Shown here piece by piece: positions 1 through 64,000 of a stretch of 64,000 bases of DNA (within the stretch, counting starts at the first letter, position 1; the number at the start of each line of letters is the position of its first letter). The notes under the pieces are model-generated. The model was not told the origin of the DNA, did not search any database, and saw nothing but the letters and a program-made list of their open reading frames with translations. Made by a program: the position numbers and the translations under genes. The DNA is from Phycisphaerae bacterium (lineage in GTDB: Bacteria; Planctomycetota; Phycisphaerae; UBA1845; Fen-1342): assembly GCA_017999985.1 (NCBI GenBank), contig JAGNKU010000008.1:1-64000 (forward strand), in the 5' to 3' direction.

Positions 1-146
1 ATCCGTTCGTGCTGGCGCTCACCAACCCGGCTGCGTACGCGGGGCAGTTCCCGAGTTGCAACATCATGAACGGCGACATCAACGGCGACGGGTCGGTCGG
101 CTTCGGCGACATCAACCCGTTCGTGAATCTGCTGACAACGCCGTAA
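1..146 (+). CDS. 3' end of a dockerin-tailed secreted protein (partial)
   Basis: Only the last 47 codons are inside the window, read from base 3 to the TAA at 144-146. The visible part is almost entirely a C-terminal tail: a hydrophobic PFVLAL helix end, a short Cys-containing linker, then GDINGDGSVGFGDINPFV. That is an EF-hand-like calcium loop (D-x-N-x-D-G) followed by a short helix, as in one half of a type I dockerin. The same FGDINPFV signature ends the protein at 27230-29548, so this is probably a shared C-terminal tag of secreted proteins in this genome. Nothing can be said about the catalytic or structural part, which lies upstream of the window. Confidence 0.8.
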   Translation, partial: PFVLALTNPAAYAGQFPSCNIMNGDINGDGSVGFGDINPFVNLLTTP

Positions 147-164
147 GCGCCGGCGCCTGATCAT

Positions 165-207
165 GGGGATAGGCTCGATCGCATGACGAGCGCGCCTATC
201 CCCTTTT
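165..207 (+). terminator. Intrinsic terminator
   Basis: GGGGATAGGC at 165-174 is perfectly complementary to GCCTATCCCC at 194-203 (10-bp stem, 19-nt loop). It is followed at once by TTTT at 204-207. It lies 18 bp after the stop codon of the partial gene and ahead of the AsmA-like gene, so it separates two transcription units. Confidence 0.85.
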
Positions 208-274
208 CTATGCCGCCCTTTTCGTGAGCGGTGGGGTGCTTTCCGAAATCGACGCGGCCGGGCAGAATGCGCGG

Positions 275-3200
275 ATGCCGAAGTCGAAGCGAAATTGGCT
301 CCGCTGGCTGATCTGGGGCCTGCTGGGCCTGAGCGCGCTGCTGATGGTCACCTACACCCGGCTGACCGACCCGGCCCGGCTGCGGGCAAGCGTCCTGGCG
401 GCGTTCCAGCGGCTGCCGGTCAAGGGCGTCGATCTCGGCGAGGCGCGTTTTTCACTGCGGCATGGCCTGGAACTGACCGACCTGGTCTTCGATCCGCCGC
501 GGGCCGCCGATGTCATCCGCGGCAACGACGCCGGGCCGCTGCTGCGGATTGGCACCGTGCGGCTGAGCTGCGCGCCGGGGAGCCTGCTGCTGGGGCGCGT
601 TGAGCCGACGCGCATAGAGTTGTCGAACGTCGCCGCCAGCATCGTGTGCAATCCGGGCGGGGAGTCGGACAGCCGCGAGGCGGAGCTGGTCGAGGTGGAC
701 GTGCGCCGGCTGTGGGACCTGCTCAGCCAGAGCGAGCTGCGCCTGCCGGAGTTCGAGGTTGCCCAGGGGGACGTGCAGTTGCTGGTGCGGGAGCGCGGGC
801 GGGCGCAGTTGCTGCAACGGCTGCTGGTGCGTGCCGTCGGCCGTCCCACTGACGATGGGTTCGAGCTGCGCATCGAGCGGCGTCCGTTGGGTGACACGCC
901 GCTGGCCGAGGTGAAGTGGGATCAGCGCAGCGGCGAGCTGACCCTGACCGGCGACTGGGTGGACCTGCGCACCGTGGCGCGACTCATGCCGCCGCGCGCG
1001 GCGGACGCGCTGGCGCGGCTGGACTTGGCAGGCCGCGCGCGGCTCGCAAGGCTCGTGCTGCGCGAGAACACGGACGGGGACGCGACGGCATCTACGGATG
1101 CGCCGATGCAACTGGGCCCGACGGAAGTGCGTCTGGCCGATGTGCGCTGCCGGCTGCCGCTGGATGAGGAAGAGCACGGCGCATCGGACGCCGCCGGCCC
1201 GGGCGAGTGCTATCTGCAGATGGCCCATGCGACGGCGGCGCTGGTCTATCGTCCCGGCGCGGGGGCGATGCCCGGCGTCTGGGAGCTGCGCGCGGAGGGG
1301 CAGCTGCATGCAGCGCCGGCCGTGGTGGAAGTGCACGCGCGCGCGGACGCGCTGCGCCGTCTGTGGCGCGCGCCGGACACGGCGGAGACCGCTGGGCTGT
1401 GCCTCGACGATATCCCGCACGCCGATGTGCAGGTCTCCGGGCTGGAACTGCCGACCGAGCGCACGTTTCCGGCGTTCGTGCACGCGCGGCAACTGCCGGG
1501 CCCGCTGGCGGCGGTGTTTCGTGATTATGTGCCACGTGGGCGGGTGAATCTGCACGTGCGGCTCCTACCTGACGGGGCGTGCGGCGCCGACGGGACGGTG
1601 CTGGCCGGCGCGGGGCGTCTGGAGGCGGAGATAGAAGCGCTGGGGGCCGCCTGTCGCTACCGCCACTTTCCGTATGACTTCGAGGATGCGCGGGGCACGC
1701 TGCGGCTGACGGGGGGCCGCGTGTTGTTCGACAATCTCACCGCCCGGCACGGTGCAGGCCGGATCACCGCCACGGGCGTCGTGAACAACACGCGTTCCTG
1801 GGCCGGGTTCGAACTGTGTTTCCGTGGCCAGGACGTGGCGCTGAACGACGACCTGTACGCGGCCTTGCCGGATAAATACCGGCGGCTGTGGCGCCAGGCG
1901 GCGCCCTTGGGCCTGTGCGATGTGGCGGCAACGGTGGGGCGGCCGGAGGGTTCAGCCGCGACGGGGGCGCTGCCAGCGGACGTCGCGATCGAGGCGCACC
2001 TGTTGGGAGGGAGCTTGGCGCTCGCGCAGGGACGGCGGCTGGATCACGTGGACGGGTGGCTGAACGTGGGCGGCGACGCGCTGCGCGTGCAGAGTCTGCA
2101 CGGCTACGATGGCGATGCCGGCGTGTGGCTGGACGGCGACCTGCGTCTGCGCGACGGCGACACGCAAACCGATCTGCGCGTCGCGGTCAGCGATCTGCCG
2201 CTGGGGCAGAGCACCACGCTGGGGGCGCGGGGGGGCGCCGCCGCGCCGGCGGCGCAGTTCGCCGGGCTTGCCGACGTTGTCGGGCGGATCGCGGGCACAC
2301 CAGCGGAGGGCGCGCGGGAGCAGCACCTGGCCGTGCGGATCAAGACCGGCCGGTTGCATGGCCTGGATGCGGCGCGCGTCTGGGTGGTCGAGCATGGCCT
2401 GGTGTTGGTGCGCGGGACCGCGCGCCGCCTGGTGTCGTTTGTCTGCGCGCAGGGAGCGGACCGGCTGGAGCTCAGTGGCGCGCTGCCGCCGGAAGGCGCC
2501 GCGCCCGGCCCGCTGGACCTGGATGTGCACGCGCAGACGACGGGGCTGCAGGAGCTCTATCCGCAGTTCATTCCGCCGGCGTGGGCGGAGCTGGTGGACG
2601 AAGTGGGGCTGGCGGGCGCCGCGGATGTCACCGTGCGGCTGCGTCGCGAGGATGCCGGCGGCAGTGGTGCGGAGCAGATTGCCGAGGTGACCATGCATGC
2701 CGCGCAGATGCGGGCGCGGTCCCTGCCACTGGCGCTGCGTGACGTGGACGCGGAGGTGGCGCTGTCGCCGGGGCGCTTTCGGGTGGTGCGCGCAGCGGCG
2801 GCGTGTGGTACGGCGGGGAAAGTACTGGTGACGCAACCGCAGGATGGGACCTGGGGCGCGGGGCATCTGGACGCGCTGTTCGACATTGTCGCGGAGCAGA
2901 TGGTGCTGGACGATGCCGCGCGCGCCGCACTGCCGGAGAAGGCTGCGGAGCTGCTGGAGCGGCTGGAGGCCCGCGGCGAGTTTGACGCCTACCTGCCGCG
3001 GGTGCACGTCAGTGGGGCTGCGGAACGCACCTGGCGTCTCGAGGGCCGCCTGCCGCTGCGGAACGCCGCGCTGCAGATGGGGCTCGATCTTCGCCTGACC
3101 GCCGCGCAGCTCTATGGCACGTGCACGATCGGGCCGACGGGCGCGGTCGACCTGGAGGCCCAGTTCGACATCGAGGCGGGGCAGCTCGGCGGGCGTCGCA

Positions 3201-3886
3201 TCGCGCGCTGGGAGGGGCTGCTGCGGCGCGCGGCCGGCGAGCGCTGGGTGGTGCTCGAGAATCTGCAAGGCCAGCTCTGCGATGGCGCGGCCCAGGGGGC
3301 GCTGCGCATCGACCCTCAAACGTCCGACTACGAATTGAGCCTGCGGTTGTACGGCGTCAGCGCGGCCGAGCTCCTGCCACCGCGCCCCGACCGGCCCGAG
3401 CAGCGGCGGCCCGGCCGGATTGACGGCGAAGTCTGGCTGCGCGGGCGCGGCGCGGACAGCGGCAGCCGCCGGGGCGGAGGGCACCTGCGCATCAGCGGCG
3501 CCTCGTTTCTGCAGACGCCGGTGCTGGCATCGATCTTCACGGTGCGGCCGCAGGCGGGGCGCAGCGAGACGGTCGATCAGGCGGACCTGCGCTTCCTGTG
3601 GGAAGGACACGAAGTGTGGCTGGAGCACATCGTGATTGACAGCCGGGACCTGCGGCTGGTGGGCACGGGCACGTGGGACCTGCGCGACGACAGCGTGCGC
3701 ATGACGCTGTGGGGTGCGCGGCCCGAAACCTGGCCGCGCATCTCGGTGCTCACGGAACTGCTGGAGACGGCCGGCCAGGAGCTGATTCAGTATCGCGTGG
3801 ATGGCACGCTGGCCAAGACGCGGGTGACCGCTGAACCGTTATACCGGCTGAACGATGCGCTGCGGCGCGCGCTTGGGGAGCAATAG
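275..3886 (+). CDS. AsmA/YhdP-like large membrane-anchored protein
   Basis: A 1203-aa protein with one N-terminal membrane helix (about residues 10-28, after a basic MPKSKRNWLRW start) and a very long, beta-rich extracytoplasmic region without Cys pairs or enzyme motifs. The C-terminal part (LRLVGTGTWDLRDDSVRM... to the end) resembles the AsmA_2/YhdP C-terminal region. AsmA-like proteins bridge the periplasm and are linked to outer-membrane lipid homeostasis and phospholipid transport; that role here is by family inference. A GTG at 224 gives a longer frame, but the ATG at 275 puts the basic residues and membrane helix at the N-terminus. It stands alone after a terminator and ends 16 bp from the convergent gene at 3903-5591. 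Confidence 0.65.
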   Translation: MPKSKRNWLRWLIWGLLGLSALLMVTYTRLTDPARLRASVLAAFQRLPVKGVDLGEARFSLRHGLELTDLVFDPPRAADVIRGNDAGPLLRIGTVRLSCAPGSLLLGRVEPTRIELSNVAASIVCNPGGESDSREAELVEVDVRRLWDLLSQSELRLPEFEVAQGDVQLLVRERGRAQLLQRLLVRAVGRPTDDGFELRIERRPLGDTPLAEVKWDQRSGELTLTGDWVDLRTVARLMPPRAADALARLDLAGRARLARLVLRENTDGDATASTDAPMQLGPTEVRLADVRCRLPLDEEEHGASDAAGPGECYLQMAHATAALVYRPGAGAMPGVWELRAEGQLHAAPAVVEVHARADALRRLWRAPDTAETAGLCLDDIPHADVQVSGLELPTERTFPAFVHARQLPGPLAAVFRDYVPRGRVNLHVRLLPDGACGADGTVLAGAGRLEAEIEALGAACRYRHFPYDFEDARGTLRLTGGRVLFDNLTARHGAGRITATGVVNNTRSWAGFELCFRGQDVALNDDLYAALPDKYRRLWRQAAPLGLCDVAATVGRPEGSAATGALPADVAIEAHLLGGSLALAQGRRLDHVDGWLNVGGDALRVQSLHGYDGDAGVWLDGDLRLRDGDTQTDLRVAVSDLPLGQSTTLGARGGAAAPAAQFAGLADVVGRIAGTPAEGAREQHLAVRIKTGRLHGLDAARVWVVEHGLVLVRGTARRLVSFVCAQGADRLELSGALPPEGAAPGPLDLDVHAQTTGLQELYPQFIPPAWAELVDEVGLAGAADVTVRLRREDAGGSGAEQIAEVTMHAAQMRARSLPLALRDVDAEVALSPGRFRVVRAAAACGTAGKVLVTQPQDGTWGAGHLDALFDIVAEQMVLDDAARAALPEKAAELLERLEARGEFDAYLPRVHVSGAAERTWRLEGRLPLRNAALQMGLDLRLTAAQLYGTCTIGPTGAVDLEAQFDIEAGQLGGRRIARWEGLLRRAAGERWVVLENLQGQLCDGAAQGALRIDPQTSDYELSLRLYGVSAAELLPPRPDRPEQRRPGRIDGEVWLRGRGADSGSRRGGGHLRISGASFLQTPVLASIFTVRPQAGRSETVDQADLRFLWEGHEVWLEHIVIDSRDLRLVGTGTWDLRDDSVRMTLWGARPETWPRISVLTELLETAGQELIQYRVDGTLAKTRVTAEPLYRLNDALRRALGEQ

Positions 3887-3902
3887 CGTCCGACAGCGGA
3901 CC

Positions 3903-5591
3903 TTACTCGAGGTACCCGAGGTCGCTGAGGCGCTGCTCCAGCACGCGGCGGTCTTCGTCGGTGTAGGCTTCCTCCTCGGCCCGCGGTACGGGCGCGACCG
4001 GCGGTTCCTGCTCGACGACGGGCTCGATCGCGAACGCCTCACGGACGACGCGGCCCTCCATGTCCACCGGCACGCGCAGGCCGAGCGCGGCGAGCGTCGT
4101 GGGCGTGATGTCCACGATGTTGGCGTCGACGCGCGCGCCGCAACGGACGTTGGGGCCGCCCAGCGCGAGGATGCCTTCCACGCGGTGTGTGCCTTCGAGC
4201 CGGGAGGCGTGGCACCAGCGAACGGGCTGGCGCCCGCGGATCTTGCGCACGACCGCGAGGCCCGGGTGCGGGGCCAGCATCAGGTCCGGAAGATTGGGGT
4301 TCACGTCGCGGCTGCAGCCGTACAGCTCTTCGGTCTTGTGTACCTCGGTGAAGATCGGCGTGACCTGTCCGTCGGGCTGGCGGATGGTTTCGCGGCGCAG
4401 CCGGTCGGCCAGCTCGTCGCGCAGGCGTTCGTACTGCGCGGGCGGCACGATGCCCAGCGGCCCGCGGCCCTGCAGATTGATGTACAGATAGCCGTAGATG
4501 CCGGCGTGCATGACGCAGGCGCGGGTCCGGCTCCAGTCGACGGCGAGATCGCGTTCGATGCCGCGGCTGCCCTGCTCGAAGCGCGTGGCGCGGCCCTTCG
4601 TGAGGCGGTGCAGCCAGTGTCCGGCGCGCGTGCGGGCCTGGTCCCAGGGGCTGCGCAGGGCCAGGTAGCCCCAGCGGCTGAGCAGCAGGTTGGGCTGCGC
4701 CTTGCCGTCCAGGCTGCCGTGGCCGTGGTCGGACATGATCAGCACGGTGGCCCCGTTGCGGTGCGCGTACGCGAAGAGTTCGCCCAGTACCTTGTCGAGC
4801 CGCTCGAAGCAGCGCGCGGCGAGCTCGGCCTCGGCGGGGTAGCGCCGGCTGGTGCGTGGATCAAGGTACTTCCAGGCCTTGTGCTGGAGATTGTCGACCA
4901 GCTTGAAGACCGTCATCAGCACGTCCCAGCCGAACTTGTCGCCGCAGTACTCGGTCAGCCGCGCGCCCTGGTCGAAGCTGTTGGCGATGTACTCGAGGTT
5001 GTCTTCGAGTTGCGCCCGCTTGCCGAGGGCCGTCCGACGCCAGTTCGTGCGGTAGTCGTAGGTGGGGATGAGGTGGAAGATCTCCTGCTTCAGCTCCGGC
5101 GGCCAGGTGAATTGCGCGTCGACGCTGGGAGTCTCGAAGCCGCTGATCATGAAGCCGTTGACCGGCTTGGGCGGGTACGTCATCGGCACATTGATGCTGC
5201 CGACGCGCAGGCCCTTTTCGCTGAGGAGCTGCCAGAGCGTCTTCTCGCGGATCTCGTAGGTGCTGTTGAAGGTCAGCGTGTGCGTGGTCGCGTCGTACGT
5301 CTCGAAGTCGAGAATGCCGTGCCGACCGGGGCCCTTGCCGGTCATGAACGTCGTCCAGGCGGCGGGCGTGATGGGTGGCTGGGTGGACTCGAGGACGCCC
5401 CACACGCCGTCGGCAATGAACCGCTTGAGGTGCGGCATGCGGCCGGCGTCGAGGAGGGGATGGAGGACGGCGAAGGTGGCGCCGTCCAGTCCGATAATCA
5501 GCAGGCGATCCGCCACCGACTTCAGCGGCCGCTTCGCCCGCGGCTGGGCGGTCGTCTGTCGCGCGGCGACAAGGGATGAGGTCGTGTCCAT
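3903..5591 (-). CDS. Alkaline-phosphatase-superfamily phosphohydrolase/phosphomutase-like protein
   Basis: A 562-aa protein of the type I phosphodiesterase/nucleotide pyrophosphatase branch of the AlkP superfamily (COG3379-like). Visible signatures are LLIIGLDGATF at residues 30-40 (first metal Asp36), PPITPAAWTTF at 72-82 (nucleophile Thr/Ser region), MSDHGHG at 286-292 (metal Asp and His), and a late GTHR motif supplying another metal His. There is no signal peptide, so it is likely cytoplasmic. Natural substrates of this group are mostly unknown; hydrolysis of phosphodiesters or phosphomutase activity is expected from the fold. It lies 83 bp downstream of rimO on the same strand and may be the last gene of that operon. 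Confidence 0.8.
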   Translation of the reverse strand: MDTTSSLVAARQTTAQPRAKRPLKSVADRLLIIGLDGATFAVLHPLLDAGRMPHLKRFIADGVWGVLESTQPPITPAAWTTFMTGKGPGRHGILDFETYDATTHTLTFNSTYEIREKTLWQLLSEKGLRVGSINVPMTYPPKPVNGFMISGFETPSVDAQFTWPPELKQEIFHLIPTYDYRTNWRRTALGKRAQLEDNLEYIANSFDQGARLTEYCGDKFGWDVLMTVFKLVDNLQHKAWKYLDPRTSRRYPAEAELAARCFERLDKVLGELFAYAHRNGATVLIMSDHGHGSLDGKAQPNLLLSRWGYLALRSPWDQARTRAGHWLHRLTKGRATRFEQGSRGIERDLAVDWSRTRACVMHAGIYGYLYINLQGRGPLGIVPPAQYERLRDELADRLRRETIRQPDGQVTPIFTEVHKTEELYGCSRDVNPNLPDLMLAPHPGLAVVRKIRGRQPVRWCHASRLEGTHRVEGILALGGPNVRCGARVDANIVDITPTTLAALGLRVPVDMEGRVVREAFAIEPVVEQEPPVAPVPRAEEEAYTDEDRRVLEQRLSDLGYLE

Positions 5592-5674
5592 GTCAGCAGC
5601 CTTCCTGCCGGTGTTGCCCGGTCTCGCACCAACAGCATACCGGTTTTTGCCGGGCTGAGTAGGGCCCGGTCACA

Positions 5675-7078
5675 TCAGGCGAGCGGCAGCCGCGGCTGTT
5701 CCGGCGCGACGATCAGGTCGTAACCGGTGGTGTCCACGCACCGCACGGGCACATAATCACCCGGTGCATGGCCGCTCGCGGGCAGAATGCTCACCGCGTC
5801 CACCTCGGGGGCCTGTCCAGCGTGTCGCCCCACGCAGCGCTCGGCGCTCCGTTCGTCAATCACCACGTCCAGCCGCGACCCGATTCGACGCCGGGCGGCG
5901 GCAAACGCGACTTCCTGCTGCGCCAACATCAAACGCGCGTGACGTTCCTGCTTGACCTGCTCTTCGAGCTGGCCCTTCATCCGGCCTGCCGGTGTATCCG
6001 ACTCGCGCGAATACATGAATGTTCCCACGGCGTCGAAGCCGAACGCACGCACGAAGCGCAGGAGCTCTTCGAACTCCGCGTCCGTCTCGCCGGGGAACCC
6101 GACGATGAACGTCGTGCGGATCGTCACGCCGGGAATCCGCCGGCGGAGCTTGTCGAGTAGATCCTCCGTTCGGCGGCGCGTCACGCGGCGGCCCATGGCG
6201 CGCAGCATCCGGTCGTTGATGTGCTGCAGCGGGATGTCGATGTACTTCACAATGCGTTTGCACTCGGCGATCGCTTCGATCATGGCGTCGGTGAAGACCG
6301 AGGGATAGACGTACATCAGGCGCAGCCAGCGCGCCCCGTCGCAATCCGTGTCCAGTCGCCGCAGCAGCCCGGACAGGCCGCGCTCATCGCCGCGGTCCTC
6401 GCCGTAGCTCGTGGTGTCCTGCCCAATCAGGATCAACTCGCGCACGCCGTCGGCGATCAGCTCGCGGCATTCGGCGACGAGTTCGTCCGGCGTCTTGCTG
6501 TGCATGGGGCCGCGGATCGCCGGGATCGTGCAGAATGTGCATTTCTGATTACACCCCTCGCTGAGCCGGACGTAGGCGTAGTGGCGGGGCGTGAGGCGCA
6601 GGCGGCCCTCGTCCGACCAGGGTTGCGGGTGGTAATCGCCGAGGTACAGGTCGAGGTCGGCGTCGCGGGCGTGTCGCCAGACGGCGCGCACGATGTCATC
6701 GCGGTTGTGCACGCCGACGAGCGCGTCAATCTCCGGTACGGCGACGCGCAGTTGTTCGCCGTCGCGCTGCACCAGACAGCCGGCGACCACGATCCGCCGG
6801 AGCTCGCCGCGCCGCTTGCGCTCGGCCAGTTCACGGATAACGGCGAGTGCTTCCTGTCGCGCGGATTCCAGGAAGCCGCAGGTGTTCACGACGATCGTGT
6901 CGGCGGCCGACTCGTCGCCGCTGATGACCGCGCCCGACTCGGCGAGCTGCCCCAGCATCTTCTCCGAATCGACCAGGTTCTTCGCGCAGCCCAGGGACAC
7001 GAAACCGACCACGGGCGCGGGGGATCCGCGTAAGCGAGCTGGTCGCGGAGCTGGGTTACGCTTGGTTCGCTTCTTCAT
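5675..7078 (-). CDS. rimO: Ribosomal protein S12 methylthiotransferase RimO
   Basis: A radical-SAM methylthiotransferase that adds a methylthio group to the conserved Asp of ribosomal protein S12. The 467-aa protein has the MTTase N-terminal domain with three cluster cysteines (Cys31 in SLGCAKN, Cys67, Cys101), the radical-SAM CX3CX2C at 176-183 (SEGCNQKCTFC), and a C-terminal TRAM region. SLGCAKNLVDSE points to RimO rather than MiaB. The start at 7078 (MKKRTKRN) was chosen because its ATG overlaps the TGA of the upstream membrane protein by 4 bp; the frame is open for 70 more codons upstream, but that stretch is low-complexity Arg-rich shadow. The ATGA overlap implies translational coupling. 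Confidence 0.95.
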   Translation of the reverse strand: MKKRTKRNPAPRPARLRGSPAPVVGFVSLGCAKNLVDSEKMLGQLAESGAVISGDESAADTIVVNTCGFLESARQEALAVIRELAERKRRGELRRIVVAGCLVQRDGEQLRVAVPEIDALVGVHNRDDIVRAVWRHARDADLDLYLGDYHPQPWSDEGRLRLTPRHYAYVRLSEGCNQKCTFCTIPAIRGPMHSKTPDELVAECRELIADGVRELILIGQDTTSYGEDRGDERGLSGLLRRLDTDCDGARWLRLMYVYPSVFTDAMIEAIAECKRIVKYIDIPLQHINDRMLRAMGRRVTRRRTEDLLDKLRRRIPGVTIRTTFIVGFPGETDAEFEELLRFVRAFGFDAVGTFMYSRESDTPAGRMKGQLEEQVKQERHARLMLAQQEVAFAAARRRIGSRLDVVIDERSAERCVGRHAGQAPEVDAVSILPASGHAPGDYVPVRCVDTTGYDLIVAPEQPRLPLA

Positions 7079-8796
7079 TCCAGAACACGCACGATGACGA
7101 GGTTCGGGTAGTTCGGAAACCGGCGCTCCGGACGCACGCCGGCCGCGTGCTCCGCGTCCGCCAGGGCGTCGAAACGCGCCAAGCCCAGGCGGCCGGCGTA
7201 GTAGGCGGCGTGCATCTCGCTGAGCCGGTCGTGCCAGATGATATACACGATGCCGATGCGACGGCATTCGACGAGGACATCGGGCCACGTTTGCCCGCCG
7301 ACGTCTTCATAGCTCACGAAGCGGTCGCGCGGCTCGCATCCGGCGTACAGCCGCAGCAGGCCCGGGTTGTCGCAGAGCACGCGGGCGGAGGTTGGCGTGT
7401 GGTCGCGGATCCAGCGCGCGGCCTCGACCACGTTCTTCATGTCCTGACCGGTCCCGAGTAGGGCGGCGCCGGTCTGGATGCGCAGCGTCAGGAGCAGCGC
7501 CAGTGCGATCAGGAGCACCACCTGTCCCACGCGTTGCCGTCGCAAGAGCAACGGGGCGGCCCAAACGGCGCTGAGCGCGACCAGGGCGGGCAGGCCGACG
7601 CGCCCCAGCAACCGCTCTGCACCGCCGGCTGCGGTCGCGAACGCCTGCGCTTCGGTGAGCAGGGCGGACGCCAGGGCGATGCCCAGTACGATCAGCAACC
7701 ATTGTCCAACGCGCGGCGGCAACCCGCGCCGCTTGAGCCGCACGACCACGATGCTCAAGCCCGCGCTGGCGAACAGGATCAGTAGCGGCGCCATCGGATA
7801 GCCGTAACGATCCATCCTGTACGCGTAGAGCGCGTGCACGATGAGGTAGCCGGCGAGCGCAAACATGGCTGTAACCGCGACGCGGTCGCGCGCCCGAATG
7901 CGCACGACGGCCCCGCACACCGCCGCGAGCACGGGCACCACCAGCAGCGCGAAGCGCGCCGGGTTTTCCATGCTCGCCAGCCAATCCGGCAGCCGCAGTG
8001 TCGCGAACTCGAAGCACGTCCGCGCCACGATCGCGAGTGCCCAGCCCGGATCGAACGCCGGCCGCGCGGCCATCTGCGTCAAGTAGTGGTCCTTCCAGCC
8101 GGGCGTCCAGGTCACGGCCGTGAGTCCCAGCCAGATCAGCAGCGGCGCGGCGGCCAGGACGCAACTGAGCATGACTCGCTGCCACGGGCGTCGACGCAGG
8201 AGGTCAGCGACGCCCAGGCCCACAATCAGCCCGGCGACGTCGTAGCGCGTCATAATCGCCACGGCGGCGATCACGTATGGCCAGGCTCCGCCGCGCGGCG
8301 CGACCAGCAGCGTCAGGAGCACCAGCGTGATCAGGAGCGGTTCCAGGATCACATGCGCCGTGCAATACAGGCCCATGGGCAGCAGCAGGAACCAGACCGC
8401 GGCCCACCGTGCAGCCGATCCGAACCAGGTGCGACCGATCAGGTAGATTAGGACGGCGTTGAGTGGCAACAGCAGGGCATTCAGCCACTCCGCGACAACG
8501 AGCCCGGCCGCCTCGACGGGCAGCAGGCGACCGAGGGCCGCGATCAGCACGGGATACACCGGCGCGCGCGTCAACGTCGGCGGCAGCTCACCACGTAGCA
8601 AGGCGCTGCCTGCATCGACAAAGCTGGGAAAATCCGCGTGCGGCATGGCGAAATGGCCACGGCACGCCAGCCCGACGACCAACCCCAACGCGGCCAGGGC
8701 CAGCACGTCATGCCGACATACGACCGCCGCGCGGCGGGCGGGTGCGGCCTCCTGGTTGGGCGGCGTGGGAGCGGGGCTGGGCGCAGTGGTTTCCAT
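7075..8796 (-). CDS. Polytopic GT-C-type glycosyltransferase-like membrane protein
   Basis: A 573-aa integral membrane protein with roughly ten hydrophobic segments between residues 30 and 450, then a soluble C-terminal domain (about 450-573). After the first helix a loop reads HADFPSFVDAGSALLRG then RAPVYPVLIAAL. This matches the acidic first extracytoplasmic loop and R-x-P-x-Y-P motif of ArnT/PMT-like GT-C glycosyltransferases (RgtA/B/C/D-like), which transfer sugars from polyprenyl-phosphate donors at the outer face of the membrane. The acceptor cannot be told from sequence. It starts 24 bp after the CPBP protease gene and overlaps rimO by 4 bp, so the three are probably co-transcribed. 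Confidence 0.7.
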   Translation of the reverse strand: METTAPSPAPTPPNQEAAPARRAAVVCRHDVLALAALGLVVGLACRGHFAMPHADFPSFVDAGSALLRGELPPTLTRAPVYPVLIAALGRLLPVEAAGLVVAEWLNALLLPLNAVLIYLIGRTWFGSAARWAAVWFLLLPMGLYCTAHVILEPLLITLVLLTLLVAPRGGAWPYVIAAVAIMTRYDVAGLIVGLGVADLLRRRPWQRVMLSCVLAAAPLLIWLGLTAVTWTPGWKDHYLTQMAARPAFDPGWALAIVARTCFEFATLRLPDWLASMENPARFALLVVPVLAAVCGAVVRIRARDRVAVTAMFALAGYLIVHALYAYRMDRYGYPMAPLLILFASAGLSIVVVRLKRRGLPPRVGQWLLIVLGIALASALLTEAQAFATAAGGAERLLGRVGLPALVALSAVWAAPLLLRRQRVGQVVLLIALALLLTLRIQTGAALLGTGQDMKNVVEAARWIRDHTPTSARVLCDNPGLLRLYAGCEPRDRFVSYEDVGGQTWPDVLVECRRIGIVYIIWHDRLSEMHAAYYAGRLGLARFDALADAEHAAGVRPERRFPNYPNLVIVRVLE

Positions 8797-8820
8797 GCGT
8801 CTACGCCTTGAAGGCTGCGA

Positions 8821-9567
8821 TCAGCCGGGGCTGCTGCGTAGCCACACCAGCAGCATGTTGTACGCGGCGTGGCTGCCCGCGGCCACGCCCAGCCCGCGGC
8901 CGAGGAAGACTACCGCCAGGTACACGCCGGCCGCCGTCTTGAACCAAAACGGCTTCCAGGCGGGCGCTTCCGAGCCCAGCGGGGCGAAATGGCAGAGCGC
9001 GAAGAGGATGGCGCCCAACGCGACGGCGACCCACACAGCCGCCGGGCGCGGAATTCGCAGTAGCTCGACTGCCAGCCACGTGAGCCCGCTTAGCAGCAGC
9101 ATCCGGAACACCAGTTCCTCGTAAATGCCGGCGCCGAGTGCGTCGCGCAGCCGGGCGGCGGGCGGGGCCTCAAAGAGGGCGCTCAACGCCAGTAGCGGCA
9201 GGGCCAGCAGCGCACATTCGAGCACCATCGCCGGGAAGACCGACCAGCGCACGCGCCAGCGATCACGCCGGAACTTGTGCGCCACCAGCAGGGTGATGAC
9301 CAGCACGATCGGTGGCAACCATGCGCCGACGAACCCGAACCAGCTCAGCAGATCCTGGATCACGCCGTGAGCCAGCAGCTCGCTGCCCGGCGCGGTGCCA
9401 CCGGCGGGTCGCGCGGCGCCGAGCTCATACCAGAGCACGAACGGTGCGAGGAAGATGAGGCTGTGGAGGGGGCGGCGTGAGAATCGCAGGTAATGCTGCC
9501 AGCGCCGGCGCTCCCGTGGCGAAAGCGATACGCTCGGCAGCCACCGCAATCCCAGTCCGTCGGCCAT
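8821..9567 (-). CDS. CPBP-family intramembrane metalloprotease
   Basis: A 248-aa membrane protein with the CAAX-protease/bacteriocin-processing (CPBP, Abi) signature: motif 1 EELVFR with Glu150-Glu151 and Arg155, motif 2 FALCHF with His193, and a late N-M-L motif near the C-terminus. These residues form the membrane-embedded glutamate/histidine site of Rce1-like proteases. The substrate is unknown. The start at 9567 (MADGLGLRW) was preferred to an ATG-less upstream stretch in which the frame stays open but is Pro/Arg/His-rich and unlike protein. It is the first of three closely spaced genes (protease, GT-C protein, rimO). Confidence 0.85.
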   Translation of the reverse strand: MADGLGLRWLPSVSLSPRERRRWQHYLRFSRRPLHSLIFLAPFVLWYELGAARPAGGTAPGSELLAHGVIQDLLSWFGFVGAWLPPIVLVITLLVAHKFRRDRWRVRWSVFPAMVLECALLALPLLALSALFEAPPAARLRDALGAGIYEELVFRMLLLSGLTWLAVELLRIPRPAAVWVAVALGAILFALCHFAPLGSEAPAWKPFWFKTAAGVYLAVVFLGRGLGVAAGSHAAYNMLLVWLRSSPG

Positions 9568-9670
9568 TACGCCATTATCGCGCCATTGGTCGGCTTTGGG
9601 TACCCCGCGACCACTGTCATTCCGGCTGGGATGGGGTCGCGCGGAGGGTAGTGACGGGTGGCGGTGCGGG

Positions 9671-10687
9671 TCACTCCGCCCAGGCGGACTCATCGAGCGG
9701 CAGGGCCTGGGTCTCGGCGTGCAGCCGCGCACTCCAGGCCGCGTCGAGCGGGCCGACGAGATTGTCCAGTAGCGCTGCCCGCTCGGCGATGCTGGCGGGC
9801 CACCCGGCGGGGTCCGCGCACCGCCGCAGCAATGCGGTGAGCGCGGTTGGTTGCTGGGCCCACAGGAAACGCGTTACCGCCCAGGCCAGTGGGTAGCAAG
9901 GCCCTTCACACCACGCGGCGTCGTCGCTCAGGAGGCGGCGCAGGTCCGGCAGCGCGGCCGGCGTGGGGTAGAGCTTGCTGAACTCGTGCAGGCGATAGCC
10001 GTTCACCGGCGCGCGCGGTGTCAACGACCCGTCGCAGGGCACCTCGAACAACATGGCCAGACCCTCACGCAACCAGGTTGGAACGCGCTCGGATTGCGGG
10101 AGCAACCCGAGATTCGCCTGCACCTGGTGGGCGGACTCGTGCTGGACAATGGACAGGGCGAGCAAGCTGCGCCGGCGCTCCAGGCGACCCTTCAGCCGCG
10201 GACGCTCCTCAGGCAGCGACTGTTCAATGCTGGCCCGCACCGCCGCGAGCGCCGGTGCGGTCTCGAGATCGAAGAACGTGCAGCGGTTGGTGTGATGATC
10301 GTAGAACCCAAGGGCGCCGGCGGGCACGGATGCGATTGCGGCGCGCTGCGCTTCAAACTCGCTGTGCGTGCCGAGAAAGTAGATCTCGAGCTTGTGGCGT
10401 GGTAGCCGGGCGGGCAGCCCCAAGTTCTCAGTGAAGCGCACGTGGGCGCGATAGACGGCTTCGAGGCGCGCTGCATACTCGCGGGCCAGCGGCTCCCCGG
10501 CCGTGCAGACCAGGACGAAATGGTCCGTATCCAGGCGCTGGGCCCCCGGTCCGACGCGCGACAGCATTTCAGACACCGCGGGCTCGTTTGCCGGCCGGGC
10601 GGCCAGCAGTTCCGCGGGATCACTCGCCCAGCCGAGCGCAGGCAGCCACCCGGCCATGAGAGCGATGACGCCGCGGTGCGCCCGCAC
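9671..10687 (-). CDS. DUF1570-like secreted gluzincin-type protease (copy 1)
   Basis: A 338-aa exported protein similar along its length to its neighbour at 10701-12137. Zinc-protease features are HESAH at 183-187 and a downstream WLREG (Glu208), the H-E-x-x-H...E pattern of gluzincins in the planctomycete-rich DUF1570 family. The likely start is a GTG at 10687, preceded by a G-rich stretch and giving a signal peptide (GVIALMAGWLPALGWA, then SDPAE). It begins 13 bp after the stop of copy 2, so the pair is an operon. The N-terminal part before the protease domain (LDTDHFVLVC...) matches the corresponding segment in copy 2. Substrate unknown. Confidence 0.75.
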   Translation of the reverse strand: MRAHRGVIALMAGWLPALGWASDPAELLAARPANEPAVSEMLSRVGPGAQRLDTDHFVLVCTAGEPLAREYAARLEAVYRAHVRFTENLGLPARLPRHKLEIYFLGTHSEFEAQRAAIASVPAGALGFYDHHTNRCTFFDLETAPALAAVRASIEQSLPEERPRLKGRLERRRSLLALSIVQHESAHQVQANLGLLPQSERVPTWLREGLAMLFEVPCDGSLTPRAPVNGYRLHEFSKLYPTPAALPDLRRLLSDDAAWCEGPCYPLAWAVTRFLWAQQPTALTALLRRCADPAGWPASIAERAALLDNLVGPLDAAWSARLHAETQALPLDESAWAE

Positions 10688-10700
10688 GCCCCCAGCCCAG

Positions 10701-12137
10701 CTAGCGCGGCCCGCGACCGCGTCCACGACCGCCGTCCGACTGCTGCGGGGAGTCACGCTGGGGCTCGAGTGGCCCTTCTTCGCCCGGCGGCAGAAGCGAC
10801 CGCTTGAGCTGCAACGAGTCAAGGAACTTGTAGAAGTCTTCGATCCACTTTTCGTCGACCCGGCCGAAGATGTCCTCGAATTCCTTTTCCCGCTCGCTCA
10901 CGGTCAACTCGACGTCTTCCTCGCGGTCGAAGACGGTTTTGCAGTACTGGGCGTAGCCGGCGCGGTGTTCCTTCCAGAGGTAGTACACGAGGGACCACCC
11001 CAAGCAATACGAGTCCGCTTCGTTGCCGCGGGGCGGGTTGCGCCACATTTGGTTGTCAACGATGAAGCGCCTCCATTCTTCAAGCGACAGGGGGTGGGGC
11101 CCCCAGGTGGTGCGCAACTGATTGAGGCGGTTGTGGTTCAAGACCCCCAGGCTCGCGCCGGCCGAGGTTGGCGGGACCTCGAACATCATCGTTGTCCCTT
11201 CGACCAGCCACAAGGGAACACTGGCCTTGCGGGCCAAGCCATTGTTCGGGAACAGCCCGATATTGAAGTCGATGTGGTGCCCGGTCTCATGCTGGATCAC
11301 TTCCAGGTTCTGGTTCTCGACCAACCGGTTGACGCGGTTGCGCAGCCGCTGGCGCTCCTGCCACGGCGTGTTCTTGTCCTTGATCCGGGCAACGTCATCG
11401 GCGACGAACGGATGCGTCTCGTAGTCGAAGAAGAACGAACGCCGCGCATCGGGTCGGTAGAAACCCATGACGCCCAGGGGCACCTGCGTCAGGGCCTGAA
11501 ACTCCTTGTAGGTGCCGAAGTAGTGGATCTCCAGCTTGTGTTCCGGGCGGCGCGCCGGGAGGTTTAGCATGCGCATGAACTGCACCTTCCAGCGGTAGAT
11601 CGACTCGACGCGCGAAGCGAGCTTTCTGGCTGCCTCGTCCGACGAAGTGTAGACCATCACGAAGTGCGGCTTGATCAGCACCTTCGCCTCGGGGCCGGCG
11701 ACCTTCTTCATTTCCGCCAGCGATTCCTCGTTCAGCGGCAGCTCGGCCAGCATGTCATCGCGCGCCGCCCCGCTCGTGGATTCGTCCGGGTTGGCCGTCA
11801 CGCCCGAGAGAATGGCCGCGATCTCCGCGTCCGTGATCGCACGCCGGTACGCGGCCCGCTTGGTGCCGCCCGCGCCGCCCGCGCCCGCCGCGGCGGAGGC
11901 TTCCTCGAGCGAACGGAGCTCGCGCACCTCGTTCCGCTTGACCGTCACGACAACGCCGTGCTTGGTCTTCACCTCGTATGAACCGTCCGGCAGCTCCTTG
12001 ACGTCGCCCTCGACGTACTTGCCGTTCATCAGTTCGATGCGGTAGCGCCCTTCGATTTCCGCCCGCGCCGGCGCGACCACCTGCGTGGCCAGCACGACGG
12101 CGGCCAGCAGGGCGAGGATGTGCACTGAATGCCTCAT
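10701..12137 (-). CDS. DUF1570-like secreted gluzincin-type protease (copy 2)
   Basis: A 478-aa protein with a clear signal peptide (MRHSVHILALLAAVVLATQV..., cleavage near ARA at about residue 26). A short beta-type domain follows (IELMNGKYVEGDVKELPDG, residues 34-52) that copy 1 lacks. The protease domain has HETGH at 283-287 and WLVEG with Glu313. The tail is low-complexity Gly/Arg/Pro. The ATG at 12137 puts the signal peptide at the N-terminus; five more in-frame codons lie upstream. This is the upstream gene of the tandem pair and sits divergently from thiL with about 150 bp between starts. Confidence 0.8.
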   Translation of the reverse strand: MRHSVHILALLAAVVLATQVVAPARAEIEGRYRIELMNGKYVEGDVKELPDGSYEVKTKHGVVVTVKRNEVRELRSLEEASAAAGAGGAGGTKRAAYRRAITDAEIAAILSGVTANPDESTSGAARDDMLAELPLNEESLAEMKKVAGPEAKVLIKPHFVMVYTSSDEAARKLASRVESIYRWKVQFMRMLNLPARRPEHKLEIHYFGTYKEFQALTQVPLGVMGFYRPDARRSFFFDYETHPFVADDVARIKDKNTPWQERQRLRNRVNRLVENQNLEVIQHETGHHIDFNIGLFPNNGLARKASVPLWLVEGTTMMFEVPPTSAGASLGVLNHNRLNQLRTTWGPHPLSLEEWRRFIVDNQMWRNPPRGNEADSYCLGWSLVYYLWKEHRAGYAQYCKTVFDREEDVELTVSEREKEFEDIFGRVDEKWIEDFYKFLDSLQLKRSLLPPGEEGPLEPQRDSPQQSDGGRGRGRGPR

Positions 12138-12251
12138 ACCTGGTTCCACCATGACTCAGTTCCCGTCCCCGTCACAAAACTCAACCATGATATTATTCAG
12201 CCAACCGCCGAACTGGCAACCAATTCCTGTGCCACCCCGCCCGGACGGGGC

Positions 12252-12257
12252 TAGAAT
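12252..12257 (+). promoter_or_regulatory. Probable -10 box for thiL-tsaE
   Basis: TAGAAT 34 nt upstream of the thiL ATG, in the divergent gap to the DUF1570 gene. No good -35 is seen (GTGCCA about 17 nt upstream is a weak candidate). TAGAAT recurs ahead of other genes in this window. Confidence 0.4.
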
Positions 12258-12290
12258 GGCGGTCCGTACGCGTCCTACGTGGATCTACCG

Positions 12291-13253
12291 ATGAGTGACC
12301 CGCAAGCACCGCCCCGTGGCGAGTTCGAGTTCGTCCGGCGTCTGGGCCGCCTGCTCGCGCCTGTCCAGCCGGGGGCGCGGCAGCCAATGGCCCGTGCGGG
12401 GGTTCCCTTCGGTGACGATATGTGCGTCGTGGCGCCGGACCAGCCCGAGCTGCTTTGGACGGTGGACATGCTGATGGACGGCGTGGATTTTGACTCGCGC
12501 GTCCATACCTGGCGGGCGATCGGCCGGAAGGCGCTCGCCGTCAATCTGAGCGATTGCGCGGCGATGGCGGTGGAGCCGGTCTCCGCGCTCTGTGCCGTGG
12601 CGCTGGCCAACACCCTGACCATGGAGGATGCGCTGGACCTGCTGCGCGGGGCCCAGGAATGCGGGCAGAGCTTCCACTGCCCGATCGTCGGCGGGGATAC
12701 GAACAGCTGGGACGCGCCTACGGTCGTCAGCGTCTCGGTCGCGGCCCGCTGCGAAGCAGGCCGCACGCCGGTTCGCCGCGACGGGGCCCGCCCGGGCGAT
12801 CGGATCTGGCTCACCGGCCCTGTGGGTGGTTCGCTGCTGGGGCGACACATGACTTTTGAGCCACGCATCGGGACCGCACTGGCGATCGCCCGCCGCCTGG
12901 CGCCCCACGCGCTGATCGATATCAGCGACGGGCTGGCCGTGGATCTGGGGCGCATCCTGGAGGCCTCGCATTGCGGCGGGACAATCAGCGTTGCCGCGCT
13001 GGACGCTGCGGTGCACCCGGACGCAGTTCGCATGGCGGATCAGGACGGCCGTCCGGCCCGCACGCACGCATTGGAGGACGGCGAAGACTTCGAGCTGATC
13101 GTGGTGCTGGCGGCGGATGCGCCCGATGGCGAATGCGCCGCGCTGGGGCTACTGCCGCTGGGACAGATCATCTCGGACGCCGGCTTGTGGTTGGAGGAGA
13201 GGCCGGGGCAGCGCACTCCAATTCCCATCCGCGGCTGGGAGCATTTCCGGTGA
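12291..13253 (+). CDS. thiL: Thiamine-monophosphate kinase ThiL
   Basis: Phosphorylates thiamine monophosphate to thiamine diphosphate with ATP in the cytoplasm. The 320-aa protein starts with the family's EFEFVRRL segment. It then has FGDDM (metal/ATP-binding Asp pair), the D-x-D-V-DF-type strand near MLMDGVDFD, NLSDCAAMA, and GGDTN, ending in the PurM-like C-terminal domain with ISDGLAVDLG and LEDGEDFEL. Length is normal for ThiL. The ATG at 12291 was chosen over a GTG at 12279 because the family begins right before EFEF. Its TGA overlaps the GTG of tsaE (GTGA), indicating translational coupling. Confidence 0.93.
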   Translation: MSDPQAPPRGEFEFVRRLGRLLAPVQPGARQPMARAGVPFGDDMCVVAPDQPELLWTVDMLMDGVDFDSRVHTWRAIGRKALAVNLSDCAAMAVEPVSALCAVALANTLTMEDALDLLRGAQECGQSFHCPIVGGDTNSWDAPTVVSVSVAARCEAGRTPVRRDGARPGDRIWLTGPVGGSLLGRHMTFEPRIGTALAIARRLAPHALIDISDGLAVDLGRILEASHCGGTISVAALDAAVHPDAVRMADQDGRPARTHALEDGEDFELIVVLAADAPDGECAALGLLPLGQIISDAGLWLEERPGQRTPIPIRGWEHFR

Positions 13254-13711
13254 CGGTCGCGCAGGAACAGCTTCTCACCGGCCCGGGCCGGACACTGGCG
13301 CTTGGCCGGCGGCTGGGCCGACTCCTGCGAACGGGCGACTTCCTGGCGCTGACCGGACCGCTGGGGGCGGGCAAGACGCAACTGATCAAAGGGGTGGCAG
13401 CGGGGCTGGGCGTGCCGACCGAGCAGCCCGTCGTGAGCCCGACGTTCGTGCTGGTGCGCGAGTACGTGGGGCGCCTAAAGCTATATCACATAGATGCTTA
13501 TCGCCTGACGGGCGCCGCGGAGCTGCTGGCCCTGGGTGTCGATGAGATGCTGGCCGAGCCCGGCAGCGTCGTGGCCGTAGAATGGGCGGACCGGGTGGCT
13601 GAGGCGGTGCCGGCGTGTGCGGCGTGGATCGAGCTGGAGCACGCCGGACGAACGCAGCGGCGCGTGCGCATTCGCTGGGCGGCGTTGGCGGGTCGCCGGC
13701 CGGTGGCGTGA
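13250..13711 (+). CDS. tsaE: tRNA threonylcarbamoyladenosine biosynthesis ATPase TsaE
   Basis: A 153-aa P-loop ATPase needed for the t6A modification of ANN-decoding tRNAs together with TsaB/TsaC/TsaD. The Walker A is GPLGAGKT at 36-43, followed by the family's SPTFVLVREY and LYHIDAYRL segments and VVAVEWADRV near residue 105. The GTG start at 13250 overlaps the last codon of thiL by 4 bp. The frame is open much further upstream inside thiL, but that part is a shadow. Neither TsaB nor TsaD is visible nearby. Confidence 0.92.
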   Translation: MTVAQEQLLTGPGRTLALGRRLGRLLRTGDFLALTGPLGAGKTQLIKGVAAGLGVPTEQPVVSPTFVLVREYVGRLKLYHIDAYRLTGAAELLALGVDEMLAEPGSVVAVEWADRVAEAVPACAAWIELEHAGRTQRRVRIRWAALAGRRPVA

Positions 13712-13787
13712 TTTGCGGTTGACACGCGCGGGGGTTGGCCCGACACTACGGCGCGGCTTGAGTGAGTGTGCCCTCAAGAGGTGGTGC

Positions 13788-13988
13788 ATGCGGACATTGA
13801 TGCTGTTTGGACTGCTCGCGGGACTGGGGTTGCTGGCCGGTTGTGCGACGGTCACCAAGACGCCGGCGGAGAATTGGGCGCATACCCGCGCGAATATCGA
13901 GCTCGACATGTTGCAGATTGCGGACGACTGGAACCTGATCTGGCTGAACACGCACCAGACCCGGTTGACGCGGTGGCATACGCGTTAG
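13788..13988 (+). CDS. Small lipoprotein of unknown function
   Basis: A 66-aa protein with a lipoprotein signal sequence (MRTLMLFGLLAGLGLLAGC, lipobox LAGC, Cys19). The mature part is about 47 residues and rich in Trp, Asn and Arg, ending in WLNTHQTRLTRWHTR. A good Shine-Dalgarno (AAGAGGTGG) precedes the ATG at 13788, and an intrinsic terminator follows 32 bp after the stop, so this is a genuine short gene. The repeated R-L-T/S-R-W/Y pattern at the C-terminus looks conserved rather than random. No function is recognised. It lies 76 bp after tsaE and could share its transcript. Confidence 0.75.
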   Translation: MRTLMLFGLLAGLGLLAGCATVTKTPAENWAHTRANIELDMLQIADDWNLIWLNTHQTRLTRWHTR

Positions 13989-14020
13989 TCGCGCCATCGC
14001 AACACGCATAACGGACTTCA

Positions 14021-14051
14021 CGGCCGGCCGCTTTGGGTTGCCGGCCGTTTT
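14021..14051 (+). terminator. Intrinsic terminator after the small lipoprotein gene
   Basis: CGGCCGGC at 14021-14028 pairs with GCCGGCCG at 14040-14047 (8-bp all-GC stem, 11-nt loop), followed by TTTT at 14048-14051. It closes the thiL-tsaE-lipoprotein unit before the amidohydrolase operon. Confidence 0.85.
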
Positions 14052-14250
14052 GATGCGCCGCCGTGGGCCCGGTGGGGGTGCGAAGCATTGGGGGACCTCC
14101 CGACGTGCGGCGCGGCCCGTTGGCGTGTGGCTATTCGTTGATTTCTGTAGCGCGGTGGTATGCCTCCGGCGAAACCGCTATGCTGCGAGCACGGCGCAGC
14201 CCCAGGCGCCTGCGTCGTTTGTCTGCTCCGCTTGACGGCCTGCGAGCGCT

Positions 14251-15681
14251 ATGTTCAGTCGATTGCCCCCGCCAACGTCTGAGTGTTCACGCCGCCCCGG
14301 AAACGTGCTCGCGTGCGTGGCTCTGCTGATAGTCCTGTCAGTGTGTGCGCGTGTGTCGGTCGCTCAGGGCCGGGCCATCGCGCTTCAGGATGCGACGCTG
14401 TTCATCGGCACGGGCCAGGTCATTGAGCACGGCACGGTGATGTTCCAGGATGGCGAGATTCTCGCCGTGGGTGCCGAGGTCAAGCCGTCGTTCCTGGCCC
14501 GCAAGATATCGGTCCCCGGAAAGTACATCACACCCGGGCTGATCGACGCCGGCACGACGCTCGCGCTGCGCGTCGCCCCCGGCGCCAACGTGGCGACGGC
14601 GCGAGCACTCGACGCCTTCGATCCCTATGCGGCGGACGAAATGCGGGCGGCGTGGCGGGACGGCGTGACGGCGGTGTACCTGCCGGCCAGCACGGGCGCG
14701 GGCATCGGTGGGCTGGCGGCGATTGTGCGGCTGGGGCGCCCCACGGAGTCTGACGACTTCGTACTCGCTGGCGAAGCCGAATTGTGTGCGACCGTCGGCG
14801 GCGCGAACCAGCCCGGGCCGCTGGTCCGCGTGAAACTGGTGGAGGAGCTGCGGCGCCGATTCCAGGCGGCCAAGGACTACCGCGACGCCTGGGATGACTA
14901 CCGGGACAGTCTGAAAGAATACGAAGAGAAGCTCGCCGAGCGCGCGAAGAAAGACGCGGCTGCCGGCAAGCCGGACAGCGGCCACGGTCCGGCGGCGAAG
15001 AAAGGCGCTCACGAACAGAAGCCCGATGAGCCGAGCGCAGACAAGAAGGAGCCGGCGAAGGACGAACTCAAGAAACCGACCGAGCCGGCCAAGGACCGGA
15101 GCGCGGAGTTGCTGCTGCGCGTGCTGGACGGCGAGCTGCGCCTGCGCGTCGAAGCCCATGACCCGGCGGACATTCTCAACGTGCTCGATCTCGCGGAGGA
15201 GTTTGGCGTCGCGCTCGTGCTCGAAGGCGCGACGGGGGCCCATCTGGTGGCCGAGCGACTCGCACATCGCGACGTGCCGGTCGTGCTGACAGCGCCACCC
15301 GCGCCGCTCGCTTACACCGGTGGTCCCGAACGGTTCGCCCGCGCCGATGCGGCGGCGCTGCTGAACGGCGCCGGCGTCCGCGTGTACTTCGGCTCGGGGG
15401 CCGTGCCGCTGCCCGATGGCGCGCCGCGGTTGACGTTGCGCGTAGCGCAGGCGACACGCGCGGGTTTCGTCGATGACGCGGGCCTGGTTGCGCTGACCGG
15501 GGGCGCTGCGCGTCTGCTCGGCGTGGAGAAGAAAATTGGACGTCTGGCGACGGGGCTCCAAGCGGATCTCGTGGTCTGGAGCGCGCACCCGCTGTCGCCG
15601 GGGGCGCGCGTCGAGCGCGTCTATGTCGGTGGCCGCGAGGTGTACCGTGCCGAGGGCGGGGCGGAGGGGCAGGACGAATGA
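14251..15681 (+). CDS. Exported amidohydrolase-family protein 1, HxH site lost
   Basis: A 476-aa protein with an N-terminal signal sequence (CVALLIVLSVCARVSVAQ at about 27-44). It has the amidohydrolase N-terminal strand domain (ALQDATLFIGTG...GEILAVG). Where an active enzyme reads PGLIDxHxH, this one reads PGLIDAGTTLALR, so both metal-binding His residues are gone. The C-terminal cap (IGRLATGLQADLVVWSAHPL then VYVGGREVYRA) is intact. A strongly charged Lys/Glu insert (about residues 205-285) interrupts the barrel region. It is the first gene of the eight-gene operon; its TGA overlaps the next ATG by 4 bp. A TATGCT at 14179 is a weak -10 candidate. Confidence 0.8.
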   Translation: MFSRLPPPTSECSRRPGNVLACVALLIVLSVCARVSVAQGRAIALQDATLFIGTGQVIEHGTVMFQDGEILAVGAEVKPSFLARKISVPGKYITPGLIDAGTTLALRVAPGANVATARALDAFDPYAADEMRAAWRDGVTAVYLPASTGAGIGGLAAIVRLGRPTESDDFVLAGEAELCATVGGANQPGPLVRVKLVEELRRRFQAAKDYRDAWDDYRDSLKEYEEKLAERAKKDAAAGKPDSGHGPAAKKGAHEQKPDEPSADKKEPAKDELKKPTEPAKDRSAELLLRVLDGELRLRVEAHDPADILNVLDLAEEFGVALVLEGATGAHLVAERLAHRDVPVVLTAPPAPLAYTGGPERFARADAAALLNGAGVRVYFGSGAVPLPDGAPRLTLRVAQATRAGFVDDAGLVALTGGAARLLGVEKKIGRLATGLQADLVVWSAHPLSPGARVERVYVGGREVYRAEGGAEGQDE

Positions 15682-16844
15682 GCGTACGCCGCAGGCGAGC
15701 CTGGCTGAACGGGTTGGCACTGCTCGTGGCGGTGGTGGCGCCGGCGTGGGCCGATGATCCGCCGGCCGCGGTGCGTGTTCTTGCGGGAGCCCAGTGGGTC
15801 AACGCGGACGGCGAACTCGCGGCTGATGCGCTGCTGGTCATCGGCGGCGAGAAGATCTTGCAGGTGGGGGGAGCTGCGCCGCCGGGCGTGGCGGTGGACA
15901 GTTTTCCGGGCGCCGTGCTGTGCCCGGGCTTGATCGACTGCCAGGCGACGCTGTCGGCGCTGGGGGATCTCTGCGAGCGCCAGTCCGCGGTGCAGCCGCG
16001 GCTGAACTCACGCGCCGCGTTCGATCGCTGCGCCTGGCAGTTGCGACGCGCGCTGGCGGCCGGGGTGACCACATTTGCCCTCGTTCCTGACGATCAGAAC
16101 CTCGTGGGTGGTCACATCGCGGTGTGCCAGACGGCCGGCCCGGGTGGTCGGCCGCGGGTGCTGACGGACGCCGGCCCGTTGAAACTGTCGCTCGCGCCGG
16201 AGGTGTTCAAGGCCGACCGTGAACCGACCTCGCGCAGTGGTGCGCTTGGACTGCTGCGCAGCACGTTGACCGCGGCGCGGGCGGCGCCCGCGACGGATGA
16301 CAGCCCGTTGAAGGCTTTTGCGCAAGGGCGTCTGCCGGGCATCCTGACGGCGCCGAGCGGGGCGGACGTCAGCGCCGCACTGGAGTTCATCAACGAGTAC
16401 AAGTTGCGGCTGGCGGTGAGTCATACGCTGGACGCGCGCCTGGTCGCGGAAGCCGCGGCCGGCCAATTGACGGCGGCGATCGTCGGGCCGCTGGATGCGC
16501 TGGCGGGGCCGCGGGCCGGTGGGGCGGCGGGGCAGTTCGAACGGCATGGCGTGCCGGTCGCGTTGGCGGGTGGGCTGCCGCAGACCGCGCCGGATAGCCT
16601 GCGGATCGGGGCGGCCGTGGCGGTGCGCGAGGGCTTGTCGGCTGCCGCGGCGCGCCGGGCGATCACCGCAGTGCCGGCGGAGTTGCTGGGCGTGGGGGAT
16701 AGGATCGGAGTGCTGCAGCCGGGACGGCAGGCGGACGTGGTCGTGTTCTCGGCCGATCCGCTGGATTTGCGTGCCCGGGTGCTGGCCGTCTACATCGGCG
16801 GTCAGCGGGTCTTCGACGCGGGAGCGTCGCAGACGGGGCCATGA
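15678..16844 (+). CDS. Exported amidohydrolase-family protein 2, HxH site lost
   Basis: A 388-aa protein, the shortest of the eight. It has an N-terminal signal sequence (LNGLALLVAVVAPAWA, then DDPPA). The metal-site segment reads CPGLIDCQATLSAL, so the HxH is absent. The C-terminal family signature is IGVLQPGRQADVVVFSADPLDL then VYIGGQRVFDAG. Starts inside the stop of gene 1 (ATGA) and its own stop overlaps gene 3 in the same way (ATGA at 16841-16844), so translation is likely coupled along the operon. Its body contains the short FINEYKLRLAVSHT stretch in the place where paralogues have a strand-helix pair, which suggests the barrel is reduced rather than truncated. Confidence 0.78.
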   Translation: MSVRRRRAWLNGLALLVAVVAPAWADDPPAAVRVLAGAQWVNADGELAADALLVIGGEKILQVGGAAPPGVAVDSFPGAVLCPGLIDCQATLSALGDLCERQSAVQPRLNSRAAFDRCAWQLRRALAAGVTTFALVPDDQNLVGGHIAVCQTAGPGGRPRVLTDAGPLKLSLAPEVFKADREPTSRSGALGLLRSTLTAARAAPATDDSPLKAFAQGRLPGILTAPSGADVSAALEFINEYKLRLAVSHTLDARLVAEAAAGQLTAAIVGPLDALAGPRAGGAAGQFERHGVPVALAGGLPQTAPDSLRIGAAVAVREGLSAAAARRAITAVPAELLGVGDRIGVLQPGRQADVVVFSADPLDLRARVLAVYIGGQRVFDAGASQTGP

Positions 16845-18292
16845 GAGGTGCGGCCGTGCGACTGAGCGACATCTCACGACGCGGGTTGATGCGGGCGGCG
16901 CTGCTGGCGTCCTGTGTTGTTGGGGCGGCCTACGGTGCGGATGCGGACGGGGTCATCGTGCTCAAGGCTGCGCGGATTCACACCGTGGCCGGCGAGACAC
17001 TAGAAAACGGCGCGATCGTCATTGAGGGGGGGCGTATCACCGCAGTGGGGCCCGACGTGCCGATTCCGGAGGGCGCGCGGGTGATGGAGCACGTGGACGG
17101 CGTCATCACACCCGGCTTGATCGACGCGTGCTGCCTGATCGATTCGGAAATCCCGCAGGAAGCGCGGAGCTGGTCGTACGGGGCGCCGCCGCGGTCGTTC
17201 TGGGGAGCGCTCGGCGAGTACGCCCGCCGCCAGCGCGATGAGCCGGACCCCGAATGCGACCCGATCGAGGACACGGCGCGCACGTTGCCGGACGGGCTCG
17301 CGGCGGCCTTGCCGCCCCAGATCACCTGGACCGAGCAATCCGCGGAGGTCACGCCGCATCGGCGGGTGCTGGACTCCCTGAACCTGTTCTCGAATGACTT
17401 CACGCGGCTGGCGCGCGCTGGCGTGACGACCGTGTACGTATCGGCCGACACGGCGAATGTGATCGGCAACCGCGGCGCGATCGTGAAGACGGCGGGGCCG
17501 CTGGCAGAGCGTGTCATCCGCGGCGTGGATGCGGTGAAAGTCACGCTGGGCGGTGATCCGACGCTGCGTGGGACCGCCAACCTGCTGCCGCCGTCCCATG
17601 GCCCGGCGCCGAGCTTCCTAACCCGCCGACCGACCACGCGGATGGGCGTGGACTGGGTCTTCCGCAAGGCGTTTTACGATGCGCAGCGCGTGCGGGCCGG
17701 GCTCGCGATTCACGGGGCCGACATGCCGCCGACCGAGGCGGTGCCGGTGTTGCTGCAGGTGCTCGACGGCGAGGTGCCACTGCGCGTGCAGGCCCGCATG
17801 CAGCATGACATCTTCTCGGCGCTGCGGCTGGCGGGCGAGTTCAAGCTGAAATTCACGCTCGAAGAGGCGACGGAAGCCTATCGCTGCCTGCCGCAATTGA
17901 AGGCCGCGGGCGTGCCGGTCATCTTCGGGCCACTCTACATGACGCCGACCGGCTTCCGCGCCGCGACCGACGAGGTGGACCGCGCGCGGCTGAACACGCC
18001 CGCGCAACTGGCCGATGCGGGCATCGAGTTTGCGTTGACGGCGCAGGAGCTGCGGGACGAGGAAGGTCTCGTGCGGCAGGGGATGGTTGCCGTCCGGCAC
18101 GGGCTGACGCCGGAGCTGGCGTTGCGGGCCATGACGGCGACGCCAGCGAGTTTCATGGGGCTGGCGGGCGAGGTAGGCGTGATTGCGCCGCGGGCGGCGG
18201 CCGATGTGGTGGTCTGGAGCGGCGAGCCGTTTGACGCCGCAAGCCGCCCGGTGCTGGTGCTGGTGAGCGGCCGCGTGGTGTACAAGGACTAG
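16841..18292 (+). CDS. Exported amidohydrolase-family protein 3, HxH site lost, possible Tat signal
   Basis: A 483-aa protein. The N-terminus SRRGLMRAALLASC resembles a twin-arginine signal, unlike the Sec-type signals of most of its paralogues; this is a visual call. The N-terminal strand domain is VIVLKAARIHTVAGETLENG. The metal-site segment reads ITPGLIDACCLIDSE, with no HxH. The protein keeps VGVIAPRAAADVVVWSGEPFD and VLVSGRVVYKD at the C-terminus. The central region has two segments shared with other paralogues (ARAGVTTVYVSADTANVIGN, and LLQVLDGEVPLRVQ). It starts in an ATGA overlap with gene 2 and is followed after 46 bp by gene 4. Confidence 0.78.
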   Translation: MRGAAVRLSDISRRGLMRAALLASCVVGAAYGADADGVIVLKAARIHTVAGETLENGAIVIEGGRITAVGPDVPIPEGARVMEHVDGVITPGLIDACCLIDSEIPQEARSWSYGAPPRSFWGALGEYARRQRDEPDPECDPIEDTARTLPDGLAAALPPQITWTEQSAEVTPHRRVLDSLNLFSNDFTRLARAGVTTVYVSADTANVIGNRGAIVKTAGPLAERVIRGVDAVKVTLGGDPTLRGTANLLPPSHGPAPSFLTRRPTTRMGVDWVFRKAFYDAQRVRAGLAIHGADMPPTEAVPVLLQVLDGEVPLRVQARMQHDIFSALRLAGEFKLKFTLEEATEAYRCLPQLKAAGVPVIFGPLYMTPTGFRAATDEVDRARLNTPAQLADAGIEFALTAQELRDEEGLVRQGMVAVRHGLTPELALRAMTATPASFMGLAGEVGVIAPRAAADVVVWSGEPFDAASRPVLVLVSGRVVYKD

Positions 18293-18338
18293 GGCGGAAC
18301 GCCGGCCTCCGGCCGTGCGGCGCCCGGGAGAGCGTGTG

Positions 18339-19754
18339 ATGGGTCGCAAGCGATACTGGCGGATGGCGATGGCCACGGCGGCACGCGGGCGGTGGGGTGC
18401 GCTGCTGGTGAGCCTAGGCCTGGCAGTGGTCGCCGTCGCCCAGCCGCCGGCCGTGCCGCCGGAAAAAGTCGCGCTTACCGGCGGACGGATCATCCCCGTG
18501 GTGGGCAGTGAACTCGCCAAGGGTACGATCCTGATCGAGCAGGGCCGGATCGTGGCGGTCGGCGCTGACGTGGAGATTCCGTACGACGCGCGCGTAGTCA
18601 ATGTGACCGGCAAGGTCGTGTTCCCGGGGATGATCGACGTGCACACGGCGCGCGGCCTGGACGTCGCCAACGAGCCGCGTCCGGTGACGCCGCAACTCGA
18701 CGTGGGCGATGCTCTCGATCCGTCGCAACTCTTCTTCGAGGACTGCCTGCGCTTGGGCACGACGGCGGTGCACGTGATTCCGGGCAACAACACGGTCATC
18801 GGCGGGGTCGGCCGCGTGGTGCGTCCGATCGGCCTGACGATCGCCGAGATGACGATCGCCGCGGGCGAGTTCCTCAAGATTTCGCTGTCGCCGCGTAGTG
18901 GCTATGACCGCATGATGCAGCTCGCGACGCTGCGCGAGACGTTCCTGGAGCTGGACGACTATCTTGCCCGGCTGGCGGAGAAGCGCTACGAAGACAAGCT
19001 CAAGGAAGACGACAAGAAGCTCGACGTGGGGCCGGTCGAGGCCCGCAAGCGTGGCCGCGAGTTGATCCGCGCCGAGGACGTCGACGACCAGCATCGCAAC
19101 ATCCTGCGTCTGCTCGGCGGGCAGGTGCGTTTCGGCGGCGAAAGCGGGGCGACGTTGTACAAGCCGCTGGGGGCGTATGCGTACTGCGGCGAGGCGATGG
19201 ACGTCGGCGCCGCCGTGCGCCTGGCGAAGGAAAACGGCTTCTTCGAGCGGCTGGTGCTCGTGCTGGGGGGCGAGTGCCACAAGGCCGTCGGCGAGCTGAA
19301 ACGCGTCGCCCGCCCGGTCGTCCTGCCGCCGGAACTTACTTGGCGCGAAACGGATCCGCTGACCGGGGAAATTCGCGAGACTTTCGTGCCGAAGAAGCTC
19401 TTCGACGCCGGGCTGCTCTGGGCGCTTGTGCCGGGGCCGGATGACTCGTACGCCGAGCGCATGCTCACGTACCAGGCGGCGCAGTGTGTCCGCCACGGCA
19501 TCCCGCGCGACGAGGCGCTGAAGGCGATCACGCTGAATCCCGCCCGCATGCTGCGGCTGGACAGCCGGCTGGGATCGATTGAGGTCGGCAAGGACGCCAA
19601 CCTGGTGGTCTTCAGCGGCGATCCGCTGGACTTCGACAGCGTTGTCGAGCAGGTGTTCATCGAGGGCATTCGCGCCTATGACCGCGGGCAGGACGTCCGG
19701 CTGAAGAAGTTGCTCGCGCCAGGTACCGGCGATTCGCAGGAGAAGCCCGAGTGA
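18339..19754 (+). CDS. Exported amidohydrolase-family protein 4, second metal His lost
   Basis: A 471-aa protein with an N-terminal signal sequence ending near VVAVAQ. The metal-site segment reads FPGMIDVHTARGLDV: the first His of HxH is retained but the second is Ala, so it is partly degraded. GTTAVHVIPGNNTVIGG follows, a motif shared by several paralogues. The C-terminal cap is LGSIEVGKDANLVVFSGDPLDF then VFIEGIRAYDRG. The ATG at 18339 was chosen over a GTG at 18315 because a GGGAG lies about 9 nt upstream and the signal peptide is complete. A charged Lys/Asp/Glu helix stretch (about 215-245) precedes the ligand-less barrel half. Its last codons overlap the GTG of gene 5. Confidence 0.8.
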   Translation: MGRKRYWRMAMATAARGRWGALLVSLGLAVVAVAQPPAVPPEKVALTGGRIIPVVGSELAKGTILIEQGRIVAVGADVEIPYDARVVNVTGKVVFPGMIDVHTARGLDVANEPRPVTPQLDVGDALDPSQLFFEDCLRLGTTAVHVIPGNNTVIGGVGRVVRPIGLTIAEMTIAAGEFLKISLSPRSGYDRMMQLATLRETFLELDDYLARLAEKRYEDKLKEDDKKLDVGPVEARKRGRELIRAEDVDDQHRNILRLLGGQVRFGGESGATLYKPLGAYAYCGEAMDVGAAVRLAKENGFFERLVLVLGGECHKAVGELKRVARPVVLPPELTWRETDPLTGEIRETFVPKKLFDAGLLWALVPGPDDSYAERMLTYQAAQCVRHGIPRDEALKAITLNPARMLRLDSRLGSIEVGKDANLVVFSGDPLDFDSVVEQVFIEGIRAYDRGQDVRLKKLLAPGTGDSQEKPE

Positions 19755-22654
19755 CGCGACCGGCGCACGTCTGGCGACGGTTGGCGGTCGGCGTGACCGC
19801 GACGGCCCTGCTGTGCCTGTGCGGCAGCGGCGATCAGCTCGTCGTGCGGCCGGCGACGCAGAGCGCGGCCGCCGCGCCGGCGGACAAAGCGTCGTTCGTC
19901 CTGCGGGCGAAGGCGGTCTACCCAGCGACGGTGGAGCAACCCGGGCCGTTGCCCGAGGGCATGGTGGTAGTGCGCAGCGGCCGCATCGTGGCGGTGGGCC
20001 GCCAGCTCGCCGTTTCGCCGGATCTGCCGCTCATCGAACTACGTGACGAGGTGGTCTGTCCGGGGTTCGTGTCGGCCGGCGGATCGCTGGTGCGCCCGCA
20101 CGCCGGGCCGCAATCCGTCAGCGCCGCGTTTCACGCCGTGGACGCGTTCGACACGTACGACGATTACGTTGGGCCGCTGTCGCGCGGGACGACCACGGCG
20201 TACCTGAGTCCGGGCGAGCATCGCCTCGTCAGCGGCCTGGGCGCCGTCGTGAAGCTCGGCGGGGCTCCGGAAGAACGGACGGTCGTGCCGGCGGCTGATC
20301 TCGCCGTCACGTTCGGCGAGTTTGATCCGCCGCTGCTGTACAAGCCGCCGTTCTATGCCTCCTCCGACGTGCCGATTGAGCCGGCCCGCGGGCAGCGTCC
20401 CGATTCGCGCCTGGGGCAGTTCATTGAGCTGGAAGAGCGTATCGCTGCGGCGGAGCAAGGGGCCGGTGCGCGCGCGGGCGAGTTCGACATTCACGCGCAT
20501 GAGTTCGCGGCGGCGTGGGCGGCGGCGCTGCCGCTGCGCATCCAGGTTCGCCGGGCCGTGGACATCGAGGGGGCGCTGCGGCTGGTCGAGCGGCTCGCGC
20601 GCGGTGGGCAACGTCGCTCCGCGTATCTCGTCGGTCTGACCGAGGGCGACCGGCTGCTCGACGTGCTGGGCGACGAATCCGTAGCGGCGGTGCTGCGCAG
20701 CCTGCCGCTGGTGGTGCGCGTCGAGCGTAGCTTCCGCGCGCCGGGGCCGAACATCGGCGATGATCCGGGGGCGCTGGAGCCGCGCCTGGCGACCGCGGAG
20801 CGCATCGCGGCGCGACTGCCCGGCGTGATTGCCCTCGCCGGTGCCGCGGGGGATGACGCGGAAGATCTGCGCATGGCGGCGGTGCTTGCCGTTCGCGGCG
20901 GGCTGTCGGCGGAGCAGGCGCTCGCCGGGATCACGCGTGTGCCGGCCGAGATTCTCCGTGTGGCCGATCGCGTGGGCAGTCTTACGCCGGGCACTGACGC
21001 CGACTTGCTGGTGCTCAGTGGTGCGCCGCTGGACATCAACAGCTTCGTACGTCGGGCCTACATCGGCGGGCGCGTCGTCTTTGAAGCGCCGCGCCCCGCG
21101 CGTCGCGAGCCGCCGGCGTCGCAACCGGCCGAGCCGCTCGTGTTGCGCGCGGGCACGATCTGGGTGGGCGATGGCACGATCATCCGCGACGGATCGCTGC
21201 TCATCGAGAACGGCCGCATCCAGGCCGTTGGGCAGCGTGTCGCGCATCCGCCGTTCGCGAGAATCATCGACGCCGGCGCGGACGGGTTCCTGGCGCCGGG
21301 CTTCATTGATGCGCTGGGGCATCTGGGATTGGAGGGCGACACCACGCCGGCGACGCCCGACGTGCCATTGCATCGCACCATCGCGACGGTCGGGCGGATG
21401 TTCGCGCGTGTGGCACGGGCGGGCGTGACGACGGTGGTGCAAGCGCCGTATCGCGCCGCGCAGAACGGGGCGCGGCTCGCTGCGCTCAAGACCTACGGCC
21501 GCGGGCGCGACGAGCTGGTGGCGCGCGAGCTCAGCGGCCTGCGCCTGTCGCTGCGCGGCCAGGATCCGCTGACCGGTGCAGAGGCGCTGCGCAAGGTCCT
21601 GCAAGCCGGCCGCAAGTACGACGAGGACTGGAAGAAATACGAAGCCGAGCTGGCCAAGTGGAAGGAGAGCGGCGGCAAGCCGGCCGAAAAGCCGAAAGAG
21701 GAGGCGCAGAAGGTCGAGCAGGGCAGGGCCGATCCAATCACCGGCCGCTGGGAGTACGCGCTGCATGGTGGCCCGCTGCCGGAAGCGGTGACCGGCACGG
21801 TCACGCTGAAGCTCACCGGCAACACGATTGACGGGCGTCTGTCCGACCCGACCAGCGGCGAAGAAGTCCGCGTGTCGGGCACGTTGAGCGGCACCGAGGT
21901 GAACCTCGACGTTGATATCGACACGCCCGCCGGGCGCCCAACCATTCGTGCCACGCTGGATCGCGAAGACCACATGGTCGGCCGCGTGACGGTTGCCGAG
22001 ATCACGCTGGATTTCGAGGCCACCCGCACCGACAAGAGCGCTGTCGAGTTCAAGATCCAGCTCAGGAGCAAGCGCACCAAGGATGGCCGTCCGGCACCGC
22101 CGAAGGTCGATCCAAACCTCGAACCGTACCGCGCGCTGCTGGCCGGGCGCATCCCGGCAGTGGTGGATGTCGAGACGGCGCCGCAGATTCACGCCGCATT
22201 GCAGCTGTTCGTCGACGAATTCAAGGTGCCGCTCGTGCTGCTGGGTGCCGAGGGTGCCGCCGACGTCGTCGCTGAGCTTGTCGCCCGCAAGGCGGGGCTT
22301 GGCGTGATCGTGCCGCTGCAGGTGGTGCGCACGCGGGCAGGCCGGCCGTACAACCAGGCGGCGGACCTCGCGCGGCAGGGCATTCGCGTGGCGTTACAGA
22401 GCGACAGCGAGGACGGTGCCCGTGACCTGCCGCTCGTCGGCCTGTTCGCTGTCCGCGAGGGTCTCGGTGGCGACGCCGCCCTGCGGGCGCTGACGATCGA
22501 TGCCGCGCAGATGTACAAGCTCGACGACCGCGTTGGCTCGCTGGAAGTGGGCAAAGACGCGGATGTGCTGATCTTCGACGGTCATCCGTTCGACGCCGGC
22601 AGCCGGTTGCAGCGGGTGATCGTGGGGGGACGTGAGGTGCCGGATGAACCGTAA
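19751..22654 (+). CDS. Exported double amidohydrolase-family protein 5 (fusion), both HxH sites lost
   Basis: A 967-aa protein built from two complete amidohydrolase modules. Module 1 spans about residues 45-445: strand domain, FVSAGGSLVRPH in place of the HxH segment, and cap VGSLTPGTDADLLVLSGAPLD. A short PASQPAEP linker follows. Module 2 spans about 455-967: GTIWVGDGTIIRDGS, APGFIDALGHLGLEG with only one His, and cap VGSLEVGKDADVLIFDGHPFD. Module 2 carries an inserted beta-rich domain of about 110 residues (from ITGRWEYALHGG to LDFEATRTDKS) preceded by a charged Lys/Glu helix. The GTG start overlaps gene 4 (GTGA). The N-terminal signal is LAVGVTATALLCLCG. Neither module has a full metal site. 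Confidence 0.8.
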   Translation: MTRPAHVWRRLAVGVTATALLCLCGSGDQLVVRPATQSAAAAPADKASFVLRAKAVYPATVEQPGPLPEGMVVVRSGRIVAVGRQLAVSPDLPLIELRDEVVCPGFVSAGGSLVRPHAGPQSVSAAFHAVDAFDTYDDYVGPLSRGTTTAYLSPGEHRLVSGLGAVVKLGGAPEERTVVPAADLAVTFGEFDPPLLYKPPFYASSDVPIEPARGQRPDSRLGQFIELEERIAAAEQGAGARAGEFDIHAHEFAAAWAAALPLRIQVRRAVDIEGALRLVERLARGGQRRSAYLVGLTEGDRLLDVLGDESVAAVLRSLPLVVRVERSFRAPGPNIGDDPGALEPRLATAERIAARLPGVIALAGAAGDDAEDLRMAAVLAVRGGLSAEQALAGITRVPAEILRVADRVGSLTPGTDADLLVLSGAPLDINSFVRRAYIGGRVVFEAPRPARREPPASQPAEPLVLRAGTIWVGDGTIIRDGSLLIENGRIQAVGQRVAHPPFARIIDAGADGFLAPGFIDALGHLGLEGDTTPATPDVPLHRTIATVGRMFARVARAGVTTVVQAPYRAAQNGARLAALKTYGRGRDELVARELSGLRLSLRGQDPLTGAEALRKVLQAGRKYDEDWKKYEAELAKWKESGGKPAEKPKEEAQKVEQGRADPITGRWEYALHGGPLPEAVTGTVTLKLTGNTIDGRLSDPTSGEEVRVSGTLSGTEVNLDVDIDTPAGRPTIRATLDREDHMVGRVTVAEITLDFEATRTDKSAVEFKIQLRSKRTKDGRPAPPKVDPNLEPYRALLAGRIPAVVDVETAPQIHAALQLFVDEFKVPLVLLGAEGAADVVAELVARKAGLGVIVPLQVVRTRAGRPYNQAADLARQGIRVALQSDSEDGARDLPLVGLFAVREGLGGDAALRALTIDAAQMYKLDDRVGSLEVGKDADVLIFDGHPFDAGSRLQRVIVGGREVPDEP

Positions 22655-23915
22655 GCCTGCCTGGACCTCCGGCGTGGTCCGCATGCTGCTGCTGACGTGG
22701 CTGGCGGCCGCGACTGGGCTGGCCGCTGAACAGACGGAGTTGACGTCCGCCGGTCTGGCGTTCCGTGTCGCGAAAGTCGTCGCGCTGGACGACACCGATC
22801 GGGTCATCAATGACGCGGTGGTGCTCGTGAAGGGCAATCAGATCGAGGCGCTGGGCCCGGCCGATGAGGTCGAGGTGCCGGCCGGCTATCGCGTGCTGGA
22901 TTTCCCCGACTATTGGCTGCTGCCGGGCATCGTCGAGGCCCACGATCACAGCGCGGCCGGCAGTTGGGGCGACCTCAACGACATGGTCTATCAGACGAAT
23001 CCCGGCCTCGACAGCCGCTCCGTCCCGCGGCCCGACAACCCCTGGATCAAACGCGCCCGCACCGGTGGCGTGACGACCGTGATGATGATCCCGGGCAGCG
23101 GCACGAACCTCTCCGGTTTCGGTACCATCGTGAACACCGGCGGCAAGACGCCGGACGAAATCTTCATGGTCTCGCCCGGATCGCTGAAGATCGCGCAGGC
23201 TGGCAATCCGGAATGGTACTTCGGCGGCAACGGCCGGATGTTCATGAACTGGAACCTGCGGCAGACGCTGGAGAAAGCCCGGGCGTATGCTGCGGCATGG
23301 GATGCGTACGAGCGCGGCGAGCGGAGCGTGGCGCCCGAACTGGACCCGATCTGGGACGGCTTCCGCGCCGTGTTTCGCCGCGAGATCTGCGTCGTCATGC
23401 ACACGCAGATGTACCAGGTGCTGATGACCACGATGGACATGATCGCCGGGCATTTCGGGCTCTGGACGGTGCTGGATCACTGCACGTTCGATGCCTGGAA
23501 GCTGGGGCCGATCGTCCGCGAGACGGATGCGTGGACCATCAACGGCCCGCGCCAGTACTACTTCGACGCCACGGCCCGGCGCTGTATCGGCAACGCCAGC
23601 GGGTGGTGGAAGAACGGCGTGCGCCGGCTCGGCATTAATACCGACGCGCCGGTCGTGCCGCAGGAGGAACTGACGTACCAGGCGGCGATGGCCTGCTGGT
23701 ACGGCTGGCTGCCCTACCCGGCCCTCCGCGGCATCACGAACATTACCGCGAAGTCCATCGGCGTATACGACCGCGTGGGTAGCGTGGAGACCGGCAAGCA
23801 GGCCGACCTCAGTCTCTGGACCGGCGACCCGCTCGACCCGCGCTCCGCGTGCCTGATGACCGTGATCGGCGGCCGGATCGTGTACGACGGCACCCAGGGA
23901 CTGCGGCGGTTCTAG
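22644..23915 (+). CDS. Exported amidohydrolase 6, the only one with a complete metal site
   Basis: A 423-aa protein with a signal sequence (MLLLTWLAAATGLAA). Unlike its seven paralogues, it keeps plausible ligands for a metal-dependent amidohydrolase: HxH in GIVEAHDHSAAG, a His in CVVMHTQMY, a His in VLDHCTFDAW, and the catalytic Asp in GINTDAPVV. The cap is VGSVETGKQADLSLWTGDPLD then VIGGRIVYDG. It is therefore the best candidate for an active hydrolase (imidazolonepropionase/dipeptidase-like branch); the substrate is unknown. The ATG at 22644 has a GAGGTG Shine-Dalgarno and overlaps gene 5 by 11 bp. No carbamylated Lys position could be assigned with confidence. Confidence 0.85.
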   Translation: MNRKPAWTSGVVRMLLLTWLAAATGLAAEQTELTSAGLAFRVAKVVALDDTDRVINDAVVLVKGNQIEALGPADEVEVPAGYRVLDFPDYWLLPGIVEAHDHSAAGSWGDLNDMVYQTNPGLDSRSVPRPDNPWIKRARTGGVTTVMMIPGSGTNLSGFGTIVNTGGKTPDEIFMVSPGSLKIAQAGNPEWYFGGNGRMFMNWNLRQTLEKARAYAAAWDAYERGERSVAPELDPIWDGFRAVFRREICVVMHTQMYQVLMTTMDMIAGHFGLWTVLDHCTFDAWKLGPIVRETDAWTINGPRQYYFDATARRCIGNASGWWKNGVRRLGINTDAPVVPQEELTYQAAMACWYGWLPYPALRGITNITAKSIGVYDRVGSVETGKQADLSLWTGDPLDPRSACLMTVIGGRIVYDGTQGLRRF

Positions 23916-23923
23916 GAACGGCC

Positions 23924-25228
23924 ATGACCAGTGTTCCACAGTCCTGCGGATTGAGTCTGAAGCGGCTGGCCCGCGGCGCGGGTGTTGCCGTGGTGTTCAT
24001 GCTGCTTGCGGCGCCCGTACTCTGCGCTGATGAACCGGAGCGCCTGACTGTCATCCGCGCCGGCAAGATCATCACGGGCACCGGCGAGGAGATCCACGAC
24101 GGCGTCATCGTGCTCAACGGCGCCAAGATCCAAAACGTCGGCAAGGGGCTCGAATATCCGCTGAATGCGAAAGTCATCGACGCCCGTAACCGCGTCGTCA
24201 TGCCCGGGCTCATCAACCCCAGCTCGCGCTTCGGCCTGCCGGGCTATCACCGCGCGGAGGTCCATGGCAACTGGACCGTCGCCGACGAGTACTTCCCCGC
24301 GCCCGATGCCTACGACGAACTGCTGGACGCCGGGTACACGACGCTCGCGCTGGTGCCGGGGGGCGGCGGGATTCCCGGCCGGGCGATCGTCGTGCACACC
24401 GCGGGTGCGCAGGAGCAGCGTGTGCTGCAGGCGCCGGCGTATCTCCGCGTGACGCCGGACAAGCGCGTGCTTCGCGGGGCGCTCGAACGGGCGCAGCAGG
24501 AAATCGAGAAGGTCGAGAAGGCCAAGCAGGAGTTCGAGAAGAAGCAGGAGCAGGAGCGTAGGGCCGCACCGCCGGCCAGCCAACCCGCCTCGCAGCCCGG
24601 GTCGCAGCCGACCAGCGTGCCCGCGACGCAGCCCGCGTTCCAGCCGCCGCCGATCGATCCCGCGTTCCAGGTGCTCGTCGATCTGATCCAGAAGAAGCCG
24701 GATGTGTTCGCGCTGCTGGAGCTCGGCAGTGCCTCCGACTATGTACACTTCAGCGAAGTGCTCAAGAAGTTCGATGTCGCGCACCAGTTCCTGGCGCGCA
24801 ACGGCCAGCAGTCGGACTTCACGTTTATTGCCGAACAAATCGGCGCGAAGAAGCCGCGGGTGGTCCTCCAGCCGGTGATCAACCGGGCGCCGAACTCGGC
24901 CGAGCGTATCCACGTCGTCCGGCAGTTCGCGCAGGCCGGCTGCGAAGTGTCGTTGATGCCGCTGGCGGATGATGCCGAGGAGCACCGGCAGATGCTTGGC
25001 CGCATCGCGCTGCTGGTGCGCGAGGGCTGGACGCGGGCCGAGGCGCTCAAGGCGGTCACGCTCCACCCGGCGCGACTCCTCGGGCTCGACAGCCGGTTTG
25101 GGAGCATCGAGAAGGACAAGGACGCCGACCTGATCTTCCTCGACGCCGACCCGCTCGATCCGCTGGCCCGCGTGCGTGAGGTGATGATCGCCGGCGAGAT
25201 CGTCCGCCGCGTGGAGGTGCCGCAGTGA
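23924..25228 (+). CDS. Exported amidohydrolase-family protein 7, HxH site lost
   Basis: A 434-aa protein with an N-terminal signal (VAVVFMLLAAPVLCA, then DEPERL). The strand domain is IRAGKIITGTGEEIHDG. The metal-site segment reads MPGLINPSSRFGLPG, with no HxH. A coiled-coil-like Glu/Lys segment leads into a repetitive Pro/Ser/Gln linker (ASQPASQPGSQPTSVPATQP), resembling the linker in gene 8. The cap is FGSIEKDKDADLIFLDADPLD. The ATG at 23924 follows gene 6 by 8 bp with an AGGA Shine-Dalgarno. The ARAEALKAVTLHPARLLGLD-type helix before the cap is shared with gene 4, so genes 4 and 7 look closest to each other. Confidence 0.78.
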   Translation: MTSVPQSCGLSLKRLARGAGVAVVFMLLAAPVLCADEPERLTVIRAGKIITGTGEEIHDGVIVLNGAKIQNVGKGLEYPLNAKVIDARNRVVMPGLINPSSRFGLPGYHRAEVHGNWTVADEYFPAPDAYDELLDAGYTTLALVPGGGGIPGRAIVVHTAGAQEQRVLQAPAYLRVTPDKRVLRGALERAQQEIEKVEKAKQEFEKKQEQERRAAPPASQPASQPGSQPTSVPATQPAFQPPPIDPAFQVLVDLIQKKPDVFALLELGSASDYVHFSEVLKKFDVAHQFLARNGQQSDFTFIAEQIGAKKPRVVLQPVINRAPNSAERIHVVRQFAQAGCEVSLMPLADDAEEHRQMLGRIALLVREGWTRAEALKAVTLHPARLLGLDSRFGSIEKDKDADLIFLDADPLDPLARVREVMIAGEIVRRVEVPQ

Positions 25229-26679
25229 TGCTCCGCCCGGCCACAAGCTGGCGTTGGTGCGCCGCCCTGCTGTGCTTGGCGCTCGCGCTGCCCGTAGTCG
25301 CGCAGTCGCCGGCGGAGTCGCAGCCCAGCGACACGCAGCCTGCATCGCAGCCAGCCAGGCAACCCGTATCGCAACCGGCGACCCAGCCCGTATCGCAGCC
25401 GGCTTCCGCGGCGACCAGCAGCCTCCCTACGACCACGACCGCTACTACGTCCACGACGACCGTGGCGACGACACAGGCCGCGCCGGAGAAAGAGCGGTTT
25501 CTCGCGGTCATCAACGGCCGCGTCCACACCGTGACCGGCCCGGTGCTCGAACGCGCCACCGTGCTTTCGCGCAACGGCATCATCACCGCCATCGGCGAGC
25601 ACGTCGTGCTGCCGCCGGAGTGCGTGGTGGTCGATGCCACGGGGCTGGAGGTGTATCCGGGCCTGGTCGCGGCGGTCGCCGGTGGGCTTCACGGGGGCAA
25701 TCAGCCGCGCGACACGACGAACGTGTACGCGCTGAACATGGCGATCGCGCTGGCCGGCGGCATCACCACGGCGCTGGCCGGCAATGACGTGGCGAAGTTG
25801 ACCTACGGCACGACGCAGGACCTGATCCTGAAGGCCAATGCGTACTTGAACATCAACTACGCGACCCGCAGCCCGCTGGAGCGTGCGCAACTGCGGGCCG
25901 ACCTGGAGCGCGTCCGCACGTACCTGCGTGACGTGCAGCGCTTCGAGCGCGAGAAGGCGGTGAACAAGGACGCGAAGCCGCCGGACAAGGAGTGGCTCAA
26001 AGAGAAGTACGAGAACTACCGCAAGCTGCTGGCGCGTGAAGTAATCTCGGTTGCGACGGCCAACAGCACGCACGAGCTGGCCGACCTCGCGGACCTCGCG
26101 CAGACCTACGGCTTCGACCTGGTCGTGCGCGGGGCGGTCGAGGGCTGGACCGTGGCACCCGCTCTGGGCCGCGCCGGCGTGCGGGCGGTGATTACGCCGC
26201 GCGACGAGCGCGCCCCCGATGACCGGTTCAACCGCCCGAACGGTTCGTCGATCGAGAACGCGCGCATTTTGCACACGCACGGCGTGACGGTGGCGGTCGT
26301 GCCGCCGACGGCGGCGATCACGTTGTGGGGGCTCGCCGGCCGCGACCTGCTGCATCTGAACATGGAGGCGGCGTTCGCGGTGCGCGGTGGTTTGAGCAAT
26401 GACGCGGCGGTGCGGACGATCACGATCGACGCGGCGCGGGTGCTGGGCGTGGACGACCGGATCGGCTCGCTCGAAGTGGGCAAGGACGCGGACCTCGTGG
26501 TCTGCGACGGCGACCTGCTGCACTACATGACGCAGGTGCGCTACACGATCGTCAATGGCCGCGTGGCGTACGACAAGGCGAAGGAAACGCTGTTCGCCCA
26601 CATTCGCCCGCAAGGCAAGCCCGAGGTCCCGCAATTCGACGATTACTGGCCGCGCCGGCTGCAGTGGGTGGGGGAGTGA
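25225..26679 (+). CDS. Exported amidohydrolase-family protein 8, HxH site lost
   Basis: A 484-aa protein, last of the operon. The signal is CAALLCLALALPVVAQ, followed by a long Ser/Gln/Pro/Thr-rich linker (about residues 25-85; SQPASQPARQPVSQPATQP). Where the HxH should be, the sequence reads YPGLVAAVAGGLHGG. The cap is IGSLEVGKDADLVVCDGDLLH then VNGRVAYDKAKE, and a C-terminal extension ends in FDDYWPRRLQWVGE. GGAGG at 25213-25217 precedes two adjacent in-frame starts: GTG at 25225, overlapping the TGA of gene 7, and ATG at 25228; either is possible. No terminator hairpin is apparent after the TGA. Confidence 0.78.
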   Translation: MMLRPATSWRWCAALLCLALALPVVAQSPAESQPSDTQPASQPARQPVSQPATQPVSQPASAATSSLPTTTTATTSTTTVATTQAAPEKERFLAVINGRVHTVTGPVLERATVLSRNGIITAIGEHVVLPPECVVVDATGLEVYPGLVAAVAGGLHGGNQPRDTTNVYALNMAIALAGGITTALAGNDVAKLTYGTTQDLILKANAYLNINYATRSPLERAQLRADLERVRTYLRDVQRFEREKAVNKDAKPPDKEWLKEKYENYRKLLAREVISVATANSTHELADLADLAQTYGFDLVVRGAVEGWTVAPALGRAGVRAVITPRDERAPDDRFNRPNGSSIENARILHTHGVTVAVVPPTAAITLWGLAGRDLLHLNMEAAFAVRGGLSNDAAVRTITIDAARVLGVDDRIGSLEVGKDADLVVCDGDLLHYMTQVRYTIVNGRVAYDKAKETLFAHIRPQGKPEVPQFDDYWPRRLQWVGE

Positions 26680-27229
26680 GGCCGGCGGGGACTGTAGTTC
26701 GCTACGTGTCCACATGACACCGCGATTCTGAAGCTATCCGCCCAAGGTGGGCCAACGATTCTTCTTTGCGCGGCCTAATTGGCACCCTTCGTTATTGGGA
26801 CGTTGAAGCGGTCAGCGTTCAGCACTCGGCATTCAGCCAGATTCGCATCCGCACCTCCTGTAAGAGGATAACCGCGGAGGACGCGGAGGACGCGGAGAGG
26901 ACCAGGAGTGCTGGAAATTGGTGGGGCGCAGGCGGGTCTTGTTGAATGCGGGGATATGGGCGCAGATCGGCACAGATGCCCACGGAGAGCAAGTCGGGGA
27001 CCTGCCCTACACGCTGCACGTCCGGGTTCAGGACGAGCTTGGTCTTCCCCACGCAGGGAGTCTACTGCGCGCCGGGGACGCTTGGGCGTTGATAACATTC
27101 GGCAGCGGGCGTGGACCGGGGGTCTGGTTGCGCTCGCACGAGACTGCAGGGCGAGTGTGAACGCCAACCGGAGTCTGGAACCGGAGATAGCACGGTTGTG
27201 GTTCAGAACTGAAACGCGGAGGACATCAC
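26680..27229. other. 550-bp gene-free stretch with short quasi-periodic repeats
   Basis: No convincing gene on either strand. It contains three short quasi-periodic segments. One at about 26808-26838 has GTCAGCGTTCAGC and CATTCAGC units. One at 26871-26900 has a 9-nt GAGGACGCG unit repeated. One at about 26953-26989 has GGGCGCAGATCGGCACAGATG. They resemble dispersed repeats seen in several environmental bacterial genomes. The last 20 bp hold the Shine-Dalgarno (GCGGAGGA) of the next gene. Confidence 0.6.
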
Positions 27230-29548
27230 ATGAATTGTCCATCACGAGCGACGCGGATCGTTCTGTCGGTTGCGGCGGCCATCGTGGGGTTGGTCGGATT
27301 GAGTTCTGTGAACCGTGCCGCGGGGCAGTCGTGCGATTGGCGGGATGGTACAGGTGTGGCGGGTACGGACGGCGTGGTCAACGCCGCCACGACATGGGAC
27401 CCGGACGATACCGGGCCACTGCCGGAGCTGCTCGTGATCGGTGGGGCGTTCACGGTCGCCGGTGCGACGCCGGCGAGTAGAATCGCCGCCTGGGACGGCA
27501 ACGCGTGGCAGGCCCTCGGCAGCGGGATGGACGGCACGGTACTGGCGTTGACGGTCCACGATGGCGCGTTGGTCGCCGGGGGTAGTTTCACAACGGCCGG
27601 CGGGGTCACCTGCAACTTCATCGCGCGCTGGGACGGAGTAACCTGGGAGCCCTTGGGCAGCGGGATGGGGGCAGCCGTACGTGCGCTGGCGGTCCGTGAC
27701 GGCGATTTGATCGCCGGTGGAGAGTTCCTGACCACCGGAGGTGCATCGTGCGCGCGTGTGGCCCGCTGGGACGGGACCGACTGGCAGGCGTTGAGCAGTG
27801 GGACGAACAACTGGGTCAACGCGTTGACGGTCTACGACGGCGATCTGATCGCGGGGGGCGAATTTACGCTGGCGGGTGACGTGGAATGCAACCGGGTGGC
27901 GCGCTGGGACGGGACGGGCTGGGCGTCGCTGGGCGCCGGAGTGGGCGGCAGCGCCGCCGCCAAGGTGTACGCCCTGGCGGTTCACGGCAGCGAGTTGATC
28001 GCAGGAGGGTGGTTCCCCACTGCAGGCGGATTAACCTGCAACGGCATCGGCCGCTGGGACGGTGTGGCTTGGCAGCCATTGGGCGGAGGAATGGCGGCGG
28101 TAGGGATTTCCGGAACCGTGCGGGCGATAGCCGTCTACGACGGCGCTCTGATCGCGGGCGGCTGGTTTGTCACCGCGGACAACGTACCGTGCAACAACAT
28201 CGGTCGCTGGAATGGCGTGACCTGGGAGGCGCTGGCCGAGGGTACGGATGGCACGGTGACTGCGCTGACGGCGTACGCTGGTGAACTGGTTGGCGGAGGG
28301 CTATTCGGCCGCGCGAGCGGTGTCGGGTGCAATTGCGTGGCGCGCTGGGATGGCGGGGGCTGGCATCCGCTGAGTACGGGATTCGACGGCAGCATCCGCG
28401 CCGTCTGGGCTTCGGGTGGCGTGCTGTTCGCCGGCGGCGATTTCCTCGGCGCGCCAGATGGGGTCATCTGCAACGGCGTTGGTCAGTGGGATGGTAGCAC
28501 ATGGCAGGCACTGGACAGCGGGACTGACGGTCCGGTGCGCGCCATCACGGAGTACGACGGCGACATTGTGATCGGTGGTCAGTTCATCACGGCGGGCGGT
28601 GTAACCTGCAACAGCATCAGTCATTGGAACGGTGCGGCGTGGGAGCCACTGGGCGGTGGCATGACCGACCCGGAATTTGCGGCGAGCGTGAACGCCATGA
28701 CCGTGTATGAGGGTGAATTGATCGCGGCGGGGTTGTTCGCGGCGGCGGACGGCGTGCCGTGCGACCACATTGCGCGCTGGAACGGTACAACCTGGCAGCC
28801 GCTCGGCGAAGGCATCGGCGGCCCCGTGTACGCCTTGGCGGTCTACCACGATGAACTGGTCGCGGGCGGCTACTTCAGTTCTGCGGGCGGCGTCGCGGTG
28901 TTCAGTATCGCGCGCTGGAATGGCGCGATGTGGCAGTGGCCGGAGTCTGGCGTGGTCGGTTCGATCTACGCGTTCACCGTCTACAACGACGAGTTGATCG
29001 TGGGCGGCGATATCGACTTCGCAGGCGGACAGTATTGCGGTCACATCGCCCGCTGGGACGGCGCAGAGATGCTGCCGCTGTCGACGATCGGCATGTCTCA
29101 CCCGGTGCAGGCACTTACCGTCTACAATGGCGAACTGATCGCTGGCGGCCTGTTCGGCCGCTCCGGGGGCACGCTCTGCTCCCGGATCGCGCGTTGGGAT
29201 GGCGCAACGTGGGGGCCGCTGGGCGGCGGGCTGGGCGGCGCGGTGTATGCGCTCGGCGCATACGGCGGCGACCTGGTCGCGGGCGGCGCGTTTGCGACGG
29301 CCGGTGAGCATGTCTCATCCCGTTGGGCCCGGTGGCGCTGTGAGTCGGTCGTCGGCGACTTGGACTGCGACGGCGCCGTCGATTTCGGCGACATCAACCC
29401 GTTCGTGCTGTACATGTCGAACTTCGCGGTATGGCAAACCACGTACCATGGTTGCCCGCCGGAGAACGGGGATATAAACCTAGATGGCACGTATCCGTCG
29501 TTTGGCGACATCAATCTGTTCGTCGAGTTGTTAAGCACAGGCGGATAG
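27230..29548 (+). CDS. Secreted 14-repeat propeller-like protein with dockerin-like tail
   Basis: A 772-aa protein with a signal peptide (VLSVAAAIVGLVGLSSVNRAAG). From about residue 65 to 700 it holds thirteen full and one partial repeat of about 46-51 residues, consensus L-I-A-G-G-x-F-x-x-A-G-G-V-x-C-N-x-I-A-R-W-D-G-x-x-W-x-P-L-G-x-G-M. Such W-D-G/A-G-G repeats suggest stacked beta-propeller blades (two seven-bladed propellers would fit fourteen). The tail has two dockerin-type calcium loops: GDLDCDGAVDFGDINPFV and GDINLDGTYPSFGDINLFV. It is probably a cell-surface or extracellular binding protein. A GGAGG Shine-Dalgarno precedes the ATG. The ligand is unknown. Confidence 0.8.
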   Translation: MNCPSRATRIVLSVAAAIVGLVGLSSVNRAAGQSCDWRDGTGVAGTDGVVNAATTWDPDDTGPLPELLVIGGAFTVAGATPASRIAAWDGNAWQALGSGMDGTVLALTVHDGALVAGGSFTTAGGVTCNFIARWDGVTWEPLGSGMGAAVRALAVRDGDLIAGGEFLTTGGASCARVARWDGTDWQALSSGTNNWVNALTVYDGDLIAGGEFTLAGDVECNRVARWDGTGWASLGAGVGGSAAAKVYALAVHGSELIAGGWFPTAGGLTCNGIGRWDGVAWQPLGGGMAAVGISGTVRAIAVYDGALIAGGWFVTADNVPCNNIGRWNGVTWEALAEGTDGTVTALTAYAGELVGGGLFGRASGVGCNCVARWDGGGWHPLSTGFDGSIRAVWASGGVLFAGGDFLGAPDGVICNGVGQWDGSTWQALDSGTDGPVRAITEYDGDIVIGGQFITAGGVTCNSISHWNGAAWEPLGGGMTDPEFAASVNAMTVYEGELIAAGLFAAADGVPCDHIARWNGTTWQPLGEGIGGPVYALAVYHDELVAGGYFSSAGGVAVFSIARWNGAMWQWPESGVVGSIYAFTVYNDELIVGGDIDFAGGQYCGHIARWDGAEMLPLSTIGMSHPVQALTVYNGELIAGGLFGRSGGTLCSRIARWDGATWGPLGGGLGGAVYALGAYGGDLVAGGAFATAGEHVSSRWARWRCESVVGDLDCDGAVDFGDINPFVLYMSNFAVWQTTYHGCPPENGDINLDGTYPSFGDINLFVELLSTGG

Positions 29549-29589
29549 CGTCGGCGATACGGGGACGCGGACCGCAGGGGGCCGACGCT
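29547..29589 (+). terminator. Hairpin after the propeller gene, no T tract
   Basis: AGCGTCGGC at 29547-29555 is complementary to GCCGACGCT at 29581-29589. It overlaps the stop codon and lacks a T run, so it is only a possible terminator or mRNA-end stabiliser. Confidence 0.35.
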
Positions 29590-29703
29590 GCGACGCGGCG
29601 AGCAGTGCCGGGGCCACGGCTTGGCTGCGCCGGACCGCGCCAGACGAACGTCGGGGGCGGCCGGACCGCTGACGAGGGGGCGGTCGGCGGGTAACATTTC
29701 TGC

Positions 29704-30132
29704 ATGTCAACGCCCGTGCCAAGCTGCGATGTCGAGATCCGCGTCCGCTACGCCGAGACCGACGCGATGGGCTATCTCCACCACGCCCAGTACTTCGTCT
29801 ACTTCGAGCTGGGCCGCACGGAGCTGTTGCGCCGCAACGGCGTGCGCTACCGGGACATGGAGGACCGGGGCATCTTCTACGTCGTGGCCCGGCTCGAATG
29901 CCGCTACCGGGCACCCGCCCGCTACGACGACCTGCTGACGCTCACGACGACCACCGAGCGGCTTACGCCGGTGCTGGTCGAGCACAGCTATCGCCTGCTG
30001 TGCGGGGATCGGCTGCTGACGGAGGGTCGATCGACGTTGGTCTCGGTGGGGCGGGATGGGCGGCCGCTGGCCTTGCCGGACGATCTGTACGACCGCTTGC
30101 GCGGGGTGGCGAGCGCCCCCGCCGTGGACTAA
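29704..30132 (+). CDS. YbgC-like acyl-CoA thioesterase (hotdog fold)
   Basis: A 142-aa cytoplasmic 4-hydroxybenzoyl-CoA thioesterase-family protein. The diagnostic motif is YAETDAMGYLHHAQYFVYFE at residues 16-35; Asp20 is the usual catalytic acid. It is followed by the central hotdog helix and the strand segment ARYDDLLTLTTTTERL. YbgC-type enzymes hydrolyse short acyl-CoA thioesters and in many Gram-negatives are linked to tol-pal, but no tol gene is seen here. Instead it precedes a secreted cyclophilin (65 bp) and aconitase. Length is normal for the family. Confidence 0.88.
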   Translation: MSTPVPSCDVEIRVRYAETDAMGYLHHAQYFVYFELGRTELLRRNGVRYRDMEDRGIFYVVARLECRYRAPARYDDLLTLTTTTERLTPVLVEHSYRLLCGDRLLTEGRSTLVSVGRDGRPLALPDDLYDRLRGVASAPAVD

Positions 30133-30197
30133 GCTGTACGCGGGCCCGGACGGGGGCGCCACCCGTCCGCCACGAAAGAACTCCCTGAGGGCAGTGC

Positions 30198-31034
30198 ATG
30201 TATCGCAGACTTCCGCGCTATGGGTCCTTTATGTTGGCGGCCGGTCTGGCCGTCTCCGCCGTTGCGCAGGTTCCGCCGGCACACAGCCGTCCGGCGACGC
30301 GTCCGAACATGCACGCCGCGCCGGTGGCGACGGCGCCGGTGGGGCCGCCGCCGCGGGTGGTGCTGGAAATCGCGCAGGGCGAGGAGGACTGGGGGCGGAT
30401 CGTGCTGGAACTGAACCCGGAGAAGACGCCGATCACGGTGGAGAACTTCCTGCGGTACGTGGACTCCGGGTATTACGACGGCACGATTTTTCACCGTGTG
30501 CTGCCGAACTTCATGATCCAGGGGGGCGGGTATATGGCGCTGAACGAGCTGAAGAAGACGGGGCTCACGCGGCCGATCGCGAACGAAGCCCGCAAGGGCC
30601 TGAAGAACGTCCGCGGGACGATCGCGATGGCGCGGACGCGCAACCCGTCGTCGGCGACGTCGCAGTTCTTCATCAACGTCATCGACAACCCGCAGCTCGA
30701 TTTTCCGAGTCGTGACGGCTGGGGCTATTGTGCGTTCGGCACGGTCGTCGAAGGGATGGACGTGGTCGATCGCATCCGGCACGTGCCCACGCAGCGTGAT
30801 CCGGCCGGCCCGGACCAGGCCCCGTCGCAGCCCGTCGATCCGCCGCGCATCAAGCGGGCATCGCGAGAGGGCGGCGCGCCGGCGACGCAGACCGCGGACA
30901 GTCAGCCCGCCCCGGTCTTGCCGTCCGAGACGATGCCCGAACCGCCGCCGGCCGATGAGCCGCGCCCGACTGAACCGCCGGAGCCCACGCCCGTGCCGGA
31001 ATCGCCGCCGGCGGAGCCGGCGCAACCGAACTAG
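30198..31034 (+). CDS. Exported cyclophilin-type peptidylprolyl isomerase with Pro-rich tail
   Basis: A 278-aa protein. It has a signal peptide ([15 protein letters not shown]), a short Pro/Ala linker, then a cyclophilin domain at about residues 50-200. Motifs are [38 protein letters not shown] and [13 protein letters not shown], giving the usual active-site Arg, Phe and Gln set. A Pro/Glu-rich tail of about 75 residues ([18 protein letters not shown]) follows; such tails can span the envelope or be disordered. It would isomerise peptidyl-prolyl bonds in the periplasm. It lies 27 bp upstream of acnA. Confidence 0.92.
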
Positions 31035-31061
31035 AATCGGTTGCCGAGGGAGATCAGACCG

Positions 31062-33779
31062 ATGACCAAGCGGCCCGCGAAAGCCTTTGACGCCCGCGCC
31101 ACCCTTGCGACCCAGGGCGGTGACGTGGAAATCCACCGTCTGGACGTGCTCGAGCAGGCCGGTCTGGTGCGCTTGAGCACGCTGCCGTACTCGATTCGCA
31201 TCCTGCTCGAGAACGTGCTGCGCAACGTGGACGGGTTCGCGGTGCTGGACGAGCACGTCCGCGCGCTGGCCGGCTGGTCGCCGGCGCACCAAGCCGCCGG
31301 TGAGGTGCCGTTCAAGCCCGCGCGGGTGATTCTGCAGGATTTCACGGGCGTGCCGGCGCTGGTGGATCTGGCGGCGATGCGCGCGGCGATGGAGCGGCTG
31401 GGCGGCGATCCGCGGCGGATCAACCCGCAGATTCCGGCCGACCTGGTGATCGATCACTCGGTGCAGGTGGACCACTTCGGGCGGGCGGACGCCCTGGCGT
31501 TGAACGCCAAGTTGGAGTTTCATCGCAACCGCGAGCGGTACGAGTTTCTGCGCTGGGGCCAGAATGCACTGGACAGCGTGCGCGTCGTGCCGCCGGCGAC
31601 GGGGATCGTCCACCAGGTCAACCTGGAGTACCTCGCGAAGGTGGTACTGCGGCGCAAGGCCGGGGCGCGCATGCTGGCGCTGCCGGACACGCTGGTGGGC
31701 ACGGACAGCCACACGACGATGATCAATGGGCTGGGCGTGCTGGGCTGGGGCGTCGGGGGGATCGAGGCCGAGGCCGCGATGCTCGGGCAGCCGCTATACA
31801 TGCTTATACCGAAGGTCGTCGGCGTCCGGCTGGGCGGACGGCTGCGCGAAGGCGCGACCGCGACGGACCTGGTGCTGCGCGTGACGGAGATCCTGCGCAC
31901 GCTGGGCGTGGTGGACAAGTTCGTCGAGTTCTATGGCGAGGGGCTGTCGAGCATGGCGCTGCCCGACCGGGCGACGCTGGCGAACATGGCGCCGGAGTAC
32001 GGCGCGACCGTCGGGTTCTTCCCGGTGGACGAGCGCACGCTGGAGTACCTGCGTCTGACCGGACGGACGGCGGAGGAGGTGGATCTCGTCGAGCGGTACT
32101 GCAAGGAGCAGGGGCTATTCCGCACGGATCAGAGCCCCGATCCGCAGTACACGCAGACGGTCGCGCTGGACCTTGGGACGGTGGAGCCCAGCCTCGCCGG
32201 CCCGAAGCGGCCGCAGGATCGCGTGGCGCTGTCGCAAATGAAGGCGGCCTTCGCGCAGGCGCTGCGGGCCCCGCTGAAGGACCGCGGCTTCGCGCTGACC
32301 GAGGCGGAGGTGGGCCGAACGATCGAGGCGAAGCTGGACACCGCCCCCGCGACGCTGCGCCACGGGGCTGTTGTCATCGCCGCGATCACGAGCTGCACGA
32401 ACACGAGCAATCCATCGGTGATGGTCGCCGCCGGCCTGATTGCGCAGAAGGCGGCCGCGCGCGGACTGAAGGTGCCGCCGTGGGTGAAGACGTCGCTGGC
32501 ACCGGGGTCGCGCGTGGTGACGGAGTATCTGAACCGCGCGGGGCTGACGCCGGCGCTTGACCAGCTCGGTTTCCAGACCGTCGGGTACGGCTGCACGACC
32601 TGCATCGGCAACAGCGGGCCGCTGCCGGAGCCGGTGCGGGCGGCGATCGCCGAGGGCGCGCTGGTGGTCGCGTCCGTGCTGAGCGGCAATCGCAATTTCG
32701 AGGGTCGGATCAGCCCGCAGGTGCGCGCGAACTACCTGGCGTCGCCGCCGCTCGTGGTCGCGTATGCGCTGGCGGGCACGGTGGATATCGACCTGCTGAA
32801 TGAGCCGCTCGGTCGGGATGCGGCCGGGCAGCCCGTGTTCTTGCGCGACATCTGGCCGACGCCGGCGGAGATCGAAGGCGTCATTGGCCAGGTGGTGAGT
32901 CCGGAGGTCTTCGTCCAGCAGTACGCGGACGTGTTCACCGGTCCGCCGGAGTGGCAGCGCCTGGGCGGCGGTCATGATCCGGTGTACGCGTGGGACGAGA
33001 GCAGCACGTACATCCAGGAGCCGCCGTTCTTCCAGGCGTTGACCCCTGAGGCCGAGCCGATCGCGCCCTTGCGCGGGGCGCGGTGCCTGCTGATGGTGGG
33101 CGACAGCGTGACCACGGATCACATCAGCCCGGCGGGGAGCATCGATCCGACGTCGCCGGCGGGGCGCTATTTGCAGGAGGAGGGGGTCGAGCCGGCGGAG
33201 TTCAACAGTTACGGCTCGCGGCGTGGCAATGACCGGGTGATGACGCGCGGGACGTTTGCGAACCCGCGGATTCGCAACCTGCTGGCTCCGGGGACCGAGG
33301 GCGGTCTGACGGTGCACCTGCCGACCGGGAACCAGATGAGCATCTACGACGCCGCCATGAAGTACAAGGCGGCCGACACACCGCTGATCATCATGGCGGG
33401 CAAGGACTACGGAATGGGCAGCTCGCGCGACTGGGCGGCGAAGGGGACGGCGCTGCTGGGTGTGCGGGCGGTGCTGGCGGTGAGCTTCGAGCGCATCCAC
33501 CGCAGCAACCTGGTCGGGATGGGCGTGCTGCCGCTGCAGTTCAAGGACGGCCAGACGTACGAGTCGCTGGGGCTGACCGGGCGTGGCTTCTATGACATTC
33601 CCGATTTAAACAACAAGCTACAGCCGAAACAGGAATTGACGGTCATCGGCAACAACCCGGAGCTCGACCTGCACGTCGAGTTCAAGGTGCTCTGCCGGAT
33701 CGACACGCCGATCGAGGTGGAGTATTTCCGGCACGGCGGCGTGCTGCCGTTCGTGTTGCGGGGGTTGCTGAAGAAGTGA
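31062..33779 (+). CDS. acnA: Aconitate hydratase AcnA
   Basis: Interconverts citrate and isocitrate in the TCA cycle, using a [4Fe-4S] cluster. The 905-aa length is typical of the AcnA/IRP branch. The three cluster cysteines are Cys445 ([13 protein letters not shown]) and Cys511/Cys514 ([13 protein letters not shown]). Other family motifs are [33 protein letters not shown] and [10 protein letters not shown]. The ATG at 31062 has a GGGAG Shine-Dalgarno. A TAGAAT at 31032-31037 overlaps the cyclophilin stop codon and could give acnA its own promoter, but no -35 is visible. It ends 4 bp from the convergent DUF2330 gene. Confidence 0.96.
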
Positions 33780-33783
33780 GCCG

Positions 33784-34989
33784 CTACGCGGCGACGGATT
33801 GCGGGTGCCGAGTGCGCCGGGCGCTGCGCCGGTGTTTCATGGTCGTGTGGAAGCCCACGTACACCAGCAGCAGGGCCGCGGGCGTGCCCAGCGCGGCGAC
33901 CACGCCGGCCACTTCCGTTCCCTCGATCCAGTACACCGAATAGACCGTTTCGTCCGTCGGGGCATCCTGGAACTCGAAGTCCTGGGTCATCCGCTGGGGC
34001 GTCAGCACGGTGCGCAGGCGTGTGAGATATTCCAATTCGAGCACGGCGGGCGGTGCTGTCACCCAGGCGGTTTCGCCGTACCAGTGCTGTGCGTACTCGG
34101 TGACGAGTGCGAGCCCGCCCTCCGCCGCGATGGCATCGGTGAACAACTGCTCGTAGTTGGTCAGGCTCGGGCTGTCGTCATCCGCCGCCAGAGCCTCCTC
34201 GTCGATGACCGCGTTCGGCACATTCGCCGCTTCAATACGGTGGTCCGCGAGGAGATAGATGAGCACCTCGGTCTCCTCGGCGGCGGAAATCTGCGAGATT
34301 ACCATGGGATAGAAGCGTCGGCTGGTCGCGCACGTGAACTGAATCGGCGGAATCGCGATTTCACCGTCCTCGTCCGCCGCGAGCTCGTCAAACGCGGCCA
34401 CGCGGATCGCGAGGAAGTGCAGTTCCTGGTCGATGTAGGTTTGCAGGACATCGACCGCCGTGTCCGGCACCGCGAAGCTGTTGGCGTTCAGCCAGTCGAG
34501 CAGCGCGTCGGCGCCGGTGCTGGTGAGCGCCGCCCAGTCGAAGATCCCGGCTTGGCCCTGGGCCGCTACGACCACGAGCCCGCCGGCCAGGTTCCCGTCT
34601 CCCGGGGCATTGGCGGCACACCCGCACATCGCCGGCTGGCTGGTCCCTGTGTCGATGAAGAAGTGTGGCGCGGTCAGGTCGTCGAGCCGCTCGAACAGTG
34701 TGCCGTTCTGATGTGCGACCACGTCCGTCGGCGTGGCGGGCACGGGCACGAGCCAGACGAACGACTGCGGAGGCGTGCCGGTATAGCGGCTGCGCAGCAC
34801 ATACAGCGCCTTGTCGACCGCGGCATCCCCCGCGCCGTCCCGGTAGAACGCGATCACGACCTCCTGGCGCGTCTGGGCCAGCGCGGTCGCGTCACCCTCG
34901 AGGAAGATGTACCCGCCATCCGCCGCCGCCGGCACCGCGGCCGCAGCACAAATGCCCACCACCCCGCACAGAGTGATTGCGGTTCGCAT
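33784..34989 (-). CDS. DUF2330-family exported, membrane-anchored protein
   Basis: A 401-aa protein with a signal peptide (LCGVVGICAAAAVPAAADGG). The DUF2330-like pattern is QEVVIAFYRDG early on and FVWLVPVPATPTDV at about 75-90. It has a single C-terminal membrane helix (VAGVVAALGTPAALLLVYVGF) and a short basic tail (MKHRRSARRTRH), so the bulk faces the periplasm. DUF2330 has no established function; it is frequent in Planctomycetota, Myxococcota and Chloroflexota. A GGGAGA Shine-Dalgarno precedes the ATG. Cys residues in MCGCAANAP could bind metal or form disulphides, which is only a suggestion. Confidence 0.72.
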   Translation of the reverse strand: MRTAITLCGVVGICAAAAVPAAADGGYIFLEGDATALAQTRQEVVIAFYRDGAGDAAVDKALYVLRSRYTGTPPQSFVWLVPVPATPTDVVAHQNGTLFERLDDLTAPHFFIDTGTSQPAMCGCAANAPGDGNLAGGLVVVAAQGQAGIFDWAALTSTGADALLDWLNANSFAVPDTAVDVLQTYIDQELHFLAIRVAAFDELAADEDGEIAIPPIQFTCATSRRFYPMVISQISAAEETEVLIYLLADHRIEAANVPNAVIDEEALAADDDSPSLTNYEQLFTDAIAAEGGLALVTEYAQHWYGETAWVTAPPAVLELEYLTRLRTVLTPQRMTQDFEFQDAPTDETVYSVYWIEGTEVAGVVAALGTPAALLLVYVGFHTTMKHRRSARRTRHPQSVAA

Positions 34990-35075
34990 GGATGTGTCTC
35001 CCGGCCGTGCTCGGTCTCTCCGCAGGGAATCCTACAGGAAGCCCAACTGTCCGAGTGCACCGGGGGTGGGGGGGG

Positions 35076-35432
35076 CTACACCGCGTCGCTGGCCGCGCGG
35101 GGCTCGGGGTTGACGACGCGCGGCCGGCGCGTCGGGCGCGCCTCCTCGCCGTCGAACAACCGCTGCTTCATCAGGCGACCGATCTTGAACTTGACCGTGC
35201 GCTTCTCCGGGACGAAGACCTTCTCCATGGTCTTCGGGTTCTGTGCCACGCGGGCCGCGCGGGAGCGGATCTCGAAGACGCCGAAGTCGCGAAACTCCAG
35301 GCGGTTGCCGCTGCCCAGCTCGGCGACGATCTCGTCCAGGAAGTTCTGCACGATCTTCTTGACGACGACGCGCTTCGTGCCGCTTTTCTCCGCAATCCGA
35401 TCGACGAGGTCTTTCTTGGTGATCGTATTCAT
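35076..35432 (-). CDS. HU/IHF-family DNA-binding protein
   Basis: A 118-aa nucleoid protein that bends DNA as a dimer. The N-terminal helical hairpin is MNTITKKDLVDRIAEKSGTK. The beta-arm region is RDFGVFEIRSRAARVAQNPKT, where the R-x-x-R-x-x-x-N-P-x-T motif contains the intercalating Pro. A basic tail of about 25 residues (ARPTRRPRVVNPEPRAASD) extends beyond the usual 90-94 aa. The start at 35432 matches the family's N-terminus; 17 upstream codons are open but not protein-like. A good sigma70-type promoter lies about 110 bp upstream. Confidence 0.93.
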   Translation of the reverse strand: MNTITKKDLVDRIAEKSGTKRVVVKKIVQNFLDEIVAELGSGNRLEFRDFGVFEIRSRAARVAQNPKTMEKVFVPEKRTVKFKIGRLMKQRLFDGEEARPTRRPRVVNPEPRAASDAV

Positions 35433-35542
35433 CGCGTTCCCCAGCACGCCACCGTCACCGGTGGCCGCCGTTCTCCCTGACACATCACATCGTGAGCGTC
35501 ACGCCGCCAATGATCAAGCCGACGCGGGACTTGACCGGTGAC

Positions 35543-35571
35543 ATATTACGCGAACCGGCGGCGGCGTTCAA
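35543..35571 (-). promoter_or_regulatory. Sigma70-like promoter of the HU gene
   Basis: On the minus strand, TTGAAC (35571-35566) and TAATAT (35548-35543) are separated by exactly 17 bp. They match the -35/-10 consensus at 4/6 and 4/6 and point at the HU gene, whose ATG is 111 bp downstream. Confidence 0.6.
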
Positions 35572-35674
35572 GCGGAATCCTTGACTGGACAACAGGTTAA
35601 GAATCGCGTTTCCCGGGTGGAAAACGCGGGGACGGCAATACAGGACATTGCATCCCTTTTTATCATTTACTGAT

Positions 35675-38227
<2,553 letters not shown>

Positions 38228-38804
38228 AGGTAGCCCTGATCGTACGATACCTCGAGGGTATTGGCCTCGAACGGCTGGCCGAAGTCGATCTCGCGGTGGA
38301 AGGGACCCTCGTCGATTTCCATCAGCTCGACGCTGAACGGGTCCACCAGGTCCGGCAGGCGCGGCCGCATGCGCTCACCCGCGACACTGATGTGCCGTGC
38401 GTCCGGACACTCTACCGTGACGCTGCTGCTTTCGAGCCCGGCCAGCTCGACACAGACATAGTAGGTCGAGCGCGTCTCGTAGATATTGACCGTGGGCAGC
38501 CACGTGCCGGTCGCGCGGTAGTCGCAGAAGCTGCGATTCCGCATCTCGTCCATGATGTCCTGGATGCGGCGCGACCAGTCGCGCATGTCCTCGTCTTGCC
38601 CGAATTTTTTTGCGCCCATAGAAGGCCGCCGTCGTGAGTTAACGAATCCGTCCCGCGCCGCTGCGCGGGACTGTCACGAACCGCTCCGCCCATTGTAGCC
38701 CAGCGCGGGGCGGTCCGCGACGCCCACAACCAACCGCCCGCGCCAAGGCCCGCGGGCCGTGCACGCGGGACCGGGAACGACCGCCGTACCCCCCCCGCAA
38801 GCGA

Positions 38805-39737
38805 TCAGCGCAGAGCCGCGGCCAGGGCCCACAGGTGGCGGTCGTCCGTCCCGCAGCACCCACCCACGACGCGGGTGCCGAACCGGAGGCGCACGGCCAG
38901 CATGTCCGCTGCGAAGCGCTCCGGCGCGGCGGAGTCCAGATGCGGCCGGTTGTCCAGTGCTTCGGGGCTGAGGGTGGACGTATTGGCCTGGAGCCCGACG
39001 ACACGCCGGGCGGCCTCGGGGTTAGCACGCGTCGCGACGTCCAGCGCTGCGGCGAAGACCGTTGGATGCACGCAGTTCACAAAGTACGCGCTCGGCGGCG
39101 GCGAGACGGCGCGGTCGATGTGTGCGATGGCGTCCGCGATTGGCGTGCCGTCCAGCCACGTACCGGTCGAACGTACGACGCAACTCAGGACGTACGGCAG
39201 GCCGGTGGCCGCCAGGGCCTGCGCCAGGCCAAGAGCCTCGCACACGGCCGGCAGTGTCGCCGCCAGCAGGAAATCCACGCCAGCGGCGCACAGGGCCTGC
39301 ACCTGCGGTGTGTGAAAGTCGCGTGCGGCGGCCAGGTCCAGCGCTTCCGCCGGGTTGTATGCATCGCCGCGACAGCCGAGCAGGCCGCCGACGTGCACCG
39401 CCCCGGCATACGGCCCGCACTCCGCCTGCAGCGCGCGCAGCAGCCGGACGGCGTCGCCGTTCACGTCGCGGTCGGCCAGCCCGGCCGCACGCTGCCGTTC
39501 GCGGTTGGCGCGCCAGGTCGGCGCGCAGACGAGCATGGGCAGGTCCGTCGCCCGACCGATTTCCAGGTACTGACGATACACGTTGGTCAGCGCCCGCCGC
39601 CCGGCCGGGTCATAGAGCAGACCCGCGTTAAGCACGTGCGGATCGAGCTTTATGGCGGAGTCGCGCCGCAGACGTTCGATGATCGCGCCCTCGGTGAGCA
39701 TGGCCGGCGCGTGCTGGAGGGCCTGGGTGAAGGTCAT
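38805..39737 (-). CDS. Homocysteine S-methyltransferase-family protein
   Basis: A 310-aa single-domain protein of the zinc-dependent homocysteine methyltransferase family (MmuM/BHMT/MetH N-terminal type). The zinc ligands are visible: Cys in FVNCVHPTVF (about residue 226) and the Cys pair in VVGGCCGTDDRH near the C-terminus. The N-terminal half has GGLLGCRGDAYNP and the ADFLLAATLP-type substrate strand. It would transfer a methyl group from a small donor such as S-methylmethionine to homocysteine. The usual N-terminal D-G-x-x-G/T motif is changed (MLTEGAIIERL), so the exact donor is uncertain. Divergent from the M28 peptidase gene. Confidence 0.8.
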   Translation of the reverse strand: MTFTQALQHAPAMLTEGAIIERLRRDSAIKLDPHVLNAGLLYDPAGRRALTNVYRQYLEIGRATDLPMLVCAPTWRANRERQRAAGLADRDVNGDAVRLLRALQAECGPYAGAVHVGGLLGCRGDAYNPAEALDLAAARDFHTPQVQALCAAGVDFLLAATLPAVCEALGLAQALAATGLPYVLSCVVRSTGTWLDGTPIADAIAHIDRAVSPPPSAYFVNCVHPTVFAAALDVATRANPEAARRVVGLQANTSTLSPEALDNRPHLDSAAPERFAADMLAVRLRFGTRVVGGCCGTDDRHLWALAAALR

Positions 39738-39829
39738 GCGCGGGAGTATAGCGGGCAGCGCGGCGGGGCGGGTATAAACTCTGTTTCAGCCCGTTGCGTG
39801 CAACCCACGGGCCAGCGGAGAAAGCAATT

Positions 39830-41185
39830 ATGTCACAGCGGTGCGCCGCCCTCAGCATACGCCTCATGAGTATCGGCTTGGTCGTCGGCGGTTGTCACCA
39901 GCCCGCCAGCGATCTCGTGGATCGGCAGCTCATCGGCGAAGTCATGATGCATTCCGAGCTATCGGCGAACCTGCGGGCGCTGGCCATGCCCGGTGGTCGG
40001 CTGACGGGCACGCCGGGCGCGGAGCAGGCGCAGCAATTCGTCGCGGACAAGTTGCGCGCGTACGGCCTGCGGAACGTGCACCTGGAACCGTTCAAGATGC
40101 AGTGCTGGACGGTGACGCGGACGCAGGTGACGGTACTCGGCGATTCGCCGCGCGTGCTGGAAGGCGCCGTGGCGCTCAGCAAGACGATCTCGACGCCGCC
40201 GGAGGGTGTCACGGCGGAGCTGATTGACCTGGGCGAGGCCAAGGAGGCGGACATCGCGGCGCGTGGGGCGGAGCTGGCCGGCAAGTTCGTGCTGGTACGG
40301 GAGGGCCGGGGGACGCGCATCGGCCGACTGCGTCGGGCGGTGGAGCACGGCGCGGCTGGCCTGGTCGTGATGAGCCAGCCCGAGCGCGCGCCGGTGATCG
40401 GCAATGGTCATACGGAGCCGCGCCCCGAGCCCGCGGTCGTGATCCGCCACGATCAGGAGGTGCTCGACCGGCTGGCGCGCGGCGAAACCGTGCAGGTCAA
40501 TATCCAGCTCGACACGGAGAACTGGGACTGTCAGCCGAGCAACGTGGTAGGTGAGATCCCCGGTCGGGGGCCGTTGGCACGTGAGATCGTGATCCTCAGC
40601 GCCCACCTGGACAGTTGGCATCTGGGCGAAGGCGCGCTCGACAACGGAACGGGCGCGACGGCGATTCTCGAAGCGGCCCGCGTGCTGGCCAACGCCGGCT
40701 GGCAGCCGCGCCGCACGGTGCGCTTCGTCTGGTTCATGGCCGAGGAACTCGGGCTGGATGGCAGCGAAGCGTATGCACAGGCGCATGCCGACGAGCTGGA
40801 TCACGTGGTCGCGGTGGTAAACGTGGACATGCCCGGCGCGCCGCGCGTCTTCGGCGTGTTCGGGCACCCGGAGATTGAGCCGTTTCTGCAGGCGTTGCGG
40901 CACGATCTGGCCGGCTACGAGCTTGAGCCGAAAATCGCGGCGTGGTCCTGGGAAGGCAGCGATCATACGCCGTTCACGCAGCGCGGCGTATGTGCATTGT
41001 CGCTGGGCGGCGATCTGGGCCCGGGAGTGAAGAACTACCATACGCCGGGCGATGTGTACGACGTCGTGGACCGGCGTGGGACGATCCAGTCGGCGGCGGT
41101 GCTGGCGGTGGTCGTGCGTCGCCTGGCGGACGTCCCGGAGCGGCCGACGACGCGCCGGGCGCCGGCCTCAGAGCCGAGTGAATGA
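39830..41185 (+). CDS. M28-family zinc aminopeptidase lipoprotein with PA domain
   Basis: A 451-aa protein. The N-terminus MSIGLVVGGC looks like a lipoprotein signal with Cys22. A PA-like insert (GKFVLVREGRG..., about residues 130-210) precedes and interrupts the M28 catalytic domain. Di-zinc ligands are visible: His/Asp in SAHLDSWHLGEGALDNGTGA, Glu-Glu in FMAEELGLDGS, Asp in VVNVDMPGA, and a final His in NYHTPGDVYD. It would remove N-terminal amino acids or dipeptides from peptides on the cell surface or in the periplasm. The ATG at 39830 has a GGAG Shine-Dalgarno; the reading frame is open 12 codons further upstream. Confidence 0.88.
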   Translation: MSQRCAALSIRLMSIGLVVGGCHQPASDLVDRQLIGEVMMHSELSANLRALAMPGGRLTGTPGAEQAQQFVADKLRAYGLRNVHLEPFKMQCWTVTRTQVTVLGDSPRVLEGAVALSKTISTPPEGVTAELIDLGEAKEADIAARGAELAGKFVLVREGRGTRIGRLRRAVEHGAAGLVVMSQPERAPVIGNGHTEPRPEPAVVIRHDQEVLDRLARGETVQVNIQLDTENWDCQPSNVVGEIPGRGPLAREIVILSAHLDSWHLGEGALDNGTGATAILEAARVLANAGWQPRRTVRFVWFMAEELGLDGSEAYAQAHADELDHVVAVVNVDMPGAPRVFGVFGHPEIEPFLQALRHDLAGYELEPKIAAWSWEGSDHTPFTQRGVCALSLGGDLGPGVKNYHTPGDVYDVVDRRGTIQSAAVLAVVVRRLADVPERPTTRRAPASEPSE

Positions 41186-41215
41186 GAATGGTCGTCGGGC
41201 AATTCCCGCCGGCGT

Positions 41216-42640
41216 TTACGGGGCGTCCGTTTTCGGACCGTCGGTGAGCTGCAAGGTGCGCGCGGTGGTGTCGATGGTCGGCAGCAAGTCGATCTCCGCT
41301 TCGCTCGTCGCGCCCAGCTCGCGAAATCGTCGGGCGGCGACCAGCACGCGTGATTCGAACGAGCCGACCGCATTGTTGTAGGCCTCGACCGCGCGTGTGA
41401 GATCCTTGCCGACCTTGCCGAAATGGTCGGCGAGCGTGCTCAGGCGCTCGTAGAGCTGCTTGCCGAGCGCGCTGATTTCCCGGGCGTTTTCCGCGATCTG
41501 CTCCTGTCGCCAGCCGTAGGCGACCGCGCGCAGCAGTGCAATCAGCGTCGTGGGTGTTGCCAGGATCACCCGCTGTTCCACACCAGCCTCGATCAGGCTG
41601 GGGTCCTGCTCCAGCGCCGCGCTGAAGAACGTCTCGCCGGGCAGGAACAGGACGACGAACTCGGGCGCCGGCTGGAACTGGCCCCAGTACGCCTTGGCGC
41701 TGAGCTGATTGAGATGTTTCCGCACCTGCTCGGCGTGGGCCTTCAGATGCGCCCGCCGCTCCCCCTCATCCTCCGTTTCCAGCGCTTCGAGATAGGCCTG
41801 TAGCGGAGCCTTCGAGTCGACGACCACGTTCTTCCCGCTCGGCAGCCGCACGATCAGGTCCGGCCGCAGCCGGCCCGTGCCGCTCTCCACCGTCTCCTGC
41901 TGCACGAAGTCGCAGTATTCCACCATGCCGGCCATTTCGACCACCCGGCGAAGCTGGATTTCGCCCCAGCGCCCGCGCACGGTCGGCGACCGCAGGGCCT
42001 TCACCAGGTTGCCGGTCTGCGTCTGCAACTGGAGTTGCGACGTCGCGAGCGCTTTGATCTGCTCGGTCAGGCCGGCGTACGCGCCGGTGCGGGCCTTCTC
42101 GAGCTCCTGGATGCGGGTGTCCACTTTTTCCAGCGACTCTTTGAGCGGCTTGACCAGCTCGCCGATCGCCTTCTGCCGGCCTTCGAGGTCGCCTTTCGCG
42201 CCCTCCTGGAACTTCTCCAGCGTGGTCTTCGCGAGCTCGAGAAACGACTGGTTGTTGCTCTTGAGGGCATCCGCGGATAGTGCTTTGAAGGCGTCGGACA
42301 GCTTCTGCTGCGCCTCGTTCAACAGCGCGAGCTGGGCCGTCGCCGCCTTGCGCTCCTCTTCCAGCCGCGTCTTCAGCTCGGCGAGCTGTGTGCGCAAGCC
42401 GGCCGCCTCCGTCTGTAGCTGCGTCGCCTGCGCCGCGGCGGCGTCCTGCGCGCGCCGGGATTCCTGCAACTGCTCGTCGCGGGCCTGCACGCGCTCGACC
42501 AGCGCGGCCCGCTCGACCTGCGCCTCGGCCAGCGCCCGCTGTTGCGCGTCGCGTGCCGCGCGGCGCAGCAGCAGCCAGGCCAGCGCGACGCCGCACGCCA
42601 GCCCGCACACCACGGACAAGATCACCGTCAGCGCATCCAT
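41216..42640 (-). CDS. rmuC: RmuC-family DNA recombination protein
   Basis: A 474-aa protein with one N-terminal membrane helix ([22 protein letters not shown]). A long coiled-coil (about residues 30-165, Ala/Gln/Glu/Arg heptads) and the RmuC nuclease-like domain (about 180-430) follow, with [37 protein letters not shown] and [12 protein letters not shown]. RmuC limits inversions between short repeats in E. coli; the domain is related to restriction-endonuclease folds. The ATG at 42640 puts the membrane helix at the N-terminus. It starts 34 bp downstream of the aminopeptidase-like lipoprotein gene on the same strand. Confidence 0.92.
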
Positions 42641-42674
42641 CACAGCTCCTCCCCTGGGCAGCTTAACGCCCGGA

Positions 42675-43781
42675 CTACGGGACGGCGAGCGCCGCCGAGT
42701 GCTGCTGCAGCCAGCCCCGCAGGTACGTGAACGGATCGTCCGACCCCTGTGCCGCCGCGCGGTACACATCCAGCGCTGCCGACCAGTCCGACCCCGTAGT
42801 GGCATACACGTCGGCGAACACGTCGAGGTCGAGGTTGTAGCGGTAGTGGGCGAGCATCCAGGCGTTGTTGGTCGGCAGGTTCGCGTAACCCGCGAACGAC
42901 TCGGGGTAATTCAGCGTCGGCTGCACCGCGGCCACAAAGCGGTCGCGCCCCGCCTGGTACACGGCTTCCCGCCCGGCGATCTTCTGTTCCGCGCTGAGGT
43001 CCTGGGCATAGTACGCCGCCAGATCCGCGTACAAGTCCAGCAGAAACGCATTCACTACATCCGTGTCCGCGTAGAACGCCACCGCGATCGCCGGCAGGCC
43101 GGAGTTGTCGCCGAACTGCGCGCGCACGAATTCGACGGCGCCCTGGCGTCCGACGAACGTGGCCAGGGATTCGTTGAACACCGTGTCGTTCGGGCGGTAG
43201 ATTGTGTTGTGCAGCAGTTCGTGGATGATCGTCTCGGAGAGCGAGAGCACGTCGCGCCGCAGCATCGTCGAGCGCACCGGGTCATCGAAAAAGCCCAGCG
43301 TGCTGTAGGCGTCGAGCTCGTACGTCAGCGTGTCGTAGCCCGCGTCCTTGAGCTGCTGCTCGTAGTCGCGCAGGTACGCCTCGTCGAAGAACGACAGGTA
43401 CGGCACTTCGCCGACCACCGGGAACGTCCACGTCTTCGGCACCAGCGCGTCCCGCCGGGCGGCCGAGATGTTGAACGCCAGCGGGTCGCCCCGGGTGTCG
43501 TAGAAGGTCGTGTAGGAGCGGCCGACGTTGAGACCGAGGGTGCCGGCGGCGTATTCGCGGGCCGCGACCATCAGCTCCAGCTTGGCTGCGTCCTCCTCGG
43601 AGAGCCGGCCGGAGGCGAGCACGTCGTCGATCGGCTCGACGTGGCCCTGGACCTGAAGCTGCCCCTCGGCCAACTGGAGGACGTAGGGCAGGCCCTCGCA
43701 GCCGGCGAGGCCCAGGCCCACGGTCAACCCAGCCAGGAGAACGAAATAAAGCCGCGTGCGGTTCGAATCCATTTCCGGCAT
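42675..43781 (-). CDS. Predicted aminopeptidase lipoprotein (COG4324-like)
   Basis: A 368-aa protein with a lipoprotein signal peptide ([16 protein letters not shown], Cys28). A zinc-protease site HELLH lies at 187-191, with a further glutamate in [11 protein letters not shown] (Glu204), as in the predicted aminopeptidase family COG4324. Just after the signal comes [11 protein letters not shown], a segment that recurs at this place in the family. Peptide substrates are not known. There are two in-frame ATGs (43781 and 43772); either leaves the signal peptide complete. Shares an operon-like arrangement with rmuC and is divergent from the small membrane protein gene at 43894. Confidence 0.78.
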
Positions 43782-43893
43782 CCTATACGCAGTTGCCCGG
43801 CGGCCGGCCGCGTCCGGCGACGCCGGGATGGGGTATTGTACCTCCAGGCGTCCAGGCCGGCGGGTGTCCGGCACGGCCGGCGGAGATCGGGAG

Positions 43894-44367
43894 ATGACAG
43901 TGGTGCTCGCACCGGTGTGGGCTCTGGGAACGATCACCAGCTTGTCGCTGGCCAACACCGATGTCGCCGGCAACATCACCGGGGCCTGCTGCGTTTTCGT
44001 CGTGCTGCCCGCGTTGCAGGCGTTTGTGTGCTGGCTGGTGGTCGAGTGCTTCCGGGCCATTCCGGCGAAGTACCAGCTGCAGGAGCCGCGCTACACGTGG
44101 CTGCTGATGGTGCCGCTCTTTAACTTCTACTGGGGCTTCAAGGTCTATCCGGCGCTGGCGGAGTCGTTCCAGGCGTACTTCTATTCGCGCGGGATTGCCG
44201 ACGTGGACGACTGCGGCGAAAAGAACGCCCGGCGGTACTGCATCTGGGTGTGCTTTGCGATCATTCCCTGCCTGGGCCTGATCCCGGGTATCGTCGCGCT
44301 GGTGTACCTCATCCTGTTCCTGACGCAGGCCGACGAGCTGAAGCGGCGCATCCTGACGGCCACCTGA
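43894..44367 (+). CDS. Small integral membrane protein, function unknown
   Basis: A 157-aa protein with about three predicted membrane segments: residues 4-25, 28-50 (GACCVFVVLPALQAFVCWLVV) and about 125-148 (WVCFAIIPCLGLIPGIVALVYLILFL). A loop between them reads YTWLLMVPLFNFYWGFKVYPALAESFQAYF, with an amphipathic helix. The PLFNFYW motif recurs in small uncharacterised bacterial membrane proteins, but no function is attached to it. A GGAGATCGGG Shine-Dalgarno-like stretch precedes the ATG at 43894. It is divergent from the COG4324-like gene with about 110 bp between starts. Confidence 0.65.
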   Translation: MTVVLAPVWALGTITSLSLANTDVAGNITGACCVFVVLPALQAFVCWLVVECFRAIPAKYQLQEPRYTWLLMVPLFNFYWGFKVYPALAESFQAYFYSRGIADVDDCGEKNARRYCIWVCFAIIPCLGLIPGIVALVYLILFLTQADELKRRILTAT

Positions 44368-44449
44368 TGGCGTCTGTGGCGGCCAACCCGCTCGCAGCCG
44401 GGAGCAGACTCGACCTGCGTTCTTAGCTGCCGCGGCGCTGTGAGCGCGG

Positions 44450-44455
44450 TACAAT
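44450..44455 (+). promoter_or_regulatory. Probable -10 box for the YpfJ-like gene
   Basis: TACAAT 84 nt upstream of the ATG, in the 171-bp gap after the membrane protein gene. No clear -35 is present at the expected distance. Confidence 0.4.
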
Positions 44456-44538
44456 TCGCCCGTGCATTCCGAGCGCTGGCCCGGAAACACTCACGTCGGT
44501 CATGGCGGCGCTCGTTCTGGTGACCACGGGAGCACAAC

Positions 44539-45405
44539 ATGCGTTGGACAGGGCTGCGCCGTAGCGGCAACATCGAAGATCGGCGGCGAGGGGGGCGCGG
44601 ATTGGCACTGGGCGGTGGGGGGATGCTCATCCTGATCTTGCTCGCGGTCTTGTTTGGCCGGGACCCAGCGGCGCTCATGCAACTGGTGTCGGACGGCGGG
44701 GCGGGCCCGCTACCCGACGAAGGTGGTGTCGCCGGCGTCGTCGCCACCGGCGATCCGGAGGATGACCGCCTGGCTGAGTTCGTGGCGGTCGTGCTCGGCG
44801 ACACGGAGACCGTCTGGCATGACCTGTTCGCACAGCAGGGGCGCAGCTATCGGGAGCCGAAGCTGGTCCTGTTCCGCGACCGGGTGCGCTCGGCGTGCGG
44901 TCTGGCCGGGTCGGCGACGGGGCCGTTCTACTGCCCGGGCGACGAGAAGGTCTACCTGGACCTGTCGTTCTTCGCTGACCTGGGAGCGCGGTTCGGCGCC
45001 CCGGGCGACTTCGCACAGGCGTACGTGATCGCCCACGAAATCGGCCACCATGTCCAGAAGGTGCTGGGGATCAGCGACCGCTTCGATGCGCAACGCCGGC
45101 GAGTGAGCGAGAAAGAGGCGAATGCGCTCCTGGTGCGGCTGGAGTTGCAGGCCGACTTCTTCGCGGGGGTCTGGGCGCATCACGCGCACCGGGCGCGCGA
45201 TCTGCTGGAGCCCGGCGATCTCGAAGAGGGACTCCGCGCGGCCGCGGCGGTCGGCGATGATCGGCTGCAGAAACAGGCCCAGGGCTATGTCGTGCCGGAC
45301 TCGTTCACGCACGGGACGTCGGAGCAGCGTGTGCGCTGGTTCCGGCGCGGCTACGAAACCGGCGACATTTCGCAGGGCAACACGTTCGAAGTTGCGACGC
45401 CGTAG
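44539..45405 (+). CDS. YpfJ-family neutral zinc metalloprotease
   Basis: A 288-aa protein of the YpfJ/KPN_02809 family. A cytoplasmic basic head (MRWTGLRRSGNIEDRRR) is followed by one membrane helix (MLILILLAVLFG, about 29-42). The extracytoplasmic protease domain has HEIGHH at 166-171, a downstream Glu in LELQADFFAGVWAHH, and the closing SFTHGTSEQRVRWFRRGYETGD, which is a family hallmark. The FYCPGDEKVYLDLSFF segment is also typical. Length and domain order are normal. The physiological substrate is unknown for the family. Confidence 0.92.
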   Translation: MRWTGLRRSGNIEDRRRGGRGLALGGGGMLILILLAVLFGRDPAALMQLVSDGGAGPLPDEGGVAGVVATGDPEDDRLAEFVAVVLGDTETVWHDLFAQQGRSYREPKLVLFRDRVRSACGLAGSATGPFYCPGDEKVYLDLSFFADLGARFGAPGDFAQAYVIAHEIGHHVQKVLGISDRFDAQRRRVSEKEANALLVRLELQADFFAGVWAHHAHRARDLLEPGDLEEGLRAAAAVGDDRLQKQAQGYVVPDSFTHGTSEQRVRWFRRGYETGDISQGNTFEVATP

Positions 45406-45486
45406 CGTCCTGAAGGTGCAAGCCGTCACCCCCCGCGGCAGCGGTGTCGGCCCGAACCGTCTTGCAGCGCTAAAGGGCACGCTAGA

Positions 45487-45506
45487 GGGAACATTCTACT
45501 TTTTAG
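45487..45506 (-). repeat. RAYT-flanking element, 3' side
   Basis: On the minus strand this reads CTAAAAAGTAGAATGTTCCC. It contains the stop codon of the transposase gene, and its AAAGTAGAATGTTCCC part closely matches the AAAGCAGAATGTCCC core of the three tandem repeats on the 5' side (46222-46308), in the opposite orientation relative to the gene. Confidence 0.65.
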
Positions 45507-46188
45507 CCAGTTTCGCGGACTCGGCCTGTTCCCGTAATACCTGGCGCGGACGACCGCGCGGGTGCAGCGTGCTCTCCAGGCCCAACGCCGCTGCCGTGCG
45601 GACGCTCCACGCCGGCGTGCCGAATGGGGCCCCACGCACTACGCTCTGACGCACCGCTTCCAATTCCGCGTCCGTCTCCGGCCGGTTCACCCGCGCCGTC
45701 CAGTTCCGCGGCAGCGCTACCGGCGACGCCGTCAGCAACTCGCTCCGCCGACGCCGCAACGCCAGGCTGGACCAAGGCCAGTCCTCCGCCCGCCGCGCCA
45801 GCCCCGCCCGGACCGGGTTCCGCTCCACGTAGCGCAGCACGGTCAGGAAGTGCTCGTCCCGCTGGATCGGAAACGCCTTGAAGCGGCCTTGCCAGACGTG
45901 CCCGGACGTCCCACGCTGCCCGTGATACCGCCGCACGTGCGATGTGAGCAGCCACTGCATCCAGCGACTCAGATCGCCGTCGGCATGTGGCCAGAGTAGC
46001 AGGTGAAAGTGGTTCGGCAGCAGGCACAGGCCGAGCACCCGCAGCGGCCAGCGCGTGCCCGCGGCGGCGAGCAGGTCCAGGAAGGCGGCGTAGTCCGCGT
46101 CGCGGTGAAAGACGCGTTGCCGTCCGTTGCCGCGGTTGAGCACGTGGTAGCAGACATCGCCGGCGGAAGCACCCGCGGTACGGGGCAT
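45496..46188 (-). CDS. REP-associated tyrosine transposase (RAYT, Y1/IS200-like)
   Basis: A 230-aa single-strand transposase-like protein. It has the family's N-terminal CYHVLNRGNGRQRVFHRD, the HUH metal motif LPNHFHLLLW with His60-x-His62, and the catalytic Tyr region LRYVERNPVRAG (Tyr120). RAYTs are domesticated IS200/IS605 relatives that act on REP-type palindromic repeats. The gene is intact. It is flanked by related short repeats, three tandem copies upstream and one inverted copy at its 3' end. A C-terminal segment with a helix-turn-like sequence (TAAALGLESTLHPRGRPRQVL) may bind DNA. Confidence 0.93.
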   Translation of the reverse strand: MPRTAGASAGDVCYHVLNRGNGRQRVFHRDADYAAFLDLLAAAGTRWPLRVLGLCLLPNHFHLLLWPHADGDLSRWMQWLLTSHVRRYHGQRGTSGHVWQGRFKAFPIQRDEHFLTVLRYVERNPVRAGLARRAEDWPWSSLALRRRRSELLTASPVALPRNWTARVNRPETDAELEAVRQSVVRGAPFGTPAWSVRTAAALGLESTLHPRGRPRQVLREQAESAKLAKK

Positions 46189-46221
46189 GCTGAAAGGCTA
46201 CGCGACTCCCTGCCGTGGGTC

Positions 46222-46308
46222 GAGAAAGCAGAATGTCCCGTGTATCCCCCGAGAAAGCAGAATGTCCCGTGTATCCCCCGAGAAAGCAGAATGTCCCGTG
46301 TATCCCCG
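46222..46308 (+). repeat. Three tandem 29-bp repeats upstream of the RAYT gene
   Basis: Three consecutive units start at 46222, 46251 and 46280. Each begins GAGAAAGCAGAATGTCCC and ends GTGTATCCCC(C). They are identical except for the last base of the third. They sit 33 bp upstream of the RAYT start codon. There are no spacers between units, so this is not a CRISPR array. Confidence 0.9.
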
Positions 46309-46364
46309 CGCGGAAATGGCGCTGTATTGATGTGTGCCTGCCCCAAACAACGGTGCGAGGAGAT

Positions 46365-46820
46365 TCACCGGAAGAACAGAAAGCCCGAGTTCGCATCGCC
46401 GCCCCCCGCGCGCGCTGTTGCGTTCTCCTCGGCTTTCAACTTCCGATATCCTCTGGGGGTGACTACGTAGCCGGCTTTCTCGTCGACAAGGTCGAGGATT
46501 AGCACCCGTGAAACGTGGTCACCCTCTTCGATCGTCACACGCGCAAAGGGCGAACATCGCTCAACATCATTGACATCCCAGCGAAGCGTGTACCGCTTGC
46601 TTTGGGAAGCCGTGTTGCTGAGTGTCTCCTTCAGGCTTTCCCGGTCGATAGGACCGCCTTCCGCCCACGCGCTGGCCACATCGGATGCACAACGCAGCAA
46701 GATGGACTGGCGAATGCGCGGGTCGGGCGGCGTCATCAGCCAGCCGATCGTAACTACGCTAAACACCACAGCGATAGATGCGAAAACGAGTGGCCGCTTA
46801 ACATGCATACGCAAGAGCAT
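46365..46820 (-). CDS. Single-pass membrane protein of unknown function
   Basis: A 151-aa protein with one N-terminal membrane helix (LVFASIAVVFSVVTIGWLM) and a soluble extracytoplasmic domain of about 110 residues containing RYTLRWDVNDVERCSPFARV and LILDLVDEKAGYVVTPRGY. Three in-frame ATGs (46853, 46820, 46808) leave the start open; 46820 or 46808 places the basic residues just before the helix. Codon and base use is less GC-extreme than in the flanking genes, which may indicate recent acquisition beside the RAYT locus. No family is recognised. Confidence 0.5.
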   Translation of the reverse strand: MLLRMHVKRPLVFASIAVVFSVVTIGWLMTPPDPRIRQSILLRCASDVASAWAEGGPIDRESLKETLSNTASQSKRYTLRWDVNDVERCSPFARVTIEEGDHVSRVLILDLVDEKAGYVVTPRGYRKLKAEENATARAGGGDANSGFLFFR

Positions 46821-46853
46821 TCCTACGGGTCGATAATCGGAACGTCGTCCCAA

Positions 46854-47203
46854 CCTGTAAACGCAGTGTATCCAGGGACAGCCACCTATTTCTATGCCTC
46901 CAGCTTCGTCGGCGGGCGGCCGACCGGCCGGGGATGCAGACGCCGGCCGCAGCTTGCACTATGACGACATTCTACTGCGCGGCCGGCATGCGTTCGACTG
47001 TCGCCGGGGATGCGAGGCTGATTCGTCCGCCTTCCGGGCGGGAAAAGCAAAGGGAGTGTGGGCTTTGTGTTCCAGGGGCTGAAGCCACCTGGCAACCATC
47101 GCGCGCCCTCCGGGCGCAGACCTCGATCCCTCGATGCCTCGATCCCCCGCGCCCGCGCCGTGGCTTCGTCGCTATGCGGCTGCGTGGCTTCGTCGCTGCC
47201 GCT
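46854..47203. other. 350-bp gene-free stretch rich in dispersed repeats
   Basis: No gene is supported. It contains a copy of the 19-nt element GGGACAGCCACCTATTTC (46873-46891) and CCAGGGGCTGAAGCCACC with its neighbourhood (47072-47097). At 47121-47147 a CCTCGATCCCTCGATGCC-type 9-nt periodic run appears. A 14-nt direct repeat GTGGCTTCGTCGCT occurs at 47160-47173 and again at 47184-47197, just past the glpT stop. A minus-strand TAGAAT at 46974-46969 is a weak -10 candidate for the gene at 46365-46820. Confidence 0.6.
46873..46891 (+). repeat. Dispersed 19-nt element, copy 1
   Basis: AGGGACAGCCACCTATTTC, the exact reverse complement of 56553-56571. Such a sequence occurring twice in 64 kb by chance is very unlikely. 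It resembles short RAYT/REP-associated elements and lies 0.7 kb from the RAYT gene. Confidence 0.7.
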
Positions 47204-48649
47204 TTACGCCTTCGGCTTCAGGCGCCAGGTGAAGGCCAGCAGGATGACGCCCAGCAGGGTACACAGCAGGATCACGGCGATCACGATCGACCACGAGGCG
47301 GAAACGCTGTAGACCGCCTGCAGCTTGTCGAGCAGCCAGCCAAACCCCTTCGCCTGCGCCGCCCGCCCCAGGTAGCCGAACAGTCCGATGAAGCCGGCGG
47401 CCGTGCCGATCGCCTTTTTGGACGTCAGGTCCAGCGCCTGGATGACGACCAGATTGATCACGGGATAGATGAAGAACCCGACAACCCCGAGCATCGTCAG
47501 GTCCAGCCAGAAGTACCCGGCCGGCGTCAGCCAGATTACCACGAACGCCGCCAGAATCGGGATCATGCACAGCACGGAGACCATGCCGCGCCGCCCGCCG
47601 AGCAGGTCGGAGAACCACCCGAACAGGATCGTCGAGGCAATGCCGCCGAACTCGGTCACCAGGACGACCATGCCGCCTTTCAAGAGAGTCGCATCCTTGA
47701 CTTCCCGGAAGTACGTCGGACCCCAGTCCAGCATGCAATACCGCGCGACATAGGCGAAGAAGTTCGCGAACGCCAGGAGCCAGATGTACTTGTTGCCCAG
47801 CGTGTGGTGGATCAGGAGTTCCCGGTACGACAGCTCACGCTCCTGCAAGCCATGCTGCCGCTGCGCTTCCGTGAAATCGTTCCGGTATTCCTCGATCGGC
47901 GGCAGGCCCACCGACTGCGGCGTGTCCCGCAATCTCCAGAAGAGGTACACGGCCCCGATCGCCGCCAGGATGCCCGGGAAAAAGAACGCGGAATGCCAGC
48001 CGCCGACGTGTGCCCCCAGCCACGTGGCCATGTCCGCCACCGTGCTCCAGCCACGACCGGTTGCCCAGGCGCACAGCTCATTGGCCCAGCGGCTACTGTG
48101 TTGAGTCGCCCACGCGGCCAGATAGCCGGCGATACCACCGCCGATGTTGTGCGACGTGTTCCAGATGCTGAACGTCAGGCCACGCTCCTTCTCGCTGAAC
48201 CAGTGCCCCATGCTGCGACCGCACGGCGGCCAGCCCATGCCCTGCACGAAGCCGTTCAGCGTCCAGAGCGACAGATGCAGCCAGTAGTTCGCAACGCTGC
48301 CGAAGGCGAAGTTGCAGATCGCCGTGAGCAGGAGCCCGCACGCCATGAACACGCGCGGGTTGCTGCGATCGGACAAGGCGCCGAGCAGGAACTTGCCCAG
48401 TCCGTAGCTCAGCGCGGTGGCCGCCATGATCGTGCCGATCATGTCCTTGTCGTAGTTCAGCGCCGCCTGCACTTCCTTGGCGACCGGCGAGAGGTTGTTG
48501 CGGACCAGGTAGAACATCGCGTAGCCGATGAACGTTGCCTCCATGATCCGCCAGCGGTAGCGCGGGTACTGCCGCCGGACCTCGGATTCCGGCAGGCGCG
48601 CGACGTGTGGGGCGGGAGCAAGAAAGCGACGGCAGGCCGCGATGATCAT
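47204..48649 (-). CDS. glpT: Glycerol-3-phosphate:phosphate antiporter-like MFS transporter
   Basis: A 481-aa major-facilitator protein of the organophosphate:phosphate antiporter (OPA) group with about 12 membrane segments. OPA/GlpT-like features are the N-terminal YRWRIMEATFIGYAMFYLVRNN (Arg residues lining the substrate site), LSYGLGKFLLGALSDRSNPR, GMGWPPCGRSMGHWFSEKERG, and SIWNTSHNIGGG. It would import glycerol phosphate in exchange for phosphate. It is the last gene of the operon G1P dehydrogenase, HAD phosphatase, glpD, glpT; its ATG overlaps the glpD stop (ATGA). UhpT-like sugar-phosphate transport cannot be excluded, but context favours glycerol phosphate. Confidence 0.88.
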   Translation of the reverse strand: MIIAACRRFLAPAPHVARLPESEVRRQYPRYRWRIMEATFIGYAMFYLVRNNLSPVAKEVQAALNYDKDMIGTIMAATALSYGLGKFLLGALSDRSNPRVFMACGLLLTAICNFAFGSVANYWLHLSLWTLNGFVQGMGWPPCGRSMGHWFSEKERGLTFSIWNTSHNIGGGIAGYLAAWATQHSSRWANELCAWATGRGWSTVADMATWLGAHVGGWHSAFFFPGILAAIGAVYLFWRLRDTPQSVGLPPIEEYRNDFTEAQRQHGLQERELSYRELLIHHTLGNKYIWLLAFANFFAYVARYCMLDWGPTYFREVKDATLLKGGMVVLVTEFGGIASTILFGWFSDLLGGRRGMVSVLCMIPILAAFVVIWLTPAGYFWLDLTMLGVVGFFIYPVINLVVIQALDLTSKKAIGTAAGFIGLFGYLGRAAQAKGFGWLLDKLQAVYSVSASWSIVIAVILLCTLLGVILLAFTWRLKPKA

Positions 48650-50166
48650 GAACGTACACCCGTGACGGCAGGTTGCGGACGGTCACTGCGGGACGGCCGG
48701 GACGCGCCGACCTGGCGCTGATAACGTGCGAGCTCGGCGTCCCGTTCGGCGTCATTCCAGCCGAGGCAGGCTCCCATCCATTGCGCGACCTGCGCGGCAA
48801 TCCGGCCGGCGTCGCGATGATAATGGTGCCAGCCAGTTCGGCGGATCATGACGTCGTCCAGATGGATGGCCCACTCGCGGTGACAACAATACTCGACCGC
48901 CGTGGCCGAGACGGGACCCGGCACGAGCGTGCTGCATTCGCCAACCTCCGGCGGCTCGAGCAGGGGGACCAGCGCCGTGCAGCAGGGCGTGCGTCGGCGT
49001 CCCAGATACTGCTCCAGTTGATCCACGGTTTGCTCGGCGATGAGGCGATAGGTCGTCAGCTTGCCGCCGGCGACATCGTACCAGCCCGGCTGCGACATGC
49101 GAATCTTGTGCGAGCGCGAGATGTCCGAGGGGCGCCCGTGCGGGTTGGCGATCAGCGGTCGCAGGCCGGCCCACGTGCTGACGACGTCGTTGACACTCAG
49201 GGCCGCCGGGGGGAAGGACTCGTTGGTGACCTGCAGGACGTAGGCGATGTCGTCCGCGTCCGCGAACACGTCTTCAAGCGGGCCGGCGTAGTCGGTATCG
49301 GTGGTGCCCAGGATGACCCGCTCGCCCCAGGGAATTGCGAAGAGGATACGCTTGCCCTCGGTCATGACCACGGCTGCGGGGATGGGCAGGCGGTCGCGCT
49401 CGATGACCATGTGAATACCCTTGGTCAATCGCAGCGGAATGCCGCGCTGCGCGAACTGCTGCCCCCACGGCCCGGTCGCGTTCACCACCGACCGGCTGGT
49501 GACGCGCAGCTCCCGGCCGCTGAGGCGATCCGTGAGCACGCAGCGCCAGGTGCCCGCCTCCCGGACCGCTTCCTCCAGCTTGCAGTAGTTGACCGCGCAG
49601 GCACCGGCCTTGGCCGCCGAGCGGACCGTGTCGATGGTCAGGCGTGCGTCGTTGGTCAGACCGTCAAAGTAGCGCACCGCGCCGGTCAGGTTCGCGGTCT
49701 GCACGCCCGGAAGATGGTCGGCGGTCTGTGCCGGATTCATGTCGCCGGAGCGGCCAAAGTTGTGGCCGCTACACAGCCAGTCATAGATGCGCACGCCGAT
49801 GCGGAGCTTCCACAAGGCCCAGGCGGCCCAGGGTGCGCCGCGATAGGTGGGCAGCACAAAGGGCAGCGGCGCGCAGATCTGTGGGGCGAGGTTGTGCACG
49901 ATGCGCTTCTCGACGCTCGCCTCGCGGACCAGCCCGAGGCGTCCCTGCGCCAGGTAGCGCAAGCCGCCGTGCAACAAGCGGCTCGATCGGCTCGAGGTCC
50001 CGAACGCGAAGTCGTGCTGATCGACCAGGGCCACGCGCAGCCCGCGCAGCGCGGCATCGCGCGCGACACCGGCGCCGACGATGCCGCCGCCCGCCACCAG
50101 GACATCGAACGGCCCATCGGTCAGGGCCGCGACGACGTCCGCACGTGTAACGCGCTGGTCGCTCAT
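48646..50166 (-). CDS. glpD: FAD-dependent glycerol-3-phosphate dehydrogenase GlpD
   Basis: Oxidises sn-glycerol-3-phosphate to dihydroxyacetone phosphate, passing electrons to quinone at the inner membrane. The 506-aa length is typical of GlpD. FAD-binding GGGIVGAGVARDAALRG lies at 24-40. SSRSSRLLHGGLRYLAQ follows, and the substrate-binding and C-terminal domains are present (PWGERVILGTTDTDYAG; WAGLRPLI; SRSHKIRMS). The stop overlaps the start of glpT and its own ATG overlaps the stop of the HAD gene, both as ATGA, so the operon is translationally coupled. The C-terminal helical domain is shorter than in the E. coli protein. Confidence 0.95.
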   Translation of the reverse strand: MSDQRVTRADVVAALTDGPFDVLVAGGGIVGAGVARDAALRGLRVALVDQHDFAFGTSSRSSRLLHGGLRYLAQGRLGLVREASVEKRIVHNLAPQICAPLPFVLPTYRGAPWAAWALWKLRIGVRIYDWLCSGHNFGRSGDMNPAQTADHLPGVQTANLTGAVRYFDGLTNDARLTIDTVRSAAKAGACAVNYCKLEEAVREAGTWRCVLTDRLSGRELRVTSRSVVNATGPWGQQFAQRGIPLRLTKGIHMVIERDRLPIPAAVVMTEGKRILFAIPWGERVILGTTDTDYAGPLEDVFADADDIAYVLQVTNESFPPAALSVNDVVSTWAGLRPLIANPHGRPSDISRSHKIRMSQPGWYDVAGGKLTTYRLIAEQTVDQLEQYLGRRRTPCCTALVPLLEPPEVGECSTLVPGPVSATAVEYCCHREWAIHLDDVMIRRTGWHHYHRDAGRIAAQVAQWMGACLGWNDAERDAELARYQRQVGASRPSRSDRPQPAVTGVRS

Positions 50167-50996
50167 GGGGCGCCCCCGGCCTGCCGTGCGGTCACGAGCA
50201 ACTCACCCAGTTGCTCAATGCTGCGGAGCACGAGGTCCGGCGGCTCCGGGCAGGTGGTGGCGTCGTCCCGCGTCGCTTCGCCGGTGAGCACGAGCACGCC
50301 GAGCGCGCCAGCCCGCCGGGCCATGGCCATGTCGGTGTAGAGGCGGTCGCCGACCATCGCGAGCTGGGCGGGTTGCAGCGCGTGACGCGCGAGGATGCCG
50401 GTCAGCATGCGCGGATCGGGCTTGCCCAGCACGGTCGTCGGGGCCTGGCCGGTTGCTGCCTGCAGGCAGGCACAGACGGACCCGCAGTCCACCAGCACGG
50501 TCGGCTGGTCGGTCGGGCAGACGCGATCGGGATGCGTAGCGATGAAGGGCTTGCCGCGCTGAATCCACCAGGCGGCCTTGCACAGGCGCGGGAACGCGAG
50601 CGTGGTGTCGAAGCCGACGATCACGGCCTGCGGCTCCTCATCGTCGGGGAGCAGCTCAAACCCCGCTTCGGCGAACTCGGCCTGCAGGCTCGGTGTGCCC
50701 AGCACAAAGAGGCGGTGCACGGCCGGGAACTCGCGCCGCAGGCAATCGATGGTTGAGAGCGTCGATGTGTAGAGCTGGTCAGCCGTCGCTTCGATGCCCA
50801 GCTTGAGCAGGTGCGACAGGTAATCCCGGCAGCTCTTGGACGAGTTGTTGGTGAGGAACGTGTAGCCGATTCCCAGCCGTGCCAGCGTGGCCAGGAACGC
50901 GGGCGTGAAGTCGAAGAGCGTTCCGTCCTTGTAGATGGTGCCATCCATGTCGAGCGCGACGTGGCGAATCGAGCGCAGTTGATCGACGACTGCCAT
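50163..50996 (-). CDS. HAD-IIA (NagD-like) phosphatase
   Basis: A 277-aa haloacid-dehalogenase-superfamily phosphatase of the C2-capped NagD type. Motif I is ALDMDGT (Asp16 nucleophile, Asp18). Motif II is TFLTNNSSKS. The C2 cap lies between about residues 60 and 180. GKPDPRML carries the motif III lysine and VGDRLYTDMAMA is motif IV. Members dephosphorylate small phosphates, including glycerol phosphate, phosphoglycolate and 2-phosphoglycerol. Given its neighbours, glycerol-1- or glycerol-3-phosphate is the likely substrate (inference). Start at 50996 chosen because it overlaps the upstream TGA by 4 bp and follows a GGGAGG Shine-Dalgarno. Confidence 0.85.
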   Translation of the reverse strand: MAVVDQLRSIRHVALDMDGTIYKDGTLFDFTPAFLATLARLGIGYTFLTNNSSKSCRDYLSHLLKLGIEATADQLYTSTLSTIDCLRREFPAVHRLFVLGTPSLQAEFAEAGFELLPDDEEPQAVIVGFDTTLAFPRLCKAAWWIQRGKPFIATHPDRVCPTDQPTVLVDCGSVCACLQAATGQAPTTVLGKPDPRMLTGILARHALQPAQLAMVGDRLYTDMAMARRAGALGVLVLTGEATRDDATTCPEPPDLVLRSIEQLGELLVTARQAGGAP

Positions 50997-52405
50997 CAGC
51001 GACCTCCCTCTGGCGACAACCCGGGCCCAGCGCGCCACGGCCCGACCGGCGCGAACAGCCGATCCAGGCATGCCGGCAACAGCCCTGTGAGCACCGCCAG
51101 GTCGAGCACGGTGAAGCGCCGTCGAATCTGCTGCGCGGCAAGATACGAGCGCCGCAGCCGCAGCCAGTCAATGCTGATTGCCTCGGGTTCGCACGGGGCC
51201 CCGGCGCGCCGCAGCAGCGCGTGCAGCTCCTTGAAGCCGAGCAACTGTTGCCGCAGACGCGTCCGCAGTTGCGGCCAGGCCGCGCGGAGACGAGACAGCA
51301 TTTCCTCCAGCGCCGGGCCAGCGCGGTGCTTGGCTGCGACCTCCCGCAGAGCGATTTCCCGCAGTTCCGGCTGGGTGTGCGTTTCGCACACCGATCGTTG
51401 GACGGCTGGCAGGTCGGGCTGCTGCGCGCACACGCGCTGGATGTCGAGCTGCTCGAGCGAGAAGCGCAGCAGTTCCTCGTACAGCAGCGTCACCGCCAGC
51501 GTCCCGATGCCGACTTTGCAGCCGTGCCACGGAACGCGCCCCTGGTGACGATGCTGCTCCATGTCCCACAGGTGGCTGAACTGGTGTTCGGCCCCGGACG
51601 CCGGCCGGCTGGACCGGTTGTGCTGTATGGCCAGCCCGCTCATCAGCAGGCCCTCGGTGAGCGCGTGGAGCGCTGCCGGTTGCCCCCGTTGCACGCCGGC
51701 TGGGTCGCCGATCCACTCGCGCAGATGGGTCTGAACCAGCTCCCACGCCCGTGGGTCCATCGGTTCGATGCCGGCCGCGTCGGCGAGGATCCAATCCGCG
51801 CCGGCCGTGGTTTTCGCCACGAGATCCGCATAGCCGGCGATGTTGAGCTCGGTTGGGGCGCGGCAGATTACGTCCAGGTCGGCGATCACTGCTCGGGGTG
51901 CCGGGCACCAGAACGTCTCCTTGGAGCCGTACCGGGTGATCGACGCGCCGCACGCGGTATAGCCGTCCATTGAGGCGGCGGTGGCCACGACCAGGTACGG
52001 CCGGCCACAGAGATGCCCAGCCAGTTTCGTCAGGTCATTGATCGTGCCGGACCCGACCGCGACCGGGACCGCGCCGGTCGCGCTCAATGTCGCCTGGATG
52101 CGATCGACGTGCTGATACTCCGCGGGCAGGTCCGGTTCGTCGAAGACGATGGGGTCGGTCGTCGGCACGCCGGCCTGCTTCAGCAGCGCCAGCACCTGTT
52201 GGCCGGCTGCGGCCAGCGCGTTGCGGTCCGCCACAATGACCGCCGGTGAATTCGGGAACTGGCGCTGGAACACCTCGGCGGCCCGGCCAATCACGCCTTC
52301 GCCCAACTGCAGCTCGCGCGTGTCGCTGACCAGGTGCAGCGCGTCGGCGATGCGCTGGTTGAGCACGGCCGCGTGCGTCGTGTTGGCTCCTCGTGGCGTG
52401 GTCAT
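50996..52405 (-). CDS. sn-Glycerol-1-phosphate dehydrogenase
   Basis: A 469-aa protein of the iron/zinc-dependent dehydroquinate-synthase/GldA fold, EgsA/AraM branch. It would interconvert glycerol-1-phosphate and dihydroxyacetone phosphate with NAD(P)H. Evidence: the dinucleotide-binding motif GSGTINDLTK at 118-127, the family's SMDGYTACGASI at 145-156, metal Asp194 in GYADLVAK, and metal His in GAEHQFSHLWDM and PWHGCKVGIG. The last 90 residues form a long helical tail. The start (52405) follows a 246-nt leader containing an intrinsic terminator. It opens the four-gene operon; its stop overlaps the HAD gene start. Confidence 0.85.
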   Translation of the reverse strand: MTTPRGANTTHAAVLNQRIADALHLVSDTRELQLGEGVIGRAAEVFQRQFPNSPAVIVADRNALAAAGQQVLALLKQAGVPTTDPIVFDEPDLPAEYQHVDRIQATLSATGAVPVAVGSGTINDLTKLAGHLCGRPYLVVATAASMDGYTACGASITRYGSKETFWCPAPRAVIADLDVICRAPTELNIAGYADLVAKTTAGADWILADAAGIEPMDPRAWELVQTHLREWIGDPAGVQRGQPAALHALTEGLLMSGLAIQHNRSSRPASGAEHQFSHLWDMEQHRHQGRVPWHGCKVGIGTLAVTLLYEELLRFSLEQLDIQRVCAQQPDLPAVQRSVCETHTQPELREIALREVAAKHRAGPALEEMLSRLRAAWPQLRTRLRQQLLGFKELHALLRRAGAPCEPEAISIDWLRLRRSYLAAQQIRRRFTVLDLAVLTGLLPACLDRLFAPVGPWRAGPGLSPEGGR

Positions 52406-52520
52406 CGATGGTCTGTGGGGCGAGACTCGGTCGCGGCTTGTAACGCTGCGCGCGGAACGCCGCTGGCGCGGGACTCGAGCCTCCCGCTTACATGCACAAG
52501 ATGGCGAATCATCGATTTGA

Positions 52521-52602
52521 AACGGCCCACAAGAGACCTCGCTTGCGCCCGTGCGGCGCGCAAAAAAAACCCTGCAGAAGCTCATCGCTTGCAGGGGCCG
52601 TT
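52521..52602 (-). promoter_or_regulatory. Leader long-range inverted repeat enclosing the attenuator
   Basis: AACGGCCC (plus strand 52521-52528) is the perfect complement of GGGCCGTT (52595-52602). In the operon leader RNA these 8-nt arms enclose the terminator hairpin and its U tract. The upstream arm shares two bases with the hairpin's 5' arm, so the two structures partly exclude each other. A role in antitermination is an inference. Confidence 0.5.
52562..52596 (-). terminator. Intrinsic terminator in the leader of the glycerol-phosphate operon
   Basis: On the minus strand, CCCTGCA (52596-52590) pairs with TGCAGGG (52576-52570) and is followed at once by eight T (52569-52562). An inner AAGC/GCTT helix can add pairs. 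It lies about 55 nt downstream of the predicted transcription start and 157 nt upstream of the dehydrogenase ATG, with no minus-strand gene ahead of it. A terminator there makes sense only as an attenuator. The divergent gene encodes GlpP, whose known role is antitermination at such leaders. Confidence 0.85.
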
Positions 52603-52657
52603 CTCTTGATCTCTGGCCCGTGTGCAAAACCGCTGGCCCAAGCTCAGCGTTATTAAT

Positions 52658-52687
52658 AGCATATCGGCGGAAACCGGCCCCAGTCAA
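52658..52687 (-). promoter_or_regulatory. Sigma70-like promoter of the glycerol-phosphate operon
   Basis: On the minus strand, TTGACT (52687-52682) is followed after 18 bp by TATGCT (52663-52658), matching -35 at 5/6 and -10 at 4/6. Predicted start of transcription is near 52651, giving a leader of about 245 nt. The AT-rich TATTAATAGCATAT core may also serve the divergent glpP. Confidence 0.6.
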
Positions 52688-52703
52688 GAGCAGGACGCAC
52701 ACC

Positions 52704-53309
52704 ATGCGCAAAGGCCCCCGCGCGCAGGACATTCGCAAGTGGCTTACACAGCCCGTCATTCCGGTCGTAGCGCAGACGGATGCCGACGTGGCGGTGGTGG
52801 CCGAGGCCAGCTTGGTCTTCCTGCAGGGCTGCGAGTTGTCGGACCTGGCCCGCATCCTCGCATGGTTCAAGGCCGGCCCGCTTGCCCACCTGCCGATCAT
52901 GTTGCATATCGACCTGCTAGCCGGGCTGACCAGCGACGACGCCGGCCTGCGTTACCTGGCCGCGCTCGGGAAGATCGACGGGATTATCACGGTGCGCCCG
53001 CATCTCGTGGCCGCGGCCCGCAAGCAGGGGCTCCGCTCGATCCTGTTGCTGTTCCTGCAGGACAGCCGGGCGGTCGAGCGGGGGCTGCACATCGTCGCGC
53101 AAGCGCAGCCCGACGCGATCGAGCTCGTCCCCGGAGTGGCGGCCCTGGAAATCCTCCCGCAGTTCGCCGACCTTGCCGTGCCGCGTATCGCCGGCGGCCT
53201 GATTCGCACGGCGGAGCTGGCACAGCGGCTGCTCGCGGCGGGTTGCGACGCAATCAGCACCAGCACGGCCGACTTGTGGCGGCTCAACGGCCGCGCGCGG
53301 CTCAGCTAG
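52704..53309 (+). CDS. glpP: GlpP-family glycerol-3-phosphate-responsive antiterminator
   Basis: A 201-aa TIM-barrel-like protein of the GlpP family. Family segments are the Q-P-V-I-P-V-V start (TQPVIPVVAQTDADV), VFLQGCELSDL, LPIMLHIDLLAGLTSDD, DGIITVRPHLVAAARKQGL, and PDAIELVPGVA...IAGGLIRT. In Bacillus, GlpP with glycerol-3-phosphate prevents termination in the glpD leader. Here it is divergent from an operon whose leader holds a strong terminator. The ATG at 52704 has AGGA 9 nt upstream. Its 3' end overlaps the convergent GDPD gene by 8 bp. Confidence 0.9.
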   Translation: MRKGPRAQDIRKWLTQPVIPVVAQTDADVAVVAEASLVFLQGCELSDLARILAWFKAGPLAHLPIMLHIDLLAGLTSDDAGLRYLAALGKIDGIITVRPHLVAAARKQGLRSILLLFLQDSRAVERGLHIVAQAQPDAIELVPGVAALEILPQFADLAVPRIAGGLIRTAELAQRLLAAGCDAISTSTADLWRLNGRARLS

Positions 53310-54117
53310 CGAGCTTCCCCTCTCGGATCGCCTGGCGGAGTTCGCCGGGACGATTCGTGATGATCCCGTCGATGCCGGCGGCGGCGAGGCGCTGCCAGTC
53401 GGCCAGCTCATCGACCGTCCAGGCAAAGACCTTGTAGCCGCGGGCATGGAGTTGGGCGATCAGGTCGGCATTCAGATCGGAGTGCTTCCAGGCCACGATC
53501 TGAGCGCCGGTGGCGGGCAGGCCCGCCCAGCGTTTCTCATCGAAGGCCTTGTCGCCGAGCACCGCCAGCGGCTGCGTCGGCTCCAGCTTGTGCAACTCCT
53601 CCAGGAACTGCCAGTCGAAGCTCTGCACGATCAGCTTGCCGATCAGTTTTTTCTCGCGCAGCATCCGGGCATGGCTCTCGGCCGAGCCGGCCTTGCGCTC
53701 AAGCAGGGTCCGCGAGTCAGCCTGGATCGCAGCGAGCGCATCAGCGAGCCGGGGAATCCGCTCGCCGGTGTACCTGGCGTCAAACCACGCGCCCGCGTCC
53801 AGCGTATCGATCTGCTGGTCGGTCAACTGGCTGAATTTGATCTTCTCGCCGCCCAGCGTCGCGACCGCGTTGGTCGTCCGGTCCACGGTGTCATCATGTA
53901 GGCAATAGAGGGTCCCGTCGGCGGACGCGCGCGTGTCCAGCTCGACGTAGTCTGCGTGCTTGGCGACCGCCCCGCGGAATGCCGCCAGCGTGTTTTCCGG
54001 CGCCGCCGCCGAATCGCCGCGGTGGGCGATGACCAGGATGCGCTCCGCGCCGCTCCGGCACGCAGACAGGGTGGACAAGGTGATCACCGACAGTTGAAGC
54101 ACGATCCACATCTTCAT
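53302..54117 (-). CDS. glpQ: Glycerophosphodiester phosphodiesterase lipoprotein
   Basis: A 271-aa enzyme that cleaves glycerophosphodiesters to glycerol phosphate and an alcohol. The catalytic residues are His32-Arg33 (AHRGDS), Glu41-Asn42 (PENTLAAF), Glu59/Asp61 (YVELDTRAS) and His74-Asp75 (LHDDTVDR). The later LLERKAG and SFDWQFL segments are also typical of the family. The N-terminus WIVLQLSVITLSTLSAC is a lipoprotein signal (Cys20), so it acts on the periplasmic side of a membrane. This would supply glycerol phosphate to GlpT. The start at 54117 places the signal at the N-terminus. Naming as glpQ rests on function and location, not on a close match. Confidence 0.9.
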   Translation of the reverse strand: MKMWIVLQLSVITLSTLSACRSGAERILVIAHRGDSAAAPENTLAAFRGAVAKHADYVELDTRASADGTLYCLHDDTVDRTTNAVATLGGEKIKFSQLTDQQIDTLDAGAWFDARYTGERIPRLADALAAIQADSRTLLERKAGSAESHARMLREKKLIGKLIVQSFDWQFLEELHKLEPTQPLAVLGDKAFDEKRWAGLPATGAQIVAWKHSDLNADLIAQLHARGYKVFAWTVDELADWQRLAAAGIDGIITNRPGELRQAIREGKLAS

Positions 54118-54290
54118 CAGAGCACCATCCTGACGCCGACTGCCACTGCGAAAGGGGCGCCGCGCGCGACTGCAAGAACGCAGGCCCGGCCGCGGCCGTG
54201 CTGCGCTGCGCACGCGATGCGCCCGATGGACCAGTGTACTGGCTCCGGTGGGCGCTACAAGCGCGCCACAGGACGGCGCGGCGGCGACGC

Positions 54291-56003
54291 TCAGGGCTCC
54301 TGGTAGACGTCACCGGCGGCGTTGTCGTTGAAGGTGTTCACGGTGGCCAGATCGTTGTTGACCACGGCGCTGCCGGCGAGCCAGACGCCCCAGCCGGCAC
54401 TGTGCTGGAACGTGCAGTTCTGGACCGTCGCCCTTGGGTTGGTGCCCGTCAGCAGGAGATTGGCGTAATCCTCCTGTCCGCCGTACTCGATGGTGACGTA
54501 CTGCAGCACATTCTGATCCGAATTGGTGCCGTAGAGTTGCAGTCCGTCCCAGAAGCCCGGGACCTGGGTGTGCCCCGTCAGCACGATCGGCTGGTCGGCC
54601 GTCCCGATCGCCGCCAGGGAGGCGTTTTGCCAGACCGTCATGCCCACATCCTGCATGAAGGTCAGTCGCGCACCGGCCGCGAACGTGATGTTGTGCACGA
54701 TGTCGATCGATGCATCGATCAGGTAGGGGACATCCAGCGCGGGCCAGGTCCCGTCGGCACGGCTGTCACCACCGCGGACCAGGACGAAATCCACGTCGTT
54801 GCCGGTGTAGCTGCTCGTGTCGGACAGGTCCCCGAGGCATTCAGCCGTGACGTCGCCGGCGCCGGTCTGGTTCCGCGTGATCGTGTTGTGATCAAAGGCG
54901 GTCACGACCGCGGTCCCGTTGAGATAGAACCCGCAGCCCGCGCTTTCGCGGAGCGTGCAATGGCGCACGGACACACGTGAATTGGTGCCCGTCAGCAGGA
55001 GATTGGCGTAGTCCTCCTGGCCGCCGTACTCGATCGTGACGTATTCCAGCGCGTTGTCGCTCGAGTTCGAGCTGTAGAACGCCAGGCCGTCCCAGAAGCC
55101 CCGGACCGTGTCATTGCCGGTCAACACGATTGGCTGGTCGGCCGTCCCGATCGCCGCCAGGGAGGCGTTTTGCCAGACCGTCATGCCCACATCCTGCATG
55201 AAGGTCAGTCGCGCACCGGCCGCGAGCGTGATGTTGTGCACGATGTCGATCGATGCATCGATCAGGTAGGGGACATCGAGCGCGGGCCAGGTCCCGTCGG
55301 CGCGGCTGTCACCACCGCGGACCAGAACGAAATCCACGTCGTTGCCGGTGTAGCTGCTCGTGTCGGACAGGTCCCCGAGGCATTCAGCCGTGACGTCGCC
55401 GGCGCCGGTCTGGTTCCGCGTGATCGTGTTGTGATCAAAGGCGGTCACGACCGCGGTCCCGTTGAGATAGAACCCGCAGCCCGCGCTTTCGCGGAGCGTG
55501 CAATGGCGCACGGACACACGTGAATTGGTGCCCGTCAGCAGGAGATTGGCGTAGTCCTCCTGGCCGCCGTACTCGATGGTGACGTATTCCAGCGCGTTGT
55601 CACTCGAGTTCGAGCTGTAGAACTCCACACCGTCCCAGTAACCCCGCGTTGACGCCGCGCCGGTGAGCACGATGGGGTTGTCGGCGGTGCCTTGCGCCGC
55701 GAGCGCGCTGTCGCTCCAGACCGTCAGCTTGGTGCCCTGGGCGAACTTGAGCGTCACGCCGGGGGCGAGCGTCAGGACGGCGCCGTCGGAGACGTCGATG
55801 CTGGACTCCACGATGTAGCAACCCGCCGCAAGCGTGGTGTCGGTGACGATGTCGGTAGTTGACAAGACGACGCAGGCGCCGGGCGTTCCGTCGTCCGGTC
55901 CGGGACAGCCGCCCGGCAGAACGCCGAGCGCGCCGGCCGCAAACATTATGAAACCCACCATCATGCACGGAAAACGATTGTGATGCGTTGTGCCTCGAGA
56001 CAT
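54291..56003 (-). CDS. Beta-helix-like lipoprotein with near-identical internal repeats
   Basis: A 570-aa protein with a lipoprotein signal (GFIMFAAGALGVLPGGC, Cys33). It contains repeated units of about 181 residues that look like parallel beta-helix coils: YLIDASIDIVHNIT, AAGARLTFMQDVGMTVWQ, ASLAAIGTADQPIVLTG, EYVTIEYGGQEDYANLLLTG and SVRHCTLRESAGCGFYL. Two full units are almost identical at DNA level (543-bp period), with degenerate halves before and after. Such architecture suits a surface carbohydrate- or matrix-binding protein; no catalytic residues can be assigned. The ATG at 56003 has GAGGCGAGG upstream. The following gap contains a plausible promoter. Confidence 0.8.
   Translation of the reverse strand: MSRGTTHHNRFPCMMVGFIMFAAGALGVLPGGCPGPDDGTPGACVVLSTTDIVTDTTLAAGCYIVESSIDVSDGAVLTLAPGVTLKFAQGTKLTVWSDSALAAQGTADNPIVLTGAASTRGYWDGVEFYSSNSSDNALEYVTIEYGGQEDYANLLLTGTNSRVSVRHCTLRESAGCGFYLNGTAVVTAFDHNTITRNQTGAGDVTAECLGDLSDTSSYTGNDVDFVLVRGGDSRADGTWPALDVPYLIDASIDIVHNITLAAGARLTFMQDVGMTVWQNASLAAIGTADQPIVLTGNDTVRGFWDGLAFYSSNSSDNALEYVTIEYGGQEDYANLLLTGTNSRVSVRHCTLRESAGCGFYLNGTAVVTAFDHNTITRNQTGAGDVTAECLGDLSDTSSYTGNDVDFVLVRGGDSRADGTWPALDVPYLIDASIDIVHNITFAAGARLTFMQDVGMTVWQNASLAAIGTADQPIVLTGHTQVPGFWDGLQLYGTNSDQNVLQYVTIEYGGQEDYANLLLTGTNPRATVQNCTFQHSAGWGVWLAGSAVVNNDLATVNTFNDNAAGDVYQEP
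54593..55618 (-). repeat. Tandem duplication, 543-bp period, inside the beta-helix gene
   Basis: About 485 bp from roughly 54591 recurs 543 bp further at roughly 55134-55618 with only a few substitutions, several of them synonymous. Flanking segments of the same repeat are more diverged. The period equals 181 codons, so the reading frame is preserved. Confidence 0.85.
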
Positions 56004-56160
56004 GACCTCGCCTCCCTCGCGACCCACCGGGTGATCGCAGACCCGCCGGTTCCGGCCGGGGAATGCGACCCATGCCAGGTTTCCCGCGTGGCAGGACGAT
56101 GGTGTCACTGCCGAGCGCGCGGCGACCCGGTTTTTCCCACCGGCCGAACCTGCAGCGGGC

Positions 56161-56190
56161 ATTCTACGCGCGCGGTGCGCCTGGCGGCAA
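56161..56190 (-). promoter_or_regulatory. Putative promoter of the beta-helix lipoprotein gene
   Basis: Minus strand TTGCCG (56190-56185), 18-bp spacer, TAGAAT (56166-56161). It gives a leader of about 150 nt before the ATG at 56003. Confidence 0.45.
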
Positions 56191-56546
56191 GCCAACGTCG
56201 CCGACCCGCGCTGGCGTTCCTCGTCTCGTGCGGGCCGGCTTTGCCAGGCCTAACACGCGGCCTTGGTCGCCAGGGCGCGCAGCTCCGCGACCTGCGGCGG
56301 CGCCGAGCCGTTTGGCCCGGCGCCGCCAATCGGTTTTATCAGCGGGCGTGGCGCACCGCGCGCCGCAATGCATCGTGGAGCCTGGGTTACTCCGTCAGCG
56401 CGTCGTAGACCGCGAGCCAGTATGCGCCTTGCGTCGCATCCGGCGCGTTTTCGCGCGCAAGGCCCCCCCGGGGGGCGCACCGGTGCGCCGTTGCTGAGGC
56501 CCGTTATCAGTTGTTCGACCTGCTGCCCCCCGGACCCTCTGATCGG
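56191..56546. other. 356-bp gene-free stretch with a gene-tail-like fragment
   Basis: No gene is supported. On the minus strand about 56300-56270 encodes PPQVAELRALA, and its DNA matches the 3' end of the aldo/keto reductase gene (57711-57744) at about 33 of 35 positions. Another minus-strand frame ends in GAYWLAVYDALTE before a TAA near 56397. Both look like fragments of former genes. Confidence 0.5.
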
Positions 56547-57257
56547 CTATCTGAAATAGGTGGCTGTCCCTATTATCCTCCTTGTTCCGGTCCGCGAGAG
56601 GACCGACAATGCCATCAGGCTTCCACCCAACACGAGACTGTCACACTCCGGAACCACTCCGAATCGAAAGTAATCCCAGCGCGCAAGACTCGCCCCTCCG
56701 TAGACTCCATCACCCCACCTCACGTCGGACTCGTAGAGAGACTCCCAGAATGCTCCGTAGATGACAGGCTCCCCATTGATTGAAAGTACGTAGCTCCTCA
56801 TGTCCACGGACTCAAGTGCGAACGAGTGTGGAATACCCGGCTCGAAGGCAGCAACAACTCCAGGCTCAAAAGAACTCAGGATCTCAGTGCGACTGAGCTT
56901 GAAGCCGACCGCCCACTGATCGTCGGAGAACACCGCCACGCTCGGGTCGTAATAGCCGACCAACTCTTCAACCAAGATGCGCCATTCCAGAAGAAAACTC
57001 TCCCCTGCCTCGGGGTCGAGTCCGCCATTCATCGGCATCACGTAGTAATCCTGAATGCCGACGCTCGCGGTTCCGTCCATAATGAGCCAGCCGTCTTCAA
57101 GCGAGCGCTGATCGCCGCCGTAGCGGGTGACGCGCTCCCAACCCTCCTCTTCCGGAAACTGCCCGTTGGCCGGCTCGTACTCGATCCAGTACGGGCTCGC
57201 CCGGGCGGCCGTCACCGCCAGCAGCAATGTCGCCGTCACGCTCAACACACGCCGCAT
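56547..57257 (-). CDS. Secreted PEP-CTERM-like protein with an altered C-terminus
   Basis: A 236-aa protein with a signal peptide (RRVLSVTATLLLAVTAARA), a beta-sandwich-like body (YYVMPMNGGLDP, FLLEWRILVEELVG, WDYFRFGVV), and a C-terminal segment VPECDSLVLGGSLMALSVLS followed by RTGTRR. This has the layout of a PEP-CTERM anchor (V-P-E-P, hydrophobic helix, Arg cluster), although Pro is Cys in the motif. After the Arg cluster the frame runs on for nine residues (IIGTATYFR), mostly encoded by a dispersed 19-nt repeat that also brings it to its stop. A strong AGGAGGAT Shine-Dalgarno precedes the ATG at 57257. Probably an exported surface protein. Confidence 0.72.
   Translation of the reverse strand: MRRVLSVTATLLLAVTAARASPYWIEYEPANGQFPEEEGWERVTRYGGDQRSLEDGWLIMDGTASVGIQDYYVMPMNGGLDPEAGESFLLEWRILVEELVGYYDPSVAVFSDDQWAVGFKLSRTEILSSFEPGVVAAFEPGIPHSFALESVDMRSYVLSINGEPVIYGAFWESLYESDVRWGDGVYGGASLARWDYFRFGVVPECDSLVLGGSLMALSVLSRTGTRRIIGTATYFR
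56553..56571 (+). repeat. Dispersed 19-nt element, copy 2
   Basis: GAAATAGGTGGCTGTCCCT, the reverse complement of the copy at 46873-46891. It lies inside the last codons of the PEP-CTERM-like gene and encodes GTATYF of its final residues. Confidence 0.7.
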
Positions 57258-57594
57258 GCCGATCCTCCTTGCTCTGCGCGCCAGCCGCGCCGGCATCCCC
57301 AGCCGGCCGGCCGCGCGCTGCCTCATGCTCTGCCACGACGCCGGGACAAACACGCGTCTCGTGGCCGCGCTCCGACGCCCGCGACGGACGCGCACCGCGA
57401 GCGCCGGCAAGCGAGTTGCCCTCAATCAGTTATAGCCCTCCAGCACCGGCCGCCGCCAACGTGGCGACCGTCCCGCCCGACCCCACCGTCAATATCCCCG
57501 CCACGCAACACGCCGGGCGTGATTTCGTCGCCCCTGGGGTCCCGTCGTCATGCGGCCAGCAGCACGCAGGCAGTGCCGACCGATAACCACGAGC
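57258..57594 (-). other. Long 5' leader of the PEP-CTERM-like gene
   Basis: 337 bp between the predicted promoter and the ATG at 57257. The minus-strand frame is open for 56 codons upstream of the ATG, but that stretch is Arg/Ala-rich and does not look translated. Nothing else was recognised. Confidence 0.4.
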
Positions 57595-57623
57595 ATTCTA
57601 CATCGCACGCGCGGCATGGACAA
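57595..57623 (-). promoter_or_regulatory. Sigma70-like promoter upstream of the PEP-CTERM-like gene
   Basis: Minus strand TTGTCC (57623-57618), exactly 17 bp, TAGAAT (57600-57595). Matches at 4/6 and 5/6. It would start a transcript near 57588. Confidence 0.5.
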
Positions 57624-57688
57624 CAGAAAAAGAGCGGCGACACCGCAATGCAGCGCGCCGTCAGCAAGAGGACGCGGTGCAGGCCTGC

Positions 57689-58672
57689 TCAGGTGCGCAC
57701 ATGCGACGCCGCCAGGGCGCGCAGCTCGGCGACCTGCGGCAGCGTCAGCGGGCGGCCGGCGGCCGCGAGGTTGCACGCGACTTGCGCGCGGTTGCGGAAG
57801 CCGGGGATGACACACGCGACGCGCTCGTGGGCGAGGACGTATTGCAGTGCGACGCGCGCCAGGTCCTCGGTACGCGCCCCATGGCGGGTCTTGATCTGGT
57901 CGACCAGCCCGTTGACTTTCGCGATACCGGCGGCGGAGAAGCGCTCCTGCGACGCGCGGAAGTCGCCGGGCTCGAATTGCGGCGGCTTTTTCGCGTCGTA
58001 CTTGCCGAGCAGCAGGCCCTGGCTGAGCGGGCTGAACGCGACGAAGGACATCTCGTGCGTCTTGAGCAGCTCGGCCACGGGGCCGCCGGGTCGGATGAAC
58101 TGGTCGTCGAGCAGGTGGGCCCAGCTTTGCAGGACAGTGGGGCGGATGCGTGGGACGAGGCGCTGGAAATCGGCGGCGGAGTACGCGGACAGGCCGATGA
58201 TCCGAATCTTGCCTTCGCGCTGCAAGCGTTGCATGGCGTCGATGGCCTCGTCGAGATAGCGATCATCAGGTCCGAAGTCGCCGTGGTGGAAGTAGTAGAT
58301 GTCGAGCACATCGGTCTGCAGGTTGTGGAGGGACTGCTCGCACTGGTGGCGGATGTGCAGGGCCTCGTACGCGTGCGCCGCCGTGCCGGGGAAATGGCCG
58401 ACCTTGCTGACGATGAGCACGTCCTGGCGGCGGGGGCCGAGCGCGCGGGCGAGCAGCCGTTCGGCGCGGCCGTTGCCGTAGCAGTCGGCGTTGTCGAAGT
58501 GGTTGACGCCGGCGTCGAGGGCGGCATGGACGGCGCGGATGGCCTCGTCCTCGTCGACGTTGGCCCAGCCGTTGGGGACGCCGTCGATCCAGTTGAGGCC
58601 GCCGAGCGTCCAGCAGCCGAGGCTGATTTCGGAGACCTGGAGGTCGCTGCGGCCAAGGGGGCGGTATTGCAT
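57689..58672 (-). CDS. Aldo/keto reductase
   Basis: A 327-aa NAD(P)H-dependent oxidoreductase with the TIM-barrel aldo/keto reductase fold. The catalytic tetrad is visible: Asp and Tyr in HFDNADCYGNG, Lys in VLIVSKVGHF, and His in YYFHHGDFG. The start segment YRPLGRSDLQVSEISLGCWTLGG and the cofactor end VIPGFRNRAQVACNLAAAG are typical of the YghZ/Tas-like group. The substrate cannot be told. The ATG at 58672 gives the canonical N-terminus MQYRPLGRSDL. Divergent from the GH18 gene; the 237 bp between them should contain both promoters. Confidence 0.92.
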   Translation of the reverse strand: MQYRPLGRSDLQVSEISLGCWTLGGLNWIDGVPNGWANVDEDEAIRAVHAALDAGVNHFDNADCYGNGRAERLLARALGPRRQDVLIVSKVGHFPGTAAHAYEALHIRHQCEQSLHNLQTDVLDIYYFHHGDFGPDDRYLDEAIDAMQRLQREGKIRIIGLSAYSAADFQRLVPRIRPTVLQSWAHLLDDQFIRPGGPVAELLKTHEMSFVAFSPLSQGLLLGKYDAKKPPQFEPGDFRASQERFSAAGIAKVNGLVDQIKTRHGARTEDLARVALQYVLAHERVACVIPGFRNRAQVACNLAAAGRPLTLPQVAELRALAASHVRT

Positions 58673-58909
58673 GGCGGGCTCCTGTCGGTGGATCTCGAAC
58701 GCCGGCGGCGACGCAGACCACGTCGCCGGGTGGATGACCGGTACAGAGAATACCGGCGGCGAGGGGACAGGTCGATTGTCGCCGTGCCGATGATGGGGGT
58801 GGGCGTCCGCACAAGGCGATACGTGGCTGCCGGGCCGGAATCCAGTTGCAGCGGCCGGTGGCACGCGCCTAACGTATTATGGAGCCTGATGTGCGAGGTG
58901 ACCTGTAAG

Positions 58910-60268
58910 ATGATGCGACGATCAGTGGTGCTGGCGGTGGCGTTCCTGGGGGCGGCCGGTGCCCCGGCTGAGGGTGAGCAACAGCCGATAAGTCTGCACC
59001 AGCTCGCCTGGCAGGCCCACCGCGACACGCCGACGTCGCCGGACCTGATCGGCGCGCGTGGCGAGACGCCGGTGCCGCTCCAGCCGCGGACGGGTACGTC
59101 GTATCCGTGCTCGACGGTCTTCGGTTATCTGCCCTATTGGGAAAGCTCGGCGAACCTGCAGTACGGCCGGCTGACGCACATCGCGTGCTTCTCGGTCGAG
59201 GTGAACAGCAACGGCACGCTCGGCAACGACCATGGCTGGCCGTGGACCGCGCTGATCAACACGGCACACGAGAACGGTGTGAAGGTGGTTCTGGTTGCCA
59301 CGCTGTTCGACAACGCGGCGATTAACACGCTGATCAACAACACGACGTACAAGAACGCGTTTTTCGCGAACCTGAAAAGCAAGATGCTGGAGGGCACCGC
59401 GGACGGCGTGAACATCGATTTCGAGCCGGGCGGCAGCGGCAGCACGAGCTGGCAGACGCAGATGCACACGTTCATGGCCGAGCTGACCGCGTATTTCCAC
59501 GCGCAGGTGCCGGGCAGCGAGGTGACGATCGCGGGGCCGGCGGTGAACTGGAGCGGCAACTGGAACCTGCTCGGCATCGCCAACGGCTGCGACGGCATCT
59601 TCATCATGGGCTATGCGTTCTGGGGGAGCTGGAGCACGACGTCCGGGCCGAATGCGCCGCTGACCGGCGGCACGTACAACATCACGAACACGGTGCTGAC
59701 GCAGTATGGCGTGGTCACGCAGAACTGCCCAGAGAAGCTGATCCTGGGCGTGCCATACTACGGGCATCACTGGACGACGGTGTCGTCCGCGCCGCGCGCG
59801 ACGGTGCTGGACTTCATCAGCTCGACGCGCTTCTACAACGACGAGCCGAATTCGCAGACATACGGGGTGTTGTGGGACGCGACGTCGCAGACGCCGTGGT
59901 ATCGCTGGCTGGACGGCTCGACGTGGCACCAGGTGTGGTTCGACAACGCGACGAGCCTGGGGTTGAAGTATGACCTCGCGCTGGATCACGGGCTCCAGGG
60001 CGTGGGGATGTGGGCGCTGAACTACGACGGTGCGCGGACCGAGCTCTGGGACCTGATCGCGGCGAAGATCGGCGAGTGCTACCTGGTGGCCGATTTCAAC
60101 GGCGACGGCCACGTGACGTGGGCGGACATCGGGCCGCTGCTGTACTGCCTGCGCGGGCCGGGCGTGACGTACGCGGCGGGGCACCTGTGCATCGCGGGCG
60201 ACAGCGACGAGGACGCGGACGTGGACCTGGCGGACCTCGCGCTGGTGCAGAGGCTATTCCGGCCGTAG
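58910..60268 (+). CDS. Secreted glycoside hydrolase family 18 protein with dockerin-like tail
   Basis: A 452-aa protein. Signal peptide MMRRSVVLAVAFLGAAGAPA; then a GH18 domain at about residues 68-385 with FGYLPYWESS, the catalytic DGVNIDFE (165-172, Glu172 as acid), GCDGIFIMGYAFWGSWS, ILGVPYYGHHW and GVGMWALNYDG. This group includes chitinases and spore-cortex/peptidoglycan endo-N-acetylglucosaminidases. The C-terminal 60 residues hold two dockerin-type calcium loops: DFNGDGHVTWADIGPLLYCL and DSDEDADVDLADLALVQRLF. Starts possible at 58889, 58910 or 58913; 58910 has GAGGTGAC upstream and a complete signal peptide. Confidence 0.9.
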   Translation: MMRRSVVLAVAFLGAAGAPAEGEQQPISLHQLAWQAHRDTPTSPDLIGARGETPVPLQPRTGTSYPCSTVFGYLPYWESSANLQYGRLTHIACFSVEVNSNGTLGNDHGWPWTALINTAHENGVKVVLVATLFDNAAINTLINNTTYKNAFFANLKSKMLEGTADGVNIDFEPGGSGSTSWQTQMHTFMAELTAYFHAQVPGSEVTIAGPAVNWSGNWNLLGIANGCDGIFIMGYAFWGSWSTTSGPNAPLTGGTYNITNTVLTQYGVVTQNCPEKLILGVPYYGHHWTTVSSAPRATVLDFISSTRFYNDEPNSQTYGVLWDATSQTPWYRWLDGSTWHQVWFDNATSLGLKYDLALDHGLQGVGMWALNYDGARTELWDLIAAKIGECYLVADFNGDGHVTWADIGPLLYCLRGPGVTYAAGHLCIAGDSDEDADVDLADLALVQRLFRP

Positions 60269-60276
60269 GGCCGGAA
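60257..60276 (+). terminator. Hairpin across the GH18 stop codon, no T tract
   Basis: TTCCGGCC (60257-60264) and GGCCGGAA (60269-60276) form an 8-bp stem with a 4-nt loop containing the TAG. There is no following T run, so it may protect the mRNA end rather than terminate. Confidence 0.4.
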
Positions 60277-60676
60277 GCCACGAAGGGAAGCGACGGAGCG
60301 AGGAAGTCGGAACCCCACGCGGCAGCGCCGGGCCCACGCAGCGCGATGCGTGCTGGGACATGCACACGTCTCCCGCAACCCGCTCGTTGGCGCTCGGGGC
60401 TCTGATTCGTGTGACACCGGCGTACCCGGCCAACTCCCCTCCCTTCCAGGGAGGGGGCAGGGGGAGGGTTGGCCGTGACCCGCTGGCAAACGCGTTTTGA
60501 ACGCCGGGACTCCGTTGTTATCCTGATGGGCAGAGGGTCTGCATCTGTGAAGTGCCCCCAATCGGCCCCGCGCGAGCGCCGCCGGGAGGAGAAGAATCGT
60601 GCCTGACACCTGCCGAACGATGATTGTGCCGTGTGCCTTGGTGGTGCTCCCTACGGATGCCCCGGCGAACCACGCA
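60277..60676. other. 400-bp gene-free stretch with repeats and a GC-rich hairpin
   Basis: No gene is supported. At 60277-60310 there is a GCCACGAAGGGAAGCGACGG-type quasi-periodic run. At 60436-60456, CCCCTCCCT and AGGGAGGGG form a 9-bp stem with a 3-nt loop, followed by more G-rich sequence. Similar 'accacgaagg' and 'ctcccctccctt' elements occur in many environmental genomes. Confidence 0.55.
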
Positions 60677-61447
60677 CTATGGCGACGGCGAAGCCGCACC
60701 ATCGACGATGGTCGGCGGCTGTCCCCGCGCGCGTTCGTACGCCTCCCGGAATCGCTCCAACTCACGTGCAAACTCCGCCGCCGAGAAGTGCTTGACCTCG
60801 CCGCCGACGTACAGCACACAACAATCGCCGTCTTCGTGATTCGTCGGCCGGTCGTACGCCAGGATCCAGTTCCACGGGTCTTGGCGACTCAAGCCCGAGA
60901 CGTACAGGTAGTCTGTATTCCCGGGCCCAGCCACCGACGACGAGAACGGACAGTGCAACTGCATCTCGGTCACGAACCCCTGCTCGAATAGCGGTGTCAG
61001 GTCTGGCGGATATGTACCGTTGTCATCGTAATAATCACGCAATGCGTGACCAATAGCTCTTAGATTAGCGCGGCACACAGGCAGTATCTGCCCGAACAGA
61101 AAGGAGCTGACCAGCGGCCAGAAAGCGATCGTAGAGAACAACCCCAGTCCCGCGCCGATCAGCGCCCGCCACTTGCCGTCGTATGTCTTTGGGCGCCAGA
61201 TCGCGAGCACGGCGCTCCACACGCCGACAATCACCGCGAGTCCACCCACAACGACGGGCGCCAGTCGGAAGATGTCAACGAAGAACGGCCAGACTACCAG
61301 CAACGGCAGGCTCGCAATCCCCAGCCACAGCGCCGCGGTAGCCCCGCCCTCGTGGATTTCATCCCGCAGCCAGCTCTCCCCGTTGCGTTCCGTGATCGGC
61401 CCCGGCAAGACGGGCGGAAGCACAGGTGTGGGATTATCCGCGCACAT
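60677..61447 (-). CDS. Membrane protein with pseudopilin-like soluble domain
   Basis: A 256-aa protein with three predicted membrane segments (about residues 37-57, 62-84 and 95-120). A C-terminal soluble domain begins CRANLRAIGHALRDYYDDNG and continues TYPPDLTPLFEQGFVTEMQLHCPFSS. That pattern (C-x-x-N-L-x-x-I-G-x-A-L-x-x-Y...YPPDL...C-P) is the mature-domain signature of planctomycete pseudopilin/DUF1559-type proteins. Here it follows a multi-helix domain instead of a type IV pilin N-terminus. Two late Cys (GDCCVLYVGG) may form disulphides. Function unknown; the pilin-like part might mediate assembly. Confidence 0.6.
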   Translation of the reverse strand: MCADNPTPVLPPVLPGPITERNGESWLRDEIHEGGATAALWLGIASLPLLVVWPFFVDIFRLAPVVVGGLAVIVGVWSAVLAIWRPKTYDGKWRALIGAGLGLFSTIAFWPLVSSFLFGQILPVCRANLRAIGHALRDYYDDNGTYPPDLTPLFEQGFVTEMQLHCPFSSSVAGPGNTDYLYVSGLSRQDPWNWILAYDRPTNHEDGDCCVLYVGGEVKHFSAAEFARELERFREAYERARGQPPTIVDGAASPSP

Positions 61448-61497
61448 CAGGCCGCTCCTGTTCGCAGAACGCCGCGGCGCCGGTCACATCCGCACCC

Positions 61498-61538
61498 CCT
61501 TGGTGTCTTCGCGCCTTCGTGGTGCTCCTACTTCGTCA
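61498..61538. repeat. Quasi-periodic intergenic repeat
   Basis: Reads CCTTGGTGTCTTCGCGCCTT then CGTGGTG; the complement has the CACGAAGGCGCGAAGAC pattern known as a dispersed element in many bacterial genomes. It runs into the 3' end of the fumarase beta-subunit gene and covers its stop codon region. Confidence 0.5.
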
Positions 61539-62160
61539 GCAGCGCGCGGAGCTTTGCATCCGACTGCGCCTGCACCTGGTCGTGCAGGCTCTGCCCGTGG
61601 CTGTCCATCGTCACCACGCACGGGAAGTCCTCGACGCGAATCTGCCAGAACGCCTCCGGCACGCCGAAGTCCAGCTTGTGCACCGCGAGCACCTCTTTCA
61701 CGCTCTCGGCGATGAGCGTCGCCGCCCCGCCGATCGCGTGCAGGTACACCGCCCCGAACTTCTGGCAACCCGCCAGCGTCTTCGCCCCCATTCCACCCTT
61801 GCCGATCACCGCGCGCAAGCCGAAATGCTCGATCACGTCCGCCTGGTACGGCTCTTCGCGAATGCTCGTCGTCGGACCGGCGGCGACGAATTCATACTTT
61901 TCTGGCAGACCAGAGGCCTGCCCCACCCGCCGCACGACCGGCCCGCAGTGGTAGATCACCCCGCCCGCGAGCCCCGGCTTCAGCACGTCATAGACGGCGC
62001 GCTCGCTCGGCGGGCACGGGCCGGCGATGAAGCTCTCCTTCATGTACTTATGCGCCGCGTCCCGCCCGGTGAAGATCACGCCGGACAGCAGCACCTGGTC
62101 GCCAATCTTCAAGGCGCGGATATCCTTCTCACTGATCGGAACGCTCAGCTTCGTCGCCAT
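61528..62160 (-). CDS. fumB: Class I fumarate hydratase, beta subunit (C-terminal type)
   Basis: A 210-aa protein matching the C-terminal half of Fe-S fumarases and the TtdB-type beta subunit of L-tartrate dehydratase. Typical segments are LSGVIFTGRDAAHKYM, VIYHCGPVV, AAGPTTSIREEPYQADVI, VIGKGGMGAKTL, and YLHAIGGAATLIAESV near residue 150. With the alpha subunit upstream it would form the oxygen-sensitive [4Fe-4S] enzyme that converts fumarate to malate. The two-subunit form is common in strict anaerobes and many planctomycetes. The symbol is given for the subunit role; tartrate dehydratase activity cannot be excluded. Confidence 0.88.
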   Translation of the reverse strand: MATKLSVPISEKDIRALKIGDQVLLSGVIFTGRDAAHKYMKESFIAGPCPPSERAVYDVLKPGLAGGVIYHCGPVVRRVGQASGLPEKYEFVAAGPTTSIREEPYQADVIEHFGLRAVIGKGGMGAKTLAGCQKFGAVYLHAIGGAATLIAESVKEVLAVHKLDFGVPEAFWQIRVEDFPCVVTMDSHGQSLHDQVQAQSDAKLRALLTK

Positions 62161-62181
62161 CGCATAGCCTCTGCATGAAAC

Positions 62182-62308
62182 GTAACAAGGTGCGCAGGTA
62201 ACAAAGTAACAACGGGGGCCCGTCTGGCCTCAACACCGTTACCTCGCCCGCAGCACGTCAGATCGCCACCAACGCTCACTTTGTTACCTTGTTACTTTGT
62301 CACCTTGT
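62182..62308. repeat. Inverted 'GTAACAAGG' repeat array between the fumarase subunit genes
   Basis: The left part (62182-62213) contains GTAACAAGGTGCGCAGGTAA and CAAAGTAACAA. The right part (62278-62308) is largely its reverse complement, TTTGTTACCTTGTTACTTTG then TCACCTTGT. Within each arm a GTAACAA(G)G unit of about 8-10 nt recurs. A folded RNA would hold a long imperfect stem. Confidence 0.75.
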
Positions 62309-62346
62309 CGCTCGCGGGCGCCTTCACAGTGCGGCTGGGTCACGCC

Positions 62347-63225
62347 CTACGTCGGTGCTGTAATCTCCACCTTCCCGTTCCTGACGGTCATGAGCTTCCG
62401 CCGATCCGCCCAGCACATGTACGCGATCGACACGAAGAAGCTCGCCGGCAACCGATGCAACTCGGCCATTTTCACCGCCAGCACCGTCGTCTTGCCGCCG
62501 AAGCCCATCGGCCCGATGCCGAGCTCGTTGATCTCGCGCAGGAGCTGCTTTTCGAGCGCGTCAAGCTCCGGGTTCGGATTGCTGTCGCCCAGCGGGCGGA
62601 AGAGCTGCTCCTTCGCCTTGATCACCCCGGTCGCGCGGTCGCCGCCGATGCCCACGCCGAGGATGCCCGGCGCACAGCCAAAACCCTGCGCCTTGTTGGC
62701 CGCGTCGAGAACGGCTTTCCGCACGCCCTTGATGTCGCGACTGGCGGCAAACTCCGGCGACGGCACGCTGTACGTGACGCCACAGTTCTCCGACCCGCCG
62801 CCCTTGAGCATCAGCCCGATGCGCAGGTAGTCGTGCTCCCACTCGTCGAAGTGGATCGTCGGGAAATCGATGCCGACGTTGTCGCCCGAGTTCTTGCCCG
62901 ACAACGCCGCGACCGCGTTCGGCCGCAGGAACGCCTGCTGCGTCGCGGCCCGCACGGCGGCTTCGATCTGCGTTCGCATGGCCCGCTGCGACCAGCCAAC
63001 CGGGTACCACACGTAGAAGTTCGGCGTACCCGTATCCTGGCAGATCGGGCGACCCTTCTCACGCGACATGCGCACGTTTTCCAGGATGGTCTGCAAGGCC
63101 CCGTGCGCCGCCGATCCCGCCGCCTCGCGCCCCAGCGCCGCGGTGACTGCCTGCTCGATGTCCGGCGACAGGTCCGTGGACGTGGAGTTGATCAGCTCGA
63201 TCACATGTTGGGTGATGTCTTCCAT
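62347..63225 (-). CDS. fumA: Class I fumarate hydratase, alpha subunit (N-terminal type)
   Basis: A 292-aa protein matching the N-terminal half of Fe-S fumarases and TtdA-type alpha subunits. Fe-S cluster cysteines lie in RPICQDTGTPNFYV, GGGSENCGVTYS and GFGCAPGILGVGIGGD. GPMGFGGKTTVLAVKM is near the end. The ATG at 63225 (MEDITQHVIELI) gives the standard N-terminus; 14 further codons upstream are open but not protein-like. It lies upstream of the beta-subunit gene, separated by 186 bp filled with inverted repeats, which is unusual for subunits of one enzyme. Confidence 0.88.
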   Translation of the reverse strand: MEDITQHVIELINSTSTDLSPDIEQAVTAALGREAAGSAAHGALQTILENVRMSREKGRPICQDTGTPNFYVWYPVGWSQRAMRTQIEAAVRAATQQAFLRPNAVAALSGKNSGDNVGIDFPTIHFDEWEHDYLRIGLMLKGGGSENCGVTYSVPSPEFAASRDIKGVRKAVLDAANKAQGFGCAPGILGVGIGGDRATGVIKAKEQLFRPLGDSNPNPELDALEKQLLREINELGIGPMGFGGKTTVLAVKMAELHRLPASFFVSIAYMCWADRRKLMTVRNGKVEITAPT

Positions 63226-63337
63226 AGCCACCTCGCGCCGAGCCCGGCCCGGCCATTCGCGCCCCACCGCCCATTATCCGGCCGGCGGAATTGCGGTCAA
63301 CCGCGCAATGGCGGCAGGATAGCGCTGCGGCCGGGGA

Positions 63338-63383
63338 GAGCAGAGCTCCGCTTCGCTGTCCTGGAGAAGAGTGAAGCTCTGCT
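63338..63383. repeat. Intergenic inverted repeat
   Basis: AGCAGAGCT (63338-63346) and AGCTCTGCT (63375-63383) are exact complements with a 28-nt loop that can pair further (GCTTC.../GTGAAGC). A second hairpin CACTGCTCTCGAGCAGTG lies at about 63401-63418. They sit between the fumarase alpha subunit start and the partial hydrolase stop, and could act as a transcription end for the latter. Confidence 0.5.
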
Positions 63384-63464
63384 TTGCGGTCCGCGTGCCA
63401 CTGCTCTCGAGCAGTGCCGCTACGGGCCCGCCCCCGTTACGGCACCGCGCAGTGCACGCAGCTC

Positions 63465-64000
63465 CTAACGTGCCGCGCGCGTGCGCTGTCCCCCGGGTAG
63501 CTCCTCGCACAGCAGCGGATACACCACCTTCGCGATGAACTGCGGCGACGTGCTGTCCGCGTGCAGGCCGTAGTATCCGTACGCCGCGTACTCCGACTTG
63601 TACGGGCGGTTCCGCAGCTTGCTCCGGTACCAGTCGCGCTTCGCGTTGTCCGCCTTCGCCGGCAGCGTGAAGCCGTACAGACCGGCGGCCGAGGTCTCCC
63701 CGTCCTTCCGATCGACCGAGCCCGTGATCGGCAACCCATAGCGCAGCAGCGGATCATCCGCCGAGTAGAAGCAGTACAGATGCCCATCGATCTTCTGCAT
63801 GGCCGCGCTCAGGTCGTAGTTGCGCGACAGCGCACTGCCCAGGAACACAACGGTCCCCACGCTCCGCTCTTTCGGCAACGCCTCCAGCGCCCACGTGGCG
63901 ATGCCCGTCCCCGCCGACAGCGCCACGATGTTCACCCGCCGGCCCGGGTACGCATCCATGTATTCTTCGATCCGCGCGGCAAGCCGGCGGGCCTGGCCCT
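63465..64000 (-). CDS. Alpha/beta-hydrolase-like protein (5' part outside window)
   Basis: The last 178 codons of a gene that continues past the window edge; the frame is open to base 64000. RLAARIEEYMDAYPGRRVNI leads into a nucleophile-elbow-like VALSAGTG, then TVVFLGSALSRNYDLSAAM and YCFYSADDPLLRYGLP. This is the arrangement of a small alpha/beta hydrolase with a Ser nucleophile (G-x-S-x-G variant A-L-S-A-G) and an Asp in SADDP. The GFTLPAKADNAKRDWYRSK and AAYGYYGLHADST segments near the end hold a possible catalytic His. The missing N-terminal part prevents family assignment; esterase or lipase-like activity is only inferred. Confidence 0.6.
   Translation of the reverse strand, partial: GQARRLAARIEEYMDAYPGRRVNIVALSAGTGIATWALEALPKERSVGTVVFLGSALSRNYDLSAAMQKIDGHLYCFYSADDPLLRYGLPITGSVDRKDGETSAAGLYGFTLPAKADNAKRDWYRSKLRNRPYKSEYAAYGYYGLHADSTSPQFIAKVVYPLLCEELPGGQRTRAAR

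Follow-up and report, generated by a model that had tools for sequence, protein, structure and literature searches.

A conserved planctomycete operon sets an intact amidohydrolase among eight paralogous modules with incomplete metal sites and may encode one hetero-oligomeric enzyme

Why would a bacterium keep a row of amidohydrolase-like genes of which a single one retains the metal site of an active enzyme? The question is raised by a locus in the window (the whole 64,000-nucleotide stretch of Phycisphaerae bacterium DNA analysed here), where a first-pass annotation had described eight consecutive one-strand genes, one of them double, and proposed that one active enzyme is made with a family of inactive relatives. 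Eight collinear ORFs indeed run in one direction on the + strand from 14251 to 26679. All eight encoded proteins pass the cut-off of PF01979 (Pfam Amidohydro_1), and gene 5 matches it twice; with the seven single matches this gives nine modules, g1-g4, g5a, g5b and g6-g8, which we call live or dead according to whether their set of metal ligands is complete. The features are as follows:

14251..15681, + strand: g1, putatively exported and amidohydrolase-like, metal site absent (PGLIDAGTTLAL)
15678..16844, + strand: g2, putatively exported and amidohydrolase-like, metal site absent (PGLIDCQATLSA); of the ligands it retains just the beta-4 Lys
16841..18292, + strand: g3, putatively exported and amidohydrolase-like, metal site absent (PGLIDACCLIDS); Gln/Glu at the beta-5/beta-6 His positions
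18315..19754, + strand: g4, putatively exported and amidohydrolase-like, metal site absent except for the first His and the beta-4 Lys (PGMIDVHTARGL)
19751..22654, + strand: g5, two naturally fused dead modules, g5a (~19751-21085) and g5b (~21086-22654)
21731..22042 (approximate limits), + strand: beta-rich insert in g5b, seen in the g5 model
22644..23915, + strand: g6, amidohydrolase with an intact binuclear-type site (HxH, Lys, His, His, Asp); nearest structure 3ooq
23924..25228, + strand: g7, dead module (PGLINPSSRFGL); ATG 23924 preferred as start over GTG 23849
25225..26679, + strand: g8, dead module (PGLVAAVAGGLH); its putative signal sequence is followed by a Gln/Pro/Thr-rich linker

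If gene 7 starts at 23924, which is the more likely start, the successive junctions measure -4, -4, +22, -4, -11, +8 and -4 bp, and 5 of the 7 are overlaps (by 4 or 11 bp), as had been noted. The annotation had also given all eight proteins signal peptides. Using a home-made heuristic that scored 292 of 336 cluster proteins, as against 25% of internal control segments, we found signal-peptide-like N-termini in g2-g7; g1 and g8 of the window did not score, though both have a hydrophobic N-terminus that looks like a signal peptide by eye.

The nearest solved structure is 3ooq, an uncharacterised COG1228-type amidohydrolase of Thermotoga maritima (E = 1.5e-45 for g4 and 1.3e-34 for g6). The AlphaFold model of g6 (pLDDT 87, pTM 0.90) superimposes on it with a TM of 0.81 at 28% identity, and one module of the more moderate g5 model (pLDDT 75, pTM 0.65) fits it with a TM of 0.73. 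The Pfam matches of 8/8 proteins and the alignment of these two models to 3ooq place the set in the amidohydrolase superfamily fold. Within the window, pairwise identity of the other modules to g6 is 21-29%. None of the named enzyme families tested reaches its cut-off with any of the eight proteins: the imidazolonepropionase HutI profile TIGR01224 gives at most 65.8 bits (gene 5, two modules summed) against a cut-off of 298, and the Xaa-Pro dipeptidase profile NF051886 at most 61.6 bits (g6) against 500. The beta-rich insert of g5b (~21731-22042), which is conserved in near relatives, has no confident Pfam match, with DUF4873 appearing below threshold only.

We then compared the metal ligands. 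Gene 6 alone has EAHDH in its beta-1 segment; both His of this segment are absent from genes 1, 2, 3, 5 (module 1), 7 and 8, and a lone His is left in gene 4 (DVHTA) and in module 2 of gene 5 (DALGH), the very distribution that had been read from the sequence before. In a motif-anchored alignment, g6 has the HxH, the beta-4 Lys (which we take to be the bridging carboxylated residue of the binuclear site), the beta-5 His, the beta-6 His and the beta-8 Asp, in agreement with the earlier reading that gene 6 alone keeps HxH, two more His and the Asp. Aligned to it, g4 retains the first His and the beta-4 Lys, g2 and g3 the beta-4 Lys, and the window's g5b the second His and the beta-8 Asp, having lost the first His and the Lys; g1, g5a, g7 and g8 keep almost no ligands. 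In the window, then, no module of g1-g5, g7 and g8 has the complete ligand set of an active amidohydrolase, and the alignment makes no alternative metal site evident in these eight. The count of seven genes without an HxH site holds, but six metal positions matter rather than two, and by that measure eight of nine modules are incomplete.

A cluster of this kind could be a tandem duplication of one hydrolase in decay, with functionless dead copies; all modules are, after all, paralogous, and eight have lost the active site. Its distribution speaks otherwise. Among 294 sampled Planctomycetota genomes, g6 was found in 94, about a third (E <= 1e-40), and g4 in 86; 85 genomes carry both (Fisher p ~3e-62), such that dead g4 and live g6 co-occur almost perfectly. 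Nine g6 genomes seemingly lack g4, but the search threshold accounts for at least part of this: in G060, G098 and G288, three of the nine, the fetched locus does contain g4. When the surroundings of ~70 matches were taken for gene-order comparison, 40 complete clusters remained after duplicate removal, and 40/40 showed one order in one direction: first six dead modules, then between one and five intact copies of g6, and finally two more dead ones. The cluster is thus not unique to its source genome; it is widespread and collinear. Nor does any member decay independently, since comparisons of close relatives give a dN/dS of 0.006-0.35 at each position, with g6 lowest in most of them, and reading frames are intact almost everywhere across cluster members. 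Every position is under purifying selection, and the phylum-wide order, the dN/dS values and the orthologous clades described below refute decay, to which we assign next to no probability. One locus, L101, departs in its frames, with g4 and g5 in a single 1,473-residue frame and g1 split over two, by fusion, frameshift or assembly error.

In a maximum-likelihood tree of 39 clusters, g4, g5b and g8 each grouped by position in 39/39, g1, g5a and g7 in 38/39, g3 in 37/39 and g2 in 33/39, and all 56 g6 copies fell together. By this tree the nine positions are nine orthologous groups common to the phylum, each monophyletic or nearly so. Since paralogues within one cluster are only ~27% identical, the nine types had already separated before these planctomycete lineages split. 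Between positions, the distance matrices are correlated (Spearman mostly 0.5-0.84, against a mean of 0 and a maximum of 0.33 in the shuffled control), as expected from co-inheritance. The best conserved dead modules are g4 and g8. In some families g6 has multiplied two to five times; all copies are intact, and they are old, having positional orthologues in related genomes. Tandem multiplication is confined to the live module, while the dead set stays constant at eight.

These groups bear on the idea that the dead modules are regulatory decoys, entering exchangeable mixed oligomers with g6 and tuning or inhibiting its activity. Homologous oligomeric folds make mixed oligomers likely, and relatives in the family crystallise with 8-16 chains per entry; however, nine distinct orthologous groups kept over a phylum suggest a place of its own for each, and we hold exchangeable decoys to be improbable.

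Could the eight modules instead be enzymes with altered catalysis, using mononuclear or rebuilt metal sites or metal-independent chemistry? Across clusters, all six ligands are present in 56/56 g6 copies versus 0/312 other modules, counted by aligned column and with the g2 of one cluster, L134, excepted. That g2 has the complete set (HAH, K, H, H, D), the only one found outside g6 in nine-module clusters. HxH is also kept in g2 of three further clusters and in g5b of 9/40, mostly near relatives of the window's genome; in those nine, the Lys and Asp are mostly kept as well, the beta-5 and beta-6 His never. Moreover, g4 mostly retains its first His and Lys across clusters. Retention of HxH in some g2 and g5b modules makes the loss of the active site there appear later, or incomplete, in some lineages, and in other species certain "dead" positions may bind metal or be active. 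To this extent the picture of one active enzyme with inactive relatives needs amending: the cluster is widespread and without decay, but in a few genomes g2 (complete) or g5b (a half site) keeps ligands. As an account of the whole set, altered catalysis is nonetheless quite unlikely, given that HxH was never seen in g1, g3, g4, g5a, g7 or g8 in 46 cluster records, that the window's own g5b lacks the first His and Lys, and that the pocket columns are not conserved.

The pockets themselves were informative. Within g6, the fifteen positions matching its invariant active-site residues have a conservation of 0.99, versus 0.63 for the barrel. In each dead group the equivalent positions vary as much as barrel positions drawn at random, and those of g2 and g5b are significantly less conserved. 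As dead-module pockets are not preferentially conserved, the constraint on these modules lies elsewhere, in a pattern that would suit structural or interface roles better than ligand binding.

This weighs on the further suggestion that each dead module is a periplasmic binding protein or receptor in its own right, for a ligand related to the g6 substrate, serving capture or sensing. The modules are putatively exported, paralogous and stably distinct from one another, and TIM-barrel folds can retain a pocket after metal loss. Yet the equivalents of the g6 pocket are not preferentially conserved in any dead group, which counts against the receptor role put forward in the first-pass annotation. 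In addition, the flanks examined hold no conserved transporter, TonB receptor or sensor neighbour, and binding alone leaves the dead-live-dead fusions described below unexplained. We therefore regard receptors as unlikely. More generally, no neighbour family is consistently linked to the cluster, at most nine of the flanks examined sharing one, and the cluster looks self-contained. In the window, an AIRS-type kinase gene (ThiL-like by eye) and TsaE lie upstream. A beta-propeller repeat protein with a dockerin-like C-terminus is encoded directly downstream (27230-29548), and a DUF1570 protein with a QHETGHH-type metallopeptidase motif at 10701-12152 on the - strand.

The same subfamily also occurs in smaller forms, as a pair of one live and one dead gene, and as a dead-live-dead triplet made of three genes, of a two-module chain plus a gene, or of a single ~1,500-residue chain. 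The order was dead-live-dead in 12/12 single chains examined. An apparent loss of the beta-6 His in live modules of triplets was rejected as an alignment shift, the His being present. When all forms were placed in one tree, their live modules clustered with 3ooq (support 0.92), and the dead ones from pairs and triplets made up a clade of their own (0.89), apart from the nine-module set. Outside Planctomycetota, sampling extended to a single phylum, probably Bacteroidota, that was entered via a locus in a Flavobacteriales-titled genome; pairs and triplets occur there too. A contig in a genome with the title Flavobacteriales (L058 / L163) ends in a planctomycete-like live-live-dead-dead cluster and is possibly misbinned. 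The single-chain planctomycete proteins (L168, L170, L189-L198) are likely annotated as plain amidohydrolases, and in the gene pairs (L151, L164-L167, L169) the first His is retained in most of the dead partners (DAHSVVGL).

The strongest sign here that such modules act as one unit is the covalent joining of a live module to a dead one on either side. It lends indirect support to the earlier suggestion of scaffold or assembly partners, of which the complex itself stays a prediction. Taken together, these results lead us to the reading that we consider probable, namely that the operon encodes one exported hetero-oligomeric metallohydrolase in which g6 is catalytic and the dead paralogues are structural or regulatory subunits. 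In such an enzyme g6, or several diversified g6 copies in some lineages, would supply the binuclear metal active site, and the eight other modules, as fixed non-catalytic paralogous subunits, would build the oligomer, completing or shaping that site or regulating access to it. Its periplasmic location, physical complex and stoichiometry are what we infer, and a small amide, peptide-like or cyclic amide substrate is our guess from the superfamily. A constant dead set with a multiplied g6 fits a constant frame with diversified catalytic subunits. Gene order and co-inheritance would also be compatible with a shared pathway lacking physical contact.

More tentatively, one may picture a phylum-wide exported assembly in which at least nine paralogous TIM-barrel subunits each have a place of their own and only one is catalytic. 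This would be a division of labour like that of the proteasome or ClpPR, but within the amidohydrolase superfamily, and other lineages would have it in forms of two and three modules. A live copy number of 1-5 excludes a universal nine-subunit stoichiometry, making a fixed nine-subunit particle unlikely.

Parts of the proposed hetero-oligomer have precedents. Pseudomonas aeruginosa ATCase needs inactive dihydroorotase chains for activity (PMC7053772), so that an inactive amidohydrolase-fold chain is an obligatory structural subunit there, a role proposed here from genes. That system differs in being cytoplasmic and in having one dead chain and a live partner that is a transcarbamoylase, not a paralogue; no adjacent transcarbamoylase gene turned up among the flanking genes scanned with Pfam. 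In plastid and cyanobacterial ClpPR, several dead paralogues (ClpR) assemble with live ones into one core complex (PMC6508832). ClpPR differs in having an unrelated serine protease fold and live subunit types that are no fewer than the dead ones, as opposed to 1 live to 8 dead here. Closest in family are the live-dead pairs and the dead-live-dead chains and triplets, which set a live module of the same subfamily beside dead ones, but have two or three modules, not nine, and dead modules of a separate clade. The closest solved structure to g6 and g4, 3ooq, belongs to the live-module clade and is a single intact protein, for which our literature search found no reported function. We found no description of this operon in the open-access literature, in line with the annotation's statement that it knew of no such system. 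The pseudoenzyme-subunit principle is already known; what is new, as far as can be told, is the scale, with eight dead positions for a single live one, and the phylum-wide fixed order.

Because these proteins match general amidohydrolase profiles, a share of annotated planctomycete "enzymes" may serve as non-catalytic subunits. Should the complex be real, the two-, three- and nine-module forms would offer a natural series for studying how pseudoenzymes turn into obligatory partners, and the operon would represent an uncharacterised, widely conserved exported enzyme system in a phylum whose cell biology is poorly understood.
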